A stretch of DNA of 64,000 nucleotides. Origin: Candidatus Chromulinivoraceae bacterium (GTDB lineage: Bacteria; Patescibacteriota; Saccharimonadia; Saccharimonadales; Saccharimonadaceae). This document shows positions 1 to 64,000 of the stretch, in pieces. Position 1 is the first letter of the stretch; each line of letters opens with the position of its first letter. A model generated the notes under the pieces. That model ran no database searches. It was given only the letters and a program-made list of their open reading frames with translations, and was not told the origin of the DNA. Both the position numbers and the translations under genes were made by a program. Location of the stretch: assembly GCA_035478595.1 (NCBI GenBank), contig DATIJL010000018.1, positions 1-64,000 on the forward strand, given 5' to 3'.

Positions 1-2
1 CC

Positions 3-86
3 GAGGGTGAGGGAAGTACGTTTGGATTTAGGCTGCCAATTAAAAAGCTAAGCGCCACTCATGACGCGGATGAGCTCAAAAAGTAG
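3..86 (+). CDS. Sensor histidine kinase, C-terminal end (partial)
   Basis: The window opens inside a plus-strand gene. The 27 visible codons begin with EGEGSTFGFRLP and end at TAG 84-86. A GxGSTFxFxLP string is the typical end of the HATPase_c catalytic domain of sensor histidine kinases, where the G2 box closes the ATP lid. A short charged tail follows. Nothing of the sensor or dimerisation region is visible, so the signal and partner regulator are unknown. Its last 39 bases overlap the 3' end of the opposing small membrane-protein gene, so the two are convergent. Confidence 0.6.
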   Translation, partial: EGEGSTFGFRLPIKKLSATHDADELKK

Positions 87-269
87 CCATATAACGATTA
101 TTGCCACAGCGACGCCAATTAGTACAGGTTTGGCGATTGGTTTTTTCTCAAACCACCACTGCTGAACTTTATTGCGGTTTTCCGCGCTGATACGTGTGAC
201 GGTAGGGCGGCTGATTGCGGCGTCCTTACCGGTGTAGACTTTGTTGCGTTTTTTCTTCTGCTTTGCCAT
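48..269 (-). CDS. Small membrane protein, unknown function
   Basis: A 73-residue protein. The N-terminus is strongly basic (MAKQKKKRNK), a polar linker follows, and one hydrophobic segment covers about residues 47-70 (VLIGVAVAIIVIWLLFELI). That predicts one membrane span with the basic part in the cytoplasm. I do not recognise a named family; small basic single-span proteins like this are common in Patescibacteria. It lies downstream of the LPHTG surface-protein gene on the same strand, but a strong terminator separates them, so it is probably transcribed on its own. Confidence 0.7.
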   Translation of the reverse strand: MAKQKKKRNKVYTGKDAAISRPTVTRISAENRNKVQQWWFEKKPIAKPVLIGVAVAIIVIWLLFELIRVMSGA

Positions 270-288
270 AGGTATTTATAGTATATCA

Positions 289-322
289 AAAACCACCCCC
301 GTATTAAAACGAGGGTGGTTTT
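289..322 (-). terminator. Rho-independent terminator of the LPHTG surface-protein gene
   Basis: The arms 289-302 and 309-322 pair over 14 positions with one mismatch, around a six-base loop. Read on the minus strand, the hairpin ends in a T-run. It sits just past the stop codon of the gene at 359-1702. Confidence 0.85.
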
Positions 323-358
323 ATCCGAGACGAGCTCAGAAAGTTGAGCGGTCAGTCT

Positions 359-1702
359 CTAGTTGAGTGCACGACGGCTGGTAATATAGTAGCCAATCGC
401 TGCAACGAGTGATCCTGCACCAATAAGGGCAATGATACTGTCGCTTGCACCAGTGTGTGGAAGTTCAGTTGGAGTGGTAGGAGTTGTCGGCTGACAAGCA
501 ACATCACCCACTGGCTTGTATTTGCTTTGATCCTTTACATCAACAGTGATTGTCTTGCCAGTTGTCTGGTCACATACCTGAACGGTATTTGGCGTCTCAC
601 ATGTTTTTGTAACGGTAACAGTTGCTGTAGCACTCTTGCTGCCGTTGGCCGTATCGGCCGTTGCAGTGTTGACGAGTGTATTAAGGCCACACTGTGCTAG
701 CTGGTCATTGCTTGCAATCTTTGCCTTAAACTTAAGGTAAGCGTTGCCACCAGGAGCGTATGAACCAATGTTGATGCCACCGTTAGTGACGCCATCGTTG
801 GTTGCAGTCCACTGACCGTTTGTAGCAGACGTTGCAATTTGAGTTGTACCGTTCTCGTATGTTACACCAGCAGGAAGCTGGTCTTTAATGAGAACGTTGT
901 TCTGCTGAGTTGTGCCAGTATCTTTGTACTGAATCTTATACTCAACTTCATCACCAGGCTGTGCTGAAACTTGTGCAGCATATTGGTTAGTGCCGGCCTT
1001 GCTGACTGTTTTTTGGATCTCGAAGTTAGGCTGGTCTACGTGAATCTTAAAGATAACATAACCTGAGTAGTTGTTACAGCCAGGTAGGTTACCGTCAAGC
1101 TTGTCGTAGCCAAGTGGTGTACCTGTAGTGTACAGAGAGTCGGGCATTTTCGACCCGTTCGTGGCACCCCAGTTGTAGATAGTTGCTGAACCTGGGACAT
1201 ATGTAAGTGCGTAGTTGCCAGAAGCATTACCGTACGCTTCAGACCAAACCTGTTGTGGGTTTGCATTGGTTGCACCAACAAAAGCAGTAACACGAGCTTG
1301 CTGGCCAGCGTCTACTGTTGCAGGCATCTGCACGCGCATAAATGCACCGTGAGCTATACCAACATAGTTATGAGCAGCATCGTTTAGGTTGCTTGCAGCA
1401 TTGTTGTGATAGTAAACGAGCACATCATAATTTTGACCCGGTTGCAGGGTGGTGTTTTGTGAATATGCACTGTTTGGTGCGGTGTCGGCCTTAATGCCAA
1501 CAAAGTTGCGCTCATCACCTCTCTGAGGGTTATCGGTGATTGAGTTGAATGTTACGTATGGGGCTGGGTGCGCCATAGTAAAGGTTGGACGGTCTGGTCC
1601 CCAAGCAAACAAAGCTGCTGGTACCATAACCGCTGCAAATACGACTGCAAGCAGTGCATTGCGCTTCGGTGACCGCTTGATAGCGGCTATAAATTTATTC
1701 AT
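359..1702 (-). CDS. LPHTG-anchored cell-surface protein with DUF11-like repeat
   Basis: A 447-residue exported protein. The N-terminus has a basic start and a hydrophobic signal segment (residues about 15-33, ending near FAWG). The body is an extracellular beta-rich region. Residues about 228-365 resemble a DUF11/isopeptide-type repeat (EIQKTVSKAG, LPAGVTYENG, NTATADT). The C-terminus has a sortase-type signal: LPHTG near residue 416, a hydrophobic helix and a basic tail (SRRALN). It is likely attached to the wall by a sortase and faces the host cell or the medium. No sortase gene lies in this window. The start is set by an AAGGAGAG ribosome-binding site six bases upstream. Its ligand is unknown. 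Confidence 0.8.
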   Translation of the reverse strand: MNKFIAAIKRSPKRNALLAVVFAAVMVPAALFAWGPDRPTFTMAHPAPYVTFNSITDNPQRGDERNFVGIKADTAPNSAYSQNTTLQPGQNYDVLVYYHNNAASNLNDAAHNYVGIAHGAFMRVQMPATVDAGQQARVTAFVGATNANPQQVWSEAYGNASGNYALTYVPGSATIYNWGATNGSKMPDSLYTTGTPLGYDKLDGNLPGCNNYSGYVIFKIHVDQPNFEIQKTVSKAGTNQYAAQVSAQPGDEVEYKIQYKDTGTTQQNNVLIKDQLPAGVTYENGTTQIATSATNGQWTATNDGVTNGGINIGSYAPGGNAYLKFKAKIASNDQLAQCGLNTLVNTATADTANGSKSATATVTVTKTCETPNTVQVCDQTTGKTITVDVKDQSKYKPVGDVACQPTTPTTPTELPHTGASDSIIALIGAGSLVAAIGYYITSRRALN

Positions 1703-1755
1703 ATGTACTCTCCTTACTGGTACTCCACATACCAGATTAAATGGAACTTAATAAA

Positions 1756-1784
1756 ACTATATAACAAAACAATATACAAGTAAA
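1756..1784 (-). promoter_or_regulatory. Sigma70-type promoter of the LPHTG surface-protein gene
   Basis: On the minus strand there is TTTACT (1779-1784), a 17-base spacer, and TATAGT (1756-1761). It is followed by a short leader with a good Shine-Dalgarno site before the start codon at 1702. Confidence 0.5.
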
Positions 1785-1827
1785 ACTATCTGAACATTTT
1801 ATTGTTAACGTGCACAATTGTTGGGAT

Positions 1828-1851
1828 AAAATCGGATCATTACAAAACATG
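1828..1851. repeat. Left inverted repeat of the GC-rich segment
   Basis: It contains AAAATCGGATCATTACA (1828-1844), the exact reverse complement of 4565-4581. The match continues after two mismatches with ACATG, facing CATGT at 4558-4562. It is AT-rich, unlike the DNA it encloses. Confidence 0.75.
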
Positions 1852-1906
1852 GGTTAGCCAAGGAGCTAACCGTCGCTGCACGAGGTGCAGGAGATTGGCT
1901 CCTTGG
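1852..1906. other. Nested alternative hairpins inside the left repeat
   Basis: Three perfect pairings lie in 55 bases: GGTTAGC/GCTAACC (1852-1858 with 1865-1871), CCAAGGAGC/GCTCCTTGG (1858-1866 with 1898-1906), and CTGCAC/GTGCAG (1876-1881 with 1885-1890). The first two share bases, so they exclude each other. The function is unknown. It could be a transcribed 3' structure of the upstream minus-strand genes or a DNA structure used in recombination. Confidence 0.5.
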
Positions 1907-1936
1907 TATATATGCACGAATAAGTAATACCCGCGG

Positions 1937-1974
1937 CAGGGCGGCGGAAGGCTTGAGGCCATTCCACCGCCCTG
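1937..1974 (-). terminator. GC-rich hairpin after the 478-aa gene, no U-tract
   Basis: CAGGGCGG (1937-1944) pairs with CCGCCCTG (1967-1974), and the stem extends with GGAA/TTCC inside. It lies just downstream of the stop at 1982 on the minus strand. No T-run follows, in contrast to the U-tailed terminators of the ordinary genes here. U-less terminators are often described in high-GC actinobacteria. Confidence 0.55.
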
Positions 1975-1981
1975 CGCCGAA

Positions 1982-3418
1982 TCAGATTCGGTTGCGGCGT
2001 CCACGAACACGCAGACCCAGTCCCAGGAAGGGAAGGGCGAACGCGCCGAGGACGGTGTTCCCACTGTTGCTGTCACCACCGTCCGGGTTCTGGATCCCAG
2101 TACCCGGGTTGGTGGAGGGCGGTGCACCCGTAACTGGCGGCTGAGTGACCGGAGTGGTCGGTCCCTGGCTTGCGCCGGGGGCCGTAACACCGGTCGGCTC
2201 GGAGCCGGGCGTAGTCGACGGATTCGCCGGATGGGTTTCCACGGGCGGCGATGTCTCCGGCGGCTGTGAATGCGTCGGGAACGTCGGTACGCCCGAAGGC
2301 ACCGGTCCGGGCCCCTTCGTCTCCAGACAGTTTGGCGGGGTTCCCGTCTGTCCCGGAGGGCAGGTGGGAGGCGTCGTTGTCGGAGGCGTGGTCGGCGGCG
2401 TCGTCGGCGGGGTGGTGGGGGGAGTTGTCGTTGTGGGAGGAGGCGTCGTCGGAGGCTTTGTCGTCGACGGAGTTGTCGGCGGCGTGCTCGGCGGTGCCGA
2501 AGGGTGCTGGTCGGTGTGACCCGGCGGAACCTTGGTAGGTTTGCCGGGGAACACCGGGTTGCCGCACCGTGCCAGTGCGTAGGTGGGACCACCACTGGCG
2601 TAGGACCGCTTGAGGGCGGTCCGATCACCGGTGATGCCACTCGTGGCGTTGACCACGAGTGAGCTGTCTTCCATGCCACTGTTTGTCGCGTTGGCCGGAG
2701 CCGGTGCGATGGACACGTGGCTGGTGTCCCACTTACTGGTAAGCGCCTTGTACAGGGCGATGCCCTGCGTCGACAGGCACTTCTTGTCTGGCGCCAGCAG
2801 GTTGGTGTAGGTCGCGTCGCTGCGCAGACCCTCGCTGAAGGCATAGCCTGCGAGGGCGCGAACGTCGTGACCGGCCACCGCACGCTGCTTGGCGTCAGCC
2901 TGGGCCGGAGTGATCGTGTGGTGCGTGACGTCCTCGTAGAGGCCGCCGTCCACCACCCGGTAGTCCGGGTTGTTCTCCCATTTCTGGACGTAGGCAGGGT
3001 CACAGGTAGCGGGCGCGATGCCCGTTCCCGGCGAAGCCTGACTCTGCGCCTGGTCGCCGCCGATGTTCTGGCTGGCCGACTGGTTGGAACCGGAGGTTGT
3101 GAGGCCGATCGGCGACAGAACAATCGCCAGTGCGGCGACGGTCGCGAACAGCGTCCCCCAGAGACCATCCCCATGAGGGAACAGCGCGACCACCATCAGG
3201 CAGAGCCACCACGTCACCCAGAAAATGAGTGACGCGAGGAAGCTGACGTGGGCGAACTGCGTGATCACGAGGAAGATCGCCAGGACTCCGGAGAGCAGGG
3301 CGAAGACGGGGTAGCAGTAACGCTGTCCCGCCTTGGGGTGGTTCTGAGGGTGCTGACGCGGCAGGAGTGAACCCACCGCGAACACCCCCAGGAGAACGAT
3401 GACGATCCATGTGAACAT
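1982..3418 (-). CDS. GC-rich four-TM protein with Cys-containing outer domain and Pro/Thr-rich stalk
   Basis: A 478-residue protein. Four hydrophobic segments fall at about residues 3-22, 37-56, 60-80 and 87-107. A soluble domain of about 190 residues follows, with cysteines in ATCDPAYVQKW, DKKCLS and ARCGNPVFPGKP. Next come about 130 residues of Pro/Thr repeats (TTPPTTPP and similar). The C-terminus has a hydrophobic segment and a basic tail (RVRGRRNRI). This architecture suggests a membrane protein that displays a domain on a wall-spanning stalk. I have an impression of similar proteins in saccharibacterial accessory DNA but cannot name a family. Codons are strongly G/C-ending. Overlapping frames on both strands are open only because of that composition. 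It starts 44 bases after the 284-aa gene, so the two probably form an operon. Confidence 0.75.
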   Translation of the reverse strand: MFTWIVIVLLGVFAVGSLLPRQHPQNHPKAGQRYCYPVFALLSGVLAIFLVITQFAHVSFLASLIFWVTWWLCLMVVALFPHGDGLWGTLFATVAALAIVLSPIGLTTSGSNQSASQNIGGDQAQSQASPGTGIAPATCDPAYVQKWENNPDYRVVDGGLYEDVTHHTITPAQADAKQRAVAGHDVRALAGYAFSEGLRSDATYTNLLAPDKKCLSTQGIALYKALTSKWDTSHVSIAPAPANATNSGMEDSSLVVNATSGITGDRTALKRSYASGGPTYALARCGNPVFPGKPTKVPPGHTDQHPSAPPSTPPTTPSTTKPPTTPPPTTTTPPTTPPTTPPTTPPTTTPPTCPPGQTGTPPNCLETKGPGPVPSGVPTFPTHSQPPETSPPVETHPANPSTTPGSEPTGVTAPGASQGPTTPVTQPPVTGAPPSTNPGTGIQNPDGGDSNSGNTVLGAFALPFLGLGLRVRGRRNRI

Positions 3419-3462
3419 GGTGTCACCCCTTTCCGTGGTAGGAGGGTGCCTTGGTGGTCACC

Positions 3463-4317
3463 CTAGTTGTGTGCGGGCGTGCCGGACTGGTCGTCGCGGC
3501 GCGGGAAGTAGCGGCGGAGCCGCTCCATCACGTCACCGCGCTGGCTGCCCTGGAAGGCGGAAGCCAGCAGGGCGGTCAGCTCCTCGTCGGTGTAAGCGGC
3601 GAGGATGTTCAGGATGCTGACTCCGCGCGGGTTGAGGCCCGCACGGTTGAGGACGCCGCTGAGCTGCTCGGGGGTGAGTCCGTTCAGGATCTTGGCGAGC
3701 TCGGGCTTGATCAGCCCGGGCTTGAGTGCCTCGATGGCACCCAGGGCGTCGGTGTGGTTCTTCTTGCAGTCGGCACCGAGAGCCTCGATGGCGGCCAGGA
3801 TCGGGTCCTTGCCCTTCGGGTCGTCGGTCTTCTTGTCGCCCTTGTCCTTGTCGGACTTGGCGTCGGGAGCCGGCGGCTGGGGGGTGGGAACGGGAGCCGG
3901 GGTGGGCTGCGGCTGGGGGGTGGGTCCACCCTTGGGCGGATCCACCTTCGGCGCCTTGTCGTCCTTCTTCTCCTTCGTGTCCGGGGTGGGCACGGGGATG
4001 TTCAGGATGACGGCCGCGACCTTGTCGGCCAACCCGCGGGCCTGCTCGTAGAGCTTCATGGCCTGGGCGGGGTTGGTGTTCATGGTCTGCACCGCTCGCT
4101 GCCACACGTCGACGGCCTCGTGCTGCGTCGCGGTTGCGGCGCGCAGAGCCTCGGCGCGGACATCGATGGAGGCCAGGAGGTCCTTGTCGCCCTTCGCGTT
4201 GACGCGGGCGGCAGGCAGGTCCTCTTGGTACTCGCTGACGAGGTCCTTCGCGTACTGGTTGAGCAAGTCGCGCAGTCCGCTCAGGTGGCCAACGAGCTGA
4301 CGGGTGTTGTTCGTCAC
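3463..4317 (-). CDS. GC-rich two-domain protein with Pro/Lys/Asp linker
   Basis: A 284-residue protein, first gene of the two-gene GC-rich unit. The start is GTG at 4317, with GAAAGG about nine bases upstream. Residues 1-105 look helical (LVGHLSGLRDLLNQYAKDL; ALRAATATQHEAVDVWQRAV). Residues about 108-168 are a low-complexity Pro/Lys/Asp linker with PTPQPQPTP-like repeats. Residues about 170-265 form a second helical domain (DPILAAIEALGADCKKN; LTPEQLSGVLNRAGLNPRG; LTALLASAFQG). No signal peptide or membrane segment is visible, so it is probably cytoplasmic. I do not recognise the family. Its composition differs strongly from chromosomal neighbours, which suggests acquisition from a high-GC organism. 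Confidence 0.7.
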   Translation of the reverse strand: MTNNTRQLVGHLSGLRDLLNQYAKDLVSEYQEDLPAARVNAKGDKDLLASIDVRAEALRAATATQHEAVDVWQRAVQTMNTNPAQAMKLYEQARGLADKVAAVILNIPVPTPDTKEKKDDKAPKVDPPKGGPTPQPQPTPAPVPTPQPPAPDAKSDKDKGDKKTDDPKGKDPILAAIEALGADCKKNHTDALGAIEALKPGLIKPELAKILNGLTPEQLSGVLNRAGLNPRGVSILNILAAYTDEELTALLASAFQGSQRGDVMERLRRYFPRRDDQSGTPAHN

Positions 4318-4343
4318 GGCGATGCCTTTCTAGGCGGTAGGGT

Positions 4344-4362
4344 CGCTGCGAGGTTCGCAGCG
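4344..4362 (-). promoter_or_regulatory. Hairpin in the leader of the GC-rich operon
   Basis: CGCTGCGA (4344-4351) and TCGCAGCG (4355-4362) form a perfect 8-bp stem with a 3-base loop. It lies 27 bases upstream of the GTG start at 4317. Its role could be in translation control or mRNA stability; this is inference. Confidence 0.45.
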
Positions 4363-4381
4363 GTTGACAACTCCAGATGGT

Positions 4382-4439
4382 GAGGTGATCAACAGATAAG
4401 CAACTGTATGTAGTCAATTACCTATCTGTTGATCACCTC
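4382..4439. promoter_or_regulatory. 17-bp perfect inverted repeat upstream of the GC-rich operon
   Basis: GAGGTGATCAACAGATA at 4382-4398 is repeated in reverse complement at 4423-4439, with a 24-base AT-rich centre. It could be a two-site operator, a long RNA hairpin in the leader, or a recombination site. It is the most symmetrical sequence between the element's operon and its right end. Confidence 0.6.
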
Positions 4440-4502
4440 TCTGGTGTAAATACTTTGTTCATGCATATCTGCTACGGAGATTAACTCAACGTAGGGCTGC
4501 AA

Positions 4503-4548
4503 GCTGCAGCGCTATACATACCGTAAAAGATATATATGGCGCTACAGC
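4503..4548. repeat. Imperfect inverted repeat next to the right element end
   Basis: Positions 4503-4516 and 4535-4548 are reverse complements at 12 of 14 positions. A GCTC-GCAA-GAGC hairpin at 4547-4558 abuts the right inverted repeat. The arrangement of hairpin then inverted repeat mirrors the left end. Confidence 0.5.
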
Positions 4549-4557
4549 TCGCAAGAG

Positions 4558-4581
4558 CATGTACTGTAATGATCCGATTTT
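4558..4581. repeat. Right inverted repeat of the GC-rich segment
   Basis: It is CATGT, two mismatched bases, then TGTAATGATCCGATTTT: the reverse complement of 1828-1851 at 22 of 24 positions. Confidence 0.75.
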
Positions 4582-4844
4582 TTAATGATCCCGCTCGCAT
4601 CTTTCTCCACACACGAGTGATGTTAATAATTTATCACAAAATAGCTAAAATGTCAATAGTGTATAGAGGTGGAAAGCAGATGAAATATGCTCTAGGACAC
4701 AGAGGGAATATTATCTACAACATATTATTGACATATTATCTTGATGTTTACATGATTAAGATATTAAATGGTGGCATCGCAGATCATCGTCTCACCAAAG
4801 AAAGAGACCGGCAGTCTTCGCGACGTACCTACGGAGTGAAAACG
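4582..4844. other. AT-rich spacer between GC-rich genes, with possible promoter and early start
   Basis: No confident gene. It holds TTGACA at 4728-4733 with only a weak -10 (CATGAT at 4751-4756) 17 bases on. It also holds a short hairpin, GTCTC/GAGAC, around 4790-4809. An ATG at 4680 with GAGGTGG seven bases upstream is in frame with the 191-aa gene. The composition switches from AT-rich to GC-rich at about 4800. Confidence 0.4.
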
Positions 4845-5420
4845 ATGACGCAATCAAAAAGTGGCTCCACGAGAGTGAGTGGACGGCTGGTGGGTCGAGT
4901 TGGGCTCATTGCCCTGGATGAGCTGTTCGATGCGGAGGTGCTTGAGAAGATGGAGCGAGAAGTTCGCTACCAGACGATCAAGGTCTTCGCACTCGCAAGG
5001 TCCCGAACCGACAGCAGGGCAACCCCTGGTTACGTCCTCGGGCTTGGCGACAAAGTGGGCGATCTTGCCCGCTATGTTGCAGGGCATGTGAAGGCGTACA
5101 CTTGGAGGGCTATTCTGACTGTCAAGGACCTCCCTGTCGTTTACGGCGCGTGCGCCAAGAGCGAGATCGATTACATTCTGCGTCGCATAAAGCACGAACT
5201 GATCGTCAGAGTGCTGGTGCGGCTTCGGGATGAGTTCTCGATCTGGTACATGAGCGGTGAATGGTCGATGGTGCCGACGGTGGTGGACGATTACCTCCTT
5301 AGCGGTCGTCCGCACAAGGATTCGTACCACAATGCTCGCAACTACCATGGCAGACCCAAGCGCGACCGTCGCCGGTTGAAGCAGCTGGGGATGGCGCCTG
5401 GAGTTTCAACAGCGGCATAG
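4845..5420 (+). CDS. GC-rich protein of unknown function (191 aa)
   Basis: The 191-residue reading uses ATG 4845 with GGAG at 4833-4836. An alternative in-frame ATG at 4680 has a better Shine-Dalgarno site and would give 246 residues, but the added part is AT-rich and unlike the rest. The protein is basic and soluble-looking. It has a helical middle (LDELFDAEVLEKMEREV) and a C-terminus rich in Arg/Lys (RPKRDRRRLKQ). No signal peptide or membrane segment is seen. The basic tail would allow nucleic-acid binding, but nothing proves it. I do not recognise the family. It sits between the GC-rich element and tRNA-Glu and is probably part of the same accessory region. Confidence 0.6.
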   Translation: MTQSKSGSTRVSGRLVGRVGLIALDELFDAEVLEKMEREVRYQTIKVFALARSRTDSRATPGYVLGLGDKVGDLARYVAGHVKAYTWRAILTVKDLPVVYGACAKSEIDYILRRIKHELIVRVLVRLRDEFSIWYMSGEWSMVPTVVDDYLLSGRPHKDSYHNARNYHGRPKRDRRRLKQLGMAPGVSTAA

Positions 5421-5441
5421 TAGTCGTCATTCCGTTGGACG

Positions 5442-5481
5442 CAGTGGGTGATCGGGAGGTGAAACTCCGGATCACCCACTG
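5442..5481 (+). terminator. GC-rich hairpin after the 191-aa gene, no U-tract
   Basis: CAGTGGGTGATC (5442-5453) pairs perfectly with GATCACCCACTG (5470-5481). It lies 21 bases after the stop codon. An A-run, not a T-run, follows. A second weak stem with T-run (AGCCT/GGGCT then TTTTTATTTT, about 5492-5518) may be the functional stop. Confidence 0.55.
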
Positions 5482-5556
5482 TAAAAAAGTTAGCCTGTAA
5501 GGGGGCTTTTTATTTTGCAATCAATCTGTTACAATAGCTATCGCTAACCAAAATTT

Positions 5557-5631
5557 GGTCTCATCGTCTAACGGTTAGGACACCAGGTTTTCATCCTGGC
5601 AATCCGGGTTCGATTCCCGGTGAGATCACCA
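5557..5631 (+). tRNA. tRNA-Glu (anticodon TTC)
   Basis: It has a 7-bp acceptor stem GGTCTCA/TGAGATC with one G-U pair. The anticodon stem is CCAGG/CCTGG around loop TTTTCAT, giving anticodon TTC at 5590-5592. The T-arm contains GGTTCGATTCC. CCA is encoded. A TACAAT box at 5530-5535 is placed to start transcription about 15-20 bases upstream. tRNA genes are common integration targets, and GC-rich genes lie on both sides of this one. No duplicated tRNA 3' end was seen. Confidence 0.95.
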
Positions 5632-5672
5632 AAGAAAAACACTCATCGTCAAGATGAGTGTTTTTCTTTGGT
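5628..5672 (+). terminator. Terminator of tRNA-Glu sharing the tRNA 3' end
   Basis: A perfect 20-bp stem pairs 5628-5647 with 5653-5672 around a 5-base loop. The left arm begins with the tRNA's own ACCA end, so the unprocessed precursor can pair its 3' end into the terminator. Confidence 0.85.
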
Positions 5673-5685
5673 GTGACTAAAAATG

Positions 5686-5711
5686 AAATACCCCGCTTTC
5701 TCGGGGTATTT
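5686..5711 (-). terminator. Terminator of the 85-aa gene
   Basis: AAATACCCCG (5686-5695) pairs with CGGGGTATTT (5702-5711). On the minus strand the stem is followed by a T-rich tail. It lies downstream of the GC-rich gene at 5790-6047. Confidence 0.75.
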
Positions 5712-5789
5712 ACATACTCAACTAGAAAACGGGGTTAGCTCGAAACTAAAGGGGATCACGCATGGACTGCGAAGGCGCGAAGGGTTCTT

Positions 5790-6047
5790 TTAGGAGTTCT
5801 TGAGCACGCGAACCACGATTCCGTCACCGTTCTTCCGGACTTGCACGCCGGGAGCGATTGAGGTCCAGTCGTCAGTCGGGTGGTGGTAAAGTTCCAGATC
5901 CCAGATGGACTCACTGGGCTCGGACTCGACGGCTTCCACCACCTGGTTCGAGAACACGAGGTCGTGGAGCAGCGCTACGACGTTGCTGGTCGGAACGAGG
6001 CATGCGTCGGTGTTGACCGGGGTGGTGGGGCTGGTGGGCCAGGCCAT
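5790..6047 (-). CDS. GC-rich small protein, unknown function (85 aa)
   Basis: An 85-residue acidic soluble protein (MAWPTSPTTPVNTDAC; SEPSESIWDLELYHH). No membrane segment is seen. The start is ATG 6047, with AGGAAAGGAA about 11 bases upstream. Codon use is G/C-ending like the other GC-rich genes. The promoter 60-90 bases upstream is AT-rich and very close to consensus, so a foreign reading frame appears to be driven by a native-type promoter. I do not recognise a family. Confidence 0.65.
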   Translation of the reverse strand: MAWPTSPTTPVNTDACLVPTSNVVALLHDLVFSNQVVEAVESEPSESIWDLELYHHPTDDWTSIAPGVQVRKNGDGIVVRVLKNS

Positions 6048-6106
6048 GATGGCTGGATTCCTTTCCTACCTATATGTGATAATCCCATTTGGTAAAGAAC
6101 TTTAGT

Positions 6107-6135
6107 ATAATAAACTATTATTTTATTATTGTCAA
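6107..6135 (-). promoter_or_regulatory. Near-consensus sigma70 promoter of the 85-aa gene
   Basis: On the minus strand there is TTGACA (6130-6135), a 17-base AT-only spacer except one G, and TATTAT (6107-6112). It is one of the three best promoters in the window. Confidence 0.75.
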
Positions 6136-6159
6136 TATTACGCCGTAGTAAGCAAAGAT

Positions 6160-6783
6160 TTATACATTAGCTTCGCGTTGTCTTTTGATGATGCGAAAAA
6201 GAATATAAAGAATAAGTGCAGCTACTACTGTAAGGCTCATGTACATTTGGTAGTGCAGGAATGTCTGGATGTGGTTACCACTGTAATAGCCAACAAGTGA
6301 CCATGTCCCAACCCACAGTGCAGCACCCAGAGCGTTAAAGACGATAAACTTGGCCCACCGCATGTCACTGAGACCGGCTAGGATACCATTTAGTTGACGC
6401 AACCCCTCGATAAATCGTGCAATAGTTACAACTTTGCCTCCATGGTGGTTAAAGAAATGCTCTGCCTTGTGGAGCCTTTCGGGTGTTAAGAACACGTACT
6501 TGCCATATTTTTGAACAAGAGGATGACCACCATATTCACCAATAGCAAATCCTATGTTATCGCCGAGCACCGCACCAATAAATGCGACGACGGCTACTAT
6601 GAATATATTCAAATCACCCAAGCCTGCATAAAAAGCAGCAGCAATTAAGACTGTTTCACCAGGTACAGGAATGCCGAAGTCCTCAAGTAGTAGTAATCCG
6701 CCTACGCCTAAATAGCCATAATGCGAAATAAGCGGTGCAAGCGATTGAATAATAGGGGGAATTTGCTGTGGATCTACTGACAT
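6160..6783 (-). CDS. DedA-family membrane protein
   Basis: A 207-residue multi-span protein of the DedA/VTT (SNARE-associated) family. Members are polyprenyl-phosphate or phospholipid translocases needed for envelope homeostasis. Family marks visible: GYLGVGGLLLLEDFGIPVPGE near the N-terminus, then FARFIEG-like TIARFIEGLRQLNG and a C-terminal hydrophobic pair. The start is ATG 6783. A longer in-frame reading would run into the upstream peptidase gene, whereas this start leaves a 7-base gap. A TATAAT box on the minus strand (6790-6795) lies six bases before the ATG, giving a leaderless transcript and separating it from the peptidase gene. A second DedA gene is at 44112-44795. Confidence 0.9.
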   Translation of the reverse strand: MSVDPQQIPPIIQSLAPLISHYGYLGVGGLLLLEDFGIPVPGETVLIAAAFYAGLGDLNIFIVAVVAFIGAVLGDNIGFAIGEYGGHPLVQKYGKYVFLTPERLHKAEHFFNHHGGKVVTIARFIEGLRQLNGILAGLSDMRWAKFIVFNALGAALWVGTWSLVGYYSGNHIQTFLHYQMYMSLTVVAALILYILFRIIKRQREANV

Positions 6784-6790
6784 ACTCTTA

Positions 6791-7909
6791 TTATACAGTG
6801 AGTGAGATGTGGTTGATACGATCACTGAGTACGGTTTTGCCCGAAAGGATCCATTGTTCAATAAGTTCGAAGTACTCTTCAAGAGATTGAAGGCTTACCC
6901 ATTCACTCTCGCTATGACGGCTGCCACCATAGGGTTCAACGATGATACAGGGGATATTATAAGGAACAAAATAGCGTGCGTCGGTGCCGCCATATGAATC
7001 ATGGTACTTGGCTGGCTCACCACGAAGGCTTTGATAGGCTGTCAGAAATGGCTGTACGGCGGGATCTGTCTTATCGAAGATGACAGGATCGCCCGTTTGG
7101 GTGATCTGCACCTCTATTTCGTGTAGCTCAGCTAAGTCGTCAAGTCGTTTTTTAAAGCGGCTAAGTTCGCTACTGTCAAAGCTACGGAAATCCATGAGCG
7201 CTGAGGCTGAATCGGCAATTTGATTGACCGCTTCGCCACCTTTAATACTTGTGATTGAAAGTGTACCGTGTTCTGGGCTTTTAAACGGGTACTCACTACG
7301 AAGTGTGTGGCATACATCCATAATCCGGTGCAGTGCATTGTCACCCTCCCACGGCCGTGAGCCGTGAGCGGCTTTGCCATTTGCGTAGAGACGAACACCA
7401 AAAAAACCTTTGGCACGCTGTTCAATCTCCCAATTGTCGCCACCATCCGGGATAAAAATAACCTTTGGTCGGAGTCCGGTGGCAATGACATCAGGTATGC
7501 TGTTGCCGCCAGTTTCTTCGTCTGTCGTGAACAATACGCCGATGTTAAGCATATGAAGTTGGTTAGCGTTCTCTTTTAAAAATGCAATATAACAGGCGGC
7601 GGCGAGCTTCATATCGTAAGCACCTCGTCCATAGAGCTTCCCGTCTTGGTTACGCATAGTAAATAACTCACTAGGTGCAGGTACTACGTCAAGGTGCGCT
7701 GCTAGTAGTATGTCTGGTTGCTTTACGTTACGAGTGGTGGCATAGAACCAAGGATTGGTTGTTTCTGCAGGGCTGGCGGTGATATGAAGTCCGAGTGGCT
7801 CAATCTCGCTACGAACGAATTCCAATATGTCGTGGCAGGCAATAGTATCACTCGTCACGCTTGGAATCGCGATAAGTTTTTCTAGTATAGATGCGAGTTT
7901 TTCTTGCAT
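6791..7909 (-). CDS. M20-family metallopeptidase (ArgE/DapE/CPG2 type)
   Basis: A 372-residue zinc peptidase or deacylase. Motifs in order: LLAAHLDVVPA (first metal His/Asp) near residue 71, YGRGAYDMK (bridging Asp) near 93, TTDEETGG (catalytic Glu pair) near 130, a dimerisation-domain stretch with KAAHGSRPWEG near 180, and a final metal His in YGGSRHSESEW near 330. Length is normal for the family. The exact substrate cannot be read from the sequence. Carboxypeptidase, dipeptidase and N-acyl hydrolase activities all occur. It probably serves amino-acid or peptide scavenging, which would suit an organism living on others. Confidence 0.88.
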   Translation of the reverse strand: MQEKLASILEKLIAIPSVTSDTIACHDILEFVRSEIEPLGLHITASPAETTNPWFYATTRNVKQPDILLAAHLDVVPAPSELFTMRNQDGKLYGRGAYDMKLAAACYIAFLKENANQLHMLNIGVLFTTDEETGGNSIPDVIATGLRPKVIFIPDGGDNWEIEQRAKGFFGVRLYANGKAAHGSRPWEGDNALHRIMDVCHTLRSEYPFKSPEHGTLSITSIKGGEAVNQIADSASALMDFRSFDSSELSRFKKRLDDLAELHEIEVQITQTGDPVIFDKTDPAVQPFLTAYQSLRGEPAKYHDSYGGTDARYFVPYNIPCIIVEPYGGSRHSESEWVSLQSLEEYFELIEQWILSGKTVLSDRINHISLTV

Positions 7910-8025
7910 AGCTTCAGAATTGTCAGTATATCAGTTTGATTGTATGTTATCCATTATACACCTTACATACACCTACAGGCAAAACGGGCTAAGAACAATG
8001 CGAACGGTGGTACAATATATGTAAT

Positions 8026-9450
8026 ATGAGTGTAATTTTTAAACGAACCAAAATCCTTGCAACCGTCGGGCCTGCAGTCGACAATTACGAATCAATTGAA
8101 GCGCTTCTAGGCGCTGGTGTAAACGGCTTTCGCCATAATTTCAGTCATGGAACCTACGAAGAGCGTGACGCGCAGATCGAGTGGATTCGCAAAGCCAGCG
8201 ATAAACTTAAAAAACCTGTTGCTATTTTGCAGGATCTTCAGGGTCCAAAGATCCGTCTAGGTATTCTTGTAGATAACAAATTACCGGTTAAAAAGGGTGA
8301 TGAGCTGGTACTTGATCATGCGGTTGAGCATGACGGCAGCCTTACACTGCCAGTTCAATATAACTTATCTGAAAAGGTAAAAGTTGGCGAGCCTATCTAT
8401 ATTTTTGATGGTAAAGTTCGCACGACAGTTATTGAGATTCCTTCAGCGACAGCTGTAAAAGTCCGTGTAGAAAATGACGGAACGCTTATGAGTCGTAAGG
8501 GTCTTAATCTGCCAGACACCGATTTTGGCGGTGACATTCTTACGCCTAAGGATCTCAAAGACATCGAATATGGTGTTACTAAGGACTACAACTATGTTTC
8601 GCTTAGCTTTGTGCAGTCTGCCGATGATATTAATAATCTTCGCCAGATCCTTGTAAGCCATGGCTCACATGTACAAATTATAGCCAAAATTGAGACAAAA
8701 GCCGCTATCAAAGACGATGTGCTTGAAGAGATTGTTAAGGCTAGCGATGGCATTATGGTTGCCCGTGGTGACCTTGCGGTTGAGGCTGGTGCTGAGGTTG
8801 TGCCTATTGTTCAGCGTCGTATCGTTGCGCTTTGTCGTAAATACGGCAAGCTTAGCATCGTTGCAACCCAGATGATGGCAAGTATGGTTGACTCTCCTGA
8901 ACCAACTCGTGCAGAGGTAAGCGATGTTGCGAACGCTGTAATTCAGGGTGCGGATACTGTTATGTTGAGCGATGAAACTGCCAACGGCAGTTATCCAATC
9001 GAGACTGTCATGGCTATGAAACGAACCATCCTTTATACACAGGAACACGCGACGGTTACTCGGCTTGAAGATGTCGTTGCTATGAAAAACAGTCAGCTTG
9101 ATGCCATTAGCGCGGCTGCGGTCTCGCTTGCGCAGCAGCTTAAAGTGGATGCAATTGTAGCTGAAACTAAGTCCGGCGCAACAGCTGCCAATATTGCAGC
9201 ACATCGTCCGAATCTGCCTATTATTAGTGTTACGAGTGAGGTGGGTACTGCCCAGCAATTGGCTTTAAGTTATGCAAACAAGAGCTTTGTTCGTCCTGAT
9301 GGCGAACGTGCTGGTTTTGAGCTTGCGAAAGAGCTAAAAGCGAGTGGATACTTTGGTGACAAGCAAAAAGTCACCGTTGCGATTGTTAGTGGACGCCAGC
9401 CAGGTTTGATCGGGGCTACTGACACAATTCGTCTTCGCGTGTTAGAATAA
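8026..9450 (+). CDS. pyk: Pyruvate kinase
   Basis: A 474-residue cytoplasmic enzyme making pyruvate and ATP from phosphoenolpyruvate and ADP. Visible marks: KILATVGPAVDNYESI at the N-terminus, a beta-barrel B domain in the middle, the active-site stretch IMVARGDLAVEAGAE, QMMASM followed by PTRAEVSDVANAV, and a C-terminal regulatory domain (IVAETKSGATAANIA). It is the first of three consecutive glycolytic genes. The start is ATG 8026, with a TACAAT box (8011-8016) nine bases upstream and no Shine-Dalgarno site. Confidence 0.96.
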   Translation: MSVIFKRTKILATVGPAVDNYESIEALLGAGVNGFRHNFSHGTYEERDAQIEWIRKASDKLKKPVAILQDLQGPKIRLGILVDNKLPVKKGDELVLDHAVEHDGSLTLPVQYNLSEKVKVGEPIYIFDGKVRTTVIEIPSATAVKVRVENDGTLMSRKGLNLPDTDFGGDILTPKDLKDIEYGVTKDYNYVSLSFVQSADDINNLRQILVSHGSHVQIIAKIETKAAIKDDVLEEIVKASDGIMVARGDLAVEAGAEVVPIVQRRIVALCRKYGKLSIVATQMMASMVDSPEPTRAEVSDVANAVIQGADTVMLSDETANGSYPIETVMAMKRTILYTQEHATVTRLEDVVAMKNSQLDAISAAAVSLAQQLKVDAIVAETKSGATAANIAAHRPNLPIISVTSEVGTAQQLALSYANKSFVRPDGERAGFELAKELKASGYFGDKQKVTVAIVSGRQPGLIGATDTIRLRVLE

Positions 9451-9476
9451 ACATAGCGAAATAACAGGGTGGGGTG

Positions 9477-10703
9477 ATGACATTTTTTAAGCAGACTATC
9501 AATACGGTGCCACTGCAGCATGAAACAGTGCTACTCCGGGCAGACTATAACGTACCATTGAAAGAAGACGGCACGATTGATGACGATTTTCGAATTCGTG
9601 CATCGCTTGCGACCGTAAAAAAACTACTTGCTGATGGTTGTAAGGTCGTTATTATTAGTCACCTTGGGCGTCCCGAGGGGCGTGACGAAAAACTAAGTCT
9701 TGAGCCAGTGGCCTTGCGACTAGCTCAACTTTTGGGTGAACCTGTACGATTTGTCGACCAAACGGTGGGAGACAAGGTTAAAATGGCGGTTAAGCAGGCG
9801 CCTAAGCGTAGTGTTATCGTATTAGAAAATCTCCGATTTGACCCCCGTGAAGAAGCTAACGACGAAGGATTTGCCCGCGAACTTGCCGAAAGCAGTACGG
9901 CTCGGTATTTCGTACAGGATGGTTTTGGAGTAGTTCATCGTGCGCATGCAAGCACCTCAGCTATTACTATGCAATTGCCGAGTGTTGCCGGCCTGTTACT
10001 CGAACGAGAATACACAGTTATTACCGACGCCATGCAATCACCTAAGCGTCCGCTTGTTGCGGTACTTGGTGGGGCTAAGGTTGCTGATAAGATCAACGTC
10101 ATCAAAGCATTTATTGAAGTTGCTGATACGATTATTATTTCCGGTGCCATGGCGAATACGTTTCTTTCGTATAAAGGCTATTCTGTAGGGTTAAGTAAAG
10201 TTGATACGGATGCTAAGCCCGTCTTAGATGATATTTATGCTACTGCAGCTAAAAAAGTGGGTCAAGACAACGTGGATTCATTCTTACTCCTTCCAACCGA
10301 TCTAGCCGTTGCGACTAGCGCGGATACGGATCAACCACGTAAGGTTATTCCCATCCAGAGCGTTGCTGCTGATGAAAAAGCTTTGGATGTTGGAGATGAC
10401 ACGATTGAATTAGTATGTCAGAAGGCAAGTGAAGCCAAGACGGTTATATGGAATGGAACGCTAGGTATGGCTGAGTATCCCACTTTTGCGCACGGTTCAG
10501 CTCGATTAGCGCTAACTCTGGCAACGAACCCTAGCATCACCTCAATTATTGGCGGTGGAGACACTGCGGATTTTGTCTTGAAATGGGACGCTCAAAAAGG
10601 TGCTAGTTTTACGCATGTTTCTACTGGTGGAGGCGCAAGCCTCGAACTGATGGCAGGTGAAAAGCTACCAGGCATAGAAAGCTTGCTGGACGCCCGTAAA
10701 TAA
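9477..10703 (+). CDS. pgk: Phosphoglycerate kinase
   Basis: A 408-residue enzyme transferring phosphate from 1,3-bisphosphoglycerate to ADP. Motifs: LLRADYNVPLKEDG and SHLGRPEG in the N-domain, LGGAKVADKI in the hinge region, and GTLGMAEYP then GGGDTADFV in the nucleotide-binding C-domain. ATG 9477 is preferred over GTG 9474, directly before it. GGGTGGGG just upstream serves as ribosome-binding site. The gap to pyk is 26 bases, so they are probably cotranscribed. Confidence 0.96.
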   Translation: MTFFKQTINTVPLQHETVLLRADYNVPLKEDGTIDDDFRIRASLATVKKLLADGCKVVIISHLGRPEGRDEKLSLEPVALRLAQLLGEPVRFVDQTVGDKVKMAVKQAPKRSVIVLENLRFDPREEANDEGFARELAESSTARYFVQDGFGVVHRAHASTSAITMQLPSVAGLLLEREYTVITDAMQSPKRPLVAVLGGAKVADKINVIKAFIEVADTIIISGAMANTFLSYKGYSVGLSKVDTDAKPVLDDIYATAAKKVGQDNVDSFLLLPTDLAVATSADTDQPRKVIPIQSVAADEKALDVGDDTIELVCQKASEAKTVIWNGTLGMAEYPTFAHGSARLALTLATNPSITSIIGGGDTADFVLKWDAQKGASFTHVSTGGGASLELMAGEKLPGIESLLDARK

Positions 10704-10741
10704 GTGCGATACACTAATTAACAAAGAAGCATAAGTAGAAT

Positions 10742-11524
10742 ATGGCTCGAGATAAAAAACTAATCGTCGGCAACTGGAAGATGAACCTCAATACTCATGA
10801 GGCGAGTCTGTATGTCCATAAATTGGCCGGTATGATAGAAGTTCACCGCGATGTCGAGGTGGTTTTGGCGCCCACTGTCCTTACTATCCAATCGCTCAGC
10901 CTGCAGGTAGATCGTCGTCAGTTTAAGTTGGCAGCTCAAAACCTTTATTGGCGAGATAGTGGTGCTTATACCGGTGAAGTTTCGGCAACGCAACTGCGCG
11001 GTATTGTCGACTACGCGATTATCGGTCACTCTGAACGTCGACATATTTTTAACGAAACAGATAAAGAGATACGCAACAAGGTACAAGCGGCTATTCGTAA
11101 CGAGATTAAACCAATTCTTTGTATTGGTGAGACGGCTGGCGAGCGTACGGATGGCGAAACGAATGCGGTGTTGCACGATCAACTCGTGGCGGGTCTTGCT
11201 AATATTACGAGCGAAGAACTGGAGATGGTGACTATTGCCTATGAACCAGTTTGGGCTATTGGGACGGGTAATAACGCCATGCCTGATGACGTGCGGAAGG
11301 CGATTAAGACTATTCGCAATCAGATCAAGCATTTGTATGGTGAAGCTGCTTCAGAATCTCTCCGAGTGCTGTACGGCGGTAGCGTCACGAGTGACAGTGC
11401 TGGCGGGTATTTAATGATTGACGGCGTGGACGGATTGCTTATCGGGGGTGCAAGTCTTGACGCGCATTCATTTGCGATGATTACAGAAAAAGCGCATCAG
11501 GGCTCTAATATGGTTAAAAAGTAA
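10742..11524 (+). CDS. tpiA: Triosephosphate isomerase
   Basis: A 260-residue TIM-barrel enzyme interconverting dihydroxyacetone phosphate and glyceraldehyde 3-phosphate. Visible: GNWKMNLN (catalytic Lys), IGHSERRH (catalytic His), AYEPVWAIGTG (catalytic Glu in its loop), YGGSVTSDSAGGYL and GLLIGGASL phosphate-binding loops. Third gene of the pyk-pgk-tpiA group; only 9 bases separate it from the following membrane-protein gene. Confidence 0.96.
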   Translation: MARDKKLIVGNWKMNLNTHEASLYVHKLAGMIEVHRDVEVVLAPTVLTIQSLSLQVDRRQFKLAAQNLYWRDSGAYTGEVSATQLRGIVDYAIIGHSERRHIFNETDKEIRNKVQAAIRNEIKPILCIGETAGERTDGETNAVLHDQLVAGLANITSEELEMVTIAYEPVWAIGTGNNAMPDDVRKAIKTIRNQIKHLYGEAASESLRVLYGGSVTSDSAGGYLMIDGVDGLLIGGASLDAHSFAMITEKAHQGSNMVKK

Positions 11525-11533
11525 GGGTGGGAA

Positions 11534-12793
11534 ATGAAAGATCTAGATTTTGATGAACTTGACCGGGCGGTAAATTCCCTGATGACCAACGTCCCCAAAA
11601 CGGCGACCCCACCTGGCGAGGAAAAGATTAAGACGCTCGATATCACGCCAACACTTAGTGGCGATGCTCAGCCGCAATTTGATCGCCTCACAAAGCTTGC
11701 TGCCGAGGCTGTTGAGGGTAAAGACACACCTTCTAGTTCGGCTATTCCTCCACTTGCAACTCCAAATATTCCGTCTCGTCCTAACGCTCCAACTATTCAA
11801 AGCGCTCCACGACCTGCAGCCACAGCACCAGCTGCTCGTCGCGCTGGTCGTTTCATGGACGTCGTTCATCCATCTTCAGATATGAATACTAAAAAACCGG
11901 ATATGCCCGTTTCTCGTCAAGGGGTTACTATTGAACCTCGAAACAACGCTCCGCTTATTCAAGAAGTCTCGCCAGTAAAATCAGTTACGCCATCTTCTGA
12001 ACCGGTAGTAAGAAAAGAAGAACCAGCAGCTTCGAATCCAGGTGGTTCAGAAATACCTTCACAATCCGTCGAAGCATCGGCACCGGCAAGTGATTGGCCC
12101 GATCCACTCGATATCGTTCCTCATGCGTCGTTAAAAAACGACGAAGACGAGAAAGAAAAGACCCCTGAACCTCCTATTGAGGCTCCACAGGCTGAAGCTG
12201 AAGACCTATCGCCAGCCCCACTCACATCGCCTTTTCTTCCAGACGCTAAGGTAGAAAAACGACCACTTGGCGGGATATCGACGAACACATCAACACCTGC
12301 AGAAGAGCCGGTCGCTCCAGTGTGGGAAAAACCAGAAGAGGATGAGCCAAAGACTGTCGATGATCCTAATGCACAGCTTCCCGCTAATCCATCCGATGTA
12401 GAACCGCTTCTTCCCGAGGAGCTTAGTAATGATTTAATGGCAGTCGAGGCTGATACGACTCATGATTCTCTCAAGGAAGCTCACGATGCTACAAAAGACG
12501 TTGAGGCAGAACCTGAGAAAATGCCAGAACCGAAGACAGAGAAAGCAGAACCACATCAGGAGAAGACTGAGCCTGTGTCAACTGGCCCTACTTCAATTCC
12601 GCAGCAATACCACGAAGAGCCGAGTACGGGAGACCAAAAAAATGGCTCCATCTATGATACGGATAGCTACCACCAACCGCTTGCTCACCCGGCTAAAAAG
12701 AAGTCAGGCTGGCTGTGGGTTCTATGGATCGTTATTATTCTGGTCATAGGCGCTGGAGCTGGTGCCGCGCTTTATTTCTCTAATATTATTTAG
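11534..12793 (+). CDS. Proline/acid-rich protein with C-terminal membrane anchor
   Basis: A 419-residue protein of unknown function. It opens with MKDLDFDELDRAVNSLM. A block RRAGRFMDVVHPSSDM follows near residues 104-119. About 250 residues of low-complexity Pro/Glu/Ala/Lys sequence come next. The single hydrophobic helix at residues about 395-416 (WLWVLWIVIILVIGAGAG) ends almost at the C-terminus. This is a tail-anchored layout, with the long disordered part probably in the cytoplasm. The ribosome-binding site is GGGTGGGA. It follows tpiA by nine bases. I have an impression that RRxGRFMDVVHPSSDM-like blocks recur in Saccharibacteria but cannot name a function. Confidence 0.75.
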   Translation: MKDLDFDELDRAVNSLMTNVPKTATPPGEEKIKTLDITPTLSGDAQPQFDRLTKLAAEAVEGKDTPSSSAIPPLATPNIPSRPNAPTIQSAPRPAATAPAARRAGRFMDVVHPSSDMNTKKPDMPVSRQGVTIEPRNNAPLIQEVSPVKSVTPSSEPVVRKEEPAASNPGGSEIPSQSVEASAPASDWPDPLDIVPHASLKNDEDEKEKTPEPPIEAPQAEAEDLSPAPLTSPFLPDAKVEKRPLGGISTNTSTPAEEPVAPVWEKPEEDEPKTVDDPNAQLPANPSDVEPLLPEELSNDLMAVEADTTHDSLKEAHDATKDVEAEPEKMPEPKTEKAEPHQEKTEPVSTGPTSIPQQYHEEPSTGDQKNGSIYDTDSYHQPLAHPAKKKSGWLWVLWIVIILVIGAGAGAALYFSNII

Positions 12794-12846
12794 GCGCTAG
12801 GCCTATAACACAACACAAAATACTCACCGTGATGTAAAGGGTCGGG

Positions 12847-12852
12847 TATAAT
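12847..12852 (+). promoter_or_regulatory. -10 box giving a leaderless uvrD transcript
   Basis: TATAAT, with the ATG at 12860 seven bases after the hexamer, where transcription normally begins. Confidence 0.6.
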
Positions 12853-12859
12853 AAAGCTA

Positions 12860-15800
12860 ATGGATTTACTCAAAGACCTTAATCCCGCGCAAGCTGACGC
12901 GGTAAAAACGACGTCTGGGCCGCTATTAATCTTGGCAGGGGCCGGAAGCGGTAAGACGAAAACGCTAACGCATCGGATCGCTTACTTAATTGCTAACGAG
13001 AGCGTATGGCCAAACGAAATCCTAGCTGTGACATTTACTAACAAAGCGGCGCGTGAAATGCGTGAACGACTCGGAGTATTACTCGGTCAGGATGGTGGAG
13101 CGCGTAATTTTATGCCATGGATGGGCACATTCCATGGCATTTGCGTACGACTTCTTCGACATGATGGTGACAAGATTGGTATTTCCGCTAATTATGTTAT
13201 TTACGATGAAGACGACAGGCAAGGCCTTATCAAGCAGGCTATGAAACAGCTGTCTATCGGTGATAAACAAATTAAGCCACGCGCGGTGAGCTCACTTATC
13301 TCTAATGCCAAAAACGAACTTGTAACACCTGAAGAATTTGAAGCAAGTGCAAACTATCCGTTTCAAAAGGAGGTTGCTCGTATCTATACGTTGTATGAAA
13401 AACTACGTAAAGACGCCGGTGCACTTGATTTTGATGACTTACTCATCGAGACTGTTCGGCTATTCCGAGAGCATCCAGCAACTCGTGTAAAATGGCGAGC
13501 ACAGTTCAAACATATTCTTATCGATGAGTATCAGGATACGAACGCCGCTCAGTATGCGATTGTAAAAAGTCTCGTAAACGACGACCGTAATATTTGTGTT
13601 GTAGGTGATGACTGGCAATGTCTCACCGAAGGTAGTCTTGTGGAAACATCGAGTGGTTTAAAGAAGATTGAGACCCTTAAGGCGGGGGATACCGTTCGTA
13701 GTGCGAGTGGATATGGTAAAGTAGGCGATTTTACCGTGACGCAGCGCAAGAGGTTCTCTTATTCGGGTGAGTTGATCAAGATTACAACAAAATCAGGTAA
13801 TGTCATAACATGCACCCCGAATCACCTAGTGTTTGCAAGATGGGGGGTGAGTGATGCATTCTTTGTGTATCTAATGTATTCACAGAGCAAGGGATACCGA
13901 ATCGGTGTCGCTAAAGGCACAAGATTTGATGGCAAGAAAAATGATATAGGACTCCGAGTACGTGCCAATCAAGAGCGAGCAGACCGGATGTGGGTTTTGA
14001 AAGTATGTGAAAGCCGTCAAGAAGCGTTGTTTTATGAATCCCGCCTTGCGTACGAGTATGGCATACCGATGACTATATTTCACGCCTCAGCCCAATCAAC
14101 ATCGTTTAGTCAGACATACATCAATCAACTCTACGAAGAAATTGATACAAAATCGCGTGCCAAATCACTCATGAAAGACATTGGGCTACTGTTCGAGTAT
14201 CCGCATTTCTATCCACAAGCCACAACTCGCAATGGAATAAGCAGGCTAAATGTGAATGTCGTATTATTTGGTGATAAGCGAACGACAAGTCAAAGTCCGT
14301 GGTCAGCAAGTAGAATCTCGGCTAATACGACGAAACAAGAAGATCTTGCTGTATTTCAGAAATTAGGTATCAATGTGCGTTCGGGTAAATCAGGTGCGTT
14401 CAGGTCGGAGATGTATAATCTAGACTATGGCCATATCGAGACGATAGCTGATAAGCTTCATTCCGCGATTAATGACAGTCGTATGCAAGTTCGTAGGTAT
14501 GCGTACATGACGGAAGGCGCATCGTACAATTTCATGCCAGCAAGCCAGGTGTACGTTGGCATGGCTATCCCTGTAAAGCAACGCAATCAACTGGTAGCAG
14601 ATCAGGTTGTTGCGGTGACAAAAGAGGCTTATGAAGGTAACGTCTATGATCTTGATATTGAGAGAGTGCATAACTATATTGTTGGTGGCGTGGCGGTTCA
14701 CAACTCAATCTACAGTTGGCGCGGTGCGGATTTTACGAACATTCTTAATTTTGAGCGAGATTTTCCCGGCGCAAAAATTGTAAAACTCGAGCAGAATTAC
14801 CGAAGTACGGGTTCGATTCTTGAAGCTGCGCATAGTGTTATCACTAAAAATACTCAGCGTACCGATAAAAAGTTGTGGACAGCTGAGCCGGCAGGTGCAC
14901 CCGTTCAGGTGCACGGTGTGTATGATGAGGCTGAAGAAGCATATATGGTTGCGAGTCGTATAAACGCGCAGGCAAGCATTGGTGCTCGGCAATATGGTGA
15001 TTTTGCCGTCTTGTATCGTACAAACTCGCAGAGCTATACACTTGAACGTGCGTTATTGCAACATCGAATCCCGTATCAAATTATTGGCGGCGTAAGGTTT
15101 TATGATCGTAAAGAAATTAAAGATGTAATTGCCTACCTACGTCTACTATATCAACCGAATGATCGTATGAGTTTTAGTCGGATTGTGAACGTACCAACGC
15201 GAGGCATTGGTCCTACGAGTCTTGAAAAGTTTTTACTATGGCAGGCTCAAAACGGCATGGATATAATTTCGAGTTTAGTAAACGCCGAACAAACGAGCAG
15301 TTTGACGTCACGCGCTAAGGCGGCGCTCGTTTCGCTGGGTGAACTACTGCGAGGTCTTCAGGGCAAGGTCGAGGCGGAGGCTTCACCTAGCGAGCTTATC
15401 GATACTCTTATTAATAAAACTGGCTATCGGGATTTTATTTTGGATGGCACACCGCAAGCTGAAGAACGTGAAGCTAACCTTGGTTCACTTGTTTCTGACG
15501 CTAAATCGTTTCTGACTCTTCCAGACTTTTTAGAAGAAGTAGCCTTAATGTCCAGCGCCGACAGTGATAGTAGCGAGCAAAAAGTTACCCTTATGACTAT
15601 TCATGCGGCGAAAGGTCTAGAGTTTCCTGTTGTCTTTATGGTTGGTTTGGAAGAAGGTATTTTTCCAAATGCACGGGTGCAAGATGATGGTCCGGCTGCA
15701 CTTGAGGAAGAAAGACGGCTTTGTTATGTTGGTATGACTCGCGCTCGCGAAGAGCTTCACCTCAGCTATGCACAGAGTCGGCTACAGTTTGGCCAGCGTG

Positions 15801-16063
15801 GCTATAATATGCCGTCTCGCTTTTTGGCAGACATGGGGCAAGATGTGGTTACAGCGCCAGCCACTGGTTTTACAACCAGGACACCTGAAGATTTCAATGA
15901 GTTTGACATGATGCCTGGTTTTGATATTGGTGACGGTGTTCACTCGGCACAGTTTGGCGTGGGCGAGGTAATAGATATTGATGGTATGGCAGTGACGGTA
16001 CGGTTTACAAACGGTCAGACAAAAAAACTCAATGTCGAATACGCACGACTAGAGAAAATCTAA
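12860..16063 (+). CDS. uvrD: UvrD/PcrA-type DNA helicase interrupted by an intein
   Basis: A 1067-residue precursor. The extein (about 705 residues after splicing) is a superfamily 1A helicase acting in excision repair and replication-fork processing. Motifs: Q-motif LNPAQADAV, Walker A AGAGSGKT, TFTNKAAREMRERL (Ia), FDDLL, Walker B ILIDEYQDTN, motif III GDDWQ-SIYSWRGAD, EQNYRST (IV), TIHAAKGLEFPVVF (V), YVGMTRAREEL (VI). The C-terminus has a short beta domain (VEYARLEKI). Residues 254-615 are an intein placed between Gln and Ser of motif III, so only spliced protein should be active. The start is set by the leaderless -10 box. Confidence 0.95.
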   Translation: MDLLKDLNPAQADAVKTTSGPLLILAGAGSGKTKTLTHRIAYLIANESVWPNEILAVTFTNKAAREMRERLGVLLGQDGGARNFMPWMGTFHGICVRLLRHDGDKIGISANYVIYDEDDRQGLIKQAMKQLSIGDKQIKPRAVSSLISNAKNELVTPEEFEASANYPFQKEVARIYTLYEKLRKDAGALDFDDLLIETVRLFREHPATRVKWRAQFKHILIDEYQDTNAAQYAIVKSLVNDDRNICVVGDDWQCLTEGSLVETSSGLKKIETLKAGDTVRSASGYGKVGDFTVTQRKRFSYSGELIKITTKSGNVITCTPNHLVFARWGVSDAFFVYLMYSQSKGYRIGVAKGTRFDGKKNDIGLRVRANQERADRMWVLKVCESRQEALFYESRLAYEYGIPMTIFHASAQSTSFSQTYINQLYEEIDTKSRAKSLMKDIGLLFEYPHFYPQATTRNGISRLNVNVVLFGDKRTTSQSPWSASRISANTTKQEDLAVFQKLGINVRSGKSGAFRSEMYNLDYGHIETIADKLHSAINDSRMQVRRYAYMTEGASYNFMPASQVYVGMAIPVKQRNQLVADQVVAVTKEAYEGNVYDLDIERVHNYIVGGVAVHNSIYSWRGADFTNILNFERDFPGAKIVKLEQNYRSTGSILEAAHSVITKNTQRTDKKLWTAEPAGAPVQVHGVYDEAEEAYMVASRINAQASIGARQYGDFAVLYRTNSQSYTLERALLQHRIPYQIIGGVRFYDRKEIKDVIAYLRLLYQPNDRMSFSRIVNVPTRGIGPTSLEKFLLWQAQNGMDIISSLVNAEQTSSLTSRAKAALVSLGELLRGLQGKVEAEASPSELIDTLINKTGYRDFILDGTPQAEEREANLGSLVSDAKSFLTLPDFLEEVALMSSADSDSSEQKVTLMTIHAAKGLEFPVVFMVGLEEGIFPNARVQDDGPAALEEERRLCYVGMTRAREELHLSYAQSRLQFGQRGYNMPSRFLADMGQDVVTAPATGFTTRTPEDFNEFDMMPGFDIGDGVHSAQFGVGEVIDIDGMAVTVRFTNGQTKKLNVEYARLEKI
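13619..14704 (+). mobile_element. Intein in UvrD with GIY-YIG-like inserted domain (362 aa)
   Basis: It begins with Cys (CLTEGSLVETSSGLKKIETL) and ends VAVHN before extein Ser. Block B is VITCTPNHLVFA, with the TxxH-type TPNH at intein residues 66-69. The C-terminal block is VYDLDIERVHNYIVGG. These complete a Hint splicing domain. The insert is not LAGLIDADG-like. Residues 83-140 read VYL, then YRIG ten residues later, then LRVR, then EALFYESRLAYEYGI. That order matches GIY-YIG nucleases (GIY, YIG, Arg, catalytic Glu). About 160 further residues (160-320) are unassigned and may bind DNA. The insertion at the conserved DDxQ|SIY site is typical of inteins in helicase motifs. Confidence 0.92.
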
Positions 16064-16094
16064 CTTCACCTACACAATTCACATCTGTCAGTGG

Positions 16095-16100
16095 TATTAT
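16095..16100 (+). promoter_or_regulatory. -10 box before the glutamine amidotransferase
   Basis: TATTAT, with ATG 16108 seven bases downstream; no Shine-Dalgarno site. Confidence 0.5.
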
Positions 16101-16107
16101 ATCTGTA

Positions 16108-16860
16108 ATGGAAGATATAAAGCCCTTTTTGCTTTTACAAACTCGCCCAGAGGATGTTACGTCAAACAATGAATACGACGGTTTTTTGCAGGCAAGTGGC
16201 TTACACCCCGAGCAGCTGGTGCGTTTTAGGGTAGAGTCTTCACCACTTCCTAAAATAAATCTCGATGATTACTCTGGTATTATCCTTGGCGGTGGTCCGT
16301 TTGATATCAGTAAACCTACCGAAAAAAAGACCGATGTACAGAAAAGGGTCGAGGCGGATCTTTCTAAGTTACTAGATGAACTTGTAGATAAAGACTATCC
16401 GTTTTTTGGAGCCTGTTATGGTATTGGAACGCTTGGCTCACACCAAGGTGGCGTTATAGGTAACAAGTATGCCGAAACAGTAATGCCCGCATATTTGGAA
16501 GTGACAAATGAAGGAGCGGACGACCCGCTTTGCAAGGGGCTTCCGCATACTTTTCGAGCAATCGTAGGCCACAAAGAAGCTTGCGAGGTGCTCCCCGCAC
16601 ATGCTGTTTTGCTTATTTCGTCACCAGACTGTCCGGTTCAGATGTTTCGGATTAAAAATAATCTATATGCTACACAGTTTCATCCAGAGCTTGACACGGA
16701 AGGCCTTGCGATCCGTGTAGAAGTCTACAAACACGCTGGCTACTTTGCACCTGAGGATATTAAAAGTATTCTTGAGATGGCTGAGAAGGCCGACTTATCA
16801 AGCGCTCCTACGGTTCTCAGGAACTTCGTTCAACGCTACAGTCGACTTGTCAAAAAGTAG
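16108..16860 (+). CDS. Class I glutamine amidotransferase (GMP-synthase-like)
   Basis: A 250-residue protein of the GATase-1 family, which hydrolyses glutamine to ammonia or acts on glutamine-like substrates. The catalytic triad is visible: Cys in FFGACYGIGTLGSH, and His and Glu in ATQFHPELD. GIILGGGPFDIS forms the oxyanion region. No ATP-pyrophosphatase domain follows, so it is not a complete GuaA. It may be a stand-alone amidotransferase or peptidase-like relative. The final 40 residues (EDIKSILEMAEKADLSS) are helical and extra to the core. It stands alone between uvrD and the RpfB-like gene. Confidence 0.8.
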   Translation: MEDIKPFLLLQTRPEDVTSNNEYDGFLQASGLHPEQLVRFRVESSPLPKINLDDYSGIILGGGPFDISKPTEKKTDVQKRVEADLSKLLDELVDKDYPFFGACYGIGTLGSHQGGVIGNKYAETVMPAYLEVTNEGADDPLCKGLPHTFRAIVGHKEACEVLPAHAVLLISSPDCPVQMFRIKNNLYATQFHPELDTEGLAIRVEVYKHAGYFAPEDIKSILEMAEKADLSSAPTVLRNFVQRYSRLVKK

Positions 16861-16889
16861 CGAAATTACCAGTAAACGTCTTTTTTTGC

Positions 16890-16918
16890 TATAATTTTAT
16901 ACAGTACACCGGCGGAGG
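16890..16918 (+). promoter_or_regulatory. -10 box and Shine-Dalgarno of the RpfB-like gene
   Basis: TATAAT at 16890-16895 starts a transcript of about 30 leader bases containing GGAGG (16914-16918). ATG 16933 is 14 bases after it, a long spacing. GTG 16918 overlaps the GGAGG itself and is unlikely as a start. Confidence 0.5.
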
Positions 16919-16932
16919 TGTTTCTAAAATCT

Positions 16933-18096
16933 ATGAAGAGTATACTCCGAAAACAAACGGTCCCACGCGGCATTCTTATGGCCGGTGTTCTTTTTGTCAC
17001 GCTATTTATTGGTGTTTCATATGCATCTCGCGCCCAAGCAGACTCATTGCAACCTGTCAGTGGCCAACGGCTCATCACCCTTCATGATAGGGGTGAAGAC
17101 AAGAGTTTTCTGACTCGTACCACAAGTGTACGCAAAGCGCTTCAGGGTGCTCACATCTATATTGATCCGAACGATCTCGTTGAGCCTGGGCTTGATGACG
17201 AGCTTGTTGGCAGTAGCTACGAGGTAAATATATATCGTGCACGGCCTGTAACTATTGTTGACGGATCCACACATCTGCGTGTGCTTTCCGCGTATCAGAC
17301 GGCCAAGCAGATAGTTGAGCATGCAGGTATGACACTGCACGATGAAGATCGAACATCTATGACTCAAGATGCCGATATTGTTGGCGGAAACGCAGGTGTC
17401 CAACTGACTATCGACCGGGCAACGGCGTTTACGTTCAATCTCTACGGTAAAACCGTAACTGCCTATACTCAAGCGAAAACTATTGCGGAACTTCTTAAGG
17501 AAAAGGGAATTACCCTTGGCCCGAATGATGGCCTATCGTTGTCTCAAACTACACCAATCACTGCTGGTATGACTGTACAGATTTGGCGTAATGGTAAGCA
17601 GACGATTACCGAAGAACAAGCTATTGATTTTTCAATTCAACAGAATAAAGATGCTGATCAGCCGGTTGGTTATAAGAAGATTCAAACTCCAGGAACACCT
17701 GGCAAAAAATTAGTGACATATGAAGTCAATATGCAGAATGGTCAAGAAGTAAGCCGCACCGAAATCCAATCTGTTATAACACAACAGCCAGCCCAACAAG
17801 TTGAGATAGTTGGTATTAAGATGACGAATACGTTCAGCGGTAGCTTTGGGGAAGCGCTTGTGCGCTTACGTGGCTGTGAGGCGGGCGGATCGTATAGTCG
17901 AAACTCAGGCAATGGGTATTATGGTGCATACCAATATAACATCTCAACCTGGGGCGGCTATCAAGGGTTCCAAATACCTAGTGATGCACCAGCAGCAGTG
18001 CAGGATGAGCGTGCATGGCAAACCTATCAGTCGAGGGGTTGGCAGCCATGGCCTGCATGCTCAAATAGCCAGGGCCTTCAGGATATATATAGGTAA
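16933..18096 (+). CDS. RpfB-like secreted protein: DUF348, G5 and transglycosylase-like domain
   Basis: A 387-residue exported wall protein. The signal peptide (residues about 11-35) ends at RAQA. Ubiquitin-like DUF348 repeats cover about 40-230, and a G5 domain about 230-300 (TPGTPGKKLVTYEVNMQNG; TEIQSVI). The C-terminal 75 residues resemble the Rpf/transglycosylase-like fold: RLRGCEAGGSYSRNSGNGYY with the predicted catalytic Glu after Cys, GAYQYNISTW, and a second Cys in PWPACS. Actinobacterial RpfB has the same domain order and cleaves peptidoglycan during resuscitation. Here it could act on the cell's own wall or a host's. It is followed directly by rsmA, as in actinobacterial rpfB-ksgA clusters. 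Confidence 0.88.
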   Translation: MKSILRKQTVPRGILMAGVLFVTLFIGVSYASRAQADSLQPVSGQRLITLHDRGEDKSFLTRTTSVRKALQGAHIYIDPNDLVEPGLDDELVGSSYEVNIYRARPVTIVDGSTHLRVLSAYQTAKQIVEHAGMTLHDEDRTSMTQDADIVGGNAGVQLTIDRATAFTFNLYGKTVTAYTQAKTIAELLKEKGITLGPNDGLSLSQTTPITAGMTVQIWRNGKQTITEEQAIDFSIQQNKDADQPVGYKKIQTPGTPGKKLVTYEVNMQNGQEVSRTEIQSVITQQPAQQVEIVGIKMTNTFSGSFGEALVRLRGCEAGGSYSRNSGNGYYGAYQYNISTWGGYQGFQIPSDAPAAVQDERAWQTYQSRGWQPWPACSNSQGLQDIYR

Positions 18097-18879
18097 ATGG
18101 CAGCACCTAACAAAGCTCTGGGTCAACACTGGCTTCGCGATCGCGATACACTTGCATACATTGCCGATGCTGCTGATATCTCGCAGAGCGATACTGTTTT
18201 AGAGATCGGTCCAGGTCTCGGGACGCTTACGAGTGAACTCCTGCGACAAGCGGGCAGCGTTGTGGCTGTAGAATTTGATAGCGAGCTTGCACGTAAATTA
18301 CCTGGTCAATTTCCGGGTAAAAATCTCACTATTATTAATCAGGACATTCTGACATTTGATCTTTCGAGCCTACCCTCAGGATATAAGGTAGTGGCAAATG
18401 TGCCGTATTATATTACGAGCAAAATTGTAAAACTTTTGATGACGGCTAAAAATAAACCATCTACGGTTGTGCTTTTAGTACAGAAAGAGGTTGCCGAGCG
18501 TCTTGCGGCGCGTGCGGGAGATATGAGCATTTTGGCAATTAGTGCACAGGTTTTTGCAGAGGTGGAACTTGGCGATACTGTCCCGGCTGCATTATTTACA
18601 CCACCACCAAAGGTGGATTCAGCCGTTGTGATTTTACGTGCACGTGCCCAACCCTTGGTAGATGATATGGATGAGAAAGATTTCTTCCGTCTCGTAAAAG
18701 CTGGTTTTTCTGCAAAACGTAAAAAGCTTCGTGGTAGTCTGTCTGGTGGACTCGGAATTTCTAAGGACCAAGCAGCTGATTTTTTGATTAAAGCTAGTAT
18801 TACACCTGACTCACGTGCGGAGGATCTCTCGATAGAACAGTGGCATACTCTATTAGAATCAGGTATCCTAGAGGTATGA
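18097..18879 (+). CDS. rsmA: 16S rRNA (A1518/A1519-N6) dimethyltransferase RsmA
   Basis: A 260-residue SAM-dependent enzyme that dimethylates two adenines in the 3' hairpin of 16S rRNA. Marks: KALGQHWLRD near the start, VLEIGPGLGTLT (SAM motif I), VVANVPYYITSKIV (the NxPY catalytic motif), and PPPKVDSAVV. The ATG directly follows the stop codon of the RpfB-like gene and the stop overlaps the next start, so all three genes are translationally coupled. Confidence 0.95.
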   Translation: MAAPNKALGQHWLRDRDTLAYIADAADISQSDTVLEIGPGLGTLTSELLRQAGSVVAVEFDSELARKLPGQFPGKNLTIINQDILTFDLSSLPSGYKVVANVPYYITSKIVKLLMTAKNKPSTVVLLVQKEVAERLAARAGDMSILAISAQVFAEVELGDTVPAALFTPPPKVDSAVVILRARAQPLVDDMDEKDFFRLVKAGFSAKRKKLRGSLSGGLGISKDQAADFLIKASITPDSRAEDLSIEQWHTLLESGILEV

Positions 18880-19595
18880 TTGCGTCTGACCAGCCGACCA
18901 TTTTTGGTTCTGCCGTAAAAGCGGCCATTTCATCTAAAGATGATGGCAACATGAAATATGGCATTGGAGACGACGGCGAAGTTGAAAAAAATCGCCGTCT
19001 GTTTTTGGATAAGGTCGGAATCTCTATTGATCATGCGACTCTTGTGGGTATTACATATGCGACCGATGACTTTGCAAAGTACCGTATAGCAAAACCAAGT
19101 GAGAAAACGATCGGCATGCGTACAATGGAAAACGTCGAACATGCCGATGCGCTTGTAGTAGAACAACCTGGGCATGCATTATTTTTGCCCCTTGCAGATT
19201 GTGTAGGGGTGGTACTATACGATGATGATCATCACGTGTTGATGGTTTCACATATTGGTAGGCACAGTGCTGAGATTGAGGGCGCTCGCCGCAGTGTGGA
19301 ATTTTTAGCCGAGCAGTATGGCACAGACCCTGCGACACTAAAAATATGGCTGAGCCCAGGCGTTGGCAAGGCGTCATATCCACTACATAAATTCAAGGGT
19401 GAGAGCTTGCACGAGGTTATCGCACGGCAATTAGTTGGGGTCGGTGTCTCTATGTCTCATATTGAAAACAGTCATATTGATACGGCAACAAGTAGCAATT
19501 ACTATTCGCATAGCGAATATCTAAAAGGTAATGATGACCAGGGACGTTTTGCGATTGTTGCTGAAATGTGCGAGCAGGGTGAGCCTGCTTTTTAG
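18876..19595 (+). CDS. pgeF: PgeF/YfiH-family (DUF152, polyphenol oxidase-like) protein
   Basis: A 239-residue protein. ATG 18876 overlaps the rsmA stop by ATGA. The family mark PLADCVGVVLYDDD contains the Cys metal/active-site residue, and MVSHIGRHSAEIEGARRSV holds the following His. Known members are purine-nucleoside-active copper/zinc enzymes, and PgeF in E. coli edits L-Ser errors in peptidoglycan precursors. The first His motif of the family is not obvious here. Its position among wall-related genes favours a peptidoglycan role, but this is inference. Confidence 0.75.
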   Translation: MIASDQPTIFGSAVKAAISSKDDGNMKYGIGDDGEVEKNRRLFLDKVGISIDHATLVGITYATDDFAKYRIAKPSEKTIGMRTMENVEHADALVVEQPGHALFLPLADCVGVVLYDDDHHVLMVSHIGRHSAEIEGARRSVEFLAEQYGTDPATLKIWLSPGVGKASYPLHKFKGESLHEVIARQLVGVGVSMSHIENSHIDTATSSNYYSHSEYLKGNDDQGRFAIVAEMCEQGEPAF

Positions 19596-19629
19596 CAATA
19601 CTACTAATCTGTTACACTAGAGAGTGACT

Positions 19630-21117
19630 ATGGGTAAAAAACTATATATTACGACTGCAATCCCCTATGTTAACGGCACGCCGCACATCGGTAATGCCCT
19701 TGACTATCTTTATGCTGATATTTGGACACGCTACCAAAAACAGAACGGACACGAGGTTCGTTTTCAGGTAGGAACCGACGAACACGGAAATAAAATCGCT
19801 GCAAAAGCCGCTGAAGCTGGCATGACGCCAAAAGAGTATACCGATAAAATGTACGGTAACTTTGAGCTGCTTATGAAAAAGATGGATGCTCAGTATACCG
19901 ACTTCATTCGTACGACTGACGCTCACCATGAAGGTGCTGTACAGTACATCTGGCAAAAACTTCAACCGTATATCTATAAAGGTAGTTATGATGGTTGGTA
20001 CTGCGTGGGTCATGAGGCTTTCTTTACCGAGAAAGAGGTAGCGGAAACCAACGGTATTTGCCCTGATCATCAAAAACCTTACGAAAAAGTAAGTGAAGAA
20101 AACTACTATCTAAAGACAAGTGCATTTACTGATCAAATCCGCGAAGCTATCGAAACTGATCGCATGCAGATTGTGCCAGAAACGCGTAAGAACGAGTTTT
20201 TGGAACTTATTAAGAATGGTCTTCAAGATGTGAGTATTTCACGTCCACGTAAAAATCTCAGTTGGGGTGTTCCTGTACCTGGTGATCACGATCAGGTGAT
20301 GTACGTATGGCTTGATGCCCTCGCCAACTACATCACGGTGCTTGGTTATCCAGACCAAGAGGGCTGGCAGGAATATTGGCCTGCAGATATACAAGTTGTT
20401 GGTAAGGATATTTTGCGTTTCCATGCTGGTATCTGGCCGGCAATGTTACTGGGTCTTGATTTGCCTCTTCCTAAGAAACTTCTAGTCCACGGTCATGTGA
20501 ACGTTGGCGGCGCTAAAATGAGCAAGTCAGTTGGCAACGTCGTTGACCCTAACGAGATTATCGACAACTATGGCGTCGATGCGTTCCGCTATTTCTTCAC
20601 ACGACATATTCCGACACAGGACGACGGTGACTTCACCTGGGAAAAATTTGAAAACGCCTACAATAATGAGCTTGGCAATGATCTTGGAAACGTTGTTTCC
20701 CGCGTTGCAAGCATGGTGACACGTTACCAAGCGGGTGTTGTCGGTGAAACTCCCAACGGCGAACATGACATGCAACCATACCGCCAAGCAATTAGCGATT
20801 TACGGTTCGATCGTGCACTTGATGAAACGTGGCTAATGGTTAGGTCGCTGAATCAATATCTTGAAAGTGTGAAACCGTGGGAAATTGCTAAAAAACGTGA
20901 ATCGGAGCCGGACGCTGAGGCTCATCTTGGTGAAGTGCTTGGACACGCGGTAAATACATTACTGCAAATCAGTGATCTATTAGTACCATTCTTGCCATCG
21001 ACTGCTGAAACTATTCGTAAAACGTTTGAGAGTGGCGTGGTTGTTCCTATTGCACGTGAAGGTGGTATATTCCCTAAAATTTACCTCCACACTCCTAACC
21101 CGCGCGAACAAAAATAA
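19630..21117 (+). CDS. metG: Methionyl-tRNA synthetase
   Basis: A 495-residue class I synthetase charging tRNA-Met. HIGH appears as THE PHIGN signature in YVNGTPHIGNALDY, and KMSKS as GAKMSKSVGNVVDP near residue 300. The metal-binding insert includes WYCVGHEAFFTEKEV and NGICPDH. The anticodon-binding helical domain (RSLNQYLESVKPWEIAKK) is present. It lacks the C-terminal tRNA-binding (EMAP-like) domain of longer MetG proteins. ATG 19630 is chosen; GTG 19624 is in frame two codons earlier, five bases after a TACACT box, and cannot be excluded. Confidence 0.95.
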   Translation: MGKKLYITTAIPYVNGTPHIGNALDYLYADIWTRYQKQNGHEVRFQVGTDEHGNKIAAKAAEAGMTPKEYTDKMYGNFELLMKKMDAQYTDFIRTTDAHHEGAVQYIWQKLQPYIYKGSYDGWYCVGHEAFFTEKEVAETNGICPDHQKPYEKVSEENYYLKTSAFTDQIREAIETDRMQIVPETRKNEFLELIKNGLQDVSISRPRKNLSWGVPVPGDHDQVMYVWLDALANYITVLGYPDQEGWQEYWPADIQVVGKDILRFHAGIWPAMLLGLDLPLPKKLLVHGHVNVGGAKMSKSVGNVVDPNEIIDNYGVDAFRYFFTRHIPTQDDGDFTWEKFENAYNNELGNDLGNVVSRVASMVTRYQAGVVGETPNGEHDMQPYRQAISDLRFDRALDETWLMVRSLNQYLESVKPWEIAKKRESEPDAEAHLGEVLGHAVNTLLQISDLLVPFLPSTAETIRKTFESGVVVPIAREGGIFPKIYLHTPNPREQK

Positions 21118-21121
21118 AGCC

Positions 21122-21871
21122 ATGCTAGTCGATACGCACTGTCATATTCACGAGCAGTCATACCCGCTTGATGCTGAAGAAACGATAAAAAACGCACATC
21201 AGGCGGGCGTGATGAAAATGATATGTGTGGGTACAAACGAGCAAAGCTCGGAAGAAGCGGTTATGTTTGCTCAAAAGCACGAAGGTATTTATTCGTCTAT
21301 TGGTGTGCATCCGCATGAGACAAAAGATGGTTGGGAAAAGATTCTCTCTTTAGTGGAGTCTCCAAAACTCGTTGGTGTGGGTGAGATTGGTCTGGACTAT
21401 TTTTACACACATAGTCCCAAAAAAGTGCAGATAGCTGCCCTTGAAGCCCAAATAGATATGGCATTAAAGGCAAATTTGCCGATTATTTTTCATGTCCGCG
21501 AGGCATTTGACGATTTTTGGCCCGTCTTTGACAATTTTCACGGTATCCGCGGTGAATTGCATAGTTTTACAGATACGACGGTTAATATGGAAGCAGGTCT
21601 AGCGCGCGGACTCTTTATCGGCGTGAACGGTATTAGTACGTTCACAAAGAGCGAAGCACAGCAAGTGATGTTTGCACACATTCCTCTCGAGAGAATGCTA
21701 TTTGAAACGGACGCACCTTTCTTGACTCCTGCGCCATTTCGTGGTAAAGTGAATGAACCAGCGTTCGTGAAACAAATTGCGACGTTTCATGCTGGTGTAC
21801 GTAGTGTTTCACCCGAGCGAATCGCGGCTATCACTACGGCAAATGCACAAACGCTTTTTAATCTTTCTTAA
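21122..21871 (+). CDS. tatD: TatD-family metal-dependent DNase
   Basis: A 249-residue TIM-barrel hydrolase. Metal ligands are visible: LVDTHCHIHE at the start, VGVGEIGLDYF (Glu), IFHVREA, GELHSFT (His), and FETDAPFLTP (Asp). TatD proteins are 3'-5' exonucleases acting on damaged DNA or RNA, and some remove D-Tyr-like adducts in other subfamilies. The ATG is four bases after the metG stop. An earlier in-frame start would lie inside metG and is rejected. metG-tatD adjacency is widespread in Gram-positive bacteria. Confidence 0.9.
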   Translation: MLVDTHCHIHEQSYPLDAEETIKNAHQAGVMKMICVGTNEQSSEEAVMFAQKHEGIYSSIGVHPHETKDGWEKILSLVESPKLVGVGEIGLDYFYTHSPKKVQIAALEAQIDMALKANLPIIFHVREAFDDFWPVFDNFHGIRGELHSFTDTTVNMEAGLARGLFIGVNGISTFTKSEAQQVMFAHIPLERMLFETDAPFLTPAPFRGKVNEPAFVKQIATFHAGVRSVSPERIAAITTANAQTLFNLS

Positions 21872-21918
21872 AACAAACACTGTCAAAAATCACTAAGTTT
21901 AATCCGAGGTGGATTGTG

Positions 21919-22266
21919 ATGAATGAACAGCTAACTCCCAACTACGAACACAACCCAGGCACCCGTTTTGATGATGGTGATACGTTAGAGATTCATGCGG
22001 CCAATCCAGATCTTATGACTCTTGAAGAGTTGCAAGTTTTGAGACGTCGTCAGGAATTTGAGCGCCAGGCACTCGACCGGTTAAATGGCAAGCAGCAACC
22101 TGAGCGTGCGCCTACACCTTCAGAGTGGGTTGGCCAGGTAAGTCACAACCTTAAACAGATGCGTCAGCAACATCTCGATACTCCAGTAGATCTTTCATCC
22201 CCTGATTTCCGTGCATGGGAAGCTGAAATGCAATCCAATAACGACTCTGAACTTTTAGGAGTATAA
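21919..22266 (+). CDS. Hypothetical soluble protein (115 aa)
   Basis: A 115-residue acidic protein with a central helical stretch (LMTLEELQVLRRRQEFERQ) and a C-terminal part rich in Gln/Asn. No membrane segment is seen. GAGGTGG lies six bases before ATG 21919, better placed than the GTG three bases earlier. It is probably cotranscribed with the next gene, eight bases downstream. I do not recognise the family. Confidence 0.7.
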   Translation: MNEQLTPNYEHNPGTRFDDGDTLEIHAANPDLMTLEELQVLRRRQEFERQALDRLNGKQQPERAPTPSEWVGQVSHNLKQMRQQHLDTPVDLSSPDFRAWEAEMQSNNDSELLGV

Positions 22267-22273
22267 ACCTTAT

Positions 22274-22705
22274 ATGCCGACCATATTTAAAAAAGCCCTC
22301 AGTCTCCTCACTGGAGGTGATACGACAACCACCTTTAAGATGCCTAAGAACCGGCCGCTTAAGAAACTCACTGAGCGTGAGCTTATTCAGCTTGAAAGCG
22401 AAATTGGCTCTAAGCTTTTTGGTGAAATTCCAAAGGGCCATCGACGCGAGTTCTTTTGCCTGGATGAAAAAACATGGATTTGGTATGAAGAATGGATCGA
22501 TCCTAAGACAAGCAAACGAGCAAACACAACCGTTCGTTATGAAGTGCATGCTAACGGCATTTTGAAAGTACAGGAGGGTGCACGCTATTCTTTTTTGGAA
22601 GGTCCTGAGCTTGATAATCTCGTGGCTGCAGTGGGTATGTACTATGAACAAGTGGCTCGCGGGGTATACAAACGCGACCCTCACACAGGTCAAAAACTCG
22701 CCTAG
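22274..22705 (+). CDS. Hypothetical conserved-looking protein (143 aa)
   Basis: A 143-residue soluble protein. A basic N-terminus is followed by a compact domain with many aromatics: HRREFFCLDEKTWIWYEEWID, TTVRYEVHANGILKVQEG, and AAVGMYYEQVARGVYKRD. The pattern of tryptophans and the strand-like central part suggest a small folded domain. I have an impression that this protein recurs in Saccharibacteria but cannot name it or a function. It ends 17 bases before the desulfurase start, in which a -10 box is packed. Confidence 0.75.
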   Translation: MPTIFKKALSLLTGGDTTTTFKMPKNRPLKKLTERELIQLESEIGSKLFGEIPKGHRREFFCLDEKTWIWYEEWIDPKTSKRANTTVRYEVHANGILKVQEGARYSFLEGPELDNLVAAVGMYYEQVARGVYKRDPHTGQKLA

Positions 22706-22709
22706 CTGG

Positions 22710-22715
22710 TATACT
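22710..22715 (+). promoter_or_regulatory. -10 box of the desulfurase-ydcF-mnmA operon
   Basis: TATACT lies seven bases before GTG 22723, so the operon probably starts with a leaderless GTG. Confidence 0.55.
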
Positions 22716-22722
22716 AAAAGGA

Positions 22723-23880
22723 GTGAGTATCAAAGAGGTTATTTATCTTGATCATGCTGCTGCCACGCCCCTCGATGAGCGTGTCTTTCGTCGTATGCAG
22801 CCTTACTTTAGTGAGCTTTTCTATAATCCTTCTAGTCCTTATGCTCCAGCGCTTGCTGTACGACGCGACTACGACGCAGCTAAGCAAACAATTGCCAGTA
22901 GCATTGGTGCCAAATCTGACGAACTAGTTATGACAGCCGGTGCGACCGAATCTATCAACTTAGCATTTGCAAGTATTGGTGGACATATGGTGACGGCAAA
23001 TATAGAACACCATGCCGTCCTTGAAGCCGCTAAACTACGTGACCATACGCTTGTTGCTGCTGATGCTCGTGGCTTTATTTCGGCAGAAGCTGTGAAGAAG
23101 GCAATTCGCCCGAGCACACAGCTGGTGAGTATTGCACTTGCCAACAATGAGCTTGGTACGATCCAACCGCTTCGTGATATTGCTACTGTCATTCGACAGG
23201 AACGAGAGGCGCGCCTGTCGCGAGAGGACATGACTCCCATCTACCTCCATAGTGATGCCTCGCAGGGTGCGGGTCAGATTGATATCCATGTAGCTCGACT
23301 TGGTGTTGATCTTTTAACACTCAACGCTGGCAAGGTGTATGGTCCAAAGCAGGTGGGCTTATTATGGGCCGCAAGCCATGTCCGTTTAACTCCACAAATT
23401 GTTGGTGGTGGTCAAGAGCGAGGCTTAAGAAGTGGTACTGAAAATATCGCGGGAGTGATTGGTTTTGCAGGTGCCATGGAGCTTGCTGAAAGACACCGTA
23501 AATTCGAATCCGAGCGACTTCGAGGTCTACGCGATGAACTCCAAAAACAGCTAACAAGTGCATTCTCTGATGCAATTATTTCGGGTAATGAGAAAAAACG
23601 CCTACCTGGACATCTTCACATTTCATTTCCTGGCATTGATGCCGAGCGGCTCGTCTTTGCGTTGGAGATGCGAGGTGTTTTGGTGGCGACGGGCAGTGCC
23701 TGTGCCGCAAACAAAGGAACTCGCTCACATGTTCTAACGGCAATTGGACTTGCCCCTGAAATTGCCGATGGCAGCTTACGCCTTACGCTTGGACATCTTT
23801 CGACTGAGGAAAATGTACGTCAGGCTGCAGAGATTATTATTGAAGAAATAACCAGAGAACGAAAACGGATAGCTGTATGA
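22723..23880 (+). CDS. Cysteine desulfurase (NifS/IscS family)
   Basis: A 385-residue PLP enzyme that removes sulfur from cysteine. Marks: YLDHAAATPLDERV, TAGATESINLAF, NIEHHAVLE (His contacting PLP), LHSDASQGAG, a PLP-lysine region at LTLNAGKVYGPKQVG, RSGTENIAGVIGF, and the persulfide loop VATGSACAANKG with the catalytic Cys. The start is GTG 22723. Only a YdcF-like gene lies between it and mnmA, so its main job is probably to supply sulfur for tRNA 2-thiouridine. No scaffold gene for iron-sulfur clusters is nearby. Confidence 0.93.
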   Translation: MSIKEVIYLDHAAATPLDERVFRRMQPYFSELFYNPSSPYAPALAVRRDYDAAKQTIASSIGAKSDELVMTAGATESINLAFASIGGHMVTANIEHHAVLEAAKLRDHTLVAADARGFISAEAVKKAIRPSTQLVSIALANNELGTIQPLRDIATVIRQEREARLSREDMTPIYLHSDASQGAGQIDIHVARLGVDLLTLNAGKVYGPKQVGLLWAASHVRLTPQIVGGGQERGLRSGTENIAGVIGFAGAMELAERHRKFESERLRGLRDELQKQLTSAFSDAIISGNEKKRLPGHLHISFPGIDAERLVFALEMRGVLVATGSACAANKGTRSHVLTAIGLAPEIADGSLRLTLGHLSTEENVRQAAEIIIEEITRERKRIAV

Positions 23881-24482
23881 TCAAGGCACTTATAAGTGCT
23901 GCCGCAGCGCTGATTATCATTATTGTTGGCTTAACCGTATATCTTGGTCCGGATGATCTTTCAAGTTGTGGTAATGAGCCAGTCGCTACAAATAGTGCGT
24001 GCGCTCCGGCAGACGCGATCGTTGCGGTTAGTGGTGGTGATACGTTAGCCCGAACGGATGAAGCAATAAAACTATATCAAAATGGATGGGCGCCAAAGCT
24101 CATTTTTTCAGGTGCAGCTGAAGACAAATCGGGTCCAAGTAATGCTGCGGTTATGCGACGAGAAGCTTTGGCGGCTGGCGTACCAGAACAAAATATTTTG
24201 GTTGAAGAGTATAGTACGACGACTAAGCAAAATGCAGAAAATACCCAAAGCTTATTCGAGCAAAATGGCATTAAGTCGGTTATTCTGGTAACATCCGGAT
24301 ATCATGAGCGTCGTGCAGGCCTTGAATTTAGTACTCGTTCAGCGAGTGTGCTTGTCCGAGATCATCCTGTAGCGCATGACGATCAATGGTCGGCTTTTTG
24401 GTGGTTGACACCTGTCGGTTGGTATTTAGCAGTAGGGGAATTTGTGAAAATTATATTGTTTTATGTAGGTGTAACACGATGA
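23877..24482 (+). CDS. YdcF/ElyC-like DUF218 protein, membrane-anchored
   Basis: A 201-residue protein. An N-terminal hydrophobic helix (residues about 3-25) is followed by a DUF218 domain: ADAIVAVSGGDTLARTDEAI, LIFSGAAED, VEEYSTTTKQNAENT, VILVTSGYHERRA. Relatives (ElyC, SanA, YdcF) take part in envelope biogenesis, with an active site using the Gly-rich and STTTxxNA motifs. Another hydrophobic stretch is near the C-terminus. The gene overlaps both neighbours by four bases (ATGA) and so belongs to the sulfur operon, though no functional link to tRNA thiolation is evident. Confidence 0.82.
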   Translation: MIKALISAAAALIIIIVGLTVYLGPDDLSSCGNEPVATNSACAPADAIVAVSGGDTLARTDEAIKLYQNGWAPKLIFSGAAEDKSGPSNAAVMRREALAAGVPEQNILVEEYSTTTKQNAENTQSLFEQNGIKSVILVTSGYHERRAGLEFSTRSASVLVRDHPVAHDDQWSAFWWLTPVGWYLAVGEFVKIILFYVGVTR

Positions 24483-25522
24483 CAAAAGTATATGTAGGAA
24501 TGAGCGGTGGTGTCGACAGTAGCCTGACGGCGGCACTTTTGGTTGAACAGGGCTATGACGTGACGGGTGTCTATATGAAAAACTGGACACAAGATTTACC
24601 TGGCATGCGTTGCCCTTGGGCGGATGATTTAGCTGACGCAAAACGCGTGGCGGTGCAGCTCGGTATCGACTTTAAGGTATTTGACTTCGAAAACGAGTAC
24701 AAACACAAAGTCGTAGATTACATGATCGAAGAATATAAACTCGGTCGCACTCCAAATCCTGATGTTATGTGCAATCAAGAGGTAAAGTTTAAACTATTTC
24801 TGGAGACTGCGCTTGAAGATGGCGCAGATATGATTGCGACAGGACATTATGCACAAGTTGAGGATGGCATATTAAAACGTGCTATTGATGATAATAAAGA
24901 TCAAACGTACTTTTTGTATCGAGTTACTGGCGACGCATTACAGAAAACACTCTTTCCATTGGGTGGTTATACAAAGCCTGAGGTTCGAGAGATGGCCAAA
25001 GAACGCAGTCTATTTACGGCTGCAAAAAAAGATAGTCAAGGTATTTGTTTTGTAGGAAAAATTGGTATCCGTGAATTTTTGAGTCAATATGTTGAACAAA
25101 AACCAGGCGCTATTATTGACAAAAAAACGGGTAAAAAACTAGGCATGCACGACGGTGCGATTTTCTACACGCTAGGCCAACGTCACGGTTTAGAACTTGG
25201 CGGTGGTTTGCCGTATTATGTTGTAGCCAAGAACATGGACAAGAACGAGGTCTATGTTACGACTGACCTTAGCGATGAGACGCTTTGGAAAAAAGAGATT
25301 ACTCTCGCAAATATTCACTGGATCAACGATAAACCTATGGATGGCGAATACGAGATTCGGGTTCGTCATCGTGCCCCGCTGATAAAAGCGCGTCTTGTAT
25401 TGGGGCTAGATGGCGCTGCTATTCTTAGCCTCGTTGATCCTGAGCGCGCGGTTACCGCTGGTCAGTCAGTTGTTGTTTACGACGGGCCAATTTGCCTCGG
25501 TGGCGGAATAGTCTCCTTTTAA
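24479..25522 (+). CDS. mnmA: tRNA-specific 2-thiouridylase MnmA
   Basis: A 347-residue enzyme that forms 2-thiouridine at position 34 of tRNA-Glu, -Gln and -Lys, using ATP and persulfide sulfur. The PP-loop is GMSGGVDSSLTAALL. The two catalytic cysteines lie in NPDVMCNQEVKF and KDSQGICFVG. C-terminal beta-barrel domains follow (GQRHGLELGGGLPYYV; VRHRAPL). The start at 24479 overlaps the previous stop. A substrate, tRNA-Glu(TTC), is in this window. Confidence 0.95.
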   Translation: MTKVYVGMSGGVDSSLTAALLVEQGYDVTGVYMKNWTQDLPGMRCPWADDLADAKRVAVQLGIDFKVFDFENEYKHKVVDYMIEEYKLGRTPNPDVMCNQEVKFKLFLETALEDGADMIATGHYAQVEDGILKRAIDDNKDQTYFLYRVTGDALQKTLFPLGGYTKPEVREMAKERSLFTAAKKDSQGICFVGKIGIREFLSQYVEQKPGAIIDKKTGKKLGMHDGAIFYTLGQRHGLELGGGLPYYVVAKNMDKNEVYVTTDLSDETLWKKEITLANIHWINDKPMDGEYEIRVRHRAPLIKARLVLGLDGAAILSLVDPERAVTAGQSVVVYDGPICLGGGIVSF

Positions 25523-25565
25523 CCGTTGTTTGTGAGCGGTGATTTGTGGTATAACCATAAACAAG

Positions 25566-26168
25566 ATGGCACAACAAAAAGCGTGGGCGCAAAATGGATT
25601 TACTATCATCGAATTGGTTGTCGTTATTGTAGTGATCGGCATTTTGGCTGCTATCACTCTTGCGACGTACGCAGGCGTAAAAAATAAATCATTTGACACC
25701 TCTGTTCAAGCGGATCTTCGAAGTATCGCATCGGGACTTAAAAGCTTTAAGGCAGCAACTGGCTCTTATCCAACGACAGATACAATTCTCAGTACGTTAA
25801 CTGACAGTTCCGGCAATGTTGTAACGGCAGCTGTTCCAAAAATATCGCACGATGGTTACAGTATGACGGACGATTCTAACCCTAACGATACGTATTTCCG
25901 TAATTTGCTCGTCTGCGTTCGTAGCGGTGGAGCGGATCCTGAATTTGGCATTGTCGCATTATCGCAATCTGGCAACACATGGTACTACACGTCCTCGAAT
26001 TCATCGATAACACAGGCAACACAAGCTTTTGTGGGCGTGGACGGAACGGAATGTCCGTATGTAGGCATTGCCTCAACCGACCCTGGCTATGCGCACTTTT
26101 GGGCCTATAAACGCGCAGCAACAACAACTGATCTGAACGCTGGCTGGCTTAACTGGGCCGCATACTAG
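25566..26168 (+). CDS. Type IV pilin-like protein
   Basis: A 200-residue prepilin. The short basic leader ends in GFTIIELVVVIVVIGILAAI: the class III signal cleaved after Gly with Glu at +5, followed by the hydrophobic polymerisation helix. The outer domain carries a Cys pair (LLVCVRSGG; GTECPYVG). It probably forms or decorates pili used for attachment or DNA uptake; such pili help epibionts hold a host. ATG 25566 is chosen because a TATAAC box lies ten bases upstream. It stands alone. Confidence 0.88.
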   Translation: MAQQKAWAQNGFTIIELVVVIVVIGILAAITLATYAGVKNKSFDTSVQADLRSIASGLKSFKAATGSYPTTDTILSTLTDSSGNVVTAAVPKISHDGYSMTDDSNPNDTYFRNLLVCVRSGGADPEFGIVALSQSGNTWYYTSSNSSITQATQAFVGVDGTECPYVGIASTDPGYAHFWAYKRAATTTDLNAGWLNWAAY

Positions 26169-26205
26169 TAACTTATTTATAGTTTGTTAATCTCCGCACC
26201 TCTGT

Positions 26206-26211
26206 TATAAT
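26206..26211 (+). promoter_or_regulatory. -10 box giving a leaderless alaS transcript
   Basis: TATAAT ends seven bases before ATG 26219. An ATG at 26210 overlaps the box and is therefore unlikely to be used. Confidence 0.55.
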
Positions 26212-26218
26212 GGCAGTT

Positions 26219-28111
26219 ATGAATGCACAAGATATCCGCAACGCCTACCTACAGTACTACAAAGATCACCATCACACTGTTATAGAGCGCGCGGCCTTGA
26301 TGCTAAAAGACGACCCGACGACGCTATTTACAGGCAGTGGTATGCAGCCGCTTATGCCATATTTGCTTGGCGAAGCTCATCCCGACGGTGTTCGTCTCGT
26401 TGACAGCCAGCCCTGTCTTCGCGCTCAGGATATTGAGGATGTAGGCGATAATCGACACACCGTATTTTTTGAGATGCTTGGAAACTGGTCGCTTGGTGAT
26501 TACTTTAAAGCAGACCAGCTGCCCTGGATGTATGAGTTCTTGCTCGACGTCGTTAAACTGGACATCAACAAGGTGTATGCAACCTGTTTTATTGGTAATG
26601 AAGAGTTTAATATTCCAAGGGATAACGAAAGTGCTGAATTACTAAAAAAGATATTTGCCGATCGTGGTATTGAGGCGCTTATGGCAGACCTTGGTTCGGA
26701 AGAAGATGGTTATGCCAGAGGAATGAAGCCTGGCGAGCGGATATTCTTTTATGACGCGTTTAAAAACTGGTGGTGGCGCGGCAAGGGTATTGCAGGTATG
26801 CCAGAGGGTGAGCCTGGCGGTCCAAGTAGTGAAATGTTCTATCGTTTTGACGATTCTGATCATACTGATGCTGAGAAAAAGAAGTATGGCGAGTTCTGTC
26901 ACCCAAACTGTGATTGTGGCAGGTTTATGGAGATTGGCAACAATGTCTTCATGGAATATGTACGCCGTGGTGAGGGTTTTGAAAAGCTGCCAAATCGTAA
27001 CGTAGACCAAGGATCTGGTCTCGAGCGAATCGCAGCGGCTGCCATCGACAGCCCCGATGTCTTTAAAATCAGTCTTATGTGGCCAATTATTGATAAGTTG
27101 CAGATGCTTAGTGGCAAAAAATATGATAGTCATACTGAAAGCATGCGGGTTATCGCTGATCACTTACGCGGTGCGACGTTCCTTGCAGTGGATGGCTGTG
27201 TACCAGCAAACAAGGAGCAAGGTTACGTAATGCGTCGCTTGCTTCGTCGCGCCATCCGTTTTGCGTTTGATCTTGGTATTGAACAGAATTTCTTTGAGGA
27301 AGTAGTTCCTGTTATTGCTGATTTGTACCATGCAGATTACCCCGAGGTTGCCGCTAAACGCGAGGATGTTGTTGCGACACTTGTAAAAGAGGAGAAGGTT
27401 TTCCGCCAGACATTACGCAAGGGTCTAAAGCAACTTGAAAAGTTTGCTAAGGATGGCCTAACTGGTGCAGAACTCTTTATGTTATATGATACGTTTGGTT
27501 TTCCTGTAGAACTTTCGACCGAAGAGGCTTTTAAGCAGGACATTGTGTTGTCAGAGAATTGGCGTCAAGAGTTCAACGATAAAATGGCTGAACAACGAGC
27601 TCGATCGCAAACAGCAACCAAGGGTACATTTAAGGGCGGTCTTGGCGGTCAGACCGATATTCACAAAAAATACCACACGGCAACACACTTACTGCAGTCC
27701 GCACTTCGCCAGTTGTTTGGTTCTGAACTTCGCCAACACGGCAGTAACATTACCGAAGAGCGTTTGCGGTTTGACTTTAACCTCGACCACAAGATGACTC
27801 CTGAAGAGATTGCAAAAGCCGAAGAGTTGGTAAATGGTTGGATTAAAGAGGACCTACTCGTAACATTCAAGCTCTATCCAACTCAAGAAGCACTCGATAT
27901 GGGTGCAATCGGTCCGTTTGGTGAGCGCTACGACGATACGGTTAAGGTGTATCAAATGGGTGAAGGCGACCATATTGCCAGCCTCGAAATTTGCGGCGGT
28001 CCTCACGTCGACCACACTGGCCAGTTGGCTGAAGGTGGTAAGGTGTTTAAGATCACCAAAGAAGAGTCGAGCTCGGCTGGAATTCGTCGTATCAAAGCTA
28101 TTCTTGTGTAA
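26219..28111 (+). CDS. alaS: Alanyl-tRNA synthetase, short form
   Basis: A 630-residue class II synthetase. The catalytic core has LFTGSGMQPLMPYL, RLVDSQPCLRAQDIEDVGDNRHT (motif 2 region), VDQGSGLERIAA (motif 3) and GYVMRRLLRRAIRF. The editing domain retains the zinc site: HTATHLLQSALR and EICGGPHVDHTGQLAEGG. Usual AlaS proteins have about 870 residues. Here the linker before the editing domain is shortened and the C-terminal C-Ala domain is absent. ATG 26219 is chosen over 26210 because of the -10 box. Confidence 0.95.
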   Translation: MNAQDIRNAYLQYYKDHHHTVIERAALMLKDDPTTLFTGSGMQPLMPYLLGEAHPDGVRLVDSQPCLRAQDIEDVGDNRHTVFFEMLGNWSLGDYFKADQLPWMYEFLLDVVKLDINKVYATCFIGNEEFNIPRDNESAELLKKIFADRGIEALMADLGSEEDGYARGMKPGERIFFYDAFKNWWWRGKGIAGMPEGEPGGPSSEMFYRFDDSDHTDAEKKKYGEFCHPNCDCGRFMEIGNNVFMEYVRRGEGFEKLPNRNVDQGSGLERIAAAAIDSPDVFKISLMWPIIDKLQMLSGKKYDSHTESMRVIADHLRGATFLAVDGCVPANKEQGYVMRRLLRRAIRFAFDLGIEQNFFEEVVPVIADLYHADYPEVAAKREDVVATLVKEEKVFRQTLRKGLKQLEKFAKDGLTGAELFMLYDTFGFPVELSTEEAFKQDIVLSENWRQEFNDKMAEQRARSQTATKGTFKGGLGGQTDIHKKYHTATHLLQSALRQLFGSELRQHGSNITEERLRFDFNLDHKMTPEEIAKAEELVNGWIKEDLLVTFKLYPTQEALDMGAIGPFGERYDDTVKVYQMGEGDHIASLEICGGPHVDHTGQLAEGGKVFKITKEESSSAGIRRIKAILV

Positions 28112-28131
28112 CTAGTTTAAGTAACTACTTT

Positions 28132-28164
28132 AAACAGCTCTGTCTTTCAATGACGGAGCTGTTT
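28132..28164 (+). terminator. Terminator of alaS
   Basis: A 13-bp stem (28132-28144 with 28152-28164, one G-T pair) around a 7-base loop, ending in TTTT. Confidence 0.85.
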
Positions 28165-28247
28165 TATGTTCAACACCTCTAAAAACAGAAAATAAACAGT
28201 CGCTGAAGCTTTATTCTTATGCTAAGTGGTATATAATGATACTAATT

Positions 28248-29513
28248 ATGGTTTTCGAAAAATTGCGTCAAAAAACACAACAGAAGTTAGACAACGATTA
28301 TGTCGTTGCGCTTGATATTGGTACGGAATTCGTAAAAGCCCTGATTGCAAAAATGAAAGATGACACACTTGAGATAGTCGGTGTTGGGCGTGCCCGTCAA
28401 GATCTTAGTGATATGCACTCCGGTGCAATAGCAGATATTTCGGGCGTCGTTCGTAACTGTGAAGAAGCGCTCTCAGAAGCGGAAGATCAAGCAGGTCTTC
28501 AGGCAAAGCGCGTCGTCATCGGTATTGCTGGTGAGCTTGTCAAAGGTGTAACAAATACCATTCGCTACCGCCGGCCACAACCAGATCGTCCACTTGATAC
28601 TGCGGAAATGGAATTTATTATTGAGAAGGTTCAAGAGCGTGCGCAAGGTAAGGCACAGCGTCAGATTGCACTTGAGACAGGCAACGAAGAAGTTGAGGTG
28701 AAGCTCGTTAACAGTGCGCTCGTGAGCATTCATATTGATGGCTATAAGATCTCCAACCCAATTGGCTTTCAGGGTCGCGATATTGCTGTTCAAATTTACA
28801 CAGCATTCGCTCCAATGGTTCATATCGGTGCACTTGAACGTGTTGCGGACGAGTTAGCGCTGGAACTCGTGGCTGTCGCCGCAGAGCCGTTTGCAGTAAG
28901 CCGAAGTGTGCTTGGTACGGACGCAAGTAGCACCTTCACAGCTATCCTAGCTGACATTGGTGGCGGCACGACTGACATTGCTGTTGTAAATGATGGTGGT
29001 GTCGAAGGCACTAGGATGTTTGGCATTGGCGGTCGTAGCTTTACGCGTACAATCGCAAGTGAAATGGACCTCAGCTATGCTGATGCTGAGAAGTTGAAGG
29101 TTAACATAGAGAATAATCAGATTAAAGCGAGTGTTAAGAAAGACGCCGAAAAAGCAATTGATAAGACACTAGATGTGTGGCTTGCGGGCGTGGAGCTTGC
29201 TCTAGGTGAGTTTGATTCAGTCGACCACTTACCGAATCGCATTCTCTTATGTGGGGGTGGCGCTAGTCTTACTATGCTGGTTGACGCTCTGTCTGAGCGT
29301 GATTGGTATAAGGAGTTGCCGTTTACAAAACGTCCGACCGTCCAGCGAATTGATCCAAGCGAGGTAATTGGAATCCACGACGCGACAGGGGCTGCAAGTG
29401 ATCACACTTTCATTACAGCTATGGGACTTCTCAGGGTTGGCTATGATACAATGATAGGGAGCAGCGACACGGATACCATAAAAGACAAACTTAACCGGAT
29501 CCTTCGCATTTAA
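28248..29513 (+). CDS. FtsA-like actin-fold ATPase
   Basis: A 421-residue cytoplasmic protein of the FtsA/PilM branch. Phosphate-binding motifs are VVALDIGTEFVKALI, ILADIGGGTTDIAVV and ILLCGGGASL. An SHS2-like insert lies at about residues 90-190. FtsA tethers FtsZ to the membrane, and PilM organises a pilus inner-membrane ring. The C-terminus ends LNRILRI, which could be a short amphipathic anchor like that of FtsA. It is two bases from a membrane protein whose N-terminal half is cytoplasmic, resembling a PilM-PilN type pairing. ATG 28248 is chosen because the earlier ATG overlaps TATAAT at 28232-28237. Confidence 0.85.
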   Translation: MVFEKLRQKTQQKLDNDYVVALDIGTEFVKALIAKMKDDTLEIVGVGRARQDLSDMHSGAIADISGVVRNCEEALSEAEDQAGLQAKRVVIGIAGELVKGVTNTIRYRRPQPDRPLDTAEMEFIIEKVQERAQGKAQRQIALETGNEEVEVKLVNSALVSIHIDGYKISNPIGFQGRDIAVQIYTAFAPMVHIGALERVADELALELVAVAAEPFAVSRSVLGTDASSTFTAILADIGGGTTDIAVVNDGGVEGTRMFGIGGRSFTRTIASEMDLSYADAEKLKVNIENNQIKASVKKDAEKAIDKTLDVWLAGVELALGEFDSVDHLPNRILLCGGGASLTMLVDALSERDWYKELPFTKRPTVQRIDPSEVIGIHDATGAASDHTFITAMGLLRVGYDTMIGSSDTDTIKDKLNRILRI

Positions 29514-29515
29514 CT

Positions 29516-31165
29516 ATGAACAAAGACGTCATTTATATCGATGTTGAAGATGATATCACGGCTATTATTGGCAAAGTGAAAGATTCTAAAGAAAAAATCG
29601 TTGCCTTGGTTCCACCAAAGCGTATTGGTATATTGCAAAGTGCAGTTAACCTAAGACTTTTGCAGCGAGCAGCATCACAACATGATAAACACTTGGTGCT
29701 TATTAGCAATAACTCGGCTCTTACAGCGCTAGCGGCCGCAGCGAAAGTACCAGTCGCAAAAAACCTTCAGAGTAAACCAGAACTGGCTGAAATTTCGGCT
29801 CTCAGTGTTGATGATGACGATGATATCATTGACGGCTCTCAACTTCCGGTCGGCGAACTGGCAAGGATAGCTGATAAAAGTGCACTAGGCGCGGCTGCAC
29901 TATCTTCACCAGAACTCGAAGCGATCAAAGAAAATGCAGCCGAAGAGCGACCACGCGCAACGCCACCGCTTGCAGGTCAAGCACTTAAGAAACCAAAGGC
30001 AAAAGTCCCTAACTTCAATAAGTTTCGTAAACGGATGATTTTTGCCATCGGTGGTGGTGTACTGCTAATCGGGTTTCTTGTCTGGGCGATCTTTTTTGCA
30101 CCCTCTGCAACAGTTATTATTACGGCGCGTACAACCGACTCTTCGGCTAACGCTAAGGTGTCTCTTGCTGATGCGGCTGCAACTAGCATGTCTGCTGGTA
30201 CGCTCAAGACGACTACACAACAGATTCCAAAGAGCTCAACCGTCGACGTGACGCCGACAGGTAGCAAGCAAGTTGGCACCAAAGCTACTGGTTCTATGAC
30301 TGTTACTCGCACCTCTATATCAAGCACTCCGATAAGTGTCCCCGTCGGAACGACGTTTACAAGTAATGATAACCATGTTTTTGCTAGTACGCAGGCAGCT
30401 ACGCTTGGCGGCACAACCATAGGGCCAAACGGTGTCGTGCAAGATTCAGCGACTATTAGCGTTCAGGCTTCTGATGTTGGCGAGGATTATAATCTCTCTG
30501 CACGAAGCTACCAGTCGAGTGTAAGCGGCATCTCTGCTCAGGGCAGCGACATGGCGGGCGGTACGAGTAAAACTATTACAGTAGTTACAAATGACGACGT
30601 GCAAAAAGCAGTGGCTCAACTGGCTCAACAAAATACCGATGATATCAAAAAACAACTGGCGGCTAAGTTTAACGATACCTTCATTGTGCTTGACCAGACA
30701 TTTAAAACAGATACCGGTAAGCCTCAAGTAACGCCTGGAGTTGATCAAGAAGTTCCAGCGGGTAGTAAGGCGTCTCTTACGACGACGGTAACCTATAGCC
30801 TAACTGCAGTCGCTAAGGCAGACGTGAGTCACTATCTTGATGATTACTTTAGTCAACAAATCCAGGGACTGGGTGATCGTCGTGTGTATGATAACGGTGC
30901 GTCTAAAGTGACATTCACGAACGTAGCAGCAAGTACGACAGGATATACCGTCAACTTAGTGGCTACTGCTAAAATCGGTCCAAAAATTGACGATCAAAAC
31001 GTAAAGGACAGCGCAAAAGGCAAACGCTTTGGCGATATTCAGTCGAGTATTGAATCAATTCAAGGTGTTGATAACGTTGATGTTAAGTTCTGGCCGTTCT
31101 GGGTCTCTACGGCACCAAACGATACAAAAAAGATAAACGTACAATTTAATCTGAATGAGTCATAA
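29516..31165 (+). CDS. Single-span protein with baseplate-J-like outer domain
   Basis: A 549-residue protein. Residues 1-95 resemble a Rossmann-like domain (KIVALVPPKRIGILQSAVNL; HDKHLVLISNNSALTALA). A charged linker follows, then one membrane helix at about 177-200 (IFAIGGGVLLIGFLVWAIFF). The outer part has repeats including VPVGTTFTSNDNHVFASTQ, typical of baseplate J/gp47-like domains found in many CPR surface proteins. The last 150 residues form an alpha/beta region. It is expected to span from cytoplasm to cell surface. It follows the FtsA-like gene by two bases and overlaps ruvX by 11. Confidence 0.8.
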   Translation: MNKDVIYIDVEDDITAIIGKVKDSKEKIVALVPPKRIGILQSAVNLRLLQRAASQHDKHLVLISNNSALTALAAAAKVPVAKNLQSKPELAEISALSVDDDDDIIDGSQLPVGELARIADKSALGAAALSSPELEAIKENAAEERPRATPPLAGQALKKPKAKVPNFNKFRKRMIFAIGGGVLLIGFLVWAIFFAPSATVIITARTTDSSANAKVSLADAAATSMSAGTLKTTTQQIPKSSTVDVTPTGSKQVGTKATGSMTVTRTSISSTPISVPVGTTFTSNDNHVFASTQAATLGGTTIGPNGVVQDSATISVQASDVGEDYNLSARSYQSSVSGISAQGSDMAGGTSKTITVVTNDDVQKAVAQLAQQNTDDIKKQLAAKFNDTFIVLDQTFKTDTGKPQVTPGVDQEVPAGSKASLTTTVTYSLTAVAKADVSHYLDDYFSQQIQGLGDRRVYDNGASKVTFTNVAASTTGYTVNLVATAKIGPKIDDQNVKDSAKGKRFGDIQSSIESIQGVDNVDVKFWPFWVSTAPNDTKKINVQFNLNES

Positions 31166-31559
31166 AAAGAGTATTCTATCGCTCGATGTAGGCGAGAAGC
31201 GAATTGGCGTTGCTGTTGGCAACACGGCAATCCGGATTGCTATGCCTATAGATACTCTAGAGGTTGATGGCACTGAACTGGAGCGAATCGCGCAACTGGT
31301 CGTAAACGAGGATGTCGATACGATTGTTGTTGGATACCCACGCAATCAATCTGGTGAGCCAACTGCACAAACCCGATTTGCTGAAGCTTTTGCTAAGCAG
31401 CTTGTTGATATGGTGCCGCATCTAAAATTTCAGGACGAGTCTCTTACGAGTGTGTTAGCTGAGCAGCAACTTAAATCATACGGTAAGCCATATGCAAAAG
31501 GTGATATTGATGCGGTTGCCGCGTCGCTTATATTGCAAGATTATCTGGAGGCAAACTAA
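31155..31559 (+). CDS. ruvX: RuvX/YqgF Holliday-junction resolvase-like nuclease
   Basis: A 134-residue RNase H-fold protein. ILSLDVGEKRIGVAVGN gives the first acidic residue, TIVVGYPRNQSGEPTAQ follows, FQDESLTSV carries the catalytic Glu, and GDIDAVAASLILQDYL the last Asp. YqgF proteins process the 5' end of pre-16S rRNA and resemble resolvases. It overlaps its upstream neighbour and shares one base with mltG, so it belongs to the same operon. Confidence 0.92.
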   Translation: MSHKKSILSLDVGEKRIGVAVGNTAIRIAMPIDTLEVDGTELERIAQLVVNEDVDTIVVGYPRNQSGEPTAQTRFAEAFAKQLVDMVPHLKFQDESLTSVLAEQQLKSYGKPYAKGDIDAVAASLILQDYLEAN

Positions 31560-32716
31560 TGGATATACGTCCCCCTAAAAAGCGTCCTCTATCATCCCAT
31601 GTGCCTCAAAATATACAGCACGTAGCCCCTCCGGTCGTTCCTCCGCCAGCCCCTATAGCGCCGCAACCTCAAACACCTCCGTCATTAGTGCCTAAGAGAA
31701 AAAGACGTCTTTGGACTTGGATTACGGGTGGTATAATTGCAGTTTTGCTGCTCATTGCTGGCGGTTCGGTAGTTTGGTATAAGTTATCGCTCCGAGCAGT
31801 TGATGCTAGTGATACGTCACGTATCAGACTTACTATTACAGAAGGGCAGTCGCCGTCGCAAATTGCTCAAGCGCTCCAGGACAAGAAGCTGATTCGCAGC
31901 CAGGTCGCCTTTGATGTCTATACTCGTTTAACGGGCGCTCGTTCTCAGTTGCGGGCTGGTACGTACAGTATTTCACCATCTGAATCTACGGAGACTATTG
32001 TAAGTAATCTTGTTTCAGGTAAAGTAGACCAGTTTAATATTACGTTTCTACCCGGCGCAACGGTTGCCGAGGATAAACAGGTTCTGGTAAAGGCTGGCTA
32101 CAAGCAGAGTGATGTTGATGCGGCTTTCAGTAAACAATACGATCATCCATTGTTTGCTACAAAACCAGCGACAGCAGATCTAGAGGGCTATATCTATGGT
32201 GAAACGTATAACTTTGACAGCGATACGACTGTAGAACAAATACTGGCAAAGACGTTTGATGAGTATTATGCTGCTGTTACGGATAATGATTTGGTAGCTG
32301 GCTTTCAAAAACAAGGCCTTACTCTTTATCAAGGTATTACGCTCGCCTCTATTGTTCAGCGAGAAGTGTCAAATGCAACTGACCAAAAACAGGTTGCACA
32401 GATTTTTCTCAAACGTCTCCAGATAGGAATACCATTGGGGTCAGACGTTACCTATCACTACGCTGCACAAAAATTAGGTGTGGACCCATCTCCAACTCTT
32501 GATTCACCTTATAACACGCGTATTTATAAAGGATTGCCTCCTGGCCCTATTGCAGCACCGGGTCTAGGAGCACTTAAGGCTGTCGCAAATCCTGCCTCGG
32601 GGGACTATCTCTACTTCCTTAGTGGAGATGATGGAACAACCTACTACGCCACTACAGAGGCAGAGCACCAGGCCAACATTACGAACCACTGTCAAATTAA
32701 GTGTGCTACTCCCTAA
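31559..32716 (+). CDS. mltG: Endolytic murein transglycosylase MltG
   Basis: A 385-residue membrane-anchored enzyme that cleaves nascent peptidoglycan strands. A Pro-rich cytoplasmic segment (1-50) precedes one membrane helix at about 57-78. A LysM-like subdomain (ITEGQSPSQIAQALQDKKLI) follows, and then the YceG domain: LEGYIYGETYNF, LASIVQREVSNATD with the catalytic Glu, GSDVTYHYA, SPYNTRIYKGLPPGPIAAPG. It ends an operon with ruvX; mltG-ruvX proximity is common in Gram-positives. Confidence 0.93.
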   Translation: MDIRPPKKRPLSSHVPQNIQHVAPPVVPPPAPIAPQPQTPPSLVPKRKRRLWTWITGGIIAVLLLIAGGSVVWYKLSLRAVDASDTSRIRLTITEGQSPSQIAQALQDKKLIRSQVAFDVYTRLTGARSQLRAGTYSISPSESTETIVSNLVSGKVDQFNITFLPGATVAEDKQVLVKAGYKQSDVDAAFSKQYDHPLFATKPATADLEGYIYGETYNFDSDTTVEQILAKTFDEYYAAVTDNDLVAGFQKQGLTLYQGITLASIVQREVSNATDQKQVAQIFLKRLQIGIPLGSDVTYHYAAQKLGVDPSPTLDSPYNTRIYKGLPPGPIAAPGLGALKAVANPASGDYLYFLSGDDGTTYYATTEAEHQANITNHCQIKCATP

Positions 32717-32746
32717 GTTTGACATTTTTACATTCTATAAAATAAA

Positions 32747-32775
32747 TTGACACACTTTGCAATAGCTGATACAAT
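32747..32775 (+). promoter_or_regulatory. Consensus promoter upstream of the LysM-CHAP gene
   Basis: TTGACA (32747-32752), a 17-base spacer, TACAAT (32770-32775). Transcription would begin near 32782, leaving about 264 bases before ATG 33046. Confidence 0.75.
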
Positions 32776-32786
32776 GAATATCAGCA

Positions 32787-32856
32787 CATTTACGAGCCCG
32801 TCTACTTAATGCGGCATATGGCCACATCAGCGAGTGGGAAGTACGAGACGTAAATG
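32787..32856 (+). promoter_or_regulatory. Structured leader upstream of the LysM-CHAP gene
   Basis: CATTTACG (32787-32794) pairs with CGTAAATG (32849-32856). Inside, GTCT-ACTT (32800-32807) pairs with AAGT then AGAC (32839-32849), and CCAC (32822-32825) with GTGG (32834-32837). It begins almost exactly at the predicted transcription start. It does not match the c-di-AMP (ydaO) or T-box patterns that I know, so its ligand, if any, is unknown. Confidence 0.5.
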
Positions 32857-32869
32857 AGCCTACCGACAA

Positions 32870-33049
32870 ATGTCGCTACGGATACCGAAATTGAACGTTT
32901 CACCCAATATCATTAATGAAATAGGTCGACACGTATCCTGTTCTATGCGAGAAGAAAGACAGAGTAAGGTAGACGCCTTTGCAGTAATGCTGAAGGCAGG
33001 AGAACGATCATTCGTAGGTCTGATACCATCGCGGGCACTGCCCAGATGA
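32870..33049 (+). CDS. Possible 59-aa leader ORF overlapping the LysM-CHAP start
   Basis: The frame runs from ATG 32870 to TGA 33047-33049. Its stop overlaps the hydrolase ATG by ATGA, the same coupling seen at four other junctions here. The product is basic and soluble (MSLRIPKLNVSPNIINEIG; QSKVDAFAVMLKAGERSF). There is no Shine-Dalgarno site before it and none before the hydrolase, so translation of the hydrolase may depend on this frame. It may also be chance reading through a regulatory leader. ATG 32945 is an alternative shorter start. Confidence 0.4.
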   Translation: MSLRIPKLNVSPNIINEIGRHVSCSMREERQSKVDAFAVMLKAGERSFVGLIPSRALPR

Positions 33050-34194
33050 CAACTGCTGAACTTAAGCAACAGGTGTTTGCTCGTCGTCAAAAGACATCGC
33101 GCGGACACAAATTAGGACCTAAATCAACGACGATAGCCGCTTATGCGGGCGTTTTCTTGCTGATTATGTCGATGGTTGCAATCGGTTACCAACCTCCACA
33201 GAAGATGGATAGTGTCGCCAATGCTGCAACTCCTACGACAACAACACAAACCACGACAACGACTCAGCCTTCGGTTGACCAGTTAGTGGCTACGAATATC
33301 GCGGCGGACATCGCCGAACGTGCTAACTTGCCAATTGCAACAAACGTAGCAAACCTTTCCGTATCACTTGCAGCAGAGCACCAGCTCTCACAAAACAGTG
33401 ATAACGTTATTAGTAAGCCGCAAATCGTGCAGCCAACGGCTGATAGCCGTACCGTGCAACACTATACGTCACAGGCGGGCGACACAGCTCAAACTGTGGC
33501 TCTTAAGTATGGTATTTCACCCGATACGATCAAATGGGCTAATAACCTTGCAACGGACGCCATTAACGCTGGTACTAATTTAACAATTCCTCCGACAGAC
33601 GGTATTATTTATACCGTTAAGGACGGTGATACAGTTCAGAGTATTGCCGCTAAATACCAGGCAAACCCTGATCGTGTTGTGTCATTTAATGACCTTGAGC
33701 TTTCTGGTATTGCTACGGGTAAGACGATTATTATTCCTGGAGGTGTATTACCTACGGACGAGCGCCCTGGTTATGTTGCGCCAAGCAAGGCAAGCAGTTA
33801 CGGTGCATACAGTGGTGGCTACTCAACAGTCGACGCACAGATTGCCCGTGCTTCGGCGGGTAACCGCTATGCCTTCGGTAACTGTACCTGGTATGCCTAC
33901 GAGCGTCGTGCGCAGCTTGGTAGTCCTGTTGGAAGTTTCTGGGGTAACGCCGCGACCTGGGCTGTCTATGCACGTGCAGCTGGTTACCGTGTAGACAATA
34001 CACCTGAAGTCGGTGCGGTTGCGCAGTGGAACGCTTATCAAGGTGGTGCGGGTTATGCTGGTCACGTTGCAATTGTTGAATCTGTTAACGGTGATGGAAG
34101 TATTACAGTGAGTGAGATGAACTATCTCTATAACTTTAACCGTGTCACGAGTCGTACAATTCCTGCTGGTTCTGTCTCAAATTACATCCATTAG
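33046..34194 (+). CDS. LysM-CHAP peptidoglycan hydrolase
   Basis: A 382-residue exported enzyme. A hydrophobic segment at residues 25-46 serves as signal or anchor. A Thr/Gln linker follows. Two LysM domains bind peptidoglycan (about 138-182, HYTSQAGDTAQTVALKYG; about 187-233, IYTVKDGDTVQSIAAKYQ). The CHAP domain covers about 275-382, with catalytic Cys in GNCTWYAYERR and His in GYAGHVAIVESV. CHAP enzymes cut the peptide part of the wall. It has no Shine-Dalgarno site and a long structured leader, unlike neighbouring genes. Confidence 0.92.
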   Translation: MTTAELKQQVFARRQKTSRGHKLGPKSTTIAAYAGVFLLIMSMVAIGYQPPQKMDSVANAATPTTTTQTTTTTQPSVDQLVATNIAADIAERANLPIATNVANLSVSLAAEHQLSQNSDNVISKPQIVQPTADSRTVQHYTSQAGDTAQTVALKYGISPDTIKWANNLATDAINAGTNLTIPPTDGIIYTVKDGDTVQSIAAKYQANPDRVVSFNDLELSGIATGKTIIIPGGVLPTDERPGYVAPSKASSYGAYSGGYSTVDAQIARASAGNRYAFGNCTWYAYERRAQLGSPVGSFWGNAATWAVYARAAGYRVDNTPEVGAVAQWNAYQGGAGYAGHVAIVESVNGDGSITVSEMNYLYNFNRVTSRTIPAGSVSNYIH

Positions 34195-34249
34195 AAATAA
34201 GAACTTTATTGGAACATAATCTCCCCTATTTTTCCAGGGGATATTTTGG

Positions 34250-34255
34250 TATAAT
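34250..34255 (+). promoter_or_regulatory. -10 box of obg
   Basis: TATAAT ends eight bases before ATG 34264; leaderless transcript predicted. Confidence 0.55.
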
Positions 34256-34263
34256 GTAATGAA

Positions 34264-35550
34264 ATGTTTATCGATACGGCTAAAGTTTTTATTCAAGCAG
34301 GCAAGGGCGGCAACGGCGCCGTTAGTTTTCGTCATGAAATCTACGTAGATAAGGGTGGTCCTGACGGTGGTAACGGTGGTAAAGGTGGGGACGTTATATT
34401 TGAGGCGACTGAAAACCTCAACACATTACTCGACTTTCGTTATAAGCCGGAGCTCAAGGCTGCATCCGGTACAAATGGCAGCAAATCTAATCGTTATGGT
34501 AGATCTGGCGAAGACTTGATCGTCAAAGTACCTATGGGCACAATCGTTCGCCATAATGGTGAGGTTATTGCCGATCTTACAAAGAATGGTCAGCAGCAAG
34601 TGATTGCAAAGGGTGGTGACGGTGGATTTGGTAATGCACACTTTAAATCATCTGTTCGCCAAACGCCTAAAATGGCTGAACTCGGTGAACTCGGTGATAC
34701 GTTTGAGGCTGAGCTTGAGCTCAAACTATTAGCCGATGTTGGTCTTATCGGTTTTCCGAATGCAGGTAAGTCTACCTTTTTATCTGTGGTGAGCAATGCG
34801 CGCCCAGAAATCGCTAACTACGCCTTTACGACGCTAACACCAAACCTAGGAGTTGCTGATATTGACGATGGTAGTTTACTAATTGCCGATATACCTGGTC
34901 TTATTGAGGGTGCAAGTGAAGGCAAGGGACTCGGCGACGCTTTCCTACGTCACGTCGAACGAACGGCCGTTCTCCTTCATCTTATCGATGCCTATACGGA
35001 TGATGTGGCTGCGGCTTACCAGACTATTCGCAAAGAGCTTTCAAACTACAGTGAGGAACTGACTAGGCGTCCCGAGGTCATTGCCTTAACTAAGATCGAA
35101 GGTCTTGACGATGACATTATTCAAATGCAGTTAGATGCTATTAGAGGTGTTGCAGGCAAGAAGGCAGAGATCTTCGCAATTTCATCAACAGCACATAAGG
35201 GTTTAACAGAAGTTTTACGTGCACTTCGCATTAAGGTTCAGACGGCGCGTGATATCGAGCGTGAAATCGAGAGCGAAGAGACGGATCTACCCGTTATTAG
35301 CCTGAATAGTGAACAAGTTGCTGAAGCTTGGTCGGTAGAGAAAGACCACGAAACAGGTCACTATATCGTAAAGGGTGACAAAATCGAAAAGTTTGCAAGG
35401 CGTACGAACTTTGATAATTACGAGGGTGTTAACCGTCTACGTGATATTATGCAGCGCCTAGGTATTACCCATCAATTAACTCGTTCTGGTGCGGCTGGTG
35501 ATAGTCTAATAGAGATCGGTGGCACAACGTTTCCACTTGTTGAACAGTAA
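34264..35550 (+). CDS. obg: GTPase Obg
   Basis: A 428-residue ribosome-associated GTPase needed for 50S maturation and growth control. The glycine-rich Obg fold occupies residues 1-155 (GKGGNGAVSFRHE; GGPDGGNGGKGGDV). G-domain motifs: GFPNAGKSTFLS (G1), DIPGLIEGASEGKGLG (G3), ALTKIE (G4, unusual in lacking the usual Asn-Lys-x-Asp form), SSTA (G5). The C-terminal OCT-type domain (EAWSVEKDHETGHYIVKG) is present. Confidence 0.95.
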   Translation: MFIDTAKVFIQAGKGGNGAVSFRHEIYVDKGGPDGGNGGKGGDVIFEATENLNTLLDFRYKPELKAASGTNGSKSNRYGRSGEDLIVKVPMGTIVRHNGEVIADLTKNGQQQVIAKGGDGGFGNAHFKSSVRQTPKMAELGELGDTFEAELELKLLADVGLIGFPNAGKSTFLSVVSNARPEIANYAFTTLTPNLGVADIDDGSLLIADIPGLIEGASEGKGLGDAFLRHVERTAVLLHLIDAYTDDVAAAYQTIRKELSNYSEELTRRPEVIALTKIEGLDDDIIQMQLDAIRGVAGKKAEIFAISSTAHKGLTEVLRALRIKVQTARDIEREIESEETDLPVISLNSEQVAEAWSVEKDHETGHYIVKGDKIEKFARRTNFDNYEGVNRLRDIMQRLGITHQLTRSGAAGDSLIEIGGTTFPLVEQ

Positions 35551-35631
35551 AAAACAACCTCAGCTCGAGGAGTAGTTTCTACTGGATAAAACAAGATGGA
35601 CCAATTCAAACCACCAGTCTTGTCACTGATG

Positions 35632-36720
35632 TTATTTGGATATGGACGTGTTTGCTGAGCGGGATAATAATAAAGCTACAGGGATAGATAGGGCTGCCGC
35701 TGTTATCTTTGCAAGCATAACGCTACCAATCATCGCAGGATCGACACTCGCGACAAAACCTAGATGGTCCCCGATCAGGAAAGCACCACTTACCATAAAC
35801 GCACTATTTAAAACCTTGCCCCGTTCATCCATCTCTGCGAATGTATGAAGCATAGGAAGATTATTTACTGTGCTCGTTAATAATCCAGCCATGCTTGCAC
35901 CGTTTATTCCCATCCTTGCGCCGGCTTTTTGAAGTGGTTTTTCTGCCTTGAGTGTAAGTAACTTTACGAGAGGGAAAGCGCCCATAAGAACGATAGATAT
36001 AACACCAACAATTTTTATCCCAGAAACAAGTGGCTCCATACTAGAAAGGAGCGTCTTTCCAGTAAGCAGCTGTACTGATGCGATAATCAGTCCTATTACA
36101 CTTAGTATGACGATGCATTCCCCTAAGTATTTAGCAGCCTTCATGGTATGACGAGAGAAGAAATGGAGAGATAAAGCGATAACAAGCGATAGCGTGACAA
36201 GAGGTATACTGTTCGGCAGTAGTTCCTTAAGGGGAAAGCCGGCGACAACACCACCAACAAACGCCCCGACTGGAATCGTAATAAGACCAGCGAGCAGACC
36301 CTTAAGTAGGAATGAGTGGTCATTCTTATGGACAACGTTGAGCGCAACCGGTATTGAAAATACGAGTGTTGCACCAAGCATTGAGGCAACCATTAGGCCG
36401 GAAAAAGCAGCCGATGTAGGCGTAAGCGCGAGTGATTTCGCAATAGGGTATCCACCCATATCAACCCCTAGGAAACCGGCAGCCATAGACGGATCTGCCC
36501 CCACTACCCTCAAAACCGGAACTGCGATAGGTCGTATAATCGTACTCAAGATTGGTGCGAGACTAATAATTCCAAGCATAGCTAAGGCGAGTGGGCCGAA
36601 TGTTTTCAGTCCATTCTCAAATTCTTCTCCAAGACCAAACTTGTTGCCAAGACAATAGTCAATTCCGCCTATAACAATGCCGATACTTAATATGCCAAGA
36701 ACGATGGTGTTTATATCCAT
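35632..36720 (-). CDS. eutH: EutH-family ethanolamine transporter
   Basis: A 362-residue membrane protein with about ten hydrophobic spans. Stretches typical of EutH: MDINTIVLGILSIGIVIGGI, GVDMGGYPIAKSLA, SGLMVASMLGATLVFSIPV, GLLTSTVNNLPMLHTFAEM, GDHLGFVA. EutH moves ethanolamine across the membrane in ethanolamine-using bacteria. No other eut gene is present here. It is divergent from a PLP decarboxylase whose relatives make ethanolamine or histamine, so its direction could be export or exchange. ATG 36720 is chosen over an ATG six codons upstream. Confidence 0.88.
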   Translation of the reverse strand: MDINTIVLGILSIGIVIGGIDYCLGNKFGLGEEFENGLKTFGPLALAMLGIISLAPILSTIIRPIAVPVLRVVGADPSMAAGFLGVDMGGYPIAKSLALTPTSAAFSGLMVASMLGATLVFSIPVALNVVHKNDHSFLLKGLLAGLITIPVGAFVGGVVAGFPLKELLPNSIPLVTLSLVIALSLHFFSRHTMKAAKYLGECIVILSVIGLIIASVQLLTGKTLLSSMEPLVSGIKIVGVISIVLMGAFPLVKLLTLKAEKPLQKAGARMGINGASMAGLLTSTVNNLPMLHTFAEMDERGKVLNSAFMVSGAFLIGDHLGFVASVDPAMIGSVMLAKITAAALSIPVALLLSRSANTSISK

Positions 36721-36826
36721 AGCTTTTAGATTATACATCAGGATTCAGCCTAATGACGATAATTTTTTGTTATAAAAAGCCGGAAAAATCTGGACAGGTG
36801 TATAGCAGGTGTAATAAAATTTTCTA

Positions 36827-37966
36827 ATGAGTAAAAACATAAACATTATACAAGACCGCATTACAAAATATAAGGAGCTCATCAATGAACGTGCCTCAAA
36901 CCTGATGGGGTATCCAGAAAGTGGGTACTTTGACTATGCTCCACTTCGTGACTTTATGGACTATAATATTGATAACCTAGGTGATCCATATTCTGACCTT
37001 CTCTATGGTGTGAACTCCTGCGAATTTGAGAAGGAAGTGATTTCTTATTTCTCTAACATGTACGATCTCAAGGATAACGAATCCTGGGGATATGTTACAT
37101 CTTCTGGTACGGAGGGTAACCTGTACGGACTCTTCTTAGGCCGTGAATTACATCAGGAAGCGATTCTATACTATTCGGCTGATGCCCATTATTCCATTGC
37201 CAAAGCAGGACGATTACTCCGTATACCTATGCAAGTTATCCCTTCTTTGACAAACGGTGAGATTGACTACGAAGCCTTGCACCACGCCATCGATTTAAAC
37301 CCTGGCAAGCCAGCCATAGTAGTTGCAACGCTAGGTACGACATTTACAGGCGCCATTGATAACGTCGACAAAATTGCAGCTATTTTTGAGGAAAATAACC
37401 GTACGGACTTCTATATACATTGCGATGCTGCATTATCTGGTATGATGCTTCCTTTCATGAAAGAAATGGGCGCACCGCAGATCAGCTTCGATAAACCGAT
37501 CGGCAGCGTATCAGTGTCTGGGCATAAGTTTATTGGTGCACCGTATCCATGTGGCATTGTCGTTGCGCGCAAAGAACATGTCGAACGTATCCAGACGGCG
37601 ATTGAATACATAGGTGCATTAGATAGCACTATCGGCGGTTCCCGTAACGGTCAAGCGCCACTCTACTTGTGGTATGCAATAGAATCGCGTGGTCACGATA
37701 AAGGCTTCGAGAAAGAGGTAACGACAAGTCTAAAAATGGCCGATTATCTGTGTGAACGGCTAGGGTCTATTGGCTATCCGTATGATCGTAATCAATTCTC
37801 AAACACAGTTACCTTCAAAGAGCCGGCAGAGGATATTGTTCGAAAATGGCAATTAGCACGCGTTCGGGGCAAAGCACATATTATAACCGTACCTCATGCA
37901 AATAAACAAAAGATTGACGCATTTATTAGCGATCTTGAGGCATCTGCAAGAAGCGACGCAATTTAA
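36827..37966 (+). CDS. PLP-dependent histidine/serine decarboxylase family protein
   Basis: A 379-residue group II decarboxylase. It resembles Gram-negative histidine decarboxylase and plant serine decarboxylase along its length: NLMGYPESGYFDY, SCEFEKEVISYFSNMY, WGYVTSSGTEGNLYG, YYSADAHYSIAKAGRLL (His stacking on PLP), GTTFTGAIDNVDKI, HCDAALSGMMLPF (Asp), SVSGHKFIGAPYPCG (PLP Lys), GSRNGQAPLYLW. Substrate cannot be settled from motifs. Serine would give ethanolamine, matching the neighbouring EutH; histidine would give histamine. A TAAAAT box (36815-36820) lies six bases before the ATG. Confidence 0.9.
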   Translation: MSKNINIIQDRITKYKELINERASNLMGYPESGYFDYAPLRDFMDYNIDNLGDPYSDLLYGVNSCEFEKEVISYFSNMYDLKDNESWGYVTSSGTEGNLYGLFLGRELHQEAILYYSADAHYSIAKAGRLLRIPMQVIPSLTNGEIDYEALHHAIDLNPGKPAIVVATLGTTFTGAIDNVDKIAAIFEENNRTDFYIHCDAALSGMMLPFMKEMGAPQISFDKPIGSVSVSGHKFIGAPYPCGIVVARKEHVERIQTAIEYIGALDSTIGGSRNGQAPLYLWYAIESRGHDKGFEKEVTTSLKMADYLCERLGSIGYPYDRNQFSNTVTFKEPAEDIVRKWQLARVRGKAHIITVPHANKQKIDAFISDLEASARSDAI

Positions 37967-38008
37967 AAATGTAAGCCCAACTAGGCCAGCACCATAGCAG
38001 TTTACACG

Positions 38009-38036
38009 AAAACACACCCTAGAAGGTGTGTTTTTT
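38009..38036 (+). terminator. Terminator of the decarboxylase gene
   Basis: AACACACC (38011-38018) pairs with GGTGTGTT (38025-38032), the stem is extended by A-T pairs, and a T-run follows. Confidence 0.85.
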
Positions 38037-38052
38037 GTTATGCTAGATATAT

Positions 38053-39489
38053 ATGCCAAAGACTTTTTTCTTTTATGACCTAGAGACAAGCGGTCTTGAT
38101 GTACGCCAAGATAAGATTATGCAGTTCGCAGGAATGCGTACAACACTTGATTTAGAGCCGGTGGGTGAGCCGTTCAACATGCTCGTAAAATTGAGCGACG
38201 ATACGCTGCCAAGCCCAGAGGCATTAATGGTAACTGGCATTACCCCGCAAGAGACGCAGGCTGATGGATACACCGAGACAGAGTTTGCGCAGCTGATTAT
38301 AGATGAGGTATTCACGCCGGATACGATAACGATAGGATTTAACAATATTCGCTTCGATGATGAATTTATCCGTTATCATTTGTGGCGTAACTTTCGTGAT
38401 CCGTATGAGTGGTGCTGGAAGGATGGGCGGTCACGCTGGGACCTGCTTGATGTCGTGCGTATGACTCGCGCTCTCAGGCCTGAAGGCATCAAATGGCCAG
38501 TGGCGGACGGTAAGGCGACAAACCGCTTAGAGCTTCTGACTAAAGAGAACGGAATTGATCACTTTAAGGCTCACGATGCTATGAGTGACGTTGAAGCTTT
38601 AATTGCGGTAACGAAGCTTATCAAGGAGAAGCAGCCGCAGCTTTATCAATATTTGTTCGATATGCGTGATAAGAACAAGATCAAACAGCTCGTTAACTTA
38701 GAGGACAAGAAGCCGTTTGTCTATACGAGTGGTCGTTACGATAGCACCTATCATAAAACGACCGTGGCTTTTCCATTAACCAGCGGCAAGAATGGGAATG
38801 TAGTGGTATATGATCTTCGTCACGACCCCACACCGTTTATCGATTTGAGCGTTGAGGAACTAAAAAAGAAGCTCTATGCACCATGGGAAGAGCGCCAAAA
38901 AGAAGGCTTTGTAGCACTTCCAGTAAAAGAGCTGCAGTATAATCGAGCACCGACAGTGGCACCGCTAGGTGTCCTTGAGCAAGAGGATGGCTGGAATAGG
39001 ATTCAGCTAACAAAAGATGTGATTGAGCAACATAAAACGGCGTTACTACGGGCGCCACATTTTGCCGAGAACATACGGTCTATTTTTGAAACAAAGGGCG
39101 ATTTTAAAAAATCTACCGATCCAGAAGCGTTGTTATATGATGGCTTTGTAGGCGATAGGGATCGACTGCGAATTGAAACAGTTCGCAATGCGGATGAGCG
39201 AACATTGGCAGATTTTCACCCCGATTTTGTCGATGAGCGACTAGCTCCACTCTTACTCCACTATAAAGCGCGAAACTATCCACAGAGTCTTAGTCAGGAT
39301 GAGGCTTCTGAATGGGAAGCATGGCGTGGTAAACGAATAAACGAAAAAATACCTCGTTTCATGGCGTCACTTCAGGCTATGGCTACGCGTCATCCAGATG
39401 AGAATAAGCAATTTGTGCTTCAAGAACTTCAGCTGTGGGCGGAAAGTATCGTTCCGAGCGATTTGTCTAGCCAAGAGAGCGAGAACTAG
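38053..39489 (+). CDS. sbcB: Exodeoxyribonuclease I (SbcB-like)
   Basis: A 478-residue 3'-5' single-strand DNA exonuclease. DEDD catalytic residues are visible: FFFYDLETSGLDV (Asp/Glu), GFNNIRFDDEFIRYHLW (Asp), and HDAMSDVEALIAVTKL (His/Asp). SH3-like and C-terminal helical domains follow (residues about 200-460), giving near full length. It acts in recombination and mismatch repair. The start lies eight bases after TATGCT at 38039-38044. The 3' end overlaps the opposing small gene by four bases. Confidence 0.93.
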   Translation: MPKTFFFYDLETSGLDVRQDKIMQFAGMRTTLDLEPVGEPFNMLVKLSDDTLPSPEALMVTGITPQETQADGYTETEFAQLIIDEVFTPDTITIGFNNIRFDDEFIRYHLWRNFRDPYEWCWKDGRSRWDLLDVVRMTRALRPEGIKWPVADGKATNRLELLTKENGIDHFKAHDAMSDVEALIAVTKLIKEKQPQLYQYLFDMRDKNKIKQLVNLEDKKPFVYTSGRYDSTYHKTTVAFPLTSGKNGNVVVYDLRHDPTPFIDLSVEELKKKLYAPWEERQKEGFVALPVKELQYNRAPTVAPLGVLEQEDGWNRIQLTKDVIEQHKTALLRAPHFAENIRSIFETKGDFKKSTDPEALLYDGFVGDRDRLRIETVRNADERTLADFHPDFVDERLAPLLLHYKARNYPQSLSQDEASEWEAWRGKRINEKIPRFMASLQAMATRHPDENKQFVLQELQLWAESIVPSDLSSQESEN

Positions 39490-39767
39490 AGCTGACTATA
39501 GCGACGACGAGGTAACTGTTTAACTGTTTTAGAAGTCTTCTTTTTAGGTGAAACCTTCGAGAAGGCGTCGAACGGAATAAGATTCAGTATCACAATCCAG
39601 GCGGCACTTGTCATGAGGAGTAGCATAAAGGTAGACGGCACGGCATATTTGGTGCCAGGTACAATGCCGGCTAGTACAAACAGGGCAAGTGAATCAAGCA
39701 TGCCGGACTCAAAAAGCACAACAACGAAGAGTATAACGAGAGCTACGATGATCAGTATTTTTTTCAT
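39486..39767 (-). CDS. Small two-span membrane protein
   Basis: A 93-residue protein with hydrophobic helices at about residues 3-36 and 46-65, followed by a basic tail (SPKKKTSKTVKQLPRRR). Both ends of the second helix fit a cytoplasmic C-terminus. The start follows a GAGGTGG-like site (reverse complement of CCACCTC at 39773-39779). I do not recognise the family. It is convergent with exonuclease I. Confidence 0.7.
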   Translation of the reverse strand: MKKILIIVALVILFVVVLFESGMLDSLALFVLAGIVPGTKYAVPSTFMLLLMTSAAWIVILNLIPFDAFSKVSPKKKTSKTVKQLPRRRYSQL

Positions 39768-39900
39768 GGTTCCACCTCTTACGAAACATTATTTTATACC
39801 AATATAGCATTGCGTCAAAGCTGTGCAAAGATAAGCGTTTTTGTTGGCTTCATAGAATTATCCAAAAGTCTATATCTGGCAAAAGAGGGTATTTTTATGC

Positions 39901-39906
39901 TATAAT
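39901..39906 (+). promoter_or_regulatory. -10 box of uvrA
   Basis: TATAAT ends eight bases before ATG 39915; leaderless transcript predicted. Confidence 0.55.
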
Positions 39907-39914
39907 TAAGTGCT

Positions 39915-42731
39915 ATGCCAGAGGTTATTCGTGTTACTGGTGCTCGCGAGCACAACCTAAAGAATATTAGTGTCGAAATTCCACGCGACAAACTAGTGGT
40001 TATTACTGGGCTCTCGGGCTCAGGTAAGTCGAGCCTTGCCTTTGATACTATTTACGCTGAGGGACAGCGTCGCTACGTGGAGAGTCTTTCTAGCTATGCT
40101 CGTCAGTTTCTTGGTATTATGGACAAACCTGATGTTGAGTCGATTGAAGGTCTAAGTCCAGCTATCTCAATTGACCAGAAATCTACCAGTCGAAACCCAC
40201 GTTCGACTGTAGCAACCGTTACTGAAATCTATGACTATTTGCGTCTTTTGTATGCGCGCATTGGCGTGCCACACTGTCCGATTTGTGGCAAAGAAGTGTC
40301 TCGTCGTACACCACAGGCAATTATCGATGAGGTCATGAAAATCGAAGAGGGCACTCGTCTTATGGTGCTTGCTCCGATTGTTAAAGAGAAAAAAGGTGAA
40401 TTTGCGCATATCCCTGAACAGTATCGGCGCCTTGGTTTTGCTCGTGCTCGTGTAGATGGTGTTGTGTACGCACTCGATGAATTTCCCGACCTTCAAAAGA
40501 GCTACAAACACAACATTGAAATCGTTGTTGACCGCATCTCTATGAGTGCGGATAGTGTTAGCCGTGTGACGCAATCGGTTGAACAGGCACTTGAGCTCGC
40601 CGACGGGGTCGTTGAGCTTTTGAATGCAGATAAAGACGAAACGGCTATTTTTAGTCAGCGTTATGCCTGCATTGATCACCCGAACGAAGAAATTCCAGAG
40701 CTCGAGCCACGACTTTTTAGCTTTAACGCTCCTCAAGGAGCCTGTCCTGTTTGTACTGGTCTGGGGTCTCGCTTGGAGGTTGATCCCGATTTAGTATTTA
40801 ACCCTAACCTTACGATCGCAGAAGGTGCTATTCGTCCGTATAATCGCGTTAATAGTGATGCGTGGTACATGAAACGTTTGGCAAAGGTAGGAGAGGCGCA
40901 TGGCTTTAGTCTACAGGTGCCTGTTAAACAACTGAAAAGTGAAGATCTGACTAAGATTCTTTATGGCACAGGTGCAGAAAAATACCGCGTTGACATCGGA
41001 GCTGGACGTCACTACGAATCTACATACGAAGGTGTTATCCCCAACCTCGAACGTCGTCATAAAGAAACCGACAGTGAATTTATGCGTAAAGACATAGAGC
41101 GCTTTATGCGTGAGCGTAAGTGCCATGCCTGTAACGGCAATCGTCTTAAACCAGTAGTGCTTGCCGTGACAGTTCACGGATTGAGTATTATGGACATGTG
41201 TAATATGGGAATCGATGAAGCGCTAGAACTTTTCCGTAACGTGCTTAAATTTACTGAACAAGAGCAGTTCATCGGTCACCAAATTGTTAAGGAAATTACC
41301 GAACGTCTTGGATTTATGAGCAATGTTGGTCTCAACTACTTAGAGCTAGCACGGGCTGCAAATACGCTTTCTGGCGGTGAAGCTCAGCGTATCCGTCTTG
41401 CAACGCAGATTGGCTCTGGCCTGCAGGGTGTACTGTATGTTCTGGATGAGCCATCAATCGGTCTACACCAGCGTGACAATGACCGACTTATTGCAACGCT
41501 TAAACGACTACGCGACCTAGGGAATACCGTACTTGTTGTTGAACACGATGAGGATACAATTCGTCAGGCAGACTATCTGCTTGATATCGGTCCAGGAGCT
41601 GGCGTTGCTGGTGGTGAAGTTGTTGCTGCCGGTACGCCGGAAGAAGTAGCAAAACAGAAAGACAGCATTACAGGGCGCTATCTTTCGGGTGCTGAAAAAA
41701 TTGATGTACCTAAAAAACGTCGTTCCATTGAAAAGGATCGCCAACTTATTATTCGAGGTGCACGTGAGAACAATCTCAAAAACATTGACGTCGCATTTCC
41801 ACTTGGCGTTATGACAGTTGTGAGTGGTGTAAGCGGTAGTGGTAAGTCTACGTTGGTGAACGATATTTTAGCCAAAGAGCTATCTGCTCGACTTCACCGT
41901 GCACAGACAGTGCCGGGTGCCCATGAGAACATTGAAGGCATTAAGCACCTTGATAAGGCAATCGTTATTGACCAATCGGCAATTGGTCGAACCCCACGCT
42001 CTAACCCGGCTACCTATACAGGCGTATTTACACCAATCCGCGAACTTTTTGCCGGTACACCGGAAGCTAACATCCGAGGCTATAAAGCCGGTCGTTTTAG
42101 CTTCAATGTTAAGGGTGGTCGTTGTGAGAACTGTCAGGGCGATGGTGTAATAAAAATTGAAATGCATTTTTTGCCAGATGTCTACGTAACCTGCGACGAG
42201 TGTAATGGAAAACGCTACAATCGTGAGGCTCTCGAGATTAAATACAAAGAAAAAACAATCAGCGATGTACTTGAAATGACAGTTGAGCAGTCTGCAGATT
42301 TCTTTAAGAATGTTCCATCAATTGCCCGGAAACTCGATACACTCGTAGATGTTGGTCTTGGTTATATTCGCCTAGGACAGCCGGCTACAACTTTTAGTGG
42401 TGGGGAAGCTCAACGCATTAAGCTTGCTACCGAACTCTCTCGACGTGCGACCGGTAAAACTCTCTACATTTTGGATGAGCCGACAACCGGCCTCCATAGT
42501 GCTGACGTAAAACGATTACTTGGGATTTTGCAGAAACTGATCGAGGGCGGCAACAGTATGGTTATTATCGAGCACAACCTTGACGTCGTTAAGTCTGCTG
42601 ATCACGTTATTGATATGGGTCCTGAAGGTGGCGCTGGCGGCGGCATTGTTGTTGCACAAGGTACCCCAGAGGACGTCAGCAAAGTCGCCGAGTCATTCAC
42701 TGGTCAATACCTAAAGACGTTACTGAAGTAG
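39915..42731 (+). CDS. uvrA: Excinuclease ABC subunit A
   Basis: A 938-residue DNA-damage sensor of nucleotide excision repair. Two ABC ATPase halves: Walker [11 protein letters not shown] and [10 protein letters not shown], signature [14 protein letters not shown] and [14 protein letters not shown], Walker [12 protein letters not shown] and [11 protein letters not shown]. Zinc-binding Cys pairs: [14 protein letters not shown] and CENCQGDG ... [10 protein letters not shown]. Length is normal. UvrC and UvrD are also in this window; UvrB must be elsewhere. Confidence 0.98.
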
Positions 42732-42929
42732 GAACTATGCAAACGGCGCAGCTGAACGGGGAGGTGCCCATATGGACTCAGGACTTCTTTTTATCATCAA
42801 TGAATTCCACAGAGTTTGAATCAAAGAGGCAGAGATAACATTACTTGCCACGTAACTGATGTACAGAAGAATATGAAAAACAGACCTCTCCCGCTACTTT
42901 ATGGTTGGAATATGTCGAGTTGGGATAGT

Positions 42930-43793
42930 CTATGCAGCCGCAACAATCTGTTCAATAAGTTGTATTGTATCATCGGGATTGCTAACCTCGAATGTCTTCA
43001 CTCCAGTAACTGTTCTTGCTGGATAGTCATTACCACCTGGACTAAGCTGGTCGCCCACAAAACCGATTTCCCGATAACTGTGATTTAGCCTCTCGGATAA
43101 TTTTCGTATGCCATAAGCCTTGTCGACCCCACGCTGCGTAACATCTACAGAACTCGCGCCACCGCTTCTTAGATCATATTCAAGATCTCCTAAGCGTTCA
43201 GCGGCGTTTGCTATTAGCCTTGCCCTTCGCTCGCCATTTGTATCCCAACCCTTTTTAATTTCAGGTGGCGCCTGCTGGCCAAGCGCAGAAAATGTAATCT
43301 GGCTACCACGATCCTCAATAATCTCTCCATAGGGCTTTGGCACCCAAAGGCCTTCTTCTTTGGCAGCAGTCTCTAGGGTCTCAATGATTAAGCGCTTGTG
43401 TTCTGGGTCTATATTTTCCGCATAAACCTCTTCCCATACACCATCAACATAGTCTAAAGAACGGGTTCCGCATGTCGGGAAAGGATGCATTCTTTTAAGG
43501 CTCTCGGGATCAGGATCAGGCAATCGGCTTATAACCTGTTTATCAACTTGCTCCCAAGTCCCCCCGGTGATAATGGCAACATTCCGAATAGCGAGTAGCT
43601 GCATTAGCTGTTCACCCATCTTAGCGCCGATACTTTGCTTAGATTCTGCTAGCGTGTCGTCAAGATCAAACCCCCATACCTTTATGTCATTCGGGTCAAT
43701 ATCCCCCTGTTGACTTGTTAGTGTCCTTCTCTCAAAAGTATTCATAACTTCAGTATTCTCCTGCTCGGTGTGCATGTCAAGCAACAGCTTCAT
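42930..43793 (-). CDS. HAD-superfamily phosphatase, phosphomannomutase-like
   Basis: A 287-residue HAD protein. Motif I is VWGFDLDDTLAESKQSIG (DxD), followed by a IITGGTWEQVDKQV segment much like eukaryote-type phosphomannomutase and sucrose-phosphatase members of subclass IIB. A cap occupies about residues 105-200. Late motifs are VDVTQRGVDKAYGI (Lys) and IGFVGDQLSPGGNDYPA (Asp pair). It could interconvert mannose phosphates or dephosphorylate a sugar phosphate. Several in-frame ATGs (43793, 43775, 43745) are possible starts, and the first 30 residues are not conserved-looking. Confidence 0.75.
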   Translation of the reverse strand: MKLLLDMHTEQENTEVMNTFERRTLTSQQGDIDPNDIKVWGFDLDDTLAESKQSIGAKMGEQLMQLLAIRNVAIITGGTWEQVDKQVISRLPDPDPESLKRMHPFPTCGTRSLDYVDGVWEEVYAENIDPEHKRLIIETLETAAKEEGLWVPKPYGEIIEDRGSQITFSALGQQAPPEIKKGWDTNGERRARLIANAAERLGDLEYDLRSGGASSVDVTQRGVDKAYGIRKLSERLNHSYREIGFVGDQLSPGGNDYPARTVTGVKTFEVSNPDDTIQLIEQIVAAA

Positions 43794-43907
43794 GAGCAGC
43801 GGCTTGCACTAGATGGTAATTCGACTCGGGTTAATTAGGAAGGTGAATTTTAATAGGTTGCTCATATTAGAGAGTGGCTTGACCTTTCTATGGCATACTA
43901 ATCTACT

Positions 43908-44111
43908 TTGGATTCACCTGGATATATTCGGAGTATAGTGGAGGCGAGAGTAAGAGCGCGGAATAAGGATGATTTTGGACGTGTCGCTAAACTTGACGAC
44001 TTTTTTGAGCAGTTCGAAAATAGCAAGCAGCATGTACAAGCGACAATAACACTTAAACCTGGCTATGATTATGAGTCTGTCGTAACTCGCGTAAAAGAAC
44101 TCGTGGAGTAA
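43908..44111 (+). CDS. Small protein of unknown function (67 aa)
   Basis: A 67-residue charged protein (SIVEARVRARNKDDFGRVAKL; DDFFEQFENSKQHV). No membrane segment. The only in-frame starts are TTG 43908 and GTG 43938. Neither has a good ribosome-binding site; TTGACC lies upstream at 43879-43884. It is convergent with the second DedA gene with no gap. The amphipathic pattern makes it a credible gene, but the start is uncertain. Confidence 0.55.
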   Translation: MDSPGYIRSIVEARVRARNKDDFGRVAKLDDFFEQFENSKQHVQATITLKPGYDYESVVTRVKELVE

Positions 44112-44795
44112 TTATTTTTTACGGAATAAAACGCGGAACTGCTTTTTTGTGCCGTTCCAGATTATAGTACGTTGACGCTTGTCTTTTAGGATGTGAATAA
44201 GAGGCGGTAGGACGGAAACAATAACAATCAGCGTAACGATTGGAAGTAGCACGCTATCTATTCCAATGCCGAGCCTATTAAAGAACTCTCCGATATAGAA
44301 TCCCGCGTAAGCAACACCTGCAGCCCAAAGAAGTGCGCCAACAACGTTGTAGCTAAGAAAGGTACGGTAACTCATTTTGCCAACTCCGGCAATGATAGGT
44401 ACGAAGGTTCGGACTACAGGAATAAAGCGGGCTAAGATCACTGTAACGCCACCATGTTTTTCATAAAACTCCTCGGCTTTTTTGATGTTTTCTTGACGAA
44501 ATAACAACGAGTTTGGTCGGCTAAATAGCCTGCGACCAACGCGTTTTCCAAATATATAGCCGACGCCATCCCCAAGAACGGCAGCAAGGAATATGAGCAC
44601 GACAAAGAGATGGATACTAAAGTTGAATAAATGAACGCTAATTAAAAAACCTGCGGTAAATAGAATGCTATCTCCTGGCAAAAAGAAGCCGATGAGTAGT
44701 CCTGATTCTGCAAAAATAATTGCGGCAACAACTGCCATTACAAGCCAAGGGCCAGCTGTTGAGGCAAAGCTAGTAAAGTCAAATCCTGGTATCAT
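44112..44795 (-). CDS. DedA-family membrane protein (second copy)
   Basis: A 227-residue protein of the DedA/VTT family. Marks: IIFAESGLLIGFFLPGDSILFTAG, LGDGVGYIFGKRVGRRLF, FYEKHGGVTVILARFIPVVRTFVPIIAG, and YNVVGALLWA. These match the family better than the first copy does. It has five or six hydrophobic segments and a basic C-terminus (RVLFRKK). It probably moves undecaprenyl phosphate or lipids. TAAAAT nine bases before the ATG may serve as the -10 box. Confidence 0.9.
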   Translation of the reverse strand: MIPGFDFTSFASTAGPWLVMAVVAAIIFAESGLLIGFFLPGDSILFTAGFLISVHLFNFSIHLFVVLIFLAAVLGDGVGYIFGKRVGRRLFSRPNSLLFRQENIKKAEEFYEKHGGVTVILARFIPVVRTFVPIIAGVGKMSYRTFLSYNVVGALLWAAGVAYAGFYIGEFFNRLGIGIDSVLLPIVTLIVIVSVLPPLIHILKDKRQRTIIWNGTKKQFRVLFRKK

Positions 44796-44829
44796 ACTTG
44801 CTCTATTTTAGCACGGCGATCATAAATGC

Positions 44830-44855
44830 TATAATAGAGAGTACGGAAATGGAGG
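44830..44855 (+). promoter_or_regulatory. -10 box and Shine-Dalgarno of rplY
   Basis: TATAAT at 44830-44835, then GGAGG at 44851-44855, four bases before ATG 44860. This gene has a conventional leader, unlike the many leaderless genes. Confidence 0.6.
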
Positions 44856-44859
44856 CGAA

Positions 44860-45585
44860 ATGAACGATATTTCATTGAAATTGAACGAACGTACTAAGGT
44901 GGGGAAAAAAGCTGCCGAATTACGCAAAGAAGGTATGATCCCGAGTGTTGTATATGGCGGCAAGGGTGACCCTATGACGACCGAATCGCCTATGGTTGAA
45001 ACAGCTAAGGTTGCTCATGCAGCAGGCAAGCACACGCCAGTACATTTGACGATTGATGGTAAGAAGAAGCTCGCTATCATTAAGGCTATTGATATGCACC
45101 CAGTGAAGCACACGCTTCGACATGTGGCTTTTCATACGATTAAGCAGAACGAACCGCTTGTTGCTGAGGTGCCTATTGTACTAGTCGGTATGGGTGAAAG
45201 TGAGGCTGAAAGGGCCGGACTTGTCGTACTTCAGGCTATTGAACGAGTAGACGTGAAGGCTTTGCCTGCAAACTTGCCAGAATCTCTTGAGATTTCTATT
45301 GCAATGCTCACCACAACTGACGACAAGCTAACGTTTACAGACATTAAGCTACCTAGTGGTGTTGAGTTTGCGAACGTAGAGCAGGATATGGATCTTGTGG
45401 TTGCAAACGTGTATGAGCCGAGTGCACTGCAGGCAGCGAACGAATCTGCAGGTGGCGATGCTGAAGATGAGTCGACAGTTGAAGCAGAAAACGGTGCTGA
45501 TGTTGTGCAGAATACGCAAACAGAAGAAAATCATCCAGGTGGCAAAGGTCAGGATAAACCAAAACAAGCTGACGCTAGTAAGTAG
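44860..45585 (+). CDS. rplY: 50S ribosomal protein bL25 (CTC/TL5 form)
   Basis: A 241-residue 5S rRNA-binding protein. The N-terminal barrel has LNERTKVGKKAAELRKEGMIPSVVYG (written in two overlapping parts: NERTKVGKKAAELRKEG and MIPSVVYGG) and DMHPVKHTLRHVAFHTI. The C-terminal TL5 domain includes EVPIVLVGMGESE and LPESLEISI. An acidic Ala/Glu/Gln/Asn-rich tail of about 45 residues ends the protein. The strong ribosome-binding site suits an abundant product. Confidence 0.93.
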   Translation: MNDISLKLNERTKVGKKAAELRKEGMIPSVVYGGKGDPMTTESPMVETAKVAHAAGKHTPVHLTIDGKKKLAIIKAIDMHPVKHTLRHVAFHTIKQNEPLVAEVPIVLVGMGESEAERAGLVVLQAIERVDVKALPANLPESLEISIAMLTTTDDKLTFTDIKLPSGVEFANVEQDMDLVVANVYEPSALQAANESAGGDAEDESTVEAENGADVVQNTQTEENHPGGKGQDKPKQADASK

Positions 45586-45602
45586 CGCCGTATAAAACGA
45601 CT

Positions 45603-45635
45603 AACACCCTAGACCAGTCTTGGCCTAGGGTGTTT
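45603..45635. terminator. Bidirectional terminator between rplY and the ABC exporter operon
   Basis: AACACCCTAG (45603-45612) pairs with CTAGGGTGTT (45625-45634), with T-runs on the plus strand. It separates two convergent genes. Confidence 0.8.
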
Positions 45636-45637
45636 TT

Positions 45638-47422
45638 CTATTCCTCAATAAATCCGCCAGATTGATGTGCCCACAGCTTTGCGTATGTGCCTTTTTGAGC
45701 GAGTAGCTGGTCATGTCTACCTTGTTCTTTGATGGCCCCGCCCTTTATGACAATAATCCTATCCAACTTGGCGATTGTTGAAAGGCGGTGAGCAACGACA
45801 ATGCTCGTGCGGTTTTTCATGAGCTTTTCGAGTGCGTCTTGAATAAGCTTCTCACTCTCGCTATCGAGTGCAGACGTCGCCTCATCTAAGATAAGGATTG
45901 GCGCGTTTTTAAGGATTGCCCTGGCAATGGCAATACGCTGCCGCTGTCCACCACTAAGCTTGACGCCGCGCTCGCCAACGATTGTATCAAGGCCTTCTGG
46001 AAGATCTTTTATAAACTCATAAGCATTTGCCTGTTTTACTGCCTGCATAATCTCCTCATCTGCTGCTTCAGGCCGGGCATAGGCGATATTGTCACGAAGA
46101 CTGCGATGAAACAGGTATGGTTCTTGGGGTACGTAGGCAATAGCACTTCGTAAACTGTCTTGTGAAACCTCTGCAATGTTCTGTCCGTCAATCTCGATAG
46201 ATCCAGAAGAGACATCGGCAAAACGCAAAACCAACTTAGTAAGAGTTGTTTTACCTCCACCACTATGACCAGCAAGACCAATACGCTCGCCCGGTTTAAT
46301 GTGAAGCGTAAGGTCGTTTATTGCTACATCTCGGCTTTTTGCATAGTGAAATACGACGCTATTGAGATCGACCTGTCCTTTACGTACAACTAAGCTAGGG
46401 GCATGAGGCGCGTCCTTAATTTCAGGTTCTTCGTAGATGATATCAGTGATATTGGCGGCATCGATAAATAACTGTTCCATGCCACGAATAATAGGCGTGA
46501 TTTCAAACAATGAGCCGGTGAGCCTGCCTAAGTAGCTTATGGCAAATACAAGTGCGGCAATTGACACATTTCCGGTAGTGGCAAGCCATATGCAAGTCCC
46601 AATTGTCACAAGTTGAAGGGCAAAGAGCATTGCTTGGCGCGCAATGGTTTCGCGCTGAAAAATCCTAATTTCATCAAACATAACATTCTCGATTTTTTTG
46701 CGGTCAGTCACGACACGATCTACCTCTTTTGTGCCATTTGCAAAATAGCGAACGATCTGCTGATTACCAAGAATGTCAGCGACTGTGCCGTTTAACTGGG
46801 ACATCATCTGTTTACGCTTGTGACGAATTGGCCCACGGCTTGAAACGGCCTTTAAGCTTCGCCAAATTAGCAGTATCGTTGCAAGTCCAAGCGGAATTAA
46901 AAGTACAGGGGACATAAAGGCGATAATAATGAGACTCGCAATGAAGTTGACAACCAGACCGCTTGCCTGTAAAAAGATGATGTCAAAAAACGATACGATA
47001 GAAGCACCGAAAGTGTTAACATCTCCAGCCAATGAACCTATTTTTCGGTTAGCAAAGAATTGGTCACTGTGTAGCATGAGGTGTTGCATGCTCTTTCTTA
47101 TGAGTGTCGTACGCATCTCTTCTTCATGGCGAAATAGGGATGTAAAACCTACGAGTGCGGTAAGAACTGCTAAGACTGAAACCAAGGTGCCGATTACTAA
47201 AAGAAAAACAGGATGCTTCCAGTCGTGTGGATGAAGTATTAATGACTGTACGATAAGGCTAAATAAAAAAGGGAGTAAAACGACATAAAGTAGCCGGTTG
47301 ATCGGAACAAGCGTCGAATAAAATATAAATCGACGCTTGTCTTTGGCTATTTCTGTCCAAAAAATGGTTAGAGTTTTACGTGCTGTTTTTGTATCGGTAC
47401 GAACTAGTATTTTTGCCATCAC
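45638..47422 (-). CDS. ABC exporter, fused membrane and ATPase domains (copy 2)
   Basis: A 594-residue half-transporter of the MsbA/LmrA type. Six membrane spans cover about residues 25-330 and the ATPase about 345-590. Motifs: Walker A GLAGHSGGGKTTLTK, Q-loop VPQEPYLFHRSLRDNIAY, signature KLSGGQRQRIAIARA, Walker B ILILDEATSALDS, H-loop VAHRLST. All motifs are intact, so both halves can hydrolyse ATP. Its start overlaps the stop of the upstream paralogue, so the pair likely forms a heterodimer. Its C-terminus (LWAHQSGGFIEE) is identical to that of its partner. Substrate unknown. Confidence 0.93.
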   Translation of the reverse strand: MMAKILVRTDTKTARKTLTIFWTEIAKDKRRFIFYSTLVPINRLLYVVLLPFLFSLIVQSLILHPHDWKHPVFLLVIGTLVSVLAVLTALVGFTSLFRHEEEMRTTLIRKSMQHLMLHSDQFFANRKIGSLAGDVNTFGASIVSFFDIIFLQASGLVVNFIASLIIIAFMSPVLLIPLGLATILLIWRSLKAVSSRGPIRHKRKQMMSQLNGTVADILGNQQIVRYFANGTKEVDRVVTDRKKIENVMFDEIRIFQRETIARQAMLFALQLVTIGTCIWLATTGNVSIAALVFAISYLGRLTGSLFEITPIIRGMEQLFIDAANITDIIYEEPEIKDAPHAPSLVVRKGQVDLNSVVFHYAKSRDVAINDLTLHIKPGERIGLAGHSGGGKTTLTKLVLRFADVSSGSIEIDGQNIAEVSQDSLRSAIAYVPQEPYLFHRSLRDNIAYARPEAADEEIMQAVKQANAYEFIKDLPEGLDTIVGERGVKLSGGQRQRIAIARAILKNAPILILDEATSALDSESEKLIQDALEKLMKNRTSIVVAHRLSTIAKLDRIIVIKGGAIKEQGRHDQLLAQKGTYAKLWAHQSGGFIEE

Positions 47423-49170
47423 TATTCCTCAATAAATCCGCCAGATTGGTGGGCCCACAATTTTGCGTAGATACCTTTTTGTTTTAATAAATCAGTATGT
47501 GCGCCATCTTCAACAATGTGGCCCTTATCGAGCACAATAATACGATCAAGTGTTGCGATAGTACTCAGACGGTGAGCAACGACAATGCTCGTGCGGTTTT
47601 TCATGAGCTTTTCGAGTGCGTCTTGAATAAGCTTCTCACTCTCGCTATCGAGTGCAGACGTCGCCTCATCGAGTACTAAAATAGGTGCATTTTTCAAGAG
47701 AGCTCTGGCAATGGCAATGCGCTGCCGCTGTCCACCGCTAAGCTTGACGCCGCGCTCGCCAACGAGCGTATCAAGCCCATGGGGTAGCGACTTGATAAAA
47801 TCGAGGGCGTTCGCTTGTATTGCAGCTTCACGAATTTCGTCATCTGTTGCATCGGGCTTACCATAGGCAATGTTTTCACGGAGCGTGCGGTGAAACAGCA
47901 TTGGCTCCTGGGGCACGTAGGCGATAGCCGAGCGCAGGCTTTTTTGAGTAACGTCGCGGATATCAGCATCATTAATGTGAATGGCGCCACCAGTCACATC
48001 GGCAAAGCGAAGTAAAAGGTGAGTAATAGTTGTTTTACCAGCTCCGGAAAGACCGACGAGTCCTACTTTTTGACCAGCTGGAATAGTAAGCTGAATAGCA
48101 CGCAGAACGTCTTCGCCCGCATCATCGTAGCGGTATGAGACGTTGTCGAATTTAATAACGGGATTAGTAATAACTAACTTGCTTGCCGCGTGTGAGTCAT
48201 TGACATGCACATTCTCACTGAGCATCTCAGTCATAGGCGCAGCGTCAAGCAGGGCTTGGTCGTAGCCATTAATAATATCGCCAAGGGTAAATAACTGCGA
48301 GCCAATACGTTGTAAATAGGCGAGCATAAAGACTGCGGTTGCAAGAGAGATGCTGCCAGTACCAACCAACTGAACGGATACGACAATAGCGATGATTTGC
48401 ACAACAACCATCAGTGCTACGCGAATGGATCCTTCAGTTGCGGTAAATCCAATATCTTTACGATAGATACGTTCAAAACGGCGAGTTTGCTTTTGGAGAT
48501 CTTTGATTTCGCGATCTTCTCCTGCGAAGGCTTTTACAATGGCATTGTTTGTTAATGCGTCTGCAACCTTACCATGTATCTCAGCAACGAGCGTTTTTCG
48601 TTCGTGTCGCCATGGTGCACGTTTCTTAGCACTCCATCTAATTTGAAATGCGAGCATAACAAGCAGGGTAAAGACAATCGCAGCGACTAGCCATGATTGC
48701 GTGAGAAGAATAGCCACACCGCTTCCGATAGAGAGAATGAATCCGAGCGTCCGAATAATAAACAGATCCTGAAGTGTTACCTCGCTACGGACGTAGTCTA
48801 TGTAGCGACTCGTCATGGCACCGATTTTTTGATTAACGAAAAAATGGTTGTCCTTCTTGATGAGGCGAATGAAGGTCTGTTCGCGTAGATTTGCAAGAGT
48901 CTTCGACTCGTGGTAAACCATCGACCTAAAACCGACAAGGTTGAATGATGCACCTAAAAGCCCGAGTCCAGCGGCGATCCATAGGAATGGATAGACTTTT
49001 GCCAGATGGTGCTCGGTGAGGGCACCAATAGCTTGACTGAGCATATAAGGCAAAGCCGTATCAATAAGAAGCGACCCTACAGGAATGAAAACGAGCATCA
49101 CAATGAAGCTTGTTCGATGTTTTTTTACTTGCTCCCAGTATAGACGGAGCGTTTGTCGATTGACGTTCAT
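47422..49170 (-). CDS. ABC exporter, fused membrane and ATPase domains (copy 1)
   Basis: A 582-residue half-transporter, first gene of the exporter pair. Six spans cover about residues 20-310, with Walker A GLVGLSGAGKTTITH, VPQEPMLFHRTLRENIAYG, KLSGGQRQRIAIARALL and ILVLDEATSALDSE. The membrane half is diverged from copy 2, but the ATPase half shares long identical stretches at DNA level. The ribosome-binding site GGAG lies eight bases upstream, partly inside a predicted hairpin. Probable functions are export of lipids, peptides or drugs. Confidence 0.93.
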   Translation of the reverse strand: MNVNRQTLRLYWEQVKKHRTSFIVMLVFIPVGSLLIDTALPYMLSQAIGALTEHHLAKVYPFLWIAAGLGLLGASFNLVGFRSMVYHESKTLANLREQTFIRLIKKDNHFFVNQKIGAMTSRYIDYVRSEVTLQDLFIIRTLGFILSIGSGVAILLTQSWLVAAIVFTLLVMLAFQIRWSAKKRAPWRHERKTLVAEIHGKVADALTNNAIVKAFAGEDREIKDLQKQTRRFERIYRKDIGFTATEGSIRVALMVVVQIIAIVVSVQLVGTGSISLATAVFMLAYLQRIGSQLFTLGDIINGYDQALLDAAPMTEMLSENVHVNDSHAASKLVITNPVIKFDNVSYRYDDAGEDVLRAIQLTIPAGQKVGLVGLSGAGKTTITHLLLRFADVTGGAIHINDADIRDVTQKSLRSAIAYVPQEPMLFHRTLRENIAYGKPDATDDEIREAAIQANALDFIKSLPHGLDTLVGERGVKLSGGQRQRIAIARALLKNAPILVLDEATSALDSESEKLIQDALEKLMKNRTSIVVAHRLSTIATLDRIIVLDKGHIVEDGAHTDLLKQKGIYAKLWAHQSGGFIEE

Positions 49171-49171
49171 G

Positions 49172-49213
49172 GCGATCTCCAGAGTTTAGTTATTGTTAAA
49201 AAGACAAGATCGC
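49172..49213 (-). promoter_or_regulatory. Hairpin covering the Shine-Dalgarno of the ABC exporter operon
   Basis: On the minus strand GCGATCT (49207-49213) pairs with AGATCGC (49172-49178). The right arm overlaps half of the GGAG at 49177-49180. It could lower translation unless opened. Confidence 0.4.
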
Positions 49214-49353
49214 TAGCGGTTCGGACGGCCAAACATTCACGAATAGCGGATCAACTACACATGAGATGATCATAGTACATCTACTATATCGTAGTTTTTA
49301 TGGCTTGCCAAGACATATCTATGGTTTTTATTGAGGTGAAAACCAGATTCCTG

Positions 49354-49359
49354 TATAAT
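49354..49359 (+). promoter_or_regulatory. -10 box of trhO
   Basis: TATAAT ends eight bases before ATG 49368; leaderless transcript predicted. Confidence 0.55.
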
Positions 49360-49367
49360 GGAAAATA

Positions 49368-50267
49368 ATGCAAAAGATTTTATTATATTATAAATTCACA
49401 CCGATCGAAGATCCGGAGGTTATGAAGCTATGGCAAAAAACACTCTGCGATAGTCTTAATCTTGGTGGGCGTATACTTATTTCTAAACACGGTATTAATG
49501 GTACTGTTGGCGGGGGCCTAGATGACCTTAAGAAATATATTAAGGCAACGAAGGACTTTCCAGGCTTTAAAGGGACTGTTTTTAAGTGGAGTGATGGTGG
49601 TCGTGAAGACTTTCCACGTATGAGCGTCAAAGTTAAAAAAGAGATTGTTGCATTTGATGCTGCCGATGAGCTGAAGGTTGATGAGAATGGTGTTGTTGGC
49701 GGCGGTACACACCTAAAACCGGGTGAAGTCAATAAGTTAGTCAAAGAGCGTGGAGACGATGTTGTATTTTTCGATGGTCGTAATGCCTATGAGGCAAAAA
49801 TCGGTAAATTCAAGAATGCCATCGTACCTGATACGCGAACAAGCCGAGATTTCATCAAAGAACTCGAAAGTGGCAAATACGATAATCTTAAAGATAAGCC
49901 AGTTGTCACCTACTGTACGGGTGGCATTCGCTGTGAAATCCTCTCGAGCCTTATGAAAAATCGTGGATTTAACGAGGTCTATCAGATAGACGGTGGTATT
50001 GTGAAGTATGGTGAAGCATATGGCGATGATGGTCTTTGGGAGGGCAGTTTGCATGTGTTCGATGATCGCATGAAGGTTGAATTTAGTGACCACACAGCTG
50101 TCGTTGGGCGCTGCGTTCACTGCGAAGGTCCTACTAATAATTATGAAAACTGTGCGTTTGCGAATTGTAACGATCTGGTTTTGATTTGTCTTGGTTGTAA
50201 GCAAAACCCAGATTTGCTATATCACACAGAGGATTGTCGTGAACAGGCGAAGTTGATATATTCTTGA
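49368..50267 (+). CDS. trhO: tRNA uridine(34) hydroxylase TrhO (rhodanese fold)
   Basis: A 299-residue protein of the YceA/TrhO family, which makes 5-hydroxyuridine at the wobble base of some tRNAs. An N-terminal acylphosphatase-like part ([26 protein letters not shown]) precedes the rhodanese domain with [18 protein letters not shown] and the active-site loop [10 protein letters not shown] Cys-rich C-terminus follows ([21 protein letters not shown]) and probably binds zinc. It is monocistronic. The stop codon overlaps the -35 element of the next promoter. Confidence 0.92.
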
Positions 50268-50292
50268 CGTCTTGTAAATAATTTATTAATAT
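50264..50292 (+). promoter_or_regulatory. Promoter of the GC-rich 88-aa gene
   Basis: TTGACG (50264-50269), a 17-base spacer, TAATAT (50287-50292). It is AT-rich and overlaps the trhO stop. A TTTGCAT/ATGCAAA hairpin lies just downstream in the leader (about 50305-50325). Confidence 0.6.
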
Positions 50293-50367
50293 AGTCGAAG
50301 CCTCTTTGCATGATGTATGCAAATGCTGTCAGGTATGTTGGAATAATTCGATCCAAGGAGGTCTCAC

Positions 50368-50634
50368 GTGAGTGAGGACCGGACGAAGAAGACGGCCGCC
50401 GAGGTGAACGACGGTGCTCCCGCGGGAACGCCCGAGTCCGAGGAGGTCATGACGGAGCTGCCGCCGGAGTTCCAGGAGGCGCTGCGCAAGGCGTTCAGTG
50501 ATGGACTGCCGAGCCGCCGCACCCGGATCATCGCCGGGACGGTCGCCGCGCTCAGCGCTGTCGGCGCGGTCGTGACCGTGGTGGCCAGCGGCAAGTTCGC
50601 CGTGAAGGCGGTTCGCCGCGTTCGCCGCCACTAG
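50368..50634 (+). CDS. GC-rich small protein with one membrane segment (88 aa)
   Basis: An 88-residue protein starting at GTG, with a perfect AAGGAGG seven bases upstream. The first 45 residues are acidic and hydrophilic (EVNDGAPAGTPESEEVMTEL). A hydrophobic helix lies at about 53-75 (IIAGTVAALSAVGAVVTVVAS), and the end is basic (RRVRRH). The likely topology is a cytoplasmic acidic domain with membrane helix, or the reverse. Codons are strongly G/C-ending, as in the GC-rich genes near 2-6 kb. It is followed by a GC hairpin, a hammerhead ribozyme and a terminator. I do not recognise the family. Confidence 0.75.
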   Translation: MSEDRTKKTAAEVNDGAPAGTPESEEVMTELPPEFQEALRKAFSDGLPSRRTRIIAGTVAALSAVGAVVTVVASGKFAVKAVRRVRRH

Positions 50635-50645
50635 TCGCGAACACT

Positions 50646-50685
50646 GAGGTGTTGCGGGTGGGCGCTAGCCTATCCGCAACACCTC
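50646..50685 (+). terminator. GC-rich hairpin after the 88-aa gene, no U-tract
   Basis: GAGGTGTTGCGG (50646-50657) pairs perfectly with CCGCAACACCTC (50674-50685). No T-run follows. It is the same style of hairpin as after the other GC-rich genes. Confidence 0.6.
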
Positions 50686-50709
50686 GGGCCGCACTTCAGC
50701 ATACCTAAT

Positions 50710-50760
50710 CTACTTCTATATTTATAAATATACTGACGAGTCCGGTAGGACGAAAAGTAG
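50710..50760 (+). ncRNA. Type III hammerhead ribozyme
   Basis: Every element of the hammerhead core is present in order. Stem III is CTACTT (50710-50715) with AAGTAG (50755-50760). The cleavage-site base C is 50716. Stem I is TATATT/AATATA (50717-50722 with 50727-50732) with loop TATA. The core CTGACGA is 50733-50739. Stem II is GTCC/GGAC (50740-50743 with 50748-50751) with loop GGTA. GAA is 50752-50754, with A 50755 pairing U 50715. Stem III is the open end, so the type is III. Self-cleavage would occur after 50716. It lies in the 3' part of the transcript of the 88-aa gene, just before a U-tailed terminator, so it would trim that RNA. Confidence 0.9.
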
Positions 50761-50765
50761 TACTA

Positions 50766-50793
50766 AAAAAGCCAGGCTAGTGCCTGGCTTTTT
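50766..50793. terminator. Bidirectional terminator after the hammerhead
   Basis: AAAAAGCCAGG (50766-50776) pairs with CCTGGCTTTTT (50783-50793). It serves the 88-aa/hammerhead transcript and the opposing MFS gene. Confidence 0.88.
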
Positions 50794-50814
50794 GGGTTAG
50801 ATTTGAGTAGTGCT

Positions 50815-52518
50815 CTAGGCTACTTCCATCGATTGCGCACGAATATGCCGTGGCAGCAGGAAGCTCATGCCAAAGGTAATTGCAACCAATGCGACCTCGT
50901 AGATAGCGGCGGCTTTGAAGGCATTGATGAAGTTATCAGTATTTGCCTTTTTAGCAGCGTCGCCTAACGTGGTAGCGATCGCGGCACTGGCCGGAGTTTG
51001 TGGACCGGCTTGAAGCTGCTTACAGCTATCTGGGGTAGCTGTGGCGTCTTTTTCATTGATTCGATCGTTAAAGCATGTGCGCATATCTTTTACAATTGTG
51101 TCTTGTGCCTGAGTTGGCACGTGGGCTTTTGAAAGCTCTGTGCGGATGTTGGGCTCTACAGAAGTAAAGCTTGCATCAGCGTGAGTAGTCAATTGGCCAA
51201 AGAAGATTACACCAATCATAGCAACACCAATCGCGCCACCAAGCTGCTGTACGGCGTTCATAACGCCCGAGGCGGAACCAGCGTGCTTAGGGTCGACATC
51301 AGCAAGAACCACTGAGAAGATTGGTGACATCACAAGACCCATGCCAAGACCAGTAACGAGTAGGCCAGGGATAAACTCCCAAGGAGTCATATCAAGACCG
51401 TTATGCTTTACAAACAAGTAGGTAATAATCAAACCCGCTGCCATAACGACTGCTCCAAGACTCATGGCGTAACGGCCGAGTTTTGGAATGAGCTTTTGAC
51501 CGAATAAGCCAATTGCTAGTGAAATACCAATTGCTGTCGGTATGCCAGTAAGTGCAGCCTTGATAACCTCGTATCCAAGACCGATCTGAATAAGCAATGT
51601 AAAGGGTAGGAAGAAGCCAATCATAGCACCCTGGAAAACAATATTGATTCCAAGACCGGTAATAAACGTTTTAACTTTAAAGAGAGCAGTAGGGATGAGC
51701 GGAGAACCGTCAATGCGTTCCTTGCGCTTTTGCCATAGGGCAAAGACACCGAATACTGGGAGAGATGCCGCCATCATACCGAAGGTCCACGCAGGCCAAC
51801 CAAGGTCGCGACCTTCGATGAGTGGGAATACGATCATGAACAAGGCGAGCATTACAATAAACGTACCCCAAATATCCAATTTGAGCGGGTGAGGTGATTT
51901 ACCGTTAGGTAGGTACTTAGCACCGGCAATAATAGCGAACAAGCCAACCGGAATGTTAATCAGGAAAATTGGACGCCAATCGAGGCCAGCAATATTGGCG
52001 TGAATTAGCAGACCACCAACGACAGGACCTAAAGATGCGGCAACGCCGGCAAGTGCACCAAAGAGACCCATAACGCCACCGCGTTCATGCGGTTTAAACA
52101 TCACCTGCATGAGTGACATAACCTGCGGCACCATAAGCGCGGCCATACCGCCCTGTATCAGTCGGGCTCCAACGAGCACTTCTGTGTTCCAGGCCATACC
52201 GCTTAGCAATGAAGCGAGGGTAAACCCGGCCACACCAGTAATGAACAGTTTTTTATAACCGAATACGTCACCCATGCGCCCGCCTGTAATAAGAAGAACG
52301 GCGAATGATAATGAGTAGCCGGCGATGAGCCATTGGATTGAAGCATAGCTTGCTCCAAGGTTACTTTGAATTGATGGGATGGCAATGTTGACAATAGTGT
52401 TGTCGAGAAGGTCCATCACAAATGCGAGGGCGACAATAATCAGTGCAATAGTTCGTTGCCTGCTGGTGAACTTACTCGCATGATGCTGCGCCGAATCGGT
52501 GGGATGTTCGGTTGACAT
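50815..52518 (-). CDS. MFS drug exporter, DHA2 (EmrB/QacA) family
   Basis: A 567-residue membrane protein with about 14 spans. FVMDLLDNTIVNIAIPSIQSN is the DHA2 family's TM1 motif, written here as LLDNTIVNIAIPSIQ. GGRMGDVFGYKKLF (loop 2-3), GARLIQGGMAALMVPQ and FGALAGVAASLGPVVGGLL (antiporter motif C) follow. A 110-residue loop precedes the last helix. These proteins expel drugs or other organic molecules using protons. A divergent MarR-type gene 83 bases away is its likely repressor. Confidence 0.92.
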   Translation of the reverse strand: MSTEHPTDSAQHHASKFTSRQRTIALIIVALAFVMDLLDNTIVNIAIPSIQSNLGASYASIQWLIAGYSLSFAVLLITGGRMGDVFGYKKLFITGVAGFTLASLLSGMAWNTEVLVGARLIQGGMAALMVPQVMSLMQVMFKPHERGGVMGLFGALAGVAASLGPVVGGLLIHANIAGLDWRPIFLINIPVGLFAIIAGAKYLPNGKSPHPLKLDIWGTFIVMLALFMIVFPLIEGRDLGWPAWTFGMMAASLPVFGVFALWQKRKERIDGSPLIPTALFKVKTFITGLGINIVFQGAMIGFFLPFTLLIQIGLGYEVIKAALTGIPTAIGISLAIGLFGQKLIPKLGRYAMSLGAVVMAAGLIITYLFVKHNGLDMTPWEFIPGLLVTGLGMGLVMSPIFSVVLADVDPKHAGSASGVMNAVQQLGGAIGVAMIGVIFFGQLTTHADASFTSVEPNIRTELSKAHVPTQAQDTIVKDMRTCFNDRINEKDATATPDSCKQLQAGPQTPASAAIATTLGDAAKKANTDNFINAFKAAAIYEVALVAITFGMSFLLPRHIRAQSMEVA

Positions 52519-52556
52519 ATGTTATTTTCCTATCTATAGTATAAAATAGTTTAGTT

Positions 52557-52582
52557 TATAATTATCTTAGATTGTAAGATAA
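52557..52582 (+). promoter_or_regulatory. MarR operator overlapping the divergent promoter
   Basis: TTATCTTA (52562-52569) and TAAGATAA (52575-52582) form a perfect 8-bp palindrome with a 5-base centre. It begins at the last base of the TATAAT at 52557-52562. Binding there would block transcription of marR and probably of the exporter. Confidence 0.7.
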
Positions 52583-52601
52583 ATCGAAAGCTGCGTCAAC
52601 C

Positions 52602-53066
52602 ATGAAATCTAAAAAAGACCTTATAGAGGAACTGAACCAATCAATGCAACGCTCTGGCACGCTGACTGTTCTCCATACCAATGCTGTTGCAGACAAAATT
52701 GGTCTCAGCGCGACAGAATTTGAATCGATGGACATCATCAGCCGACATCAGCCAATGAGTGCGGGTAACCTGGCACGCTACTGTGGCCTGACGACGGGTG
52801 CTATTACGGGTATCGTAGATCGGCTTGAACGAGCAGGTCTAGTACGCCGTACTCGTGACCCTCATGACCGTCGCCGTGTGTTTTTAATGCCAATCGAAGA
52901 CGAAGAAAAAAGTCAGAAAGTTCGTGATCTCTATTGTCCGATGGGTCAAGCGTTTGAACGGACTATGCAAAAATGTACACCCGAACAGATTGAGTTTTTA
53001 ATTGATATTCACGAACAAATGAACGACAAAGTCGAAAAGATTATTGTAGATCTTCGTAAAAAATAA
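52602..53066 (+). CDS. MarR-family transcriptional regulator
   Basis: A 154-residue winged-helix dimer. A helical N-terminus precedes HQPMSAGNLARYCGLTTGAIT (DNA-recognition helix-turn-helix) and the wing GLVRRTRDPHDRRRVFLMP, where the DxRRR pattern typical of MarR is present. The C-terminal helices form the dimer interface. It is probably an autoregulated repressor of the divergent DHA2 exporter that responds to a small aromatic or drug-like ligand. Confidence 0.93.
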   Translation: MKSKKDLIEELNQSMQRSGTLTVLHTNAVADKIGLSATEFESMDIISRHQPMSAGNLARYCGLTTGAITGIVDRLERAGLVRRTRDPHDRRRVFLMPIEDEEKSQKVRDLYCPMGQAFERTMQKCTPEQIEFLIDIHEQMNDKVEKIIVDLRKK

Positions 53067-53067
53067 C

Positions 53068-53319
53068 CTAGGCGTCGCGTCGTTCAACAATAATTGTACA
53101 TTTTGTAACGAGTGCGGCAATTGCGCCAACGGCAGCAAGTACGGGAGCGAGGAGAGCACCTACAACGCCAAATGTGAGAGGAAACTCTACAAGCACTTTA
53201 CCAGCATCGTCCTTAATGATAATGCGGCGGATGTTACCTTCGTTAATAAGTGATTTAACTTTGGCTAGCAGCTCTTCGCCGTTAACTGTAAATTCTTCGG
53301 TGGTTTTCTTTTCTGTCAT
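53068..53319 (-). CDS. DUF4342-family small protein
   Basis: An 83-residue protein. TEEFTVNGEELLAKVKSLINEG and IRRIIIKDDAGKVLVEFPL precede one hydrophobic segment (about residues 48-70). This matches DUF4342, a family with no known function often placed near transcription regulators. It ends one base from the convergent marR stop. It may be cotranscribed with the GbsR-ABC operon upstream, from which it is separated by 15 bases. Confidence 0.8.
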   Translation of the reverse strand: MTEKKTTEEFTVNGEELLAKVKSLINEGNIRRIIIKDDAGKVLVEFPLTFGVVGALLAPVLAAVGAIAALVTKCTIIVERRDA

Positions 53320-53334
53320 AGTTTCAGTATATGC

Positions 53335-53763
53335 CTATTTAAAGCGCTCGGCAAAGTTTGCAAACTCACGGCTAAAGAGGGTATACATTTCGTGCATAGA
53401 TTGGAGCCGTGGGTCGTTCGGAAGTAGTTCGAGGCCCTCTTTGGCGATTGCGACACCTTCATCCATAGCTTTGAATTTTCTTACTGTAGCCTTGCGCCAA
53501 CCGTCTGGGTCTAATTGGTAATAAAAGTGACGATCGCCTGGTCTTTTAAATCGTTCAACCAATCCGATACTTCTCAGTAGGGTTAGTGCCTCACTGATAG
53601 CGCCTGCAGACAGGCTTATAGTATCGCGAATATCTTCGACGGTTTGCTGCGCAGGTTGACATACGGTTAAGTAGGCGAGCATGCGCGACACGCTTGGCGG
53701 CATGCCAGCAGTGATGCCAAACGTTTCCATCTTTGAAATAAATTGATCAAACTCAGGCTGCAT
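53335..53763 (-). CDS. GbsR/MarR-like transcriptional regulator
   Basis: A 142-residue winged-helix protein. FISKMETFGITAGMPPSVSRM opens it, followed by a helix-turn-helix (VEDIRDTISLSAGAISEALTLL) and wing (GLVERFKRPGDRHFYYQL). GbsR-type regulators with this start often control ABC transporters. The gene shares one base with the permease upstream, so it is the third gene of an ATPase-permease-regulator operon and probably controls its own operon. Confidence 0.88.
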   Translation of the reverse strand: MQPEFDQFISKMETFGITAGMPPSVSRMLAYLTVCQPAQQTVEDIRDTISLSAGAISEALTLLRSIGLVERFKRPGDRHFYYQLDPDGWRKATVRKFKAMDEGVAIAKEGLELLPNDPRLQSMHEMYTLFSREFANFAERFK

Positions 53764-55400
53764 TATTCGCTGATAATATCACGTTTTGTAAAGATGATAA
53801 TACCAGCAGCCATCAGAGTAACGCCAACAGCAGCTAGCCAAGCGAACGTTTTCCAGTCCGGTGCAATAGTTGGAGAAATAGAAATGTAGTGAAATAGTGA
53901 GCTATTCGTAACAAAATCGTTTAATTTTACGACTGATCCGATCATATCGATCAAGAACGACCAAATAATAACAGCGTACATCCCAATAGTCGTAAACCGT
54001 GGCGCAAGTCCATACAGTAACGTACCAAACCCGATAGTTAGGAGAACTGTTCCGGTTAGTGCTATGCCAATAGCAAGGAGTGTACCAAGTTCGACCGAAA
54101 GATGTTGCGCGCTTGCCATGGCCCACGTCGCCGTCATCGCTAGCAGGGAAATGACGACCGTTGCACTGAGAACGAGCGTGAGGCGACCGATAAGCCAGCT
54201 ACTTCGTCGAACGGGTTGTACTAGTATGTTATCGAGAACATTTTTAGCTTCACTATTACGAACAGAGCCCATGCTGGATGTTGCCATTAAAAGCAAAATA
54301 ACGACAAGGAAGATGAAGCCGGCGCCAATAAAGGCGAGAGCTATATTATCTGATCCGCCTAGCTGTGCAACTACTCGTTTGAGTGATGGTGAATCGCTCA
54401 CGGCGCTGGCAGCAATGCTTGATATCTGCGCCATGAGTGCACTGAGAAATAACGCCCCAATGCCCCAACTTATAAAACTAATGCTGTTTTGACGAAGCGC
54501 CAATGCAAATGGAGAACTGAGTAGTTGATAGTGGGGTTTTGCGGTGGTTGATTCCTTAAGTGTGCCTTCGCCAAGGTCGCGTCTTGTAATAAGGTATGCA
54601 CCAAACGGTACAAGAATAACTGAAATGATAAGAAATGGAAGCAGCCATACAAGGTGAGGATCGGTCGTTGGCTTCATAACCTCCAGCCAACCAAATGGTG
54701 TGTAGTTTTTAAGCCAAGACAGGTCAGGGATGGTATTACCGAGCGTACGAAGAACAAAAAAGAATAGAAGCGGAACAAGGCCATATACCAATGCGCGACG
54801 CCGAGTAACCGATAGCTGACTGACCAAAAAACCAAGTGTCGCGAACATAACGGCTGGTGCGAAAACAGCTAGGCTTAAAAGTAACCCGGCAGTGCCTGGC
54901 GCATCGACGCCATGTAGGAGTCCGGTGCTAGTCATGGCAATGGCCGCTATGGCGAACGCAAGAGTGAGTGTGGCCATGAAACCTGTAAATACCTGGAGCG
55001 AGGCGCCTTTTGACGTTGTTCCGCCCGCCGCAATAAGCTCCCAACGACCATCTTCTTCTTGACCACGTAGTAAGCGCGTAACAGTCATAAGGCTCCAAAT
55101 ACTCGCAATCATGGCGAGAAACATGCCACTTCGGTATGCCATGTAGCCGGCAGGCGAGGGCAGATCGCTCGGGTCACCGTAAATGATGCCAAGCGCTGGC
55201 GCAGCTTCGAGGGTTATTTTAAATTGTGCGCGTGAGATGGGATCGGGATAGCTGGTAGTGTAGGCGTATTCTTGCAACCCGCCCATAAACCCGGCGAGAA
55301 TTCCTACGATAAGCGCGCCCTTCAACGCCTGTTTAAAGCCGAACCGGCGCAAGGCATTCGCTGGCGAAAGGCGCTTACTTTTCATTGTTGCCCCCATCAT
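53763..55400 (-). CDS. ABC-2 type permease of an antibiotic-export family
   Basis: A 545-residue membrane protein with about 12 hydrophobic spans arranged in two six-span halves. GQEEDGRWELIAAGGTTSKGA and SEAKNVLDNILVQPVRRSSWL are coupling-loop regions at equal positions in each half. The layout resembles the large permeases of actinobacterial polyketide-antibiotic exporters. It pairs with the ATPase just upstream, overlapping its 3' end by 26 bases. ATG 55385 is a possible later start. Confidence 0.88.
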   Translation of the reverse strand: MMGATMKSKRLSPANALRRFGFKQALKGALIVGILAGFMGGLQEYAYTTSYPDPISRAQFKITLEAAPALGIIYGDPSDLPSPAGYMAYRSGMFLAMIASIWSLMTVTRLLRGQEEDGRWELIAAGGTTSKGASLQVFTGFMATLTLAFAIAAIAMTSTGLLHGVDAPGTAGLLLSLAVFAPAVMFATLGFLVSQLSVTRRRALVYGLVPLLFFFVLRTLGNTIPDLSWLKNYTPFGWLEVMKPTTDPHLVWLLPFLIISVILVPFGAYLITRRDLGEGTLKESTTAKPHYQLLSSPFALALRQNSISFISWGIGALFLSALMAQISSIAASAVSDSPSLKRVVAQLGGSDNIALAFIGAGFIFLVVILLLMATSSMGSVRNSEAKNVLDNILVQPVRRSSWLIGRLTLVLSATVVISLLAMTATWAMASAQHLSVELGTLLAIGIALTGTVLLTIGFGTLLYGLAPRFTTIGMYAVIIWSFLIDMIGSVVKLNDFVTNSSLFHYISISPTIAPDWKTFAWLAAVGVTLMAAGIIIFTKRDIISE

Positions 55401-56268
55401 AGATGGCCAGAAACAGCTCTTCGAGTGATGGTTTACGACTTAAAAAGCTAAGAGGCTCCGCCTTGGCGGCCGCGACTAGTAAATCGTCGATTGAGCCGTT
55501 GACACTGCACTGTACATGTTTATTGTTAACGAGTACATTGCTTACATTTTTAACGTGTGAGAAATCGGGTGGAGTAGCTGCAAAGGTCATATCGACCGTA
55601 ATCGCCGAAAGATGACGAAGCTGGTCGAGTGTACCGAGTTCGACTAGCTCGCCATCACGCAAAACGGCCACGCGGTCGCAGAGCTCTTCGACTTCTTCAA
55701 GCATATGTGAAGACAGAAAAACGGTTTGGCCTTCTTTTTTTGCCTTTAATACCTCGTCACGGAATACCTTTGCCATGACTGGGTCGAGACCGCTTGTTGG
55801 CTCATCAAAAATAAGCAGATCAGCCTTTGATGCGAGAGCGGCAATTAAGGCGATCTTCTGGCGGTTTCCTTTAGAGTAGCTGCGGATTTTCTTATTAGGG
55901 TCGAACTTGAACTTTTCAATCAGTTCAAGTTGGTAATCGTCATTCGAGCTGCCATGTATGTTTGCAAGAAATCTCAATGCTTCGGCACCCGTCATATTTG
56001 GCCAAAAGCTGGTTTCACCTGGTACGTAGGCAATCATGTGGTGTAGTTTTGCGGCATCATGTGTTGCGTCTCTATCAAAAACCTTGACTGATCCTTCAGA
56101 GGGTTTTATAAGGCCGAGTAGAAGGCGAATAGTGGTTGTTTTACCGGCGCCGTTCGGGCCAAGGTAGCCTAAGATTTCACCTTTTTTTACCTCTAAATCG
56201 AGTCGGTTAAGGGCGGTAAAATCGCCGTAACGTTTTGTAAGCCCCGCTGCTTTAATAATCGTCGTCAT
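55375..56268 (-). CDS. ABC transporter ATP-binding protein
   Basis: A 297-residue ATPase. Walker A YLGPNGAGKTTTIRLLLG, a Q-loop near VPGETSFWPNMTGAEA, signature YSKGNRQKIALIAALAS (SKGN variant), Walker B LLIFDEPTSGLDPVM, H-loop FLSSHMLEEVEEL. The C-terminal 90 residues are an accessory domain. ATG 56268 has GGAG about eight bases upstream; an ATG 18 codons earlier overlaps the opposite uvrC promoter region. It energises the following permease. Confidence 0.93.
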   Translation of the reverse strand: MTTIIKAAGLTKRYGDFTALNRLDLEVKKGEILGYLGPNGAGKTTTIRLLLGLIKPSEGSVKVFDRDATHDAAKLHHMIAYVPGETSFWPNMTGAEALRFLANIHGSSNDDYQLELIEKFKFDPNKKIRSYSKGNRQKIALIAALASKADLLIFDEPTSGLDPVMAKVFRDEVLKAKKEGQTVFLSSHMLEEVEELCDRVAVLRDGELVELGTLDQLRHLSAITVDMTFAATPPDFSHVKNVSNVLVNNKHVQCSVNGSIDDLLVAAAKAEPLSFLSRKPSLEELFLAIYDGGNNEK

Positions 56269-56353
56269 GGTATCTCCGCTTATGCTTTGTTTCATTGTTT
56301 CACTTTTTTCTGAAACTTTCAACAGGCATCTTCATCATAATTTTGGAAGGCTG

Positions 56354-56359
56354 TATACT
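56354..56359 (+). promoter_or_regulatory. -10 box of uvrC
   Basis: TATACT ends seven bases before GTG 56367. An earlier GTG at 56361 is only one base away from the box, so 56367 is favoured. Confidence 0.55.
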
Positions 56360-56366
56360 AGTGAAA

Positions 56367-57920
56367 GTGAATAAACAATTAGAAGCTAAGCTAAAAACCC
56401 TACCTCGCAGTCCTGGCGTATATTTTCATAAGTCAAAAACAGGCGAGATTATTTATGTAGGCAAAGCGGCGGTGCTAAAAAACCGCGTACGGCAATATTT
56501 TCAGTCGCAGCGAGATATGGATATTAAAACACGAGCACTTGTCGCCGAGATTGAAGATACTGATTGGATAGAAACCGAGAGCGAGATCGACGCACTCTTT
56601 TTAGAAAGTGAGATGGTCAAACGATACATGCCGCGGTTTAATATCTTGCTGCGTGATGATAAATCGCAAATGTTTGTGCGGATCGATATGAAAAACGAAT
56701 GGCCGTTCGTTAGCTTCACGCGCAATCCAGCAGATGACGGGGCAGAATATTTTGGGCCGTATTATAACGGATTCGCAGTTAAGAAAGCGTTACGGTATTT
56801 ACGCAAGGTTTTTCCATATTACACTAAGCCACCTCGTCTAGGTGAGCGACCCGATCTTGATGCGCATATTGGATTAAGTCCACGGCCTGGCATATCGAGT
56901 AATGAGTATAAAATAACTCTACGTAAACTTATTAAGTACATGGAAGGCGGACGTAAGGCACTCGCTAAAGAAATAGAGCGTGACATGAAGACCGCAGCGT
57001 TGCTACATGATTTTGAAGCAGCTGCACAGCTTCGCAATAAGTTGCAAGATCTTGGGGAGCTGCAGCGTCGGATTATGTTCGGCGACAAAGAGTTTTTGGA
57101 TATTAGTAAAGACAGGGCCCTTAGCGATCTGCGTGATCTTTTTAGTCTTTCTAAAGTACCAGCTCGAATTGAGGGCTATGATATTTCGCACATGAGCGGC
57201 ACGAACGTGGTGGCGAGTATGGTAGTGTTCACGAATGGTGTGAGCGATCGGGCGAACTATCGTAAGTTTAAAACACGCATCGAACATAATGATGATTATT
57301 TCAATATGAATGAAACACTTCAGCGAAGATTAAGTGAAAAAAACCTGAAGGCATGGGGTAAGCCGGATCTTATCTTAATTGACGGTGGTAAGGGCCAGCT
57401 TGATGCTGCGATAAAAGCAGCCGAAGAGCGAGACATAACTATTCCTATGATTAGTATAGCCAAGCGTGAGGAAGAGGTAATAATTCATAAAACCCGTTCC
57501 AATATTAAAACGGAAAAACTAATGGAGCTTTTGCGTGACCCTATCCCGGGCGTGGTGGTCGTCGACTCTGGCCAGTATTTAATCGTTAATCTTCATGCAG
57601 GACAGGTGAACGCTTCATCGCATTCACGCAATCTCCGCGGGGCGCCTGTCGTCTCGACCTACTCCGACGTCACCAAACTGTTTCAGCGAATACGTGACGA
57701 ATCTCATCGTTTTGCGGTTAGCTACCACACCGTGTTAAAACGCGCTAAGCAAACAGCCAGTAGTTTGGAGGATATTCCAGGGGTGGGCCCGGCAACGCGT
57801 CGTAAACTTATCCGAACGTTTGGAAGTCTTCGAGGTGTGCAAAAGGCTACACCTGAGCAAATTGCTGACGCTATAGGTGTGACTAAAGCACAGCTTTTAA
57901 AACGCTATTTGTCTGACTAA
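56367..57920 (+). CDS. uvrC: Excinuclease ABC subunit C
   Basis: A 518-residue endonuclease that makes both incisions in excision repair. The GIY-YIG nuclease domain (SPGVYFHKSKTGEIIYVGKA) is at residues about 14-95. The UvrB-binding UVR motif (LLHDFEAAAQLRNKLQDL) is near 200. The RNase H-like domain has IEGYDISHMSGTNVVASMVVF and LILIDGGKGQLDAA. The C-terminal helix-hairpin-helix pair (DIPGVGPATRRKLIRTFGSL) is complete. It is shorter than E. coli UvrC (about 610) mainly in the linkers. Confidence 0.96.
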   Translation: MNKQLEAKLKTLPRSPGVYFHKSKTGEIIYVGKAAVLKNRVRQYFQSQRDMDIKTRALVAEIEDTDWIETESEIDALFLESEMVKRYMPRFNILLRDDKSQMFVRIDMKNEWPFVSFTRNPADDGAEYFGPYYNGFAVKKALRYLRKVFPYYTKPPRLGERPDLDAHIGLSPRPGISSNEYKITLRKLIKYMEGGRKALAKEIERDMKTAALLHDFEAAAQLRNKLQDLGELQRRIMFGDKEFLDISKDRALSDLRDLFSLSKVPARIEGYDISHMSGTNVVASMVVFTNGVSDRANYRKFKTRIEHNDDYFNMNETLQRRLSEKNLKAWGKPDLILIDGGKGQLDAAIKAAEERDITIPMISIAKREEEVIIHKTRSNIKTEKLMELLRDPIPGVVVVDSGQYLIVNLHAGQVNASSHSRNLRGAPVVSTYSDVTKLFQRIRDESHRFAVSYHTVLKRAKQTASSLEDIPGVGPATRRKLIRTFGSLRGVQKATPEQIADAIGVTKAQLLKRYLSD

Positions 57921-57960
57921 CAATGCTTATGCTATAGTCGTGGTAACGAAGGGTATCACG

Positions 57961-58575
57961 ATGGGCATAAGAGAAATATTGCGACGGCGAGAAAATGGTT
58001 TTACGATTGTAGAGCTTCTTATTGTGGTTGTCGTTATTATTATTTTAGCGAGCGTCGTCCTTGTTACGTATCCCGGTTATGTTAGATCGACGCGTGATAA
58101 TACTCGTAAGAGTGATTTGCAACAGATTTCCTCGGCTCTCACAGCGTACGCTATTAAAAACAATAACTATGTAGACTCTACTAGTACGGATGGCAGCGGA
58201 AACCACTGTGGATATACGGGTCTAGGTAATGGGTGGTTCAACCAGGGGCCTGACGCATATTTTCCAGCTACTATTGCCACGTGTCTTAAGAATTCGGGTG
58301 TTCTGAGTAATATCATTGTGGATCCCTCGGGCTGCGTAACGAGCTCCGGAGGGGCCTGTTCTACCGCAGATGGTAGCACGACGGCGTATATGAAAGCTAC
58401 CTGCACAATTAATGGCGCCCCAGTTACGTACGTGTTTGCTCACTTAGAGACTCAATCTCGACGCGACAGTACGATCGATGCGCTTTGTGATGCCGGATCA
58501 GTTGCCGGGTTTACGTCGAGTTCCCAAAAATGGGGTAGTACGTACGGCATGAATTATTACGTCACTGTAAAATAG
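57961..58575 (+). CDS. Type IV pilin-like protein (second)
   Basis: A 204-residue prepilin. The basic leader (MGIREILRRRENG) is followed by FTIVELLIVVVVIIILASVV: cleavage after Gly, Glu at +5, then the polymerisation helix. The outer domain has an EPD-like region with several Cys (GNHCGYTGLG; ATCLKNSG; SGCVTSSGGAC). The start is ATG 57961 with GAAGGG seven bases upstream; TATAGT at 57933-57938 is its -10 box. With the pilin at 25566, two pilin-like genes are present, but no pilus motor genes lie in this window. Confidence 0.88.
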   Translation: MGIREILRRRENGFTIVELLIVVVVIIILASVVLVTYPGYVRSTRDNTRKSDLQQISSALTAYAIKNNNYVDSTSTDGSGNHCGYTGLGNGWFNQGPDAYFPATIATCLKNSGVLSNIIVDPSGCVTSSGGACSTADGSTTAYMKATCTINGAPVTYVFAHLETQSRRDSTIDALCDAGSVAGFTSSSQKWGSTYGMNYYVTVK

Positions 58576-58626
58576 CCTCTTCCCGGATGGTGCAATTTTT
58601 ACCATAAGAGGTGTATCATAAAAAAG

Positions 58627-59832
58627 ATGGATGAATTCTTTACTGCCAACCGCGACCGATTGATAACAAAACTTAAAGGTGGATTGATTGTTCTCTCGGC
58701 ATATACCGGTATGCAACGCGGCAATGATATGCCGTTTGCATTCGAGCAAGAAGCTAATTTTTGGTGGCTAACTGGTATTGAGCAGCCAGACTGGTGGCTT
58801 ATTGTAGACGGTACGCGACGAAAAAGCTGGCTTGTGGCTCCAAAGCTGAGCAAATCTCATCAAATATTTGATGGTAGTCTGTCTCTGGAAGATGCAAAGA
58901 AAACGAGTGGAGTGGACGAGGTTATTATGGTGGACGATGCCAAGAGCATGCTCCGTGATCTTGCGAAAAAACATAGCGTTGTATATAGCCTCGGCGAACA
59001 GCCGTACGCTGAATATCTCGATTTCTCTTTAAACCCTGCTGGTCACAAAATGTACGAGATGCTAGATCGGACGTTTAATTCTGTGCAGGATTGCCGTAAA
59101 GAACTTGCAAAACTGCGCGCTATTAAGCAGCCGATTGAGATTACTCGCATGAAAAAAGTCATTGGCCTTACGGTAGATGCCTTTGAGCTCGTCAAGGAAA
59201 CCCTGAGCGACGTGTCACACGAATACGAGTTAGAGGCGGAATTTTCTTATTTTTTCCGTAAGAAAGGGGGTGAGGGTCATGCGTATGATCCTATTGTTGC
59301 GTGTGGCGGCAATGCCTGTACGTTGCATTACGATGCTAACAAGGCAAAGATCAAAAAGCGCGAATTACTCCTTATGGACGTTGGTGCAAGATTGGATGGT
59401 TATTCGGCAGATATAACACGTACATACGCAACTAGCGACCCTACGAAACGGCAGGTCGAGGTGCACGCAGCTGTTCAGTCGGCGCAAAAAGAAATCATAC
59501 GGCTACTTGGTCCTGATGTTTCGGTTGAGCAGTATCAACGGGATGTCGATCGCATCATGACCGACGCGCTGTTGTCCCTAGGGCTTATGAAAGATAAAAG
59601 CGATGATAAGGCATTTCACCGTTACTTTCCGCATGCAGTTAGTCACGGTCTAGGCATCGATGTTCATGAGGCGCTTGGTGCGCCGCGTTTATTCGAGTCC
59701 GGCATGCTTCTAACAGTTGAACCTGGAATTTATATTCCTGAAGAAAACATTGGCGTTCGTATAGAGGATGATATTCTTGTGACCGAAAAAGGTCGGACTA
59801 ACCTCAGTGCTCGTCTCTCGACAGATTTGTAA
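58627..59832 (+). CDS. pepP: Xaa-Pro aminopeptidase (PepP/M24)
   Basis: A 401-residue metallopeptidase removing N-terminal residues before proline. The N-terminal domain (FEQEANFWWLTGIEQPD) precedes the pita-bread domain with metal ligands LLMDVGARLDGYSADITRTY, HAVSHGLGIDVHE, LLTVEPGIYI and GVRIEDDIL. The start is six bases after TATCAT at 58615-58620. It would help peptide use. Not in an obvious operon with the pilin, 51 bases upstream. Confidence 0.94.
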   Translation: MDEFFTANRDRLITKLKGGLIVLSAYTGMQRGNDMPFAFEQEANFWWLTGIEQPDWWLIVDGTRRKSWLVAPKLSKSHQIFDGSLSLEDAKKTSGVDEVIMVDDAKSMLRDLAKKHSVVYSLGEQPYAEYLDFSLNPAGHKMYEMLDRTFNSVQDCRKELAKLRAIKQPIEITRMKKVIGLTVDAFELVKETLSDVSHEYELEAEFSYFFRKKGGEGHAYDPIVACGGNACTLHYDANKAKIKKRELLLMDVGARLDGYSADITRTYATSDPTKRQVEVHAAVQSAQKEIIRLLGPDVSVEQYQRDVDRIMTDALLSLGLMKDKSDDKAFHRYFPHAVSHGLGIDVHEALGAPRLFESGMLLTVEPGIYIPEENIGVRIEDDILVTEKGRTNLSARLSTDL

Positions 59833-59857
59833 AGTATCGCTATAGTAGAGGTAGCTT

Positions 59858-60253
59858 ATGAAGAAACAATTTTTTGTGTTTGTGCTACGTTGGATTCTCA
59901 ATTCGATGGGTCTATGGGTAGCAGTACGGATTTTTGGAACAGGGTATAACAACACCGAATTCACTACGGGCGTATCGGTATTCTTGTTTGCGGGACTTAT
60001 ATTCTCGCTGGTAAATACAATTTTACGCCCAGTTGTCATCATTCTGTCATTACCGGCGATTCTGGTAACACTAGGGCTGTTTACGATTATTGTAAATGGC
60101 TTTATGGTATATATCTCCCTTAAGCTTGCACCAGGTCTCCAAATGACATTTTGGAACTCAGTCCTTACGGGAATTGTCCTAAGTTTGGTAAACTATATAG
60201 TAAGTAGCGCACTCGAGCTTCAGTATGCGCGCCACCGAGAGGAAAGAATATGA
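59858..60253 (+). CDS. Phage-holin-4-2-like (YvlD/DUF360) membrane protein
   Basis: A 131-residue four-span protein. FVLRWILNSMGLWVAVRIF, AGLIFSLVNTILRPVVIILSLP, LVTLGLFTIIVNGFMVYI and FWNSVLTGIVLSLVNYIV match the Mycobacterial-4TM/phage-holin-4-2 family. The family name does not imply a phage; chromosomal members are common with no settled role. It overlaps secG by four bases (ATGA). Confidence 0.88.
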   Translation: MKKQFFVFVLRWILNSMGLWVAVRIFGTGYNNTEFTTGVSVFLFAGLIFSLVNTILRPVVIILSLPAILVTLGLFTIIVNGFMVYISLKLAPGLQMTFWNSVLTGIVLSLVNYIVSSALELQYARHREERI

Positions 60254-60486
60254 ACATAGATTCCATTTTGCAGATCGTAACCGTAGGTTCAGCTGCTTTA
60301 ATGATTATTGCAATTTTACTACAACAACGAGGTGCTAGCCTTGGAGCTGGTTTTGGCAGCTCAGGTGAACTATACACGACCCGCCGTGGTCTTGATAAGA
60401 ATCTCTTTGAGGTAACGATTGTTCTTGCAGTTCTGTTTGTGCTATCGATCTTAGTAGGGCTGCTTTTGCCAGCATTTAAACTTTAG
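60250..60486 (+). CDS. secG: Protein translocase subunit SecG
   Basis: A 78-residue two-span protein. ILQIVTVGSAALMIIAILLQQRGASLGAGFGSSGE is the SecG mark (LLQQR followed by GAxFGGS-like), and LFEVTIVLAVLFVLSILVG is the second helix. SecG assists protein export through SecYE. The start overlaps the previous stop. It lies 11 bases before the oligopeptide-binding protein gene. Confidence 0.9.
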   Translation: MNIDSILQIVTVGSAALMIIAILLQQRGASLGAGFGSSGELYTTRRGLDKNLFEVTIVLAVLFVLSILVGLLLPAFKL

Positions 60487-60497
60487 AAAGAAGATAT

Positions 60498-62294
60498 ATG
60501 GCAGACGACGGACGAGGGTGGAGGCAGTTTCAAAATCTGTCATTTGATAGTAAAAAGATCTCACGCCGAGTAAAAAAGGCTGAGGGTGCGACTGTGCGAC
60601 ATGCACGCAAGTTTATTGTAACGCGCCTCGACAATATTCGTAACGTACGTCGTCATATTATTGCGTGGCTGCTTCTTGTAGGTGCAATGATCATTGCTGT
60701 CGGTGCACAATTTGTTTGGTTTCAAAATAGTTATAAAACAGTCGCGGCAGCTCAAGGCGGCACGTACGCCGAGGCGTCACTCGGTCCAATCGACACTCTA
60801 AATCCACTATATGCAAGTAGTGATGCAGAGGTTGCAGCTAGTCGTTTACTATTTTCGTCCCTTTACACCTACGATACGACAGGTCATCTTCATGGCGATC
60901 TGGCTCAGAGCATGTCGGTTGACACGACGAATACGGTTTATACGGTCAAGCTACGTCCGAATGTTGAATGGCATGATGGTAGTTTGTTAACAGCTAAGGA
61001 CGTCGCGTTTACAGTTAATCTTATTAAAAACCCTGAGACACGATCACCACTACGTGTTAACTGGCAGGATATAACCGTAACGGCACTTGATGATTCGACG
61101 GTGCAATTTAAACTGCCTGCTGTATATGCAGCGTTTCCGAACGCTCTCACGTTCGCTGTACTACCAGAACATACCTTAGGACAAGTCGCGCCTGGCGCTG
61201 TTCGCGAAAACACCTTTAGTCGATCTCCGATTGGCAGTGGCCCATTTAGTTTTAGCTTGCTGCAGACTCTCGACGATACGCGTGGGCGTAAGGTGGTACA
61301 CATGACTGCGTTTGACAAGTATTACGGTGGGCTACCTCTTGTCAGCAGGTTTGAGATTCATACGTATGATACTCAGGATGCTATTACGGCAGCACTTCGA
61401 ACAGGTGAAGTAAATGCAGCCTCCGGTCTAGGCGGTGCTAATGTTTCGCAAATTGACTCCTCAAACTATACGATTGCGAGTAAGCCAGTGAACAGCGGTG
61501 TTTATGCGTTGTTTAATACGACTACGCCAATACTTCAAGATAAAGCAGTTCGTCAAGCACTTGAAGTTGGAACTGATACGATGGCAGTTAGGATGTCGCT
61601 TCCTATTGCCGTGCCATCATTAAGCCTGCCATTTATTAATGGACAAGTGACTGGCGCTGACGTGCCGCATCCTGCTGCTTATAACGCAACGAAAGCTGCT
61701 CAAATGTTGGATAGTGATGGCTGGCTATTAAAGGGTTCGGTGCGTGAAAAAGGTGGTCAGCGACTTTCTCTTAACGTGGTGACAACCAAAAATTCACAGT
61801 ATGAAAAGGCTCTCGAGAGTCTGGCCGGACAATGGCGAAAATTAGGTGTCGAGGTGAATACGACCATTATCAATACGACTGATCCGACGGCTAACTTTGT
61901 GCAAGGAGTTCTGCAACCGCGTAGTTACGATGTGCTACTGTATGAGCTATTCATTGGTGCCGATCCAGATGTCTATGCATACTGGCATTCATCACAAGTA
62001 GGCACGAGTGGTTACAATTTCTCCGATTACTCAAACAAGGTGGCGGATGACGCTTTGGCTAGTGCTCGATCACGTCTTGAGCCTGCTCTTCGTAACGCTA
62101 AGTATAAAGCTTTTGCTAGACAATGGATTGATGATGTACCTGCGATAGGTCTGTATCAACCAGTGGCGGAATATGTGTACAATAAGCACGTTACGGCGGT
62201 TGACCCAAATGCTACCTGGATCTCGGCATATGACCGCTACGACAATGTTCTGAATTGGAGTGTGCAACAGAAATCTGTTTACAAAACCCCTTGA
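60498..62294 (+). CDS. Peptide-binding protein (SBP_bac_5), membrane-anchored
   Basis: A 598-residue extracellular solute-binding protein of the oligopeptide/nickel family. One membrane helix at about residues 53-75 (IIAWLLLVGAMIIAVGAQFVW) anchors it in place of a lipoprotein signal. Marks: GPIDTLNPLYASSDAEVAAS, VYTVKLRPNVEWHDGS, AKDVAFTVNLIKNPETRS, PIGSGPFSF, and YDVLLYELFIGADPDVYAYWHSS. It captures peptides for uptake; permease and ATPase genes are not nearby. The positively charged 50-residue cytoplasmic N-terminus is unusual. Confidence 0.88.
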   Translation: MADDGRGWRQFQNLSFDSKKISRRVKKAEGATVRHARKFIVTRLDNIRNVRRHIIAWLLLVGAMIIAVGAQFVWFQNSYKTVAAAQGGTYAEASLGPIDTLNPLYASSDAEVAASRLLFSSLYTYDTTGHLHGDLAQSMSVDTTNTVYTVKLRPNVEWHDGSLLTAKDVAFTVNLIKNPETRSPLRVNWQDITVTALDDSTVQFKLPAVYAAFPNALTFAVLPEHTLGQVAPGAVRENTFSRSPIGSGPFSFSLLQTLDDTRGRKVVHMTAFDKYYGGLPLVSRFEIHTYDTQDAITAALRTGEVNAASGLGGANVSQIDSSNYTIASKPVNSGVYALFNTTTPILQDKAVRQALEVGTDTMAVRMSLPIAVPSLSLPFINGQVTGADVPHPAAYNATKAAQMLDSDGWLLKGSVREKGGQRLSLNVVTTKNSQYEKALESLAGQWRKLGVEVNTTIINTTDPTANFVQGVLQPRSYDVLLYELFIGADPDVYAYWHSSQVGTSGYNFSDYSNKVADDALASARSRLEPALRNAKYKAFARQWIDDVPAIGLYQPVAEYVYNKHVTAVDPNATWISAYDRYDNVLNWSVQQKSVYKTP

Positions 62295-62324
62295 GTAAGC
62301 TATACTTATCGAGTTATAGCCCAT

Positions 62325-62412
62325 GCGCGAGTGGCGGAATTGGTAGACGCGTCAGCTTGAGGGGCTGGTGAGCATTGCGCTCGTGGAGGTTCAAGTCCTC
62401 TCTCGCGCACCA
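62325..62412 (+). tRNA. tRNA-Leu (anticodon GAG)
   Basis: A class II tRNA with acceptor stem GCGCGAG/CTCGCGC. The D-arm contains TGGCGGAATTGGTAGACG. The anticodon stem TCAGC/GCTGG surrounds TTGAGGG (anticodon GAG, 62359-62361). It has a long variable arm and the T-arm GGTTCAAGTCC, and CCA is encoded. A TATAGC box at 62315-62320 lies just upstream. Confidence 0.95.
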
Positions 62413-62428
62413 AATTGAATTACAGATA

Positions 62429-62477
62429 AAAAGTGTTCCACGGCTCAAACTTATGAGCATCAACGTGGAACACTTTT
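62429..62477 (+). terminator. Terminator of tRNA-Leu
   Basis: A perfect 14-bp stem (62429-62442 with 62464-62477) encloses a 5-bp stem (GCTCA/TGAGC). It ends in TTTT. Confidence 0.88.
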
Positions 62478-62491
62478 ACGTTTGTATCTGA

Positions 62492-62497
62492 TATAAT
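62492..62497 (+). promoter_or_regulatory. -10 box of the VanX-like gene
   Basis: TATAAT ends seven bases before ATG 62505; leaderless transcript predicted. Confidence 0.55.
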
Positions 62498-62504
62498 AAG
62501 AAAT

Positions 62505-63218
62505 ATGAATTTGCAAGAAAAAATAGAGAAATCAAAAAGTACCGAACGAATCGATTTTTCAAAGTACCAGTCTATTGGCGTTAATGACTCCTTAGTAAAG
62601 ATTAGCGACAATGGGAAACTAAAAATTGAACCATGCTGGACGCTCGAGAATGATTGGGAAGGTAAGCGATACGCTGACTATATCGCAGAGCATCCCGAAT
62701 ACGACGGTGTATATGTCAGACCTGAAGTTGCACGTAGACTTGAAGTCGCAGCAGCTTTACTTGATGATAAGTACAAACTTGTCATACGAGCCGGCCACCG
62801 TCCTATTGAAGTCCAAAAAAGAATCCTAATCGAGTGCGCTGATGACTATAAAAAGAATAATCCCGACATTTCAGATGAAGAAGCACTTGAACATGCGCGT
62901 GATTTTGTAAGTGATCCAGCGACTACATTACCCCCGCATGTATGCGGTGCGGCAGTTGATGTTGAATTGCTCGATACTTCGACTGGCGAACTTGTTGATT
63001 TCGGTAGCAAGATGAATGATGATACCGATGCTTCGTCTATCTATTATTCCGACTTAACTCAAGCACAGAAAGATAACCGCCAGATTCTCCTGCAGGCTAT
63101 GTTAGACGCTGGTTTTGCAAGTTGTAAGCCTGAATGGTGGCACTTCTCGTATGGCGACCAAGTATGGGCCTGGTTTTATGGAGAATCCGAGAGTCTCTAT
63201 AGCCCTGTCGACTTGTAA
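62505..63218 (+). CDS. VanX-like D-Ala-D-Ala dipeptidase (M15)
   Basis: A 237-residue zinc peptidase. Zinc ligands are visible in PPHVCGAAVDVELLD (His and Asp, the SxHxxGxAxD motif with Pro in place of Ser) and in CKPEWWHFSYGDQVW (catalytic Glu and third His). KLVIRAGHRPIEVQKRI contains the substrate Arg. Members cut D-Ala-D-Ala in peptidoglycan recycling or vancomycin resistance. No van regulatory genes are near, so a wall-recycling or foreign-wall feeding role is more likely. Single gene with its own leaderless promoter. Confidence 0.88.
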   Translation: MNLQEKIEKSKSTERIDFSKYQSIGVNDSLVKISDNGKLKIEPCWTLENDWEGKRYADYIAEHPEYDGVYVRPEVARRLEVAAALLDDKYKLVIRAGHRPIEVQKRILIECADDYKKNNPDISDEEALEHARDFVSDPATTLPPHVCGAAVDVELLDTSTGELVDFGSKMNDDTDASSIYYSDLTQAQKDNRQILLQAMLDAGFASCKPEWWHFSYGDQVWAWFYGESESLYSPVDL

Positions 63219-63379
63219 AAAGATCCTAGCAATATAATATTTTCTTCGCCTCCAACTTTGGGTTCGACGATATGTATTCCGACATTATAGTAAGTCCAAC
63301 CTAAATCGCTTAACTTTTGATACATCAAAACTAAACTAGGCTCCAAGGTGTTCCACGACAGGTCAATGTGGTGCACCAT
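63197..63379 (-). CDS. Possible small protein (60 aa), doubtful
   Basis: A 60-residue frame (MVHHIDLSWNTLEPSLVLMY; GWTYYNVGIHIVEPKVGG) that overlaps the VanX-like 3' end by 22 bases. It has a reasonable amino-acid make-up but no ribosome-binding site or -10 box. It could be a real short gene, a decayed remnant, or chance. Confidence 0.3.
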   Translation of the reverse strand: MVHHIDLSWNTLEPSLVLMYQKLSDLGWTYYNVGIHIVEPKVGGEENIILLGSFYKSTGL

Positions 63380-63405
63380 GAGTACAAGAAAGTCAATTCA
63401 GTAAG

Positions 63406-63429
63406 CACTCCTGTGAAACGGGGTGTTTT
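63406..63429 (+). terminator. Probable terminator after the VanX-like gene
   Basis: CACTCC (63406-63411) pairs with GGGGTG (63420-63425), one G-T pair, then TTTT. It is almost 190 bases after the VanX-like stop codon. Confidence 0.55.
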
Positions 63430-63455
63430 AGTTTGAATACAGCAAGGTAGAATTA

Positions 63456-63600
63456 TAGTAAGACTTGGCTCTTTTCTCAGGACATGAGGCCTGCAAGTGT
63501 ATGTTTGCAGCTAGTCTCATGAGGTTCGAATTCGGATACTTGCGCAGTATTTTACGCAAGTTGGCGTGATTCCTGGAAGGGTTGGGCCGATGGGGCTAGT
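63456..63600 (+). ncRNA. Candidate structured small RNA
   Basis: A TATAGT box at 63456-63461, with TTGAAT 15-16 bases upstream, precedes two perfect hairpins. CATGAG (63483-63488) with CTCATG (63516-63521) encloses CTGCAA (63491-63496) with TTGCAG (63505-63510). ACTTGCG (63538-63544) pairs with CGCAAGT (63555-63561). Between them is AGGTTCGAATTCG, like a tRNA T-loop without a proper T-stem. It is neither a complete tRNA nor tmRNA. It could be a small RNA or a leader for the next gene, though that gene has its own -10 box. Confidence 0.45.
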
Positions 63601-63611
63601 TTATCGAGTGG

Positions 63612-63617
63612 TATAAT
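63612..63617 (+). promoter_or_regulatory. -10 box of the gene at the window end
   Basis: TATAAT ends six bases before ATG 63624; leaderless transcript predicted. Confidence 0.55.
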
Positions 63618-63623
63618 AATCAA

Positions 63624-64000
63624 ATGGAGAGTAAACCAGACCAACTCATCGATAGATCTTTGGAGGGATTATTGAGCGATCAAGAGTCGTCTGCACGCCT
63701 CGTTTATAAGAGTCATGATCGTGACGCGCTGAATGACGAGGGGCTGCTTAATTTGGAGGGAATATTCGAAGAAGATACAGTGAGGAGAGTTGACGAAGTA
63801 TTGCAGTATACGGCGTTCTCTCCCGTGGATGAATTAAGAAATATCAGAGAATTAAGTATTGATGAAGAAAGGCTTTCCCTTCCTGAACAGCATGACATCA
63901 TTAGGGAGAGAATTAAGCTGTATAGACAACGTCTTACTGAGCAAAGAAAAGGTATCGCGACCATCCTTCAAGATATTAACGATAGCATACAGGCTTCTTC
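63624..64000 (+). CDS. Partial gene of unknown function at the right edge
   Basis: An open frame from ATG 63624 to the end of the window, 125 codons without a stop. The visible part is acidic and helical (MESKPDQLIDRSLEGLL; EEDTVRRVDEVLQYTAFSPVD; LPEQHDIIRERIKLYRQRL). No signal peptide or membrane segment is seen. It has a well-placed leaderless -10 box, which supports the start. I do not recognise the family. Confidence 0.65.
   Translation, partial: MESKPDQLIDRSLEGLLSDQESSARLVYKSHDRDALNDEGLLNLEGIFEEDTVRRVDEVLQYTAFSPVDELRNIRELSIDEERLSLPEQHDIIRERIKLYRQRLTEQRKGIATILQDINDSIQAS

Follow-up and report, generated by a model that had tools for sequence, protein, structure and literature searches.

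A type III hammerhead ribozyme at the 3′ end of a small gene unit in a Saccharimonadaceae genome, and related units across the Patescibacteria

The stretch of 64,000 nucleotides from a Candidatus Chromulinivoraceae bacterium analysed here (the window; contig DATIJL010000018.1, positions 1 to 64,000) holds a small GC-rich gene followed by a hammerhead motif, which raises the question of what a ribozyme might do at the end of a single bacterial gene. Hammerheads were recognised in bacteria around 2010, and no function has yet been agreed for them (PMC3088659, PMC6155905). The intergenic ones flank small non-conserved ORFs, some of them in arrays and often near phage genes or prophages (Perreault 2011, PMC3088659; PMC6155905), and the role proposed for them is the cutting of polycistronic RNA into gene-length mRNAs (PMC3088659; PMC6155905). 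The locus consists of the following parts, given in window coordinates.

50264-50292 (+), putative sigma-70-type promoter TTGACG - 17 nt - TAATAT, assigned by sequence and by a spacing to the arm like that in relatives
50299-50327 (+), predicted 5′ hairpin TTTGCAT-gatgt-ATGCAAA plus AGC/GCT, found in the minimum-free-energy (MFE) and centroid folds
50331-50342 (+), 5′ arm of the end-to-end helix, AGGUAUGUUGGA, which pairs with 50695-50706
50355-50361 (+), Shine-Dalgarno sequence AAGGAGG, assigned by sequence, within the closed loop and outside the arm
50368-50634 (+), 88-aa ORF with a GTG start, 71% GC, a hydrophobic stretch and a basic C-terminus
50644-50687 (+), GC-rich hairpin of 20 bp with a 4-nt loop, -40.9 kcal/mol, z -7.6
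50695-50706 (+), partner 3′ arm of this helix, UUCAGCAUACCU, which stops 3 nt short of stem III
50710-50760 (+), type III hammerhead ribozyme, the right end of the unit, assigned by its core, three stems and covariance models
50766-50793 (no strand assigned), terminator hairpin that the flanking rhodanese (+) and MFS (-) genes have in common, ancestral and outside the unit

By the computational tests available the motif at 50710-50760 is a hammerhead, and it is predicted to cleave itself. It reads CTACTT C^ TATATT-TATA-AATATA CTGACGA GTCC-GGTA-GGAC GAA AAGTAG on the + strand (in compact form CTACTT C TATATTTATAAATATA CTGACGA GTCCGGTAGGAC GAA AAGTAG). The stems are perfect (III, 6 bp; I, 6 bp with a UAUA loop; II, 4 bp with a GGUA loop), the invariant core C3UGANGA9 and G12AA14, the A15.1-U16.1 pair and an H at position 17 are all in place, and stems I, II and III are paired, with stem III open and with covariation among the relatives. 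A first-pass annotation, made from the letters of the sequence, had listed all the conserved nucleotides, the 6/6/4 stems and the tetraloops on stems I and II, and inspection of the sequence bears it out, as it does the placing of the cleavage base at C50716 (predicted cut after this base) and of the core G (G8) at 50738. The MFE fold is the hammerhead; its energy by itself is ordinary (z -0.55). Since the loops in the window, UAUA and GGUA, are unlike the UGUGUA and AAAA usual in relatives, docking of loop I with loop II, and hence fast cleavage, is uncertain for this ribozyme.

An Rfam search, which had been suggested as a check, gave a divided answer: RF00008 matched at the site with E 2e-7 and 40.7 bits, aligned over the full length of the model (1-54) in a 601-base search, and this score lies below the gathering score of 48.5, so that the hammerhead is absent at the gathering threshold. 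Most members of the family score below the cut-off as well, which was passed in only 3 of 295 family genomes. The motif thus shares with RF00008 the core CUGANGA/GAAA, U16.1-A15.1, H17 and three stems open at III, and differs in its score under the cut-off and in short loops that lack the usual loop I/II sequences. With a lineage covariance model trained on 37 family hammerheads, from which that of the window was excluded, 50711-50759 was the sole match in the 64-kb window (52.7 bits, E 1.1e-15) and the window hammerhead the only good match in the whole 1.14-Mb genome. Among the 37 training hammerheads 99.8% of cells were paired and both sides had changed in 13 of 15 pairs, with a covariation score of 0.846; shuffled controls gave 0.239 and slid controls 0.14 or less. 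That the motif resembles a hammerhead by chance, to which the score under the Rfam gathering cut-off might point, is made very improbable by this covariation, by the lineage-model match and by a scan of 3.84 Mb of random sequence with the dinucleotide composition of the window, in which no equally good motif occurred.

The first-pass annotation had also called a hammerhead unusual in a Patescibacterium, and here the survey of relatives contradicts it. RF00008 matches (type III hammerheads, E up to 0.1) occur in 64 of 295 family genomes and 27 of 61 genera, with up to eight per genome, and across the phylum sample they occur in 30 of 380 genomes (E up to 0.001); therefore the case in the window is not unusual for the group. 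An exact-pattern scan of 84,980 GTDB species genomes found at least 116 stretches, and among the 80 GTDB loci listed about 60 carry a Patescibacteria or CPR name and 5 belong to other named groups. We found no relevant report of hammerheads in Patescibacteria, Saccharibacteria, Parcubacteria or the candidate phyla radiation, a weak negative given a coverage that fell short of subscription journals and bioRxiv, and the same coverage (few subscription journals, no bioRxiv) yielded no report of an end-to-end helix at bacterial hammerheads. Hammerheads beside small bacterial genes are already known, and their abundance in Patescibacteria and the end-to-end helix appear to be unreported in the literature covered. 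The units described here resemble the published bacterial clusters in being intergenic and beside small non-conserved ORFs, and differ in having their own promoter, a 5′ hairpin and often a helix abutting the ribozyme, and in that the matches concentrate in Patescibacteria (PMC3088659, PMC6155905). Elsewhere in the window, at 32858-33002 (+), lies the lysM-TM7 RNA (RF03005, 105.1 bits), a known cis-regulatory RNA of Saccharibacteria, which marks the genome as that of a Saccharibacterium-type Patescibacterium; the other hammerheads of the family likewise lie in Saccharibacteria.

The ribozyme closes a unit of about 500 bp that runs from the promoter at 50264 through 50760. The putative promoter forms the left end of the inserted unit and overlaps the stop of the rhodanese gene, and from its sequence we infer that it is used, with a predicted transcription start at about 50299. 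The first-pass annotation was right to see a GC-rich, acquired-looking gene with a hammerhead at its 3′ end, and overlooked the 12-bp helix that would link the transcript ends, as well as the promoter and the hairpin near the 5′ end. The 88-aa product is probably a small single-pass membrane protein; it was found to belong to no Pfam or PHROG family and has no relatives in the phages, plasmids and viral contigs searched, so that the phage or plasmid origin once suggested for the cassette was not found. The 88-aa protein was considered and rejected as the common partner of the ribozyme: 198 family genomes contain no close relative (best match E 0.001, 46% over 61 aa), and the cargo differs from unit to unit. 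The GC-rich hairpin at 50644-50687 was considered as an intrinsic terminator and set aside, the U tract being absent.

Related genomes offer empty sites for comparison. In three other genera (G023, locus L128; G029, L129; G126, L132) the rhodanese gene faces the MFS gene across about 45-106 nt and the unit is absent. L128 and L129 have terminator hairpins in this short gap, and in the window the unit sits between the rhodanese stop and the ancestral terminator. The U-tailed terminator, which had been taken for a part of the gene unit, was accordingly rejected as a cassette component, since relatives without the unit have a terminator hairpin there too. At L142 a different small ORF fills the rhodanese-MFS slot, which may make this intergenic position a hotspot for insertion. 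Neither a recombinase nor a target repeat was identified for insertion of the unit. In one case a relative carries an 82% identical cargo gene that has a terminator-like hairpin in place of a hammerhead, as would be expected if either element could serve as the 3′ end.

The cargo of these units consists mostly of unrelated orphans (a scan of 87 proteins yielded ten Pfam families, most of them in a single member) in an RNA frame that is shared. It is richer in GC than the neighbouring ORFs in 152 of 171 units; among the units with a helix this holds for 42 of 43. The cargo at L085 (1244-1648, -) matches Tad4, a Type I Thoeris inhibitor, with E 6.5e-24, and a second Tad4 unit is among the 87 scanned; by this protein match, counter-defence genes travel in hammerhead units. 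The cargo at L117 (1406-2083) has a ThiF-family E1-like enzyme, and L050 (9434-9688) gives a weak match (E 0.008) to a SAMP2-like ubiquitin-fold protein, next to which lies an E1-like ORF of similar kind. Integron gene cassettes are also one-gene mobile units, sometimes arrayed, with unrelated cargo. They are likened to the present units by layout, and the latter differ in having their own promoter and a hammerhead at the end.

The predicted helix between 50331-50342 and 50695-50706 comprises 12 bp (10 Watson-Crick and 2 G-U; helix score 25). Five transcript ends were tried, and the helix is found in the MFE structure of each; its pair probabilities are 0.79-1.0 both before and after cleavage, and its probability by chance is about 0.001 with a permuted 3′ stretch and 0.0007 with random genomic 19-mers; the whole window mRNA folds better than shuffles (z -4.7). 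We define here a group, the closed-loop hammerhead units of Patescibacteria, by a 3′ arm that is complementary to the leader and lies 0-6 nt before stem III, and by a sigma-70 promoter that precedes the 5′ arm by 30-75 nt and is separated from it by a hairpin. In the window the 12-bp helix ends 3 nt before stem III, the promoter lies 38 nt upstream of the 5′ arm, and the hairpin at 50299-50327 stands between them.

How often this arrangement recurs was assessed in 210 nonredundant hammerhead units by searching the last 18 nt before the ribozyme against the region 150-1100 nt upstream. Contiguous helices were counted in place of RNAduplex energies for the whole leader against the tail, which were too noisy (median -27.6 kcal/mol for own tails against -24.8 for swapped ones). 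A helix score of at least 26 was reached by 43 of the 210 units, compared with 1 when tails were swapped, 5 when they were reversed, 2 with the downstream stretch and 8 with the region 60 nt further upstream, each for 210 units. At a score of 24 a helix was present in 31 of 77 family units (reversed controls, 2), in 6 of 21 from the phylum sample (2) and in 17 of 112 from the GTDB set (5), and viral contigs showed a weaker form, with complementarity in 9 of 45 against 2 in the control. An upstream ORF was not discriminating, being present in 195 of 210 units and on the opposite side in 162 of 210. Nearly all units with a helix have their 3′ arm at a distance of -1 to 6 nt from stem III, the 5′ arm follows a good -10 box at a median of 41 nt (33 well-scored promoters; 38 nt in the window), a hairpin of about 25-30 nt precedes the 5′ arm in most relatives, and the order promoter, hairpin, arm, ORF, arm, ribozyme is repeated in many units. 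The genes of these units are unrelated. Many units also have arms with no sequence relationship to one another, so common ancestry fails to explain the pairing. A strong end-to-end helix is absent from 46 of the 77 family units, and the L054/L320 family unit of the synteny study has no end-to-end helix; with more than half of the family units lacking a strong one, the ribozyme is usable without the helix, which is not a universal partner.

Some arms do recur. An arm family, TGACAAGCAGACA, is common to several genera, and the 13-mer TGTCTGCTTGTCA is present in five genomes in exactly two copies with no strays, one of them 1-5 nt before a hammerhead and the second inverted, 521-1035 bp upstream; a sixth genome, G139, has several pairs of the 13-mer and a few unpaired copies, and the TGTCTGCTTGTCA-hammerhead pattern was absent from the viral contigs searched. 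Many leaders with the TGACAAGCAGACA arm (for example L040, L226 and L277) have a second hairpin, cacaaggtgag ... ctcatcttgtg, after the 5′ arm, which resembles an attenuator or leader-peptide structure. Other conserved elements were seen near the ribozymes. A 20-nt motif, GATC(A/G)GATTTGCCTCTCGAG, lies 77-97 nt after the hammerhead start at L006, L009, L017, L026 and L034, downstream of five different hammerheads and at no other site in the fetched loci, and is possibly an insertion-site or regulatory sequence. A pseudoknot-like conserved stretch, acgggcaatt..ttcgcccgag..aagcgggatatcccgc, lies between ORF and hammerhead at L043 (11919), L056 and L109, with a similar one at L049, and the viral hammerhead arrays (L287, L297, L298, L303, L315 and L318) have recurrent AGTGTCTT / AAGACACT pairs near the hammerhead.

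On balance we lean towards the view that the locus is a portable one-gene expression unit, in which the ribozyme makes the 3′ end of the mRNA beside a helix that joins both ends. The unit at 50264-50760 would have been inserted between the rhodanese gene and the old terminator of the locus, and transcription would run from near 50299 through the ORF into the ribozyme, which would fold and cut after C50716 whichever terminator lies downstream. The trimmed mRNA would then end in a 2′,3′-cyclic phosphate some ten nucleotides past the 12-bp helix; in the cell this helix would tie the 3′ end to the leader, and the 5′ end would sit in its hairpin. The message would be a closed loop, with little free sequence at its two ends. 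A 5′ hairpin and a 3′ cyclic phosphate should hinder mRNA decay, and the purpose of the arrangement may be to provide an acquired gene with defined, decay-resistant mRNA ends that are independent of the landing site. RNA processing, which the first-pass annotation had offered as one role for the hammerhead, is thus judged the most likely one, with the actual cleavage inferred from sequence.

In a different account the hammerhead is real and cuts, but it only accompanies accessory genes, possibly of phage descent, and serves to process RNA between small genes, unconnected with any closed mRNA; the arms would be minor or of other use. This account is rather unlikely in our estimation and is the first that has to be weighed. 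The published association with small non-conserved ORFs, often near phage genes and with no known role, is consistent with it (PMC3088659, PMC6155905), as are the many units in which a strong helix is missing, the hammerhead arrays in viral contigs and phage-like cargo such as Tad4 in some units. What it leaves unaccounted for is that arms of many unrelated sequences are fixed 0-6 nt from stem III, far above controls, and that the distance from arm to promoter is similar across units.

The arms could also be DNA inverted repeats, for example recombinase sites that move the gene, rather than an RNA helix. The complementarity of most arms is perfect, the 13-mer TGACAAGCAGACA is kept across several genera, and the units seem mobile, all of which would suit such repeats. 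The empty sites, however, lack the promoter, the 5′ hairpin and the ribozyme, all of which are located beyond the arms, so the inserted piece does not end at the arms. Arm sequences also vary freely among units. Mismatches are informative as well, because a DNA inverted repeat would gather G-U and A-C alike. In helices seeded by Watson-Crick pairs, and thus found without allowing wobble, the 12 internal mismatches comprised 8 G-U on the ribozyme strand, no A-C and 4 others; other settings gave G-U to A-C counts of 3:0, 4:0, 4:1 and 6:2, all small numbers, and the count replaced a cruder wobble test that was uninformative (30 G-U against 45 A-C). This bias favours pairing of the arms as RNA, on the transcribed strand, and we regard the DNA-repeat explanation as improbable.

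Long-range pairing of 5′ and 3′ ends is a feature of the hok mRNA of type I toxin-antitoxin systems, and end pairing might likewise silence the full-length message here, with 3′ processing by the ribozyme opening or closing it. The 5′-3′ pairing is in the MFE structure of both cleaved and uncleaved window RNA, and in some relatives (GTAAGGAGAG in L038 and L042) the 5′ arm contains the Shine-Dalgarno sequence, for which such translation control is possible. In the window, where the arm at 50331-50342 excludes the Shine-Dalgarno sequence at 50355-50361, end pairing does not hide the ribosome-binding site, and since the 3′ arm stays on the mRNA after the cut, cleavage would not open the helix. 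Further differences from hok are the ribozyme-made 3′ end and the varying cargo of the units. Hok-like control is not obviously at work in the window, and we regard it as improbable. Retrozymes and viroid-like RNAs, which also have hammerhead-defined RNA ends (PMC4918200), form circular RNA; that the ribozyme here serves the same end is very improbable. A type III hammerhead with helix-held ends would suit ligation, and tandem hammerheads exist in some relatives and viral contigs. The window unit, in contrast to retrozymes, is protein-coding, with a promoter and a single ribozyme, the only hammerhead in the genome, with no tandem copies, and its own promoter leads one to expect a 5′ triphosphate, not the 5′-OH needed by RtcB-type ligation; for this unit circular RNA is unlikely.

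With the portable expression unit as the preferred reading of this locus, one may ask whether it extends to the lineage. More tentatively, the Patescibacteria may share a lineage-wide, cargo-independent module that seals an mRNA at both ends by a 5′ hairpin, a 5′-3′ helix and a cyclic-phosphate end, travels with foreign genes and gives long-lived or specially handled messages, possibly for the host cell. In this one large group of bacteria, which are reduced and parasitic, hammerheads are frequent and end single genes with their own promoters, and in a large minority of cases the adjoining sequence is complementary to the beginning of the same message. Ribozyme-made ends on closed-loop mRNAs are a concrete hypothesis that can be tested by mutation and compensation, and the units offer a means of recognising recently acquired genes in Patescibacteria. 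If true, such a module would give many bacterial hammerheads the function that they have lacked since their discovery.
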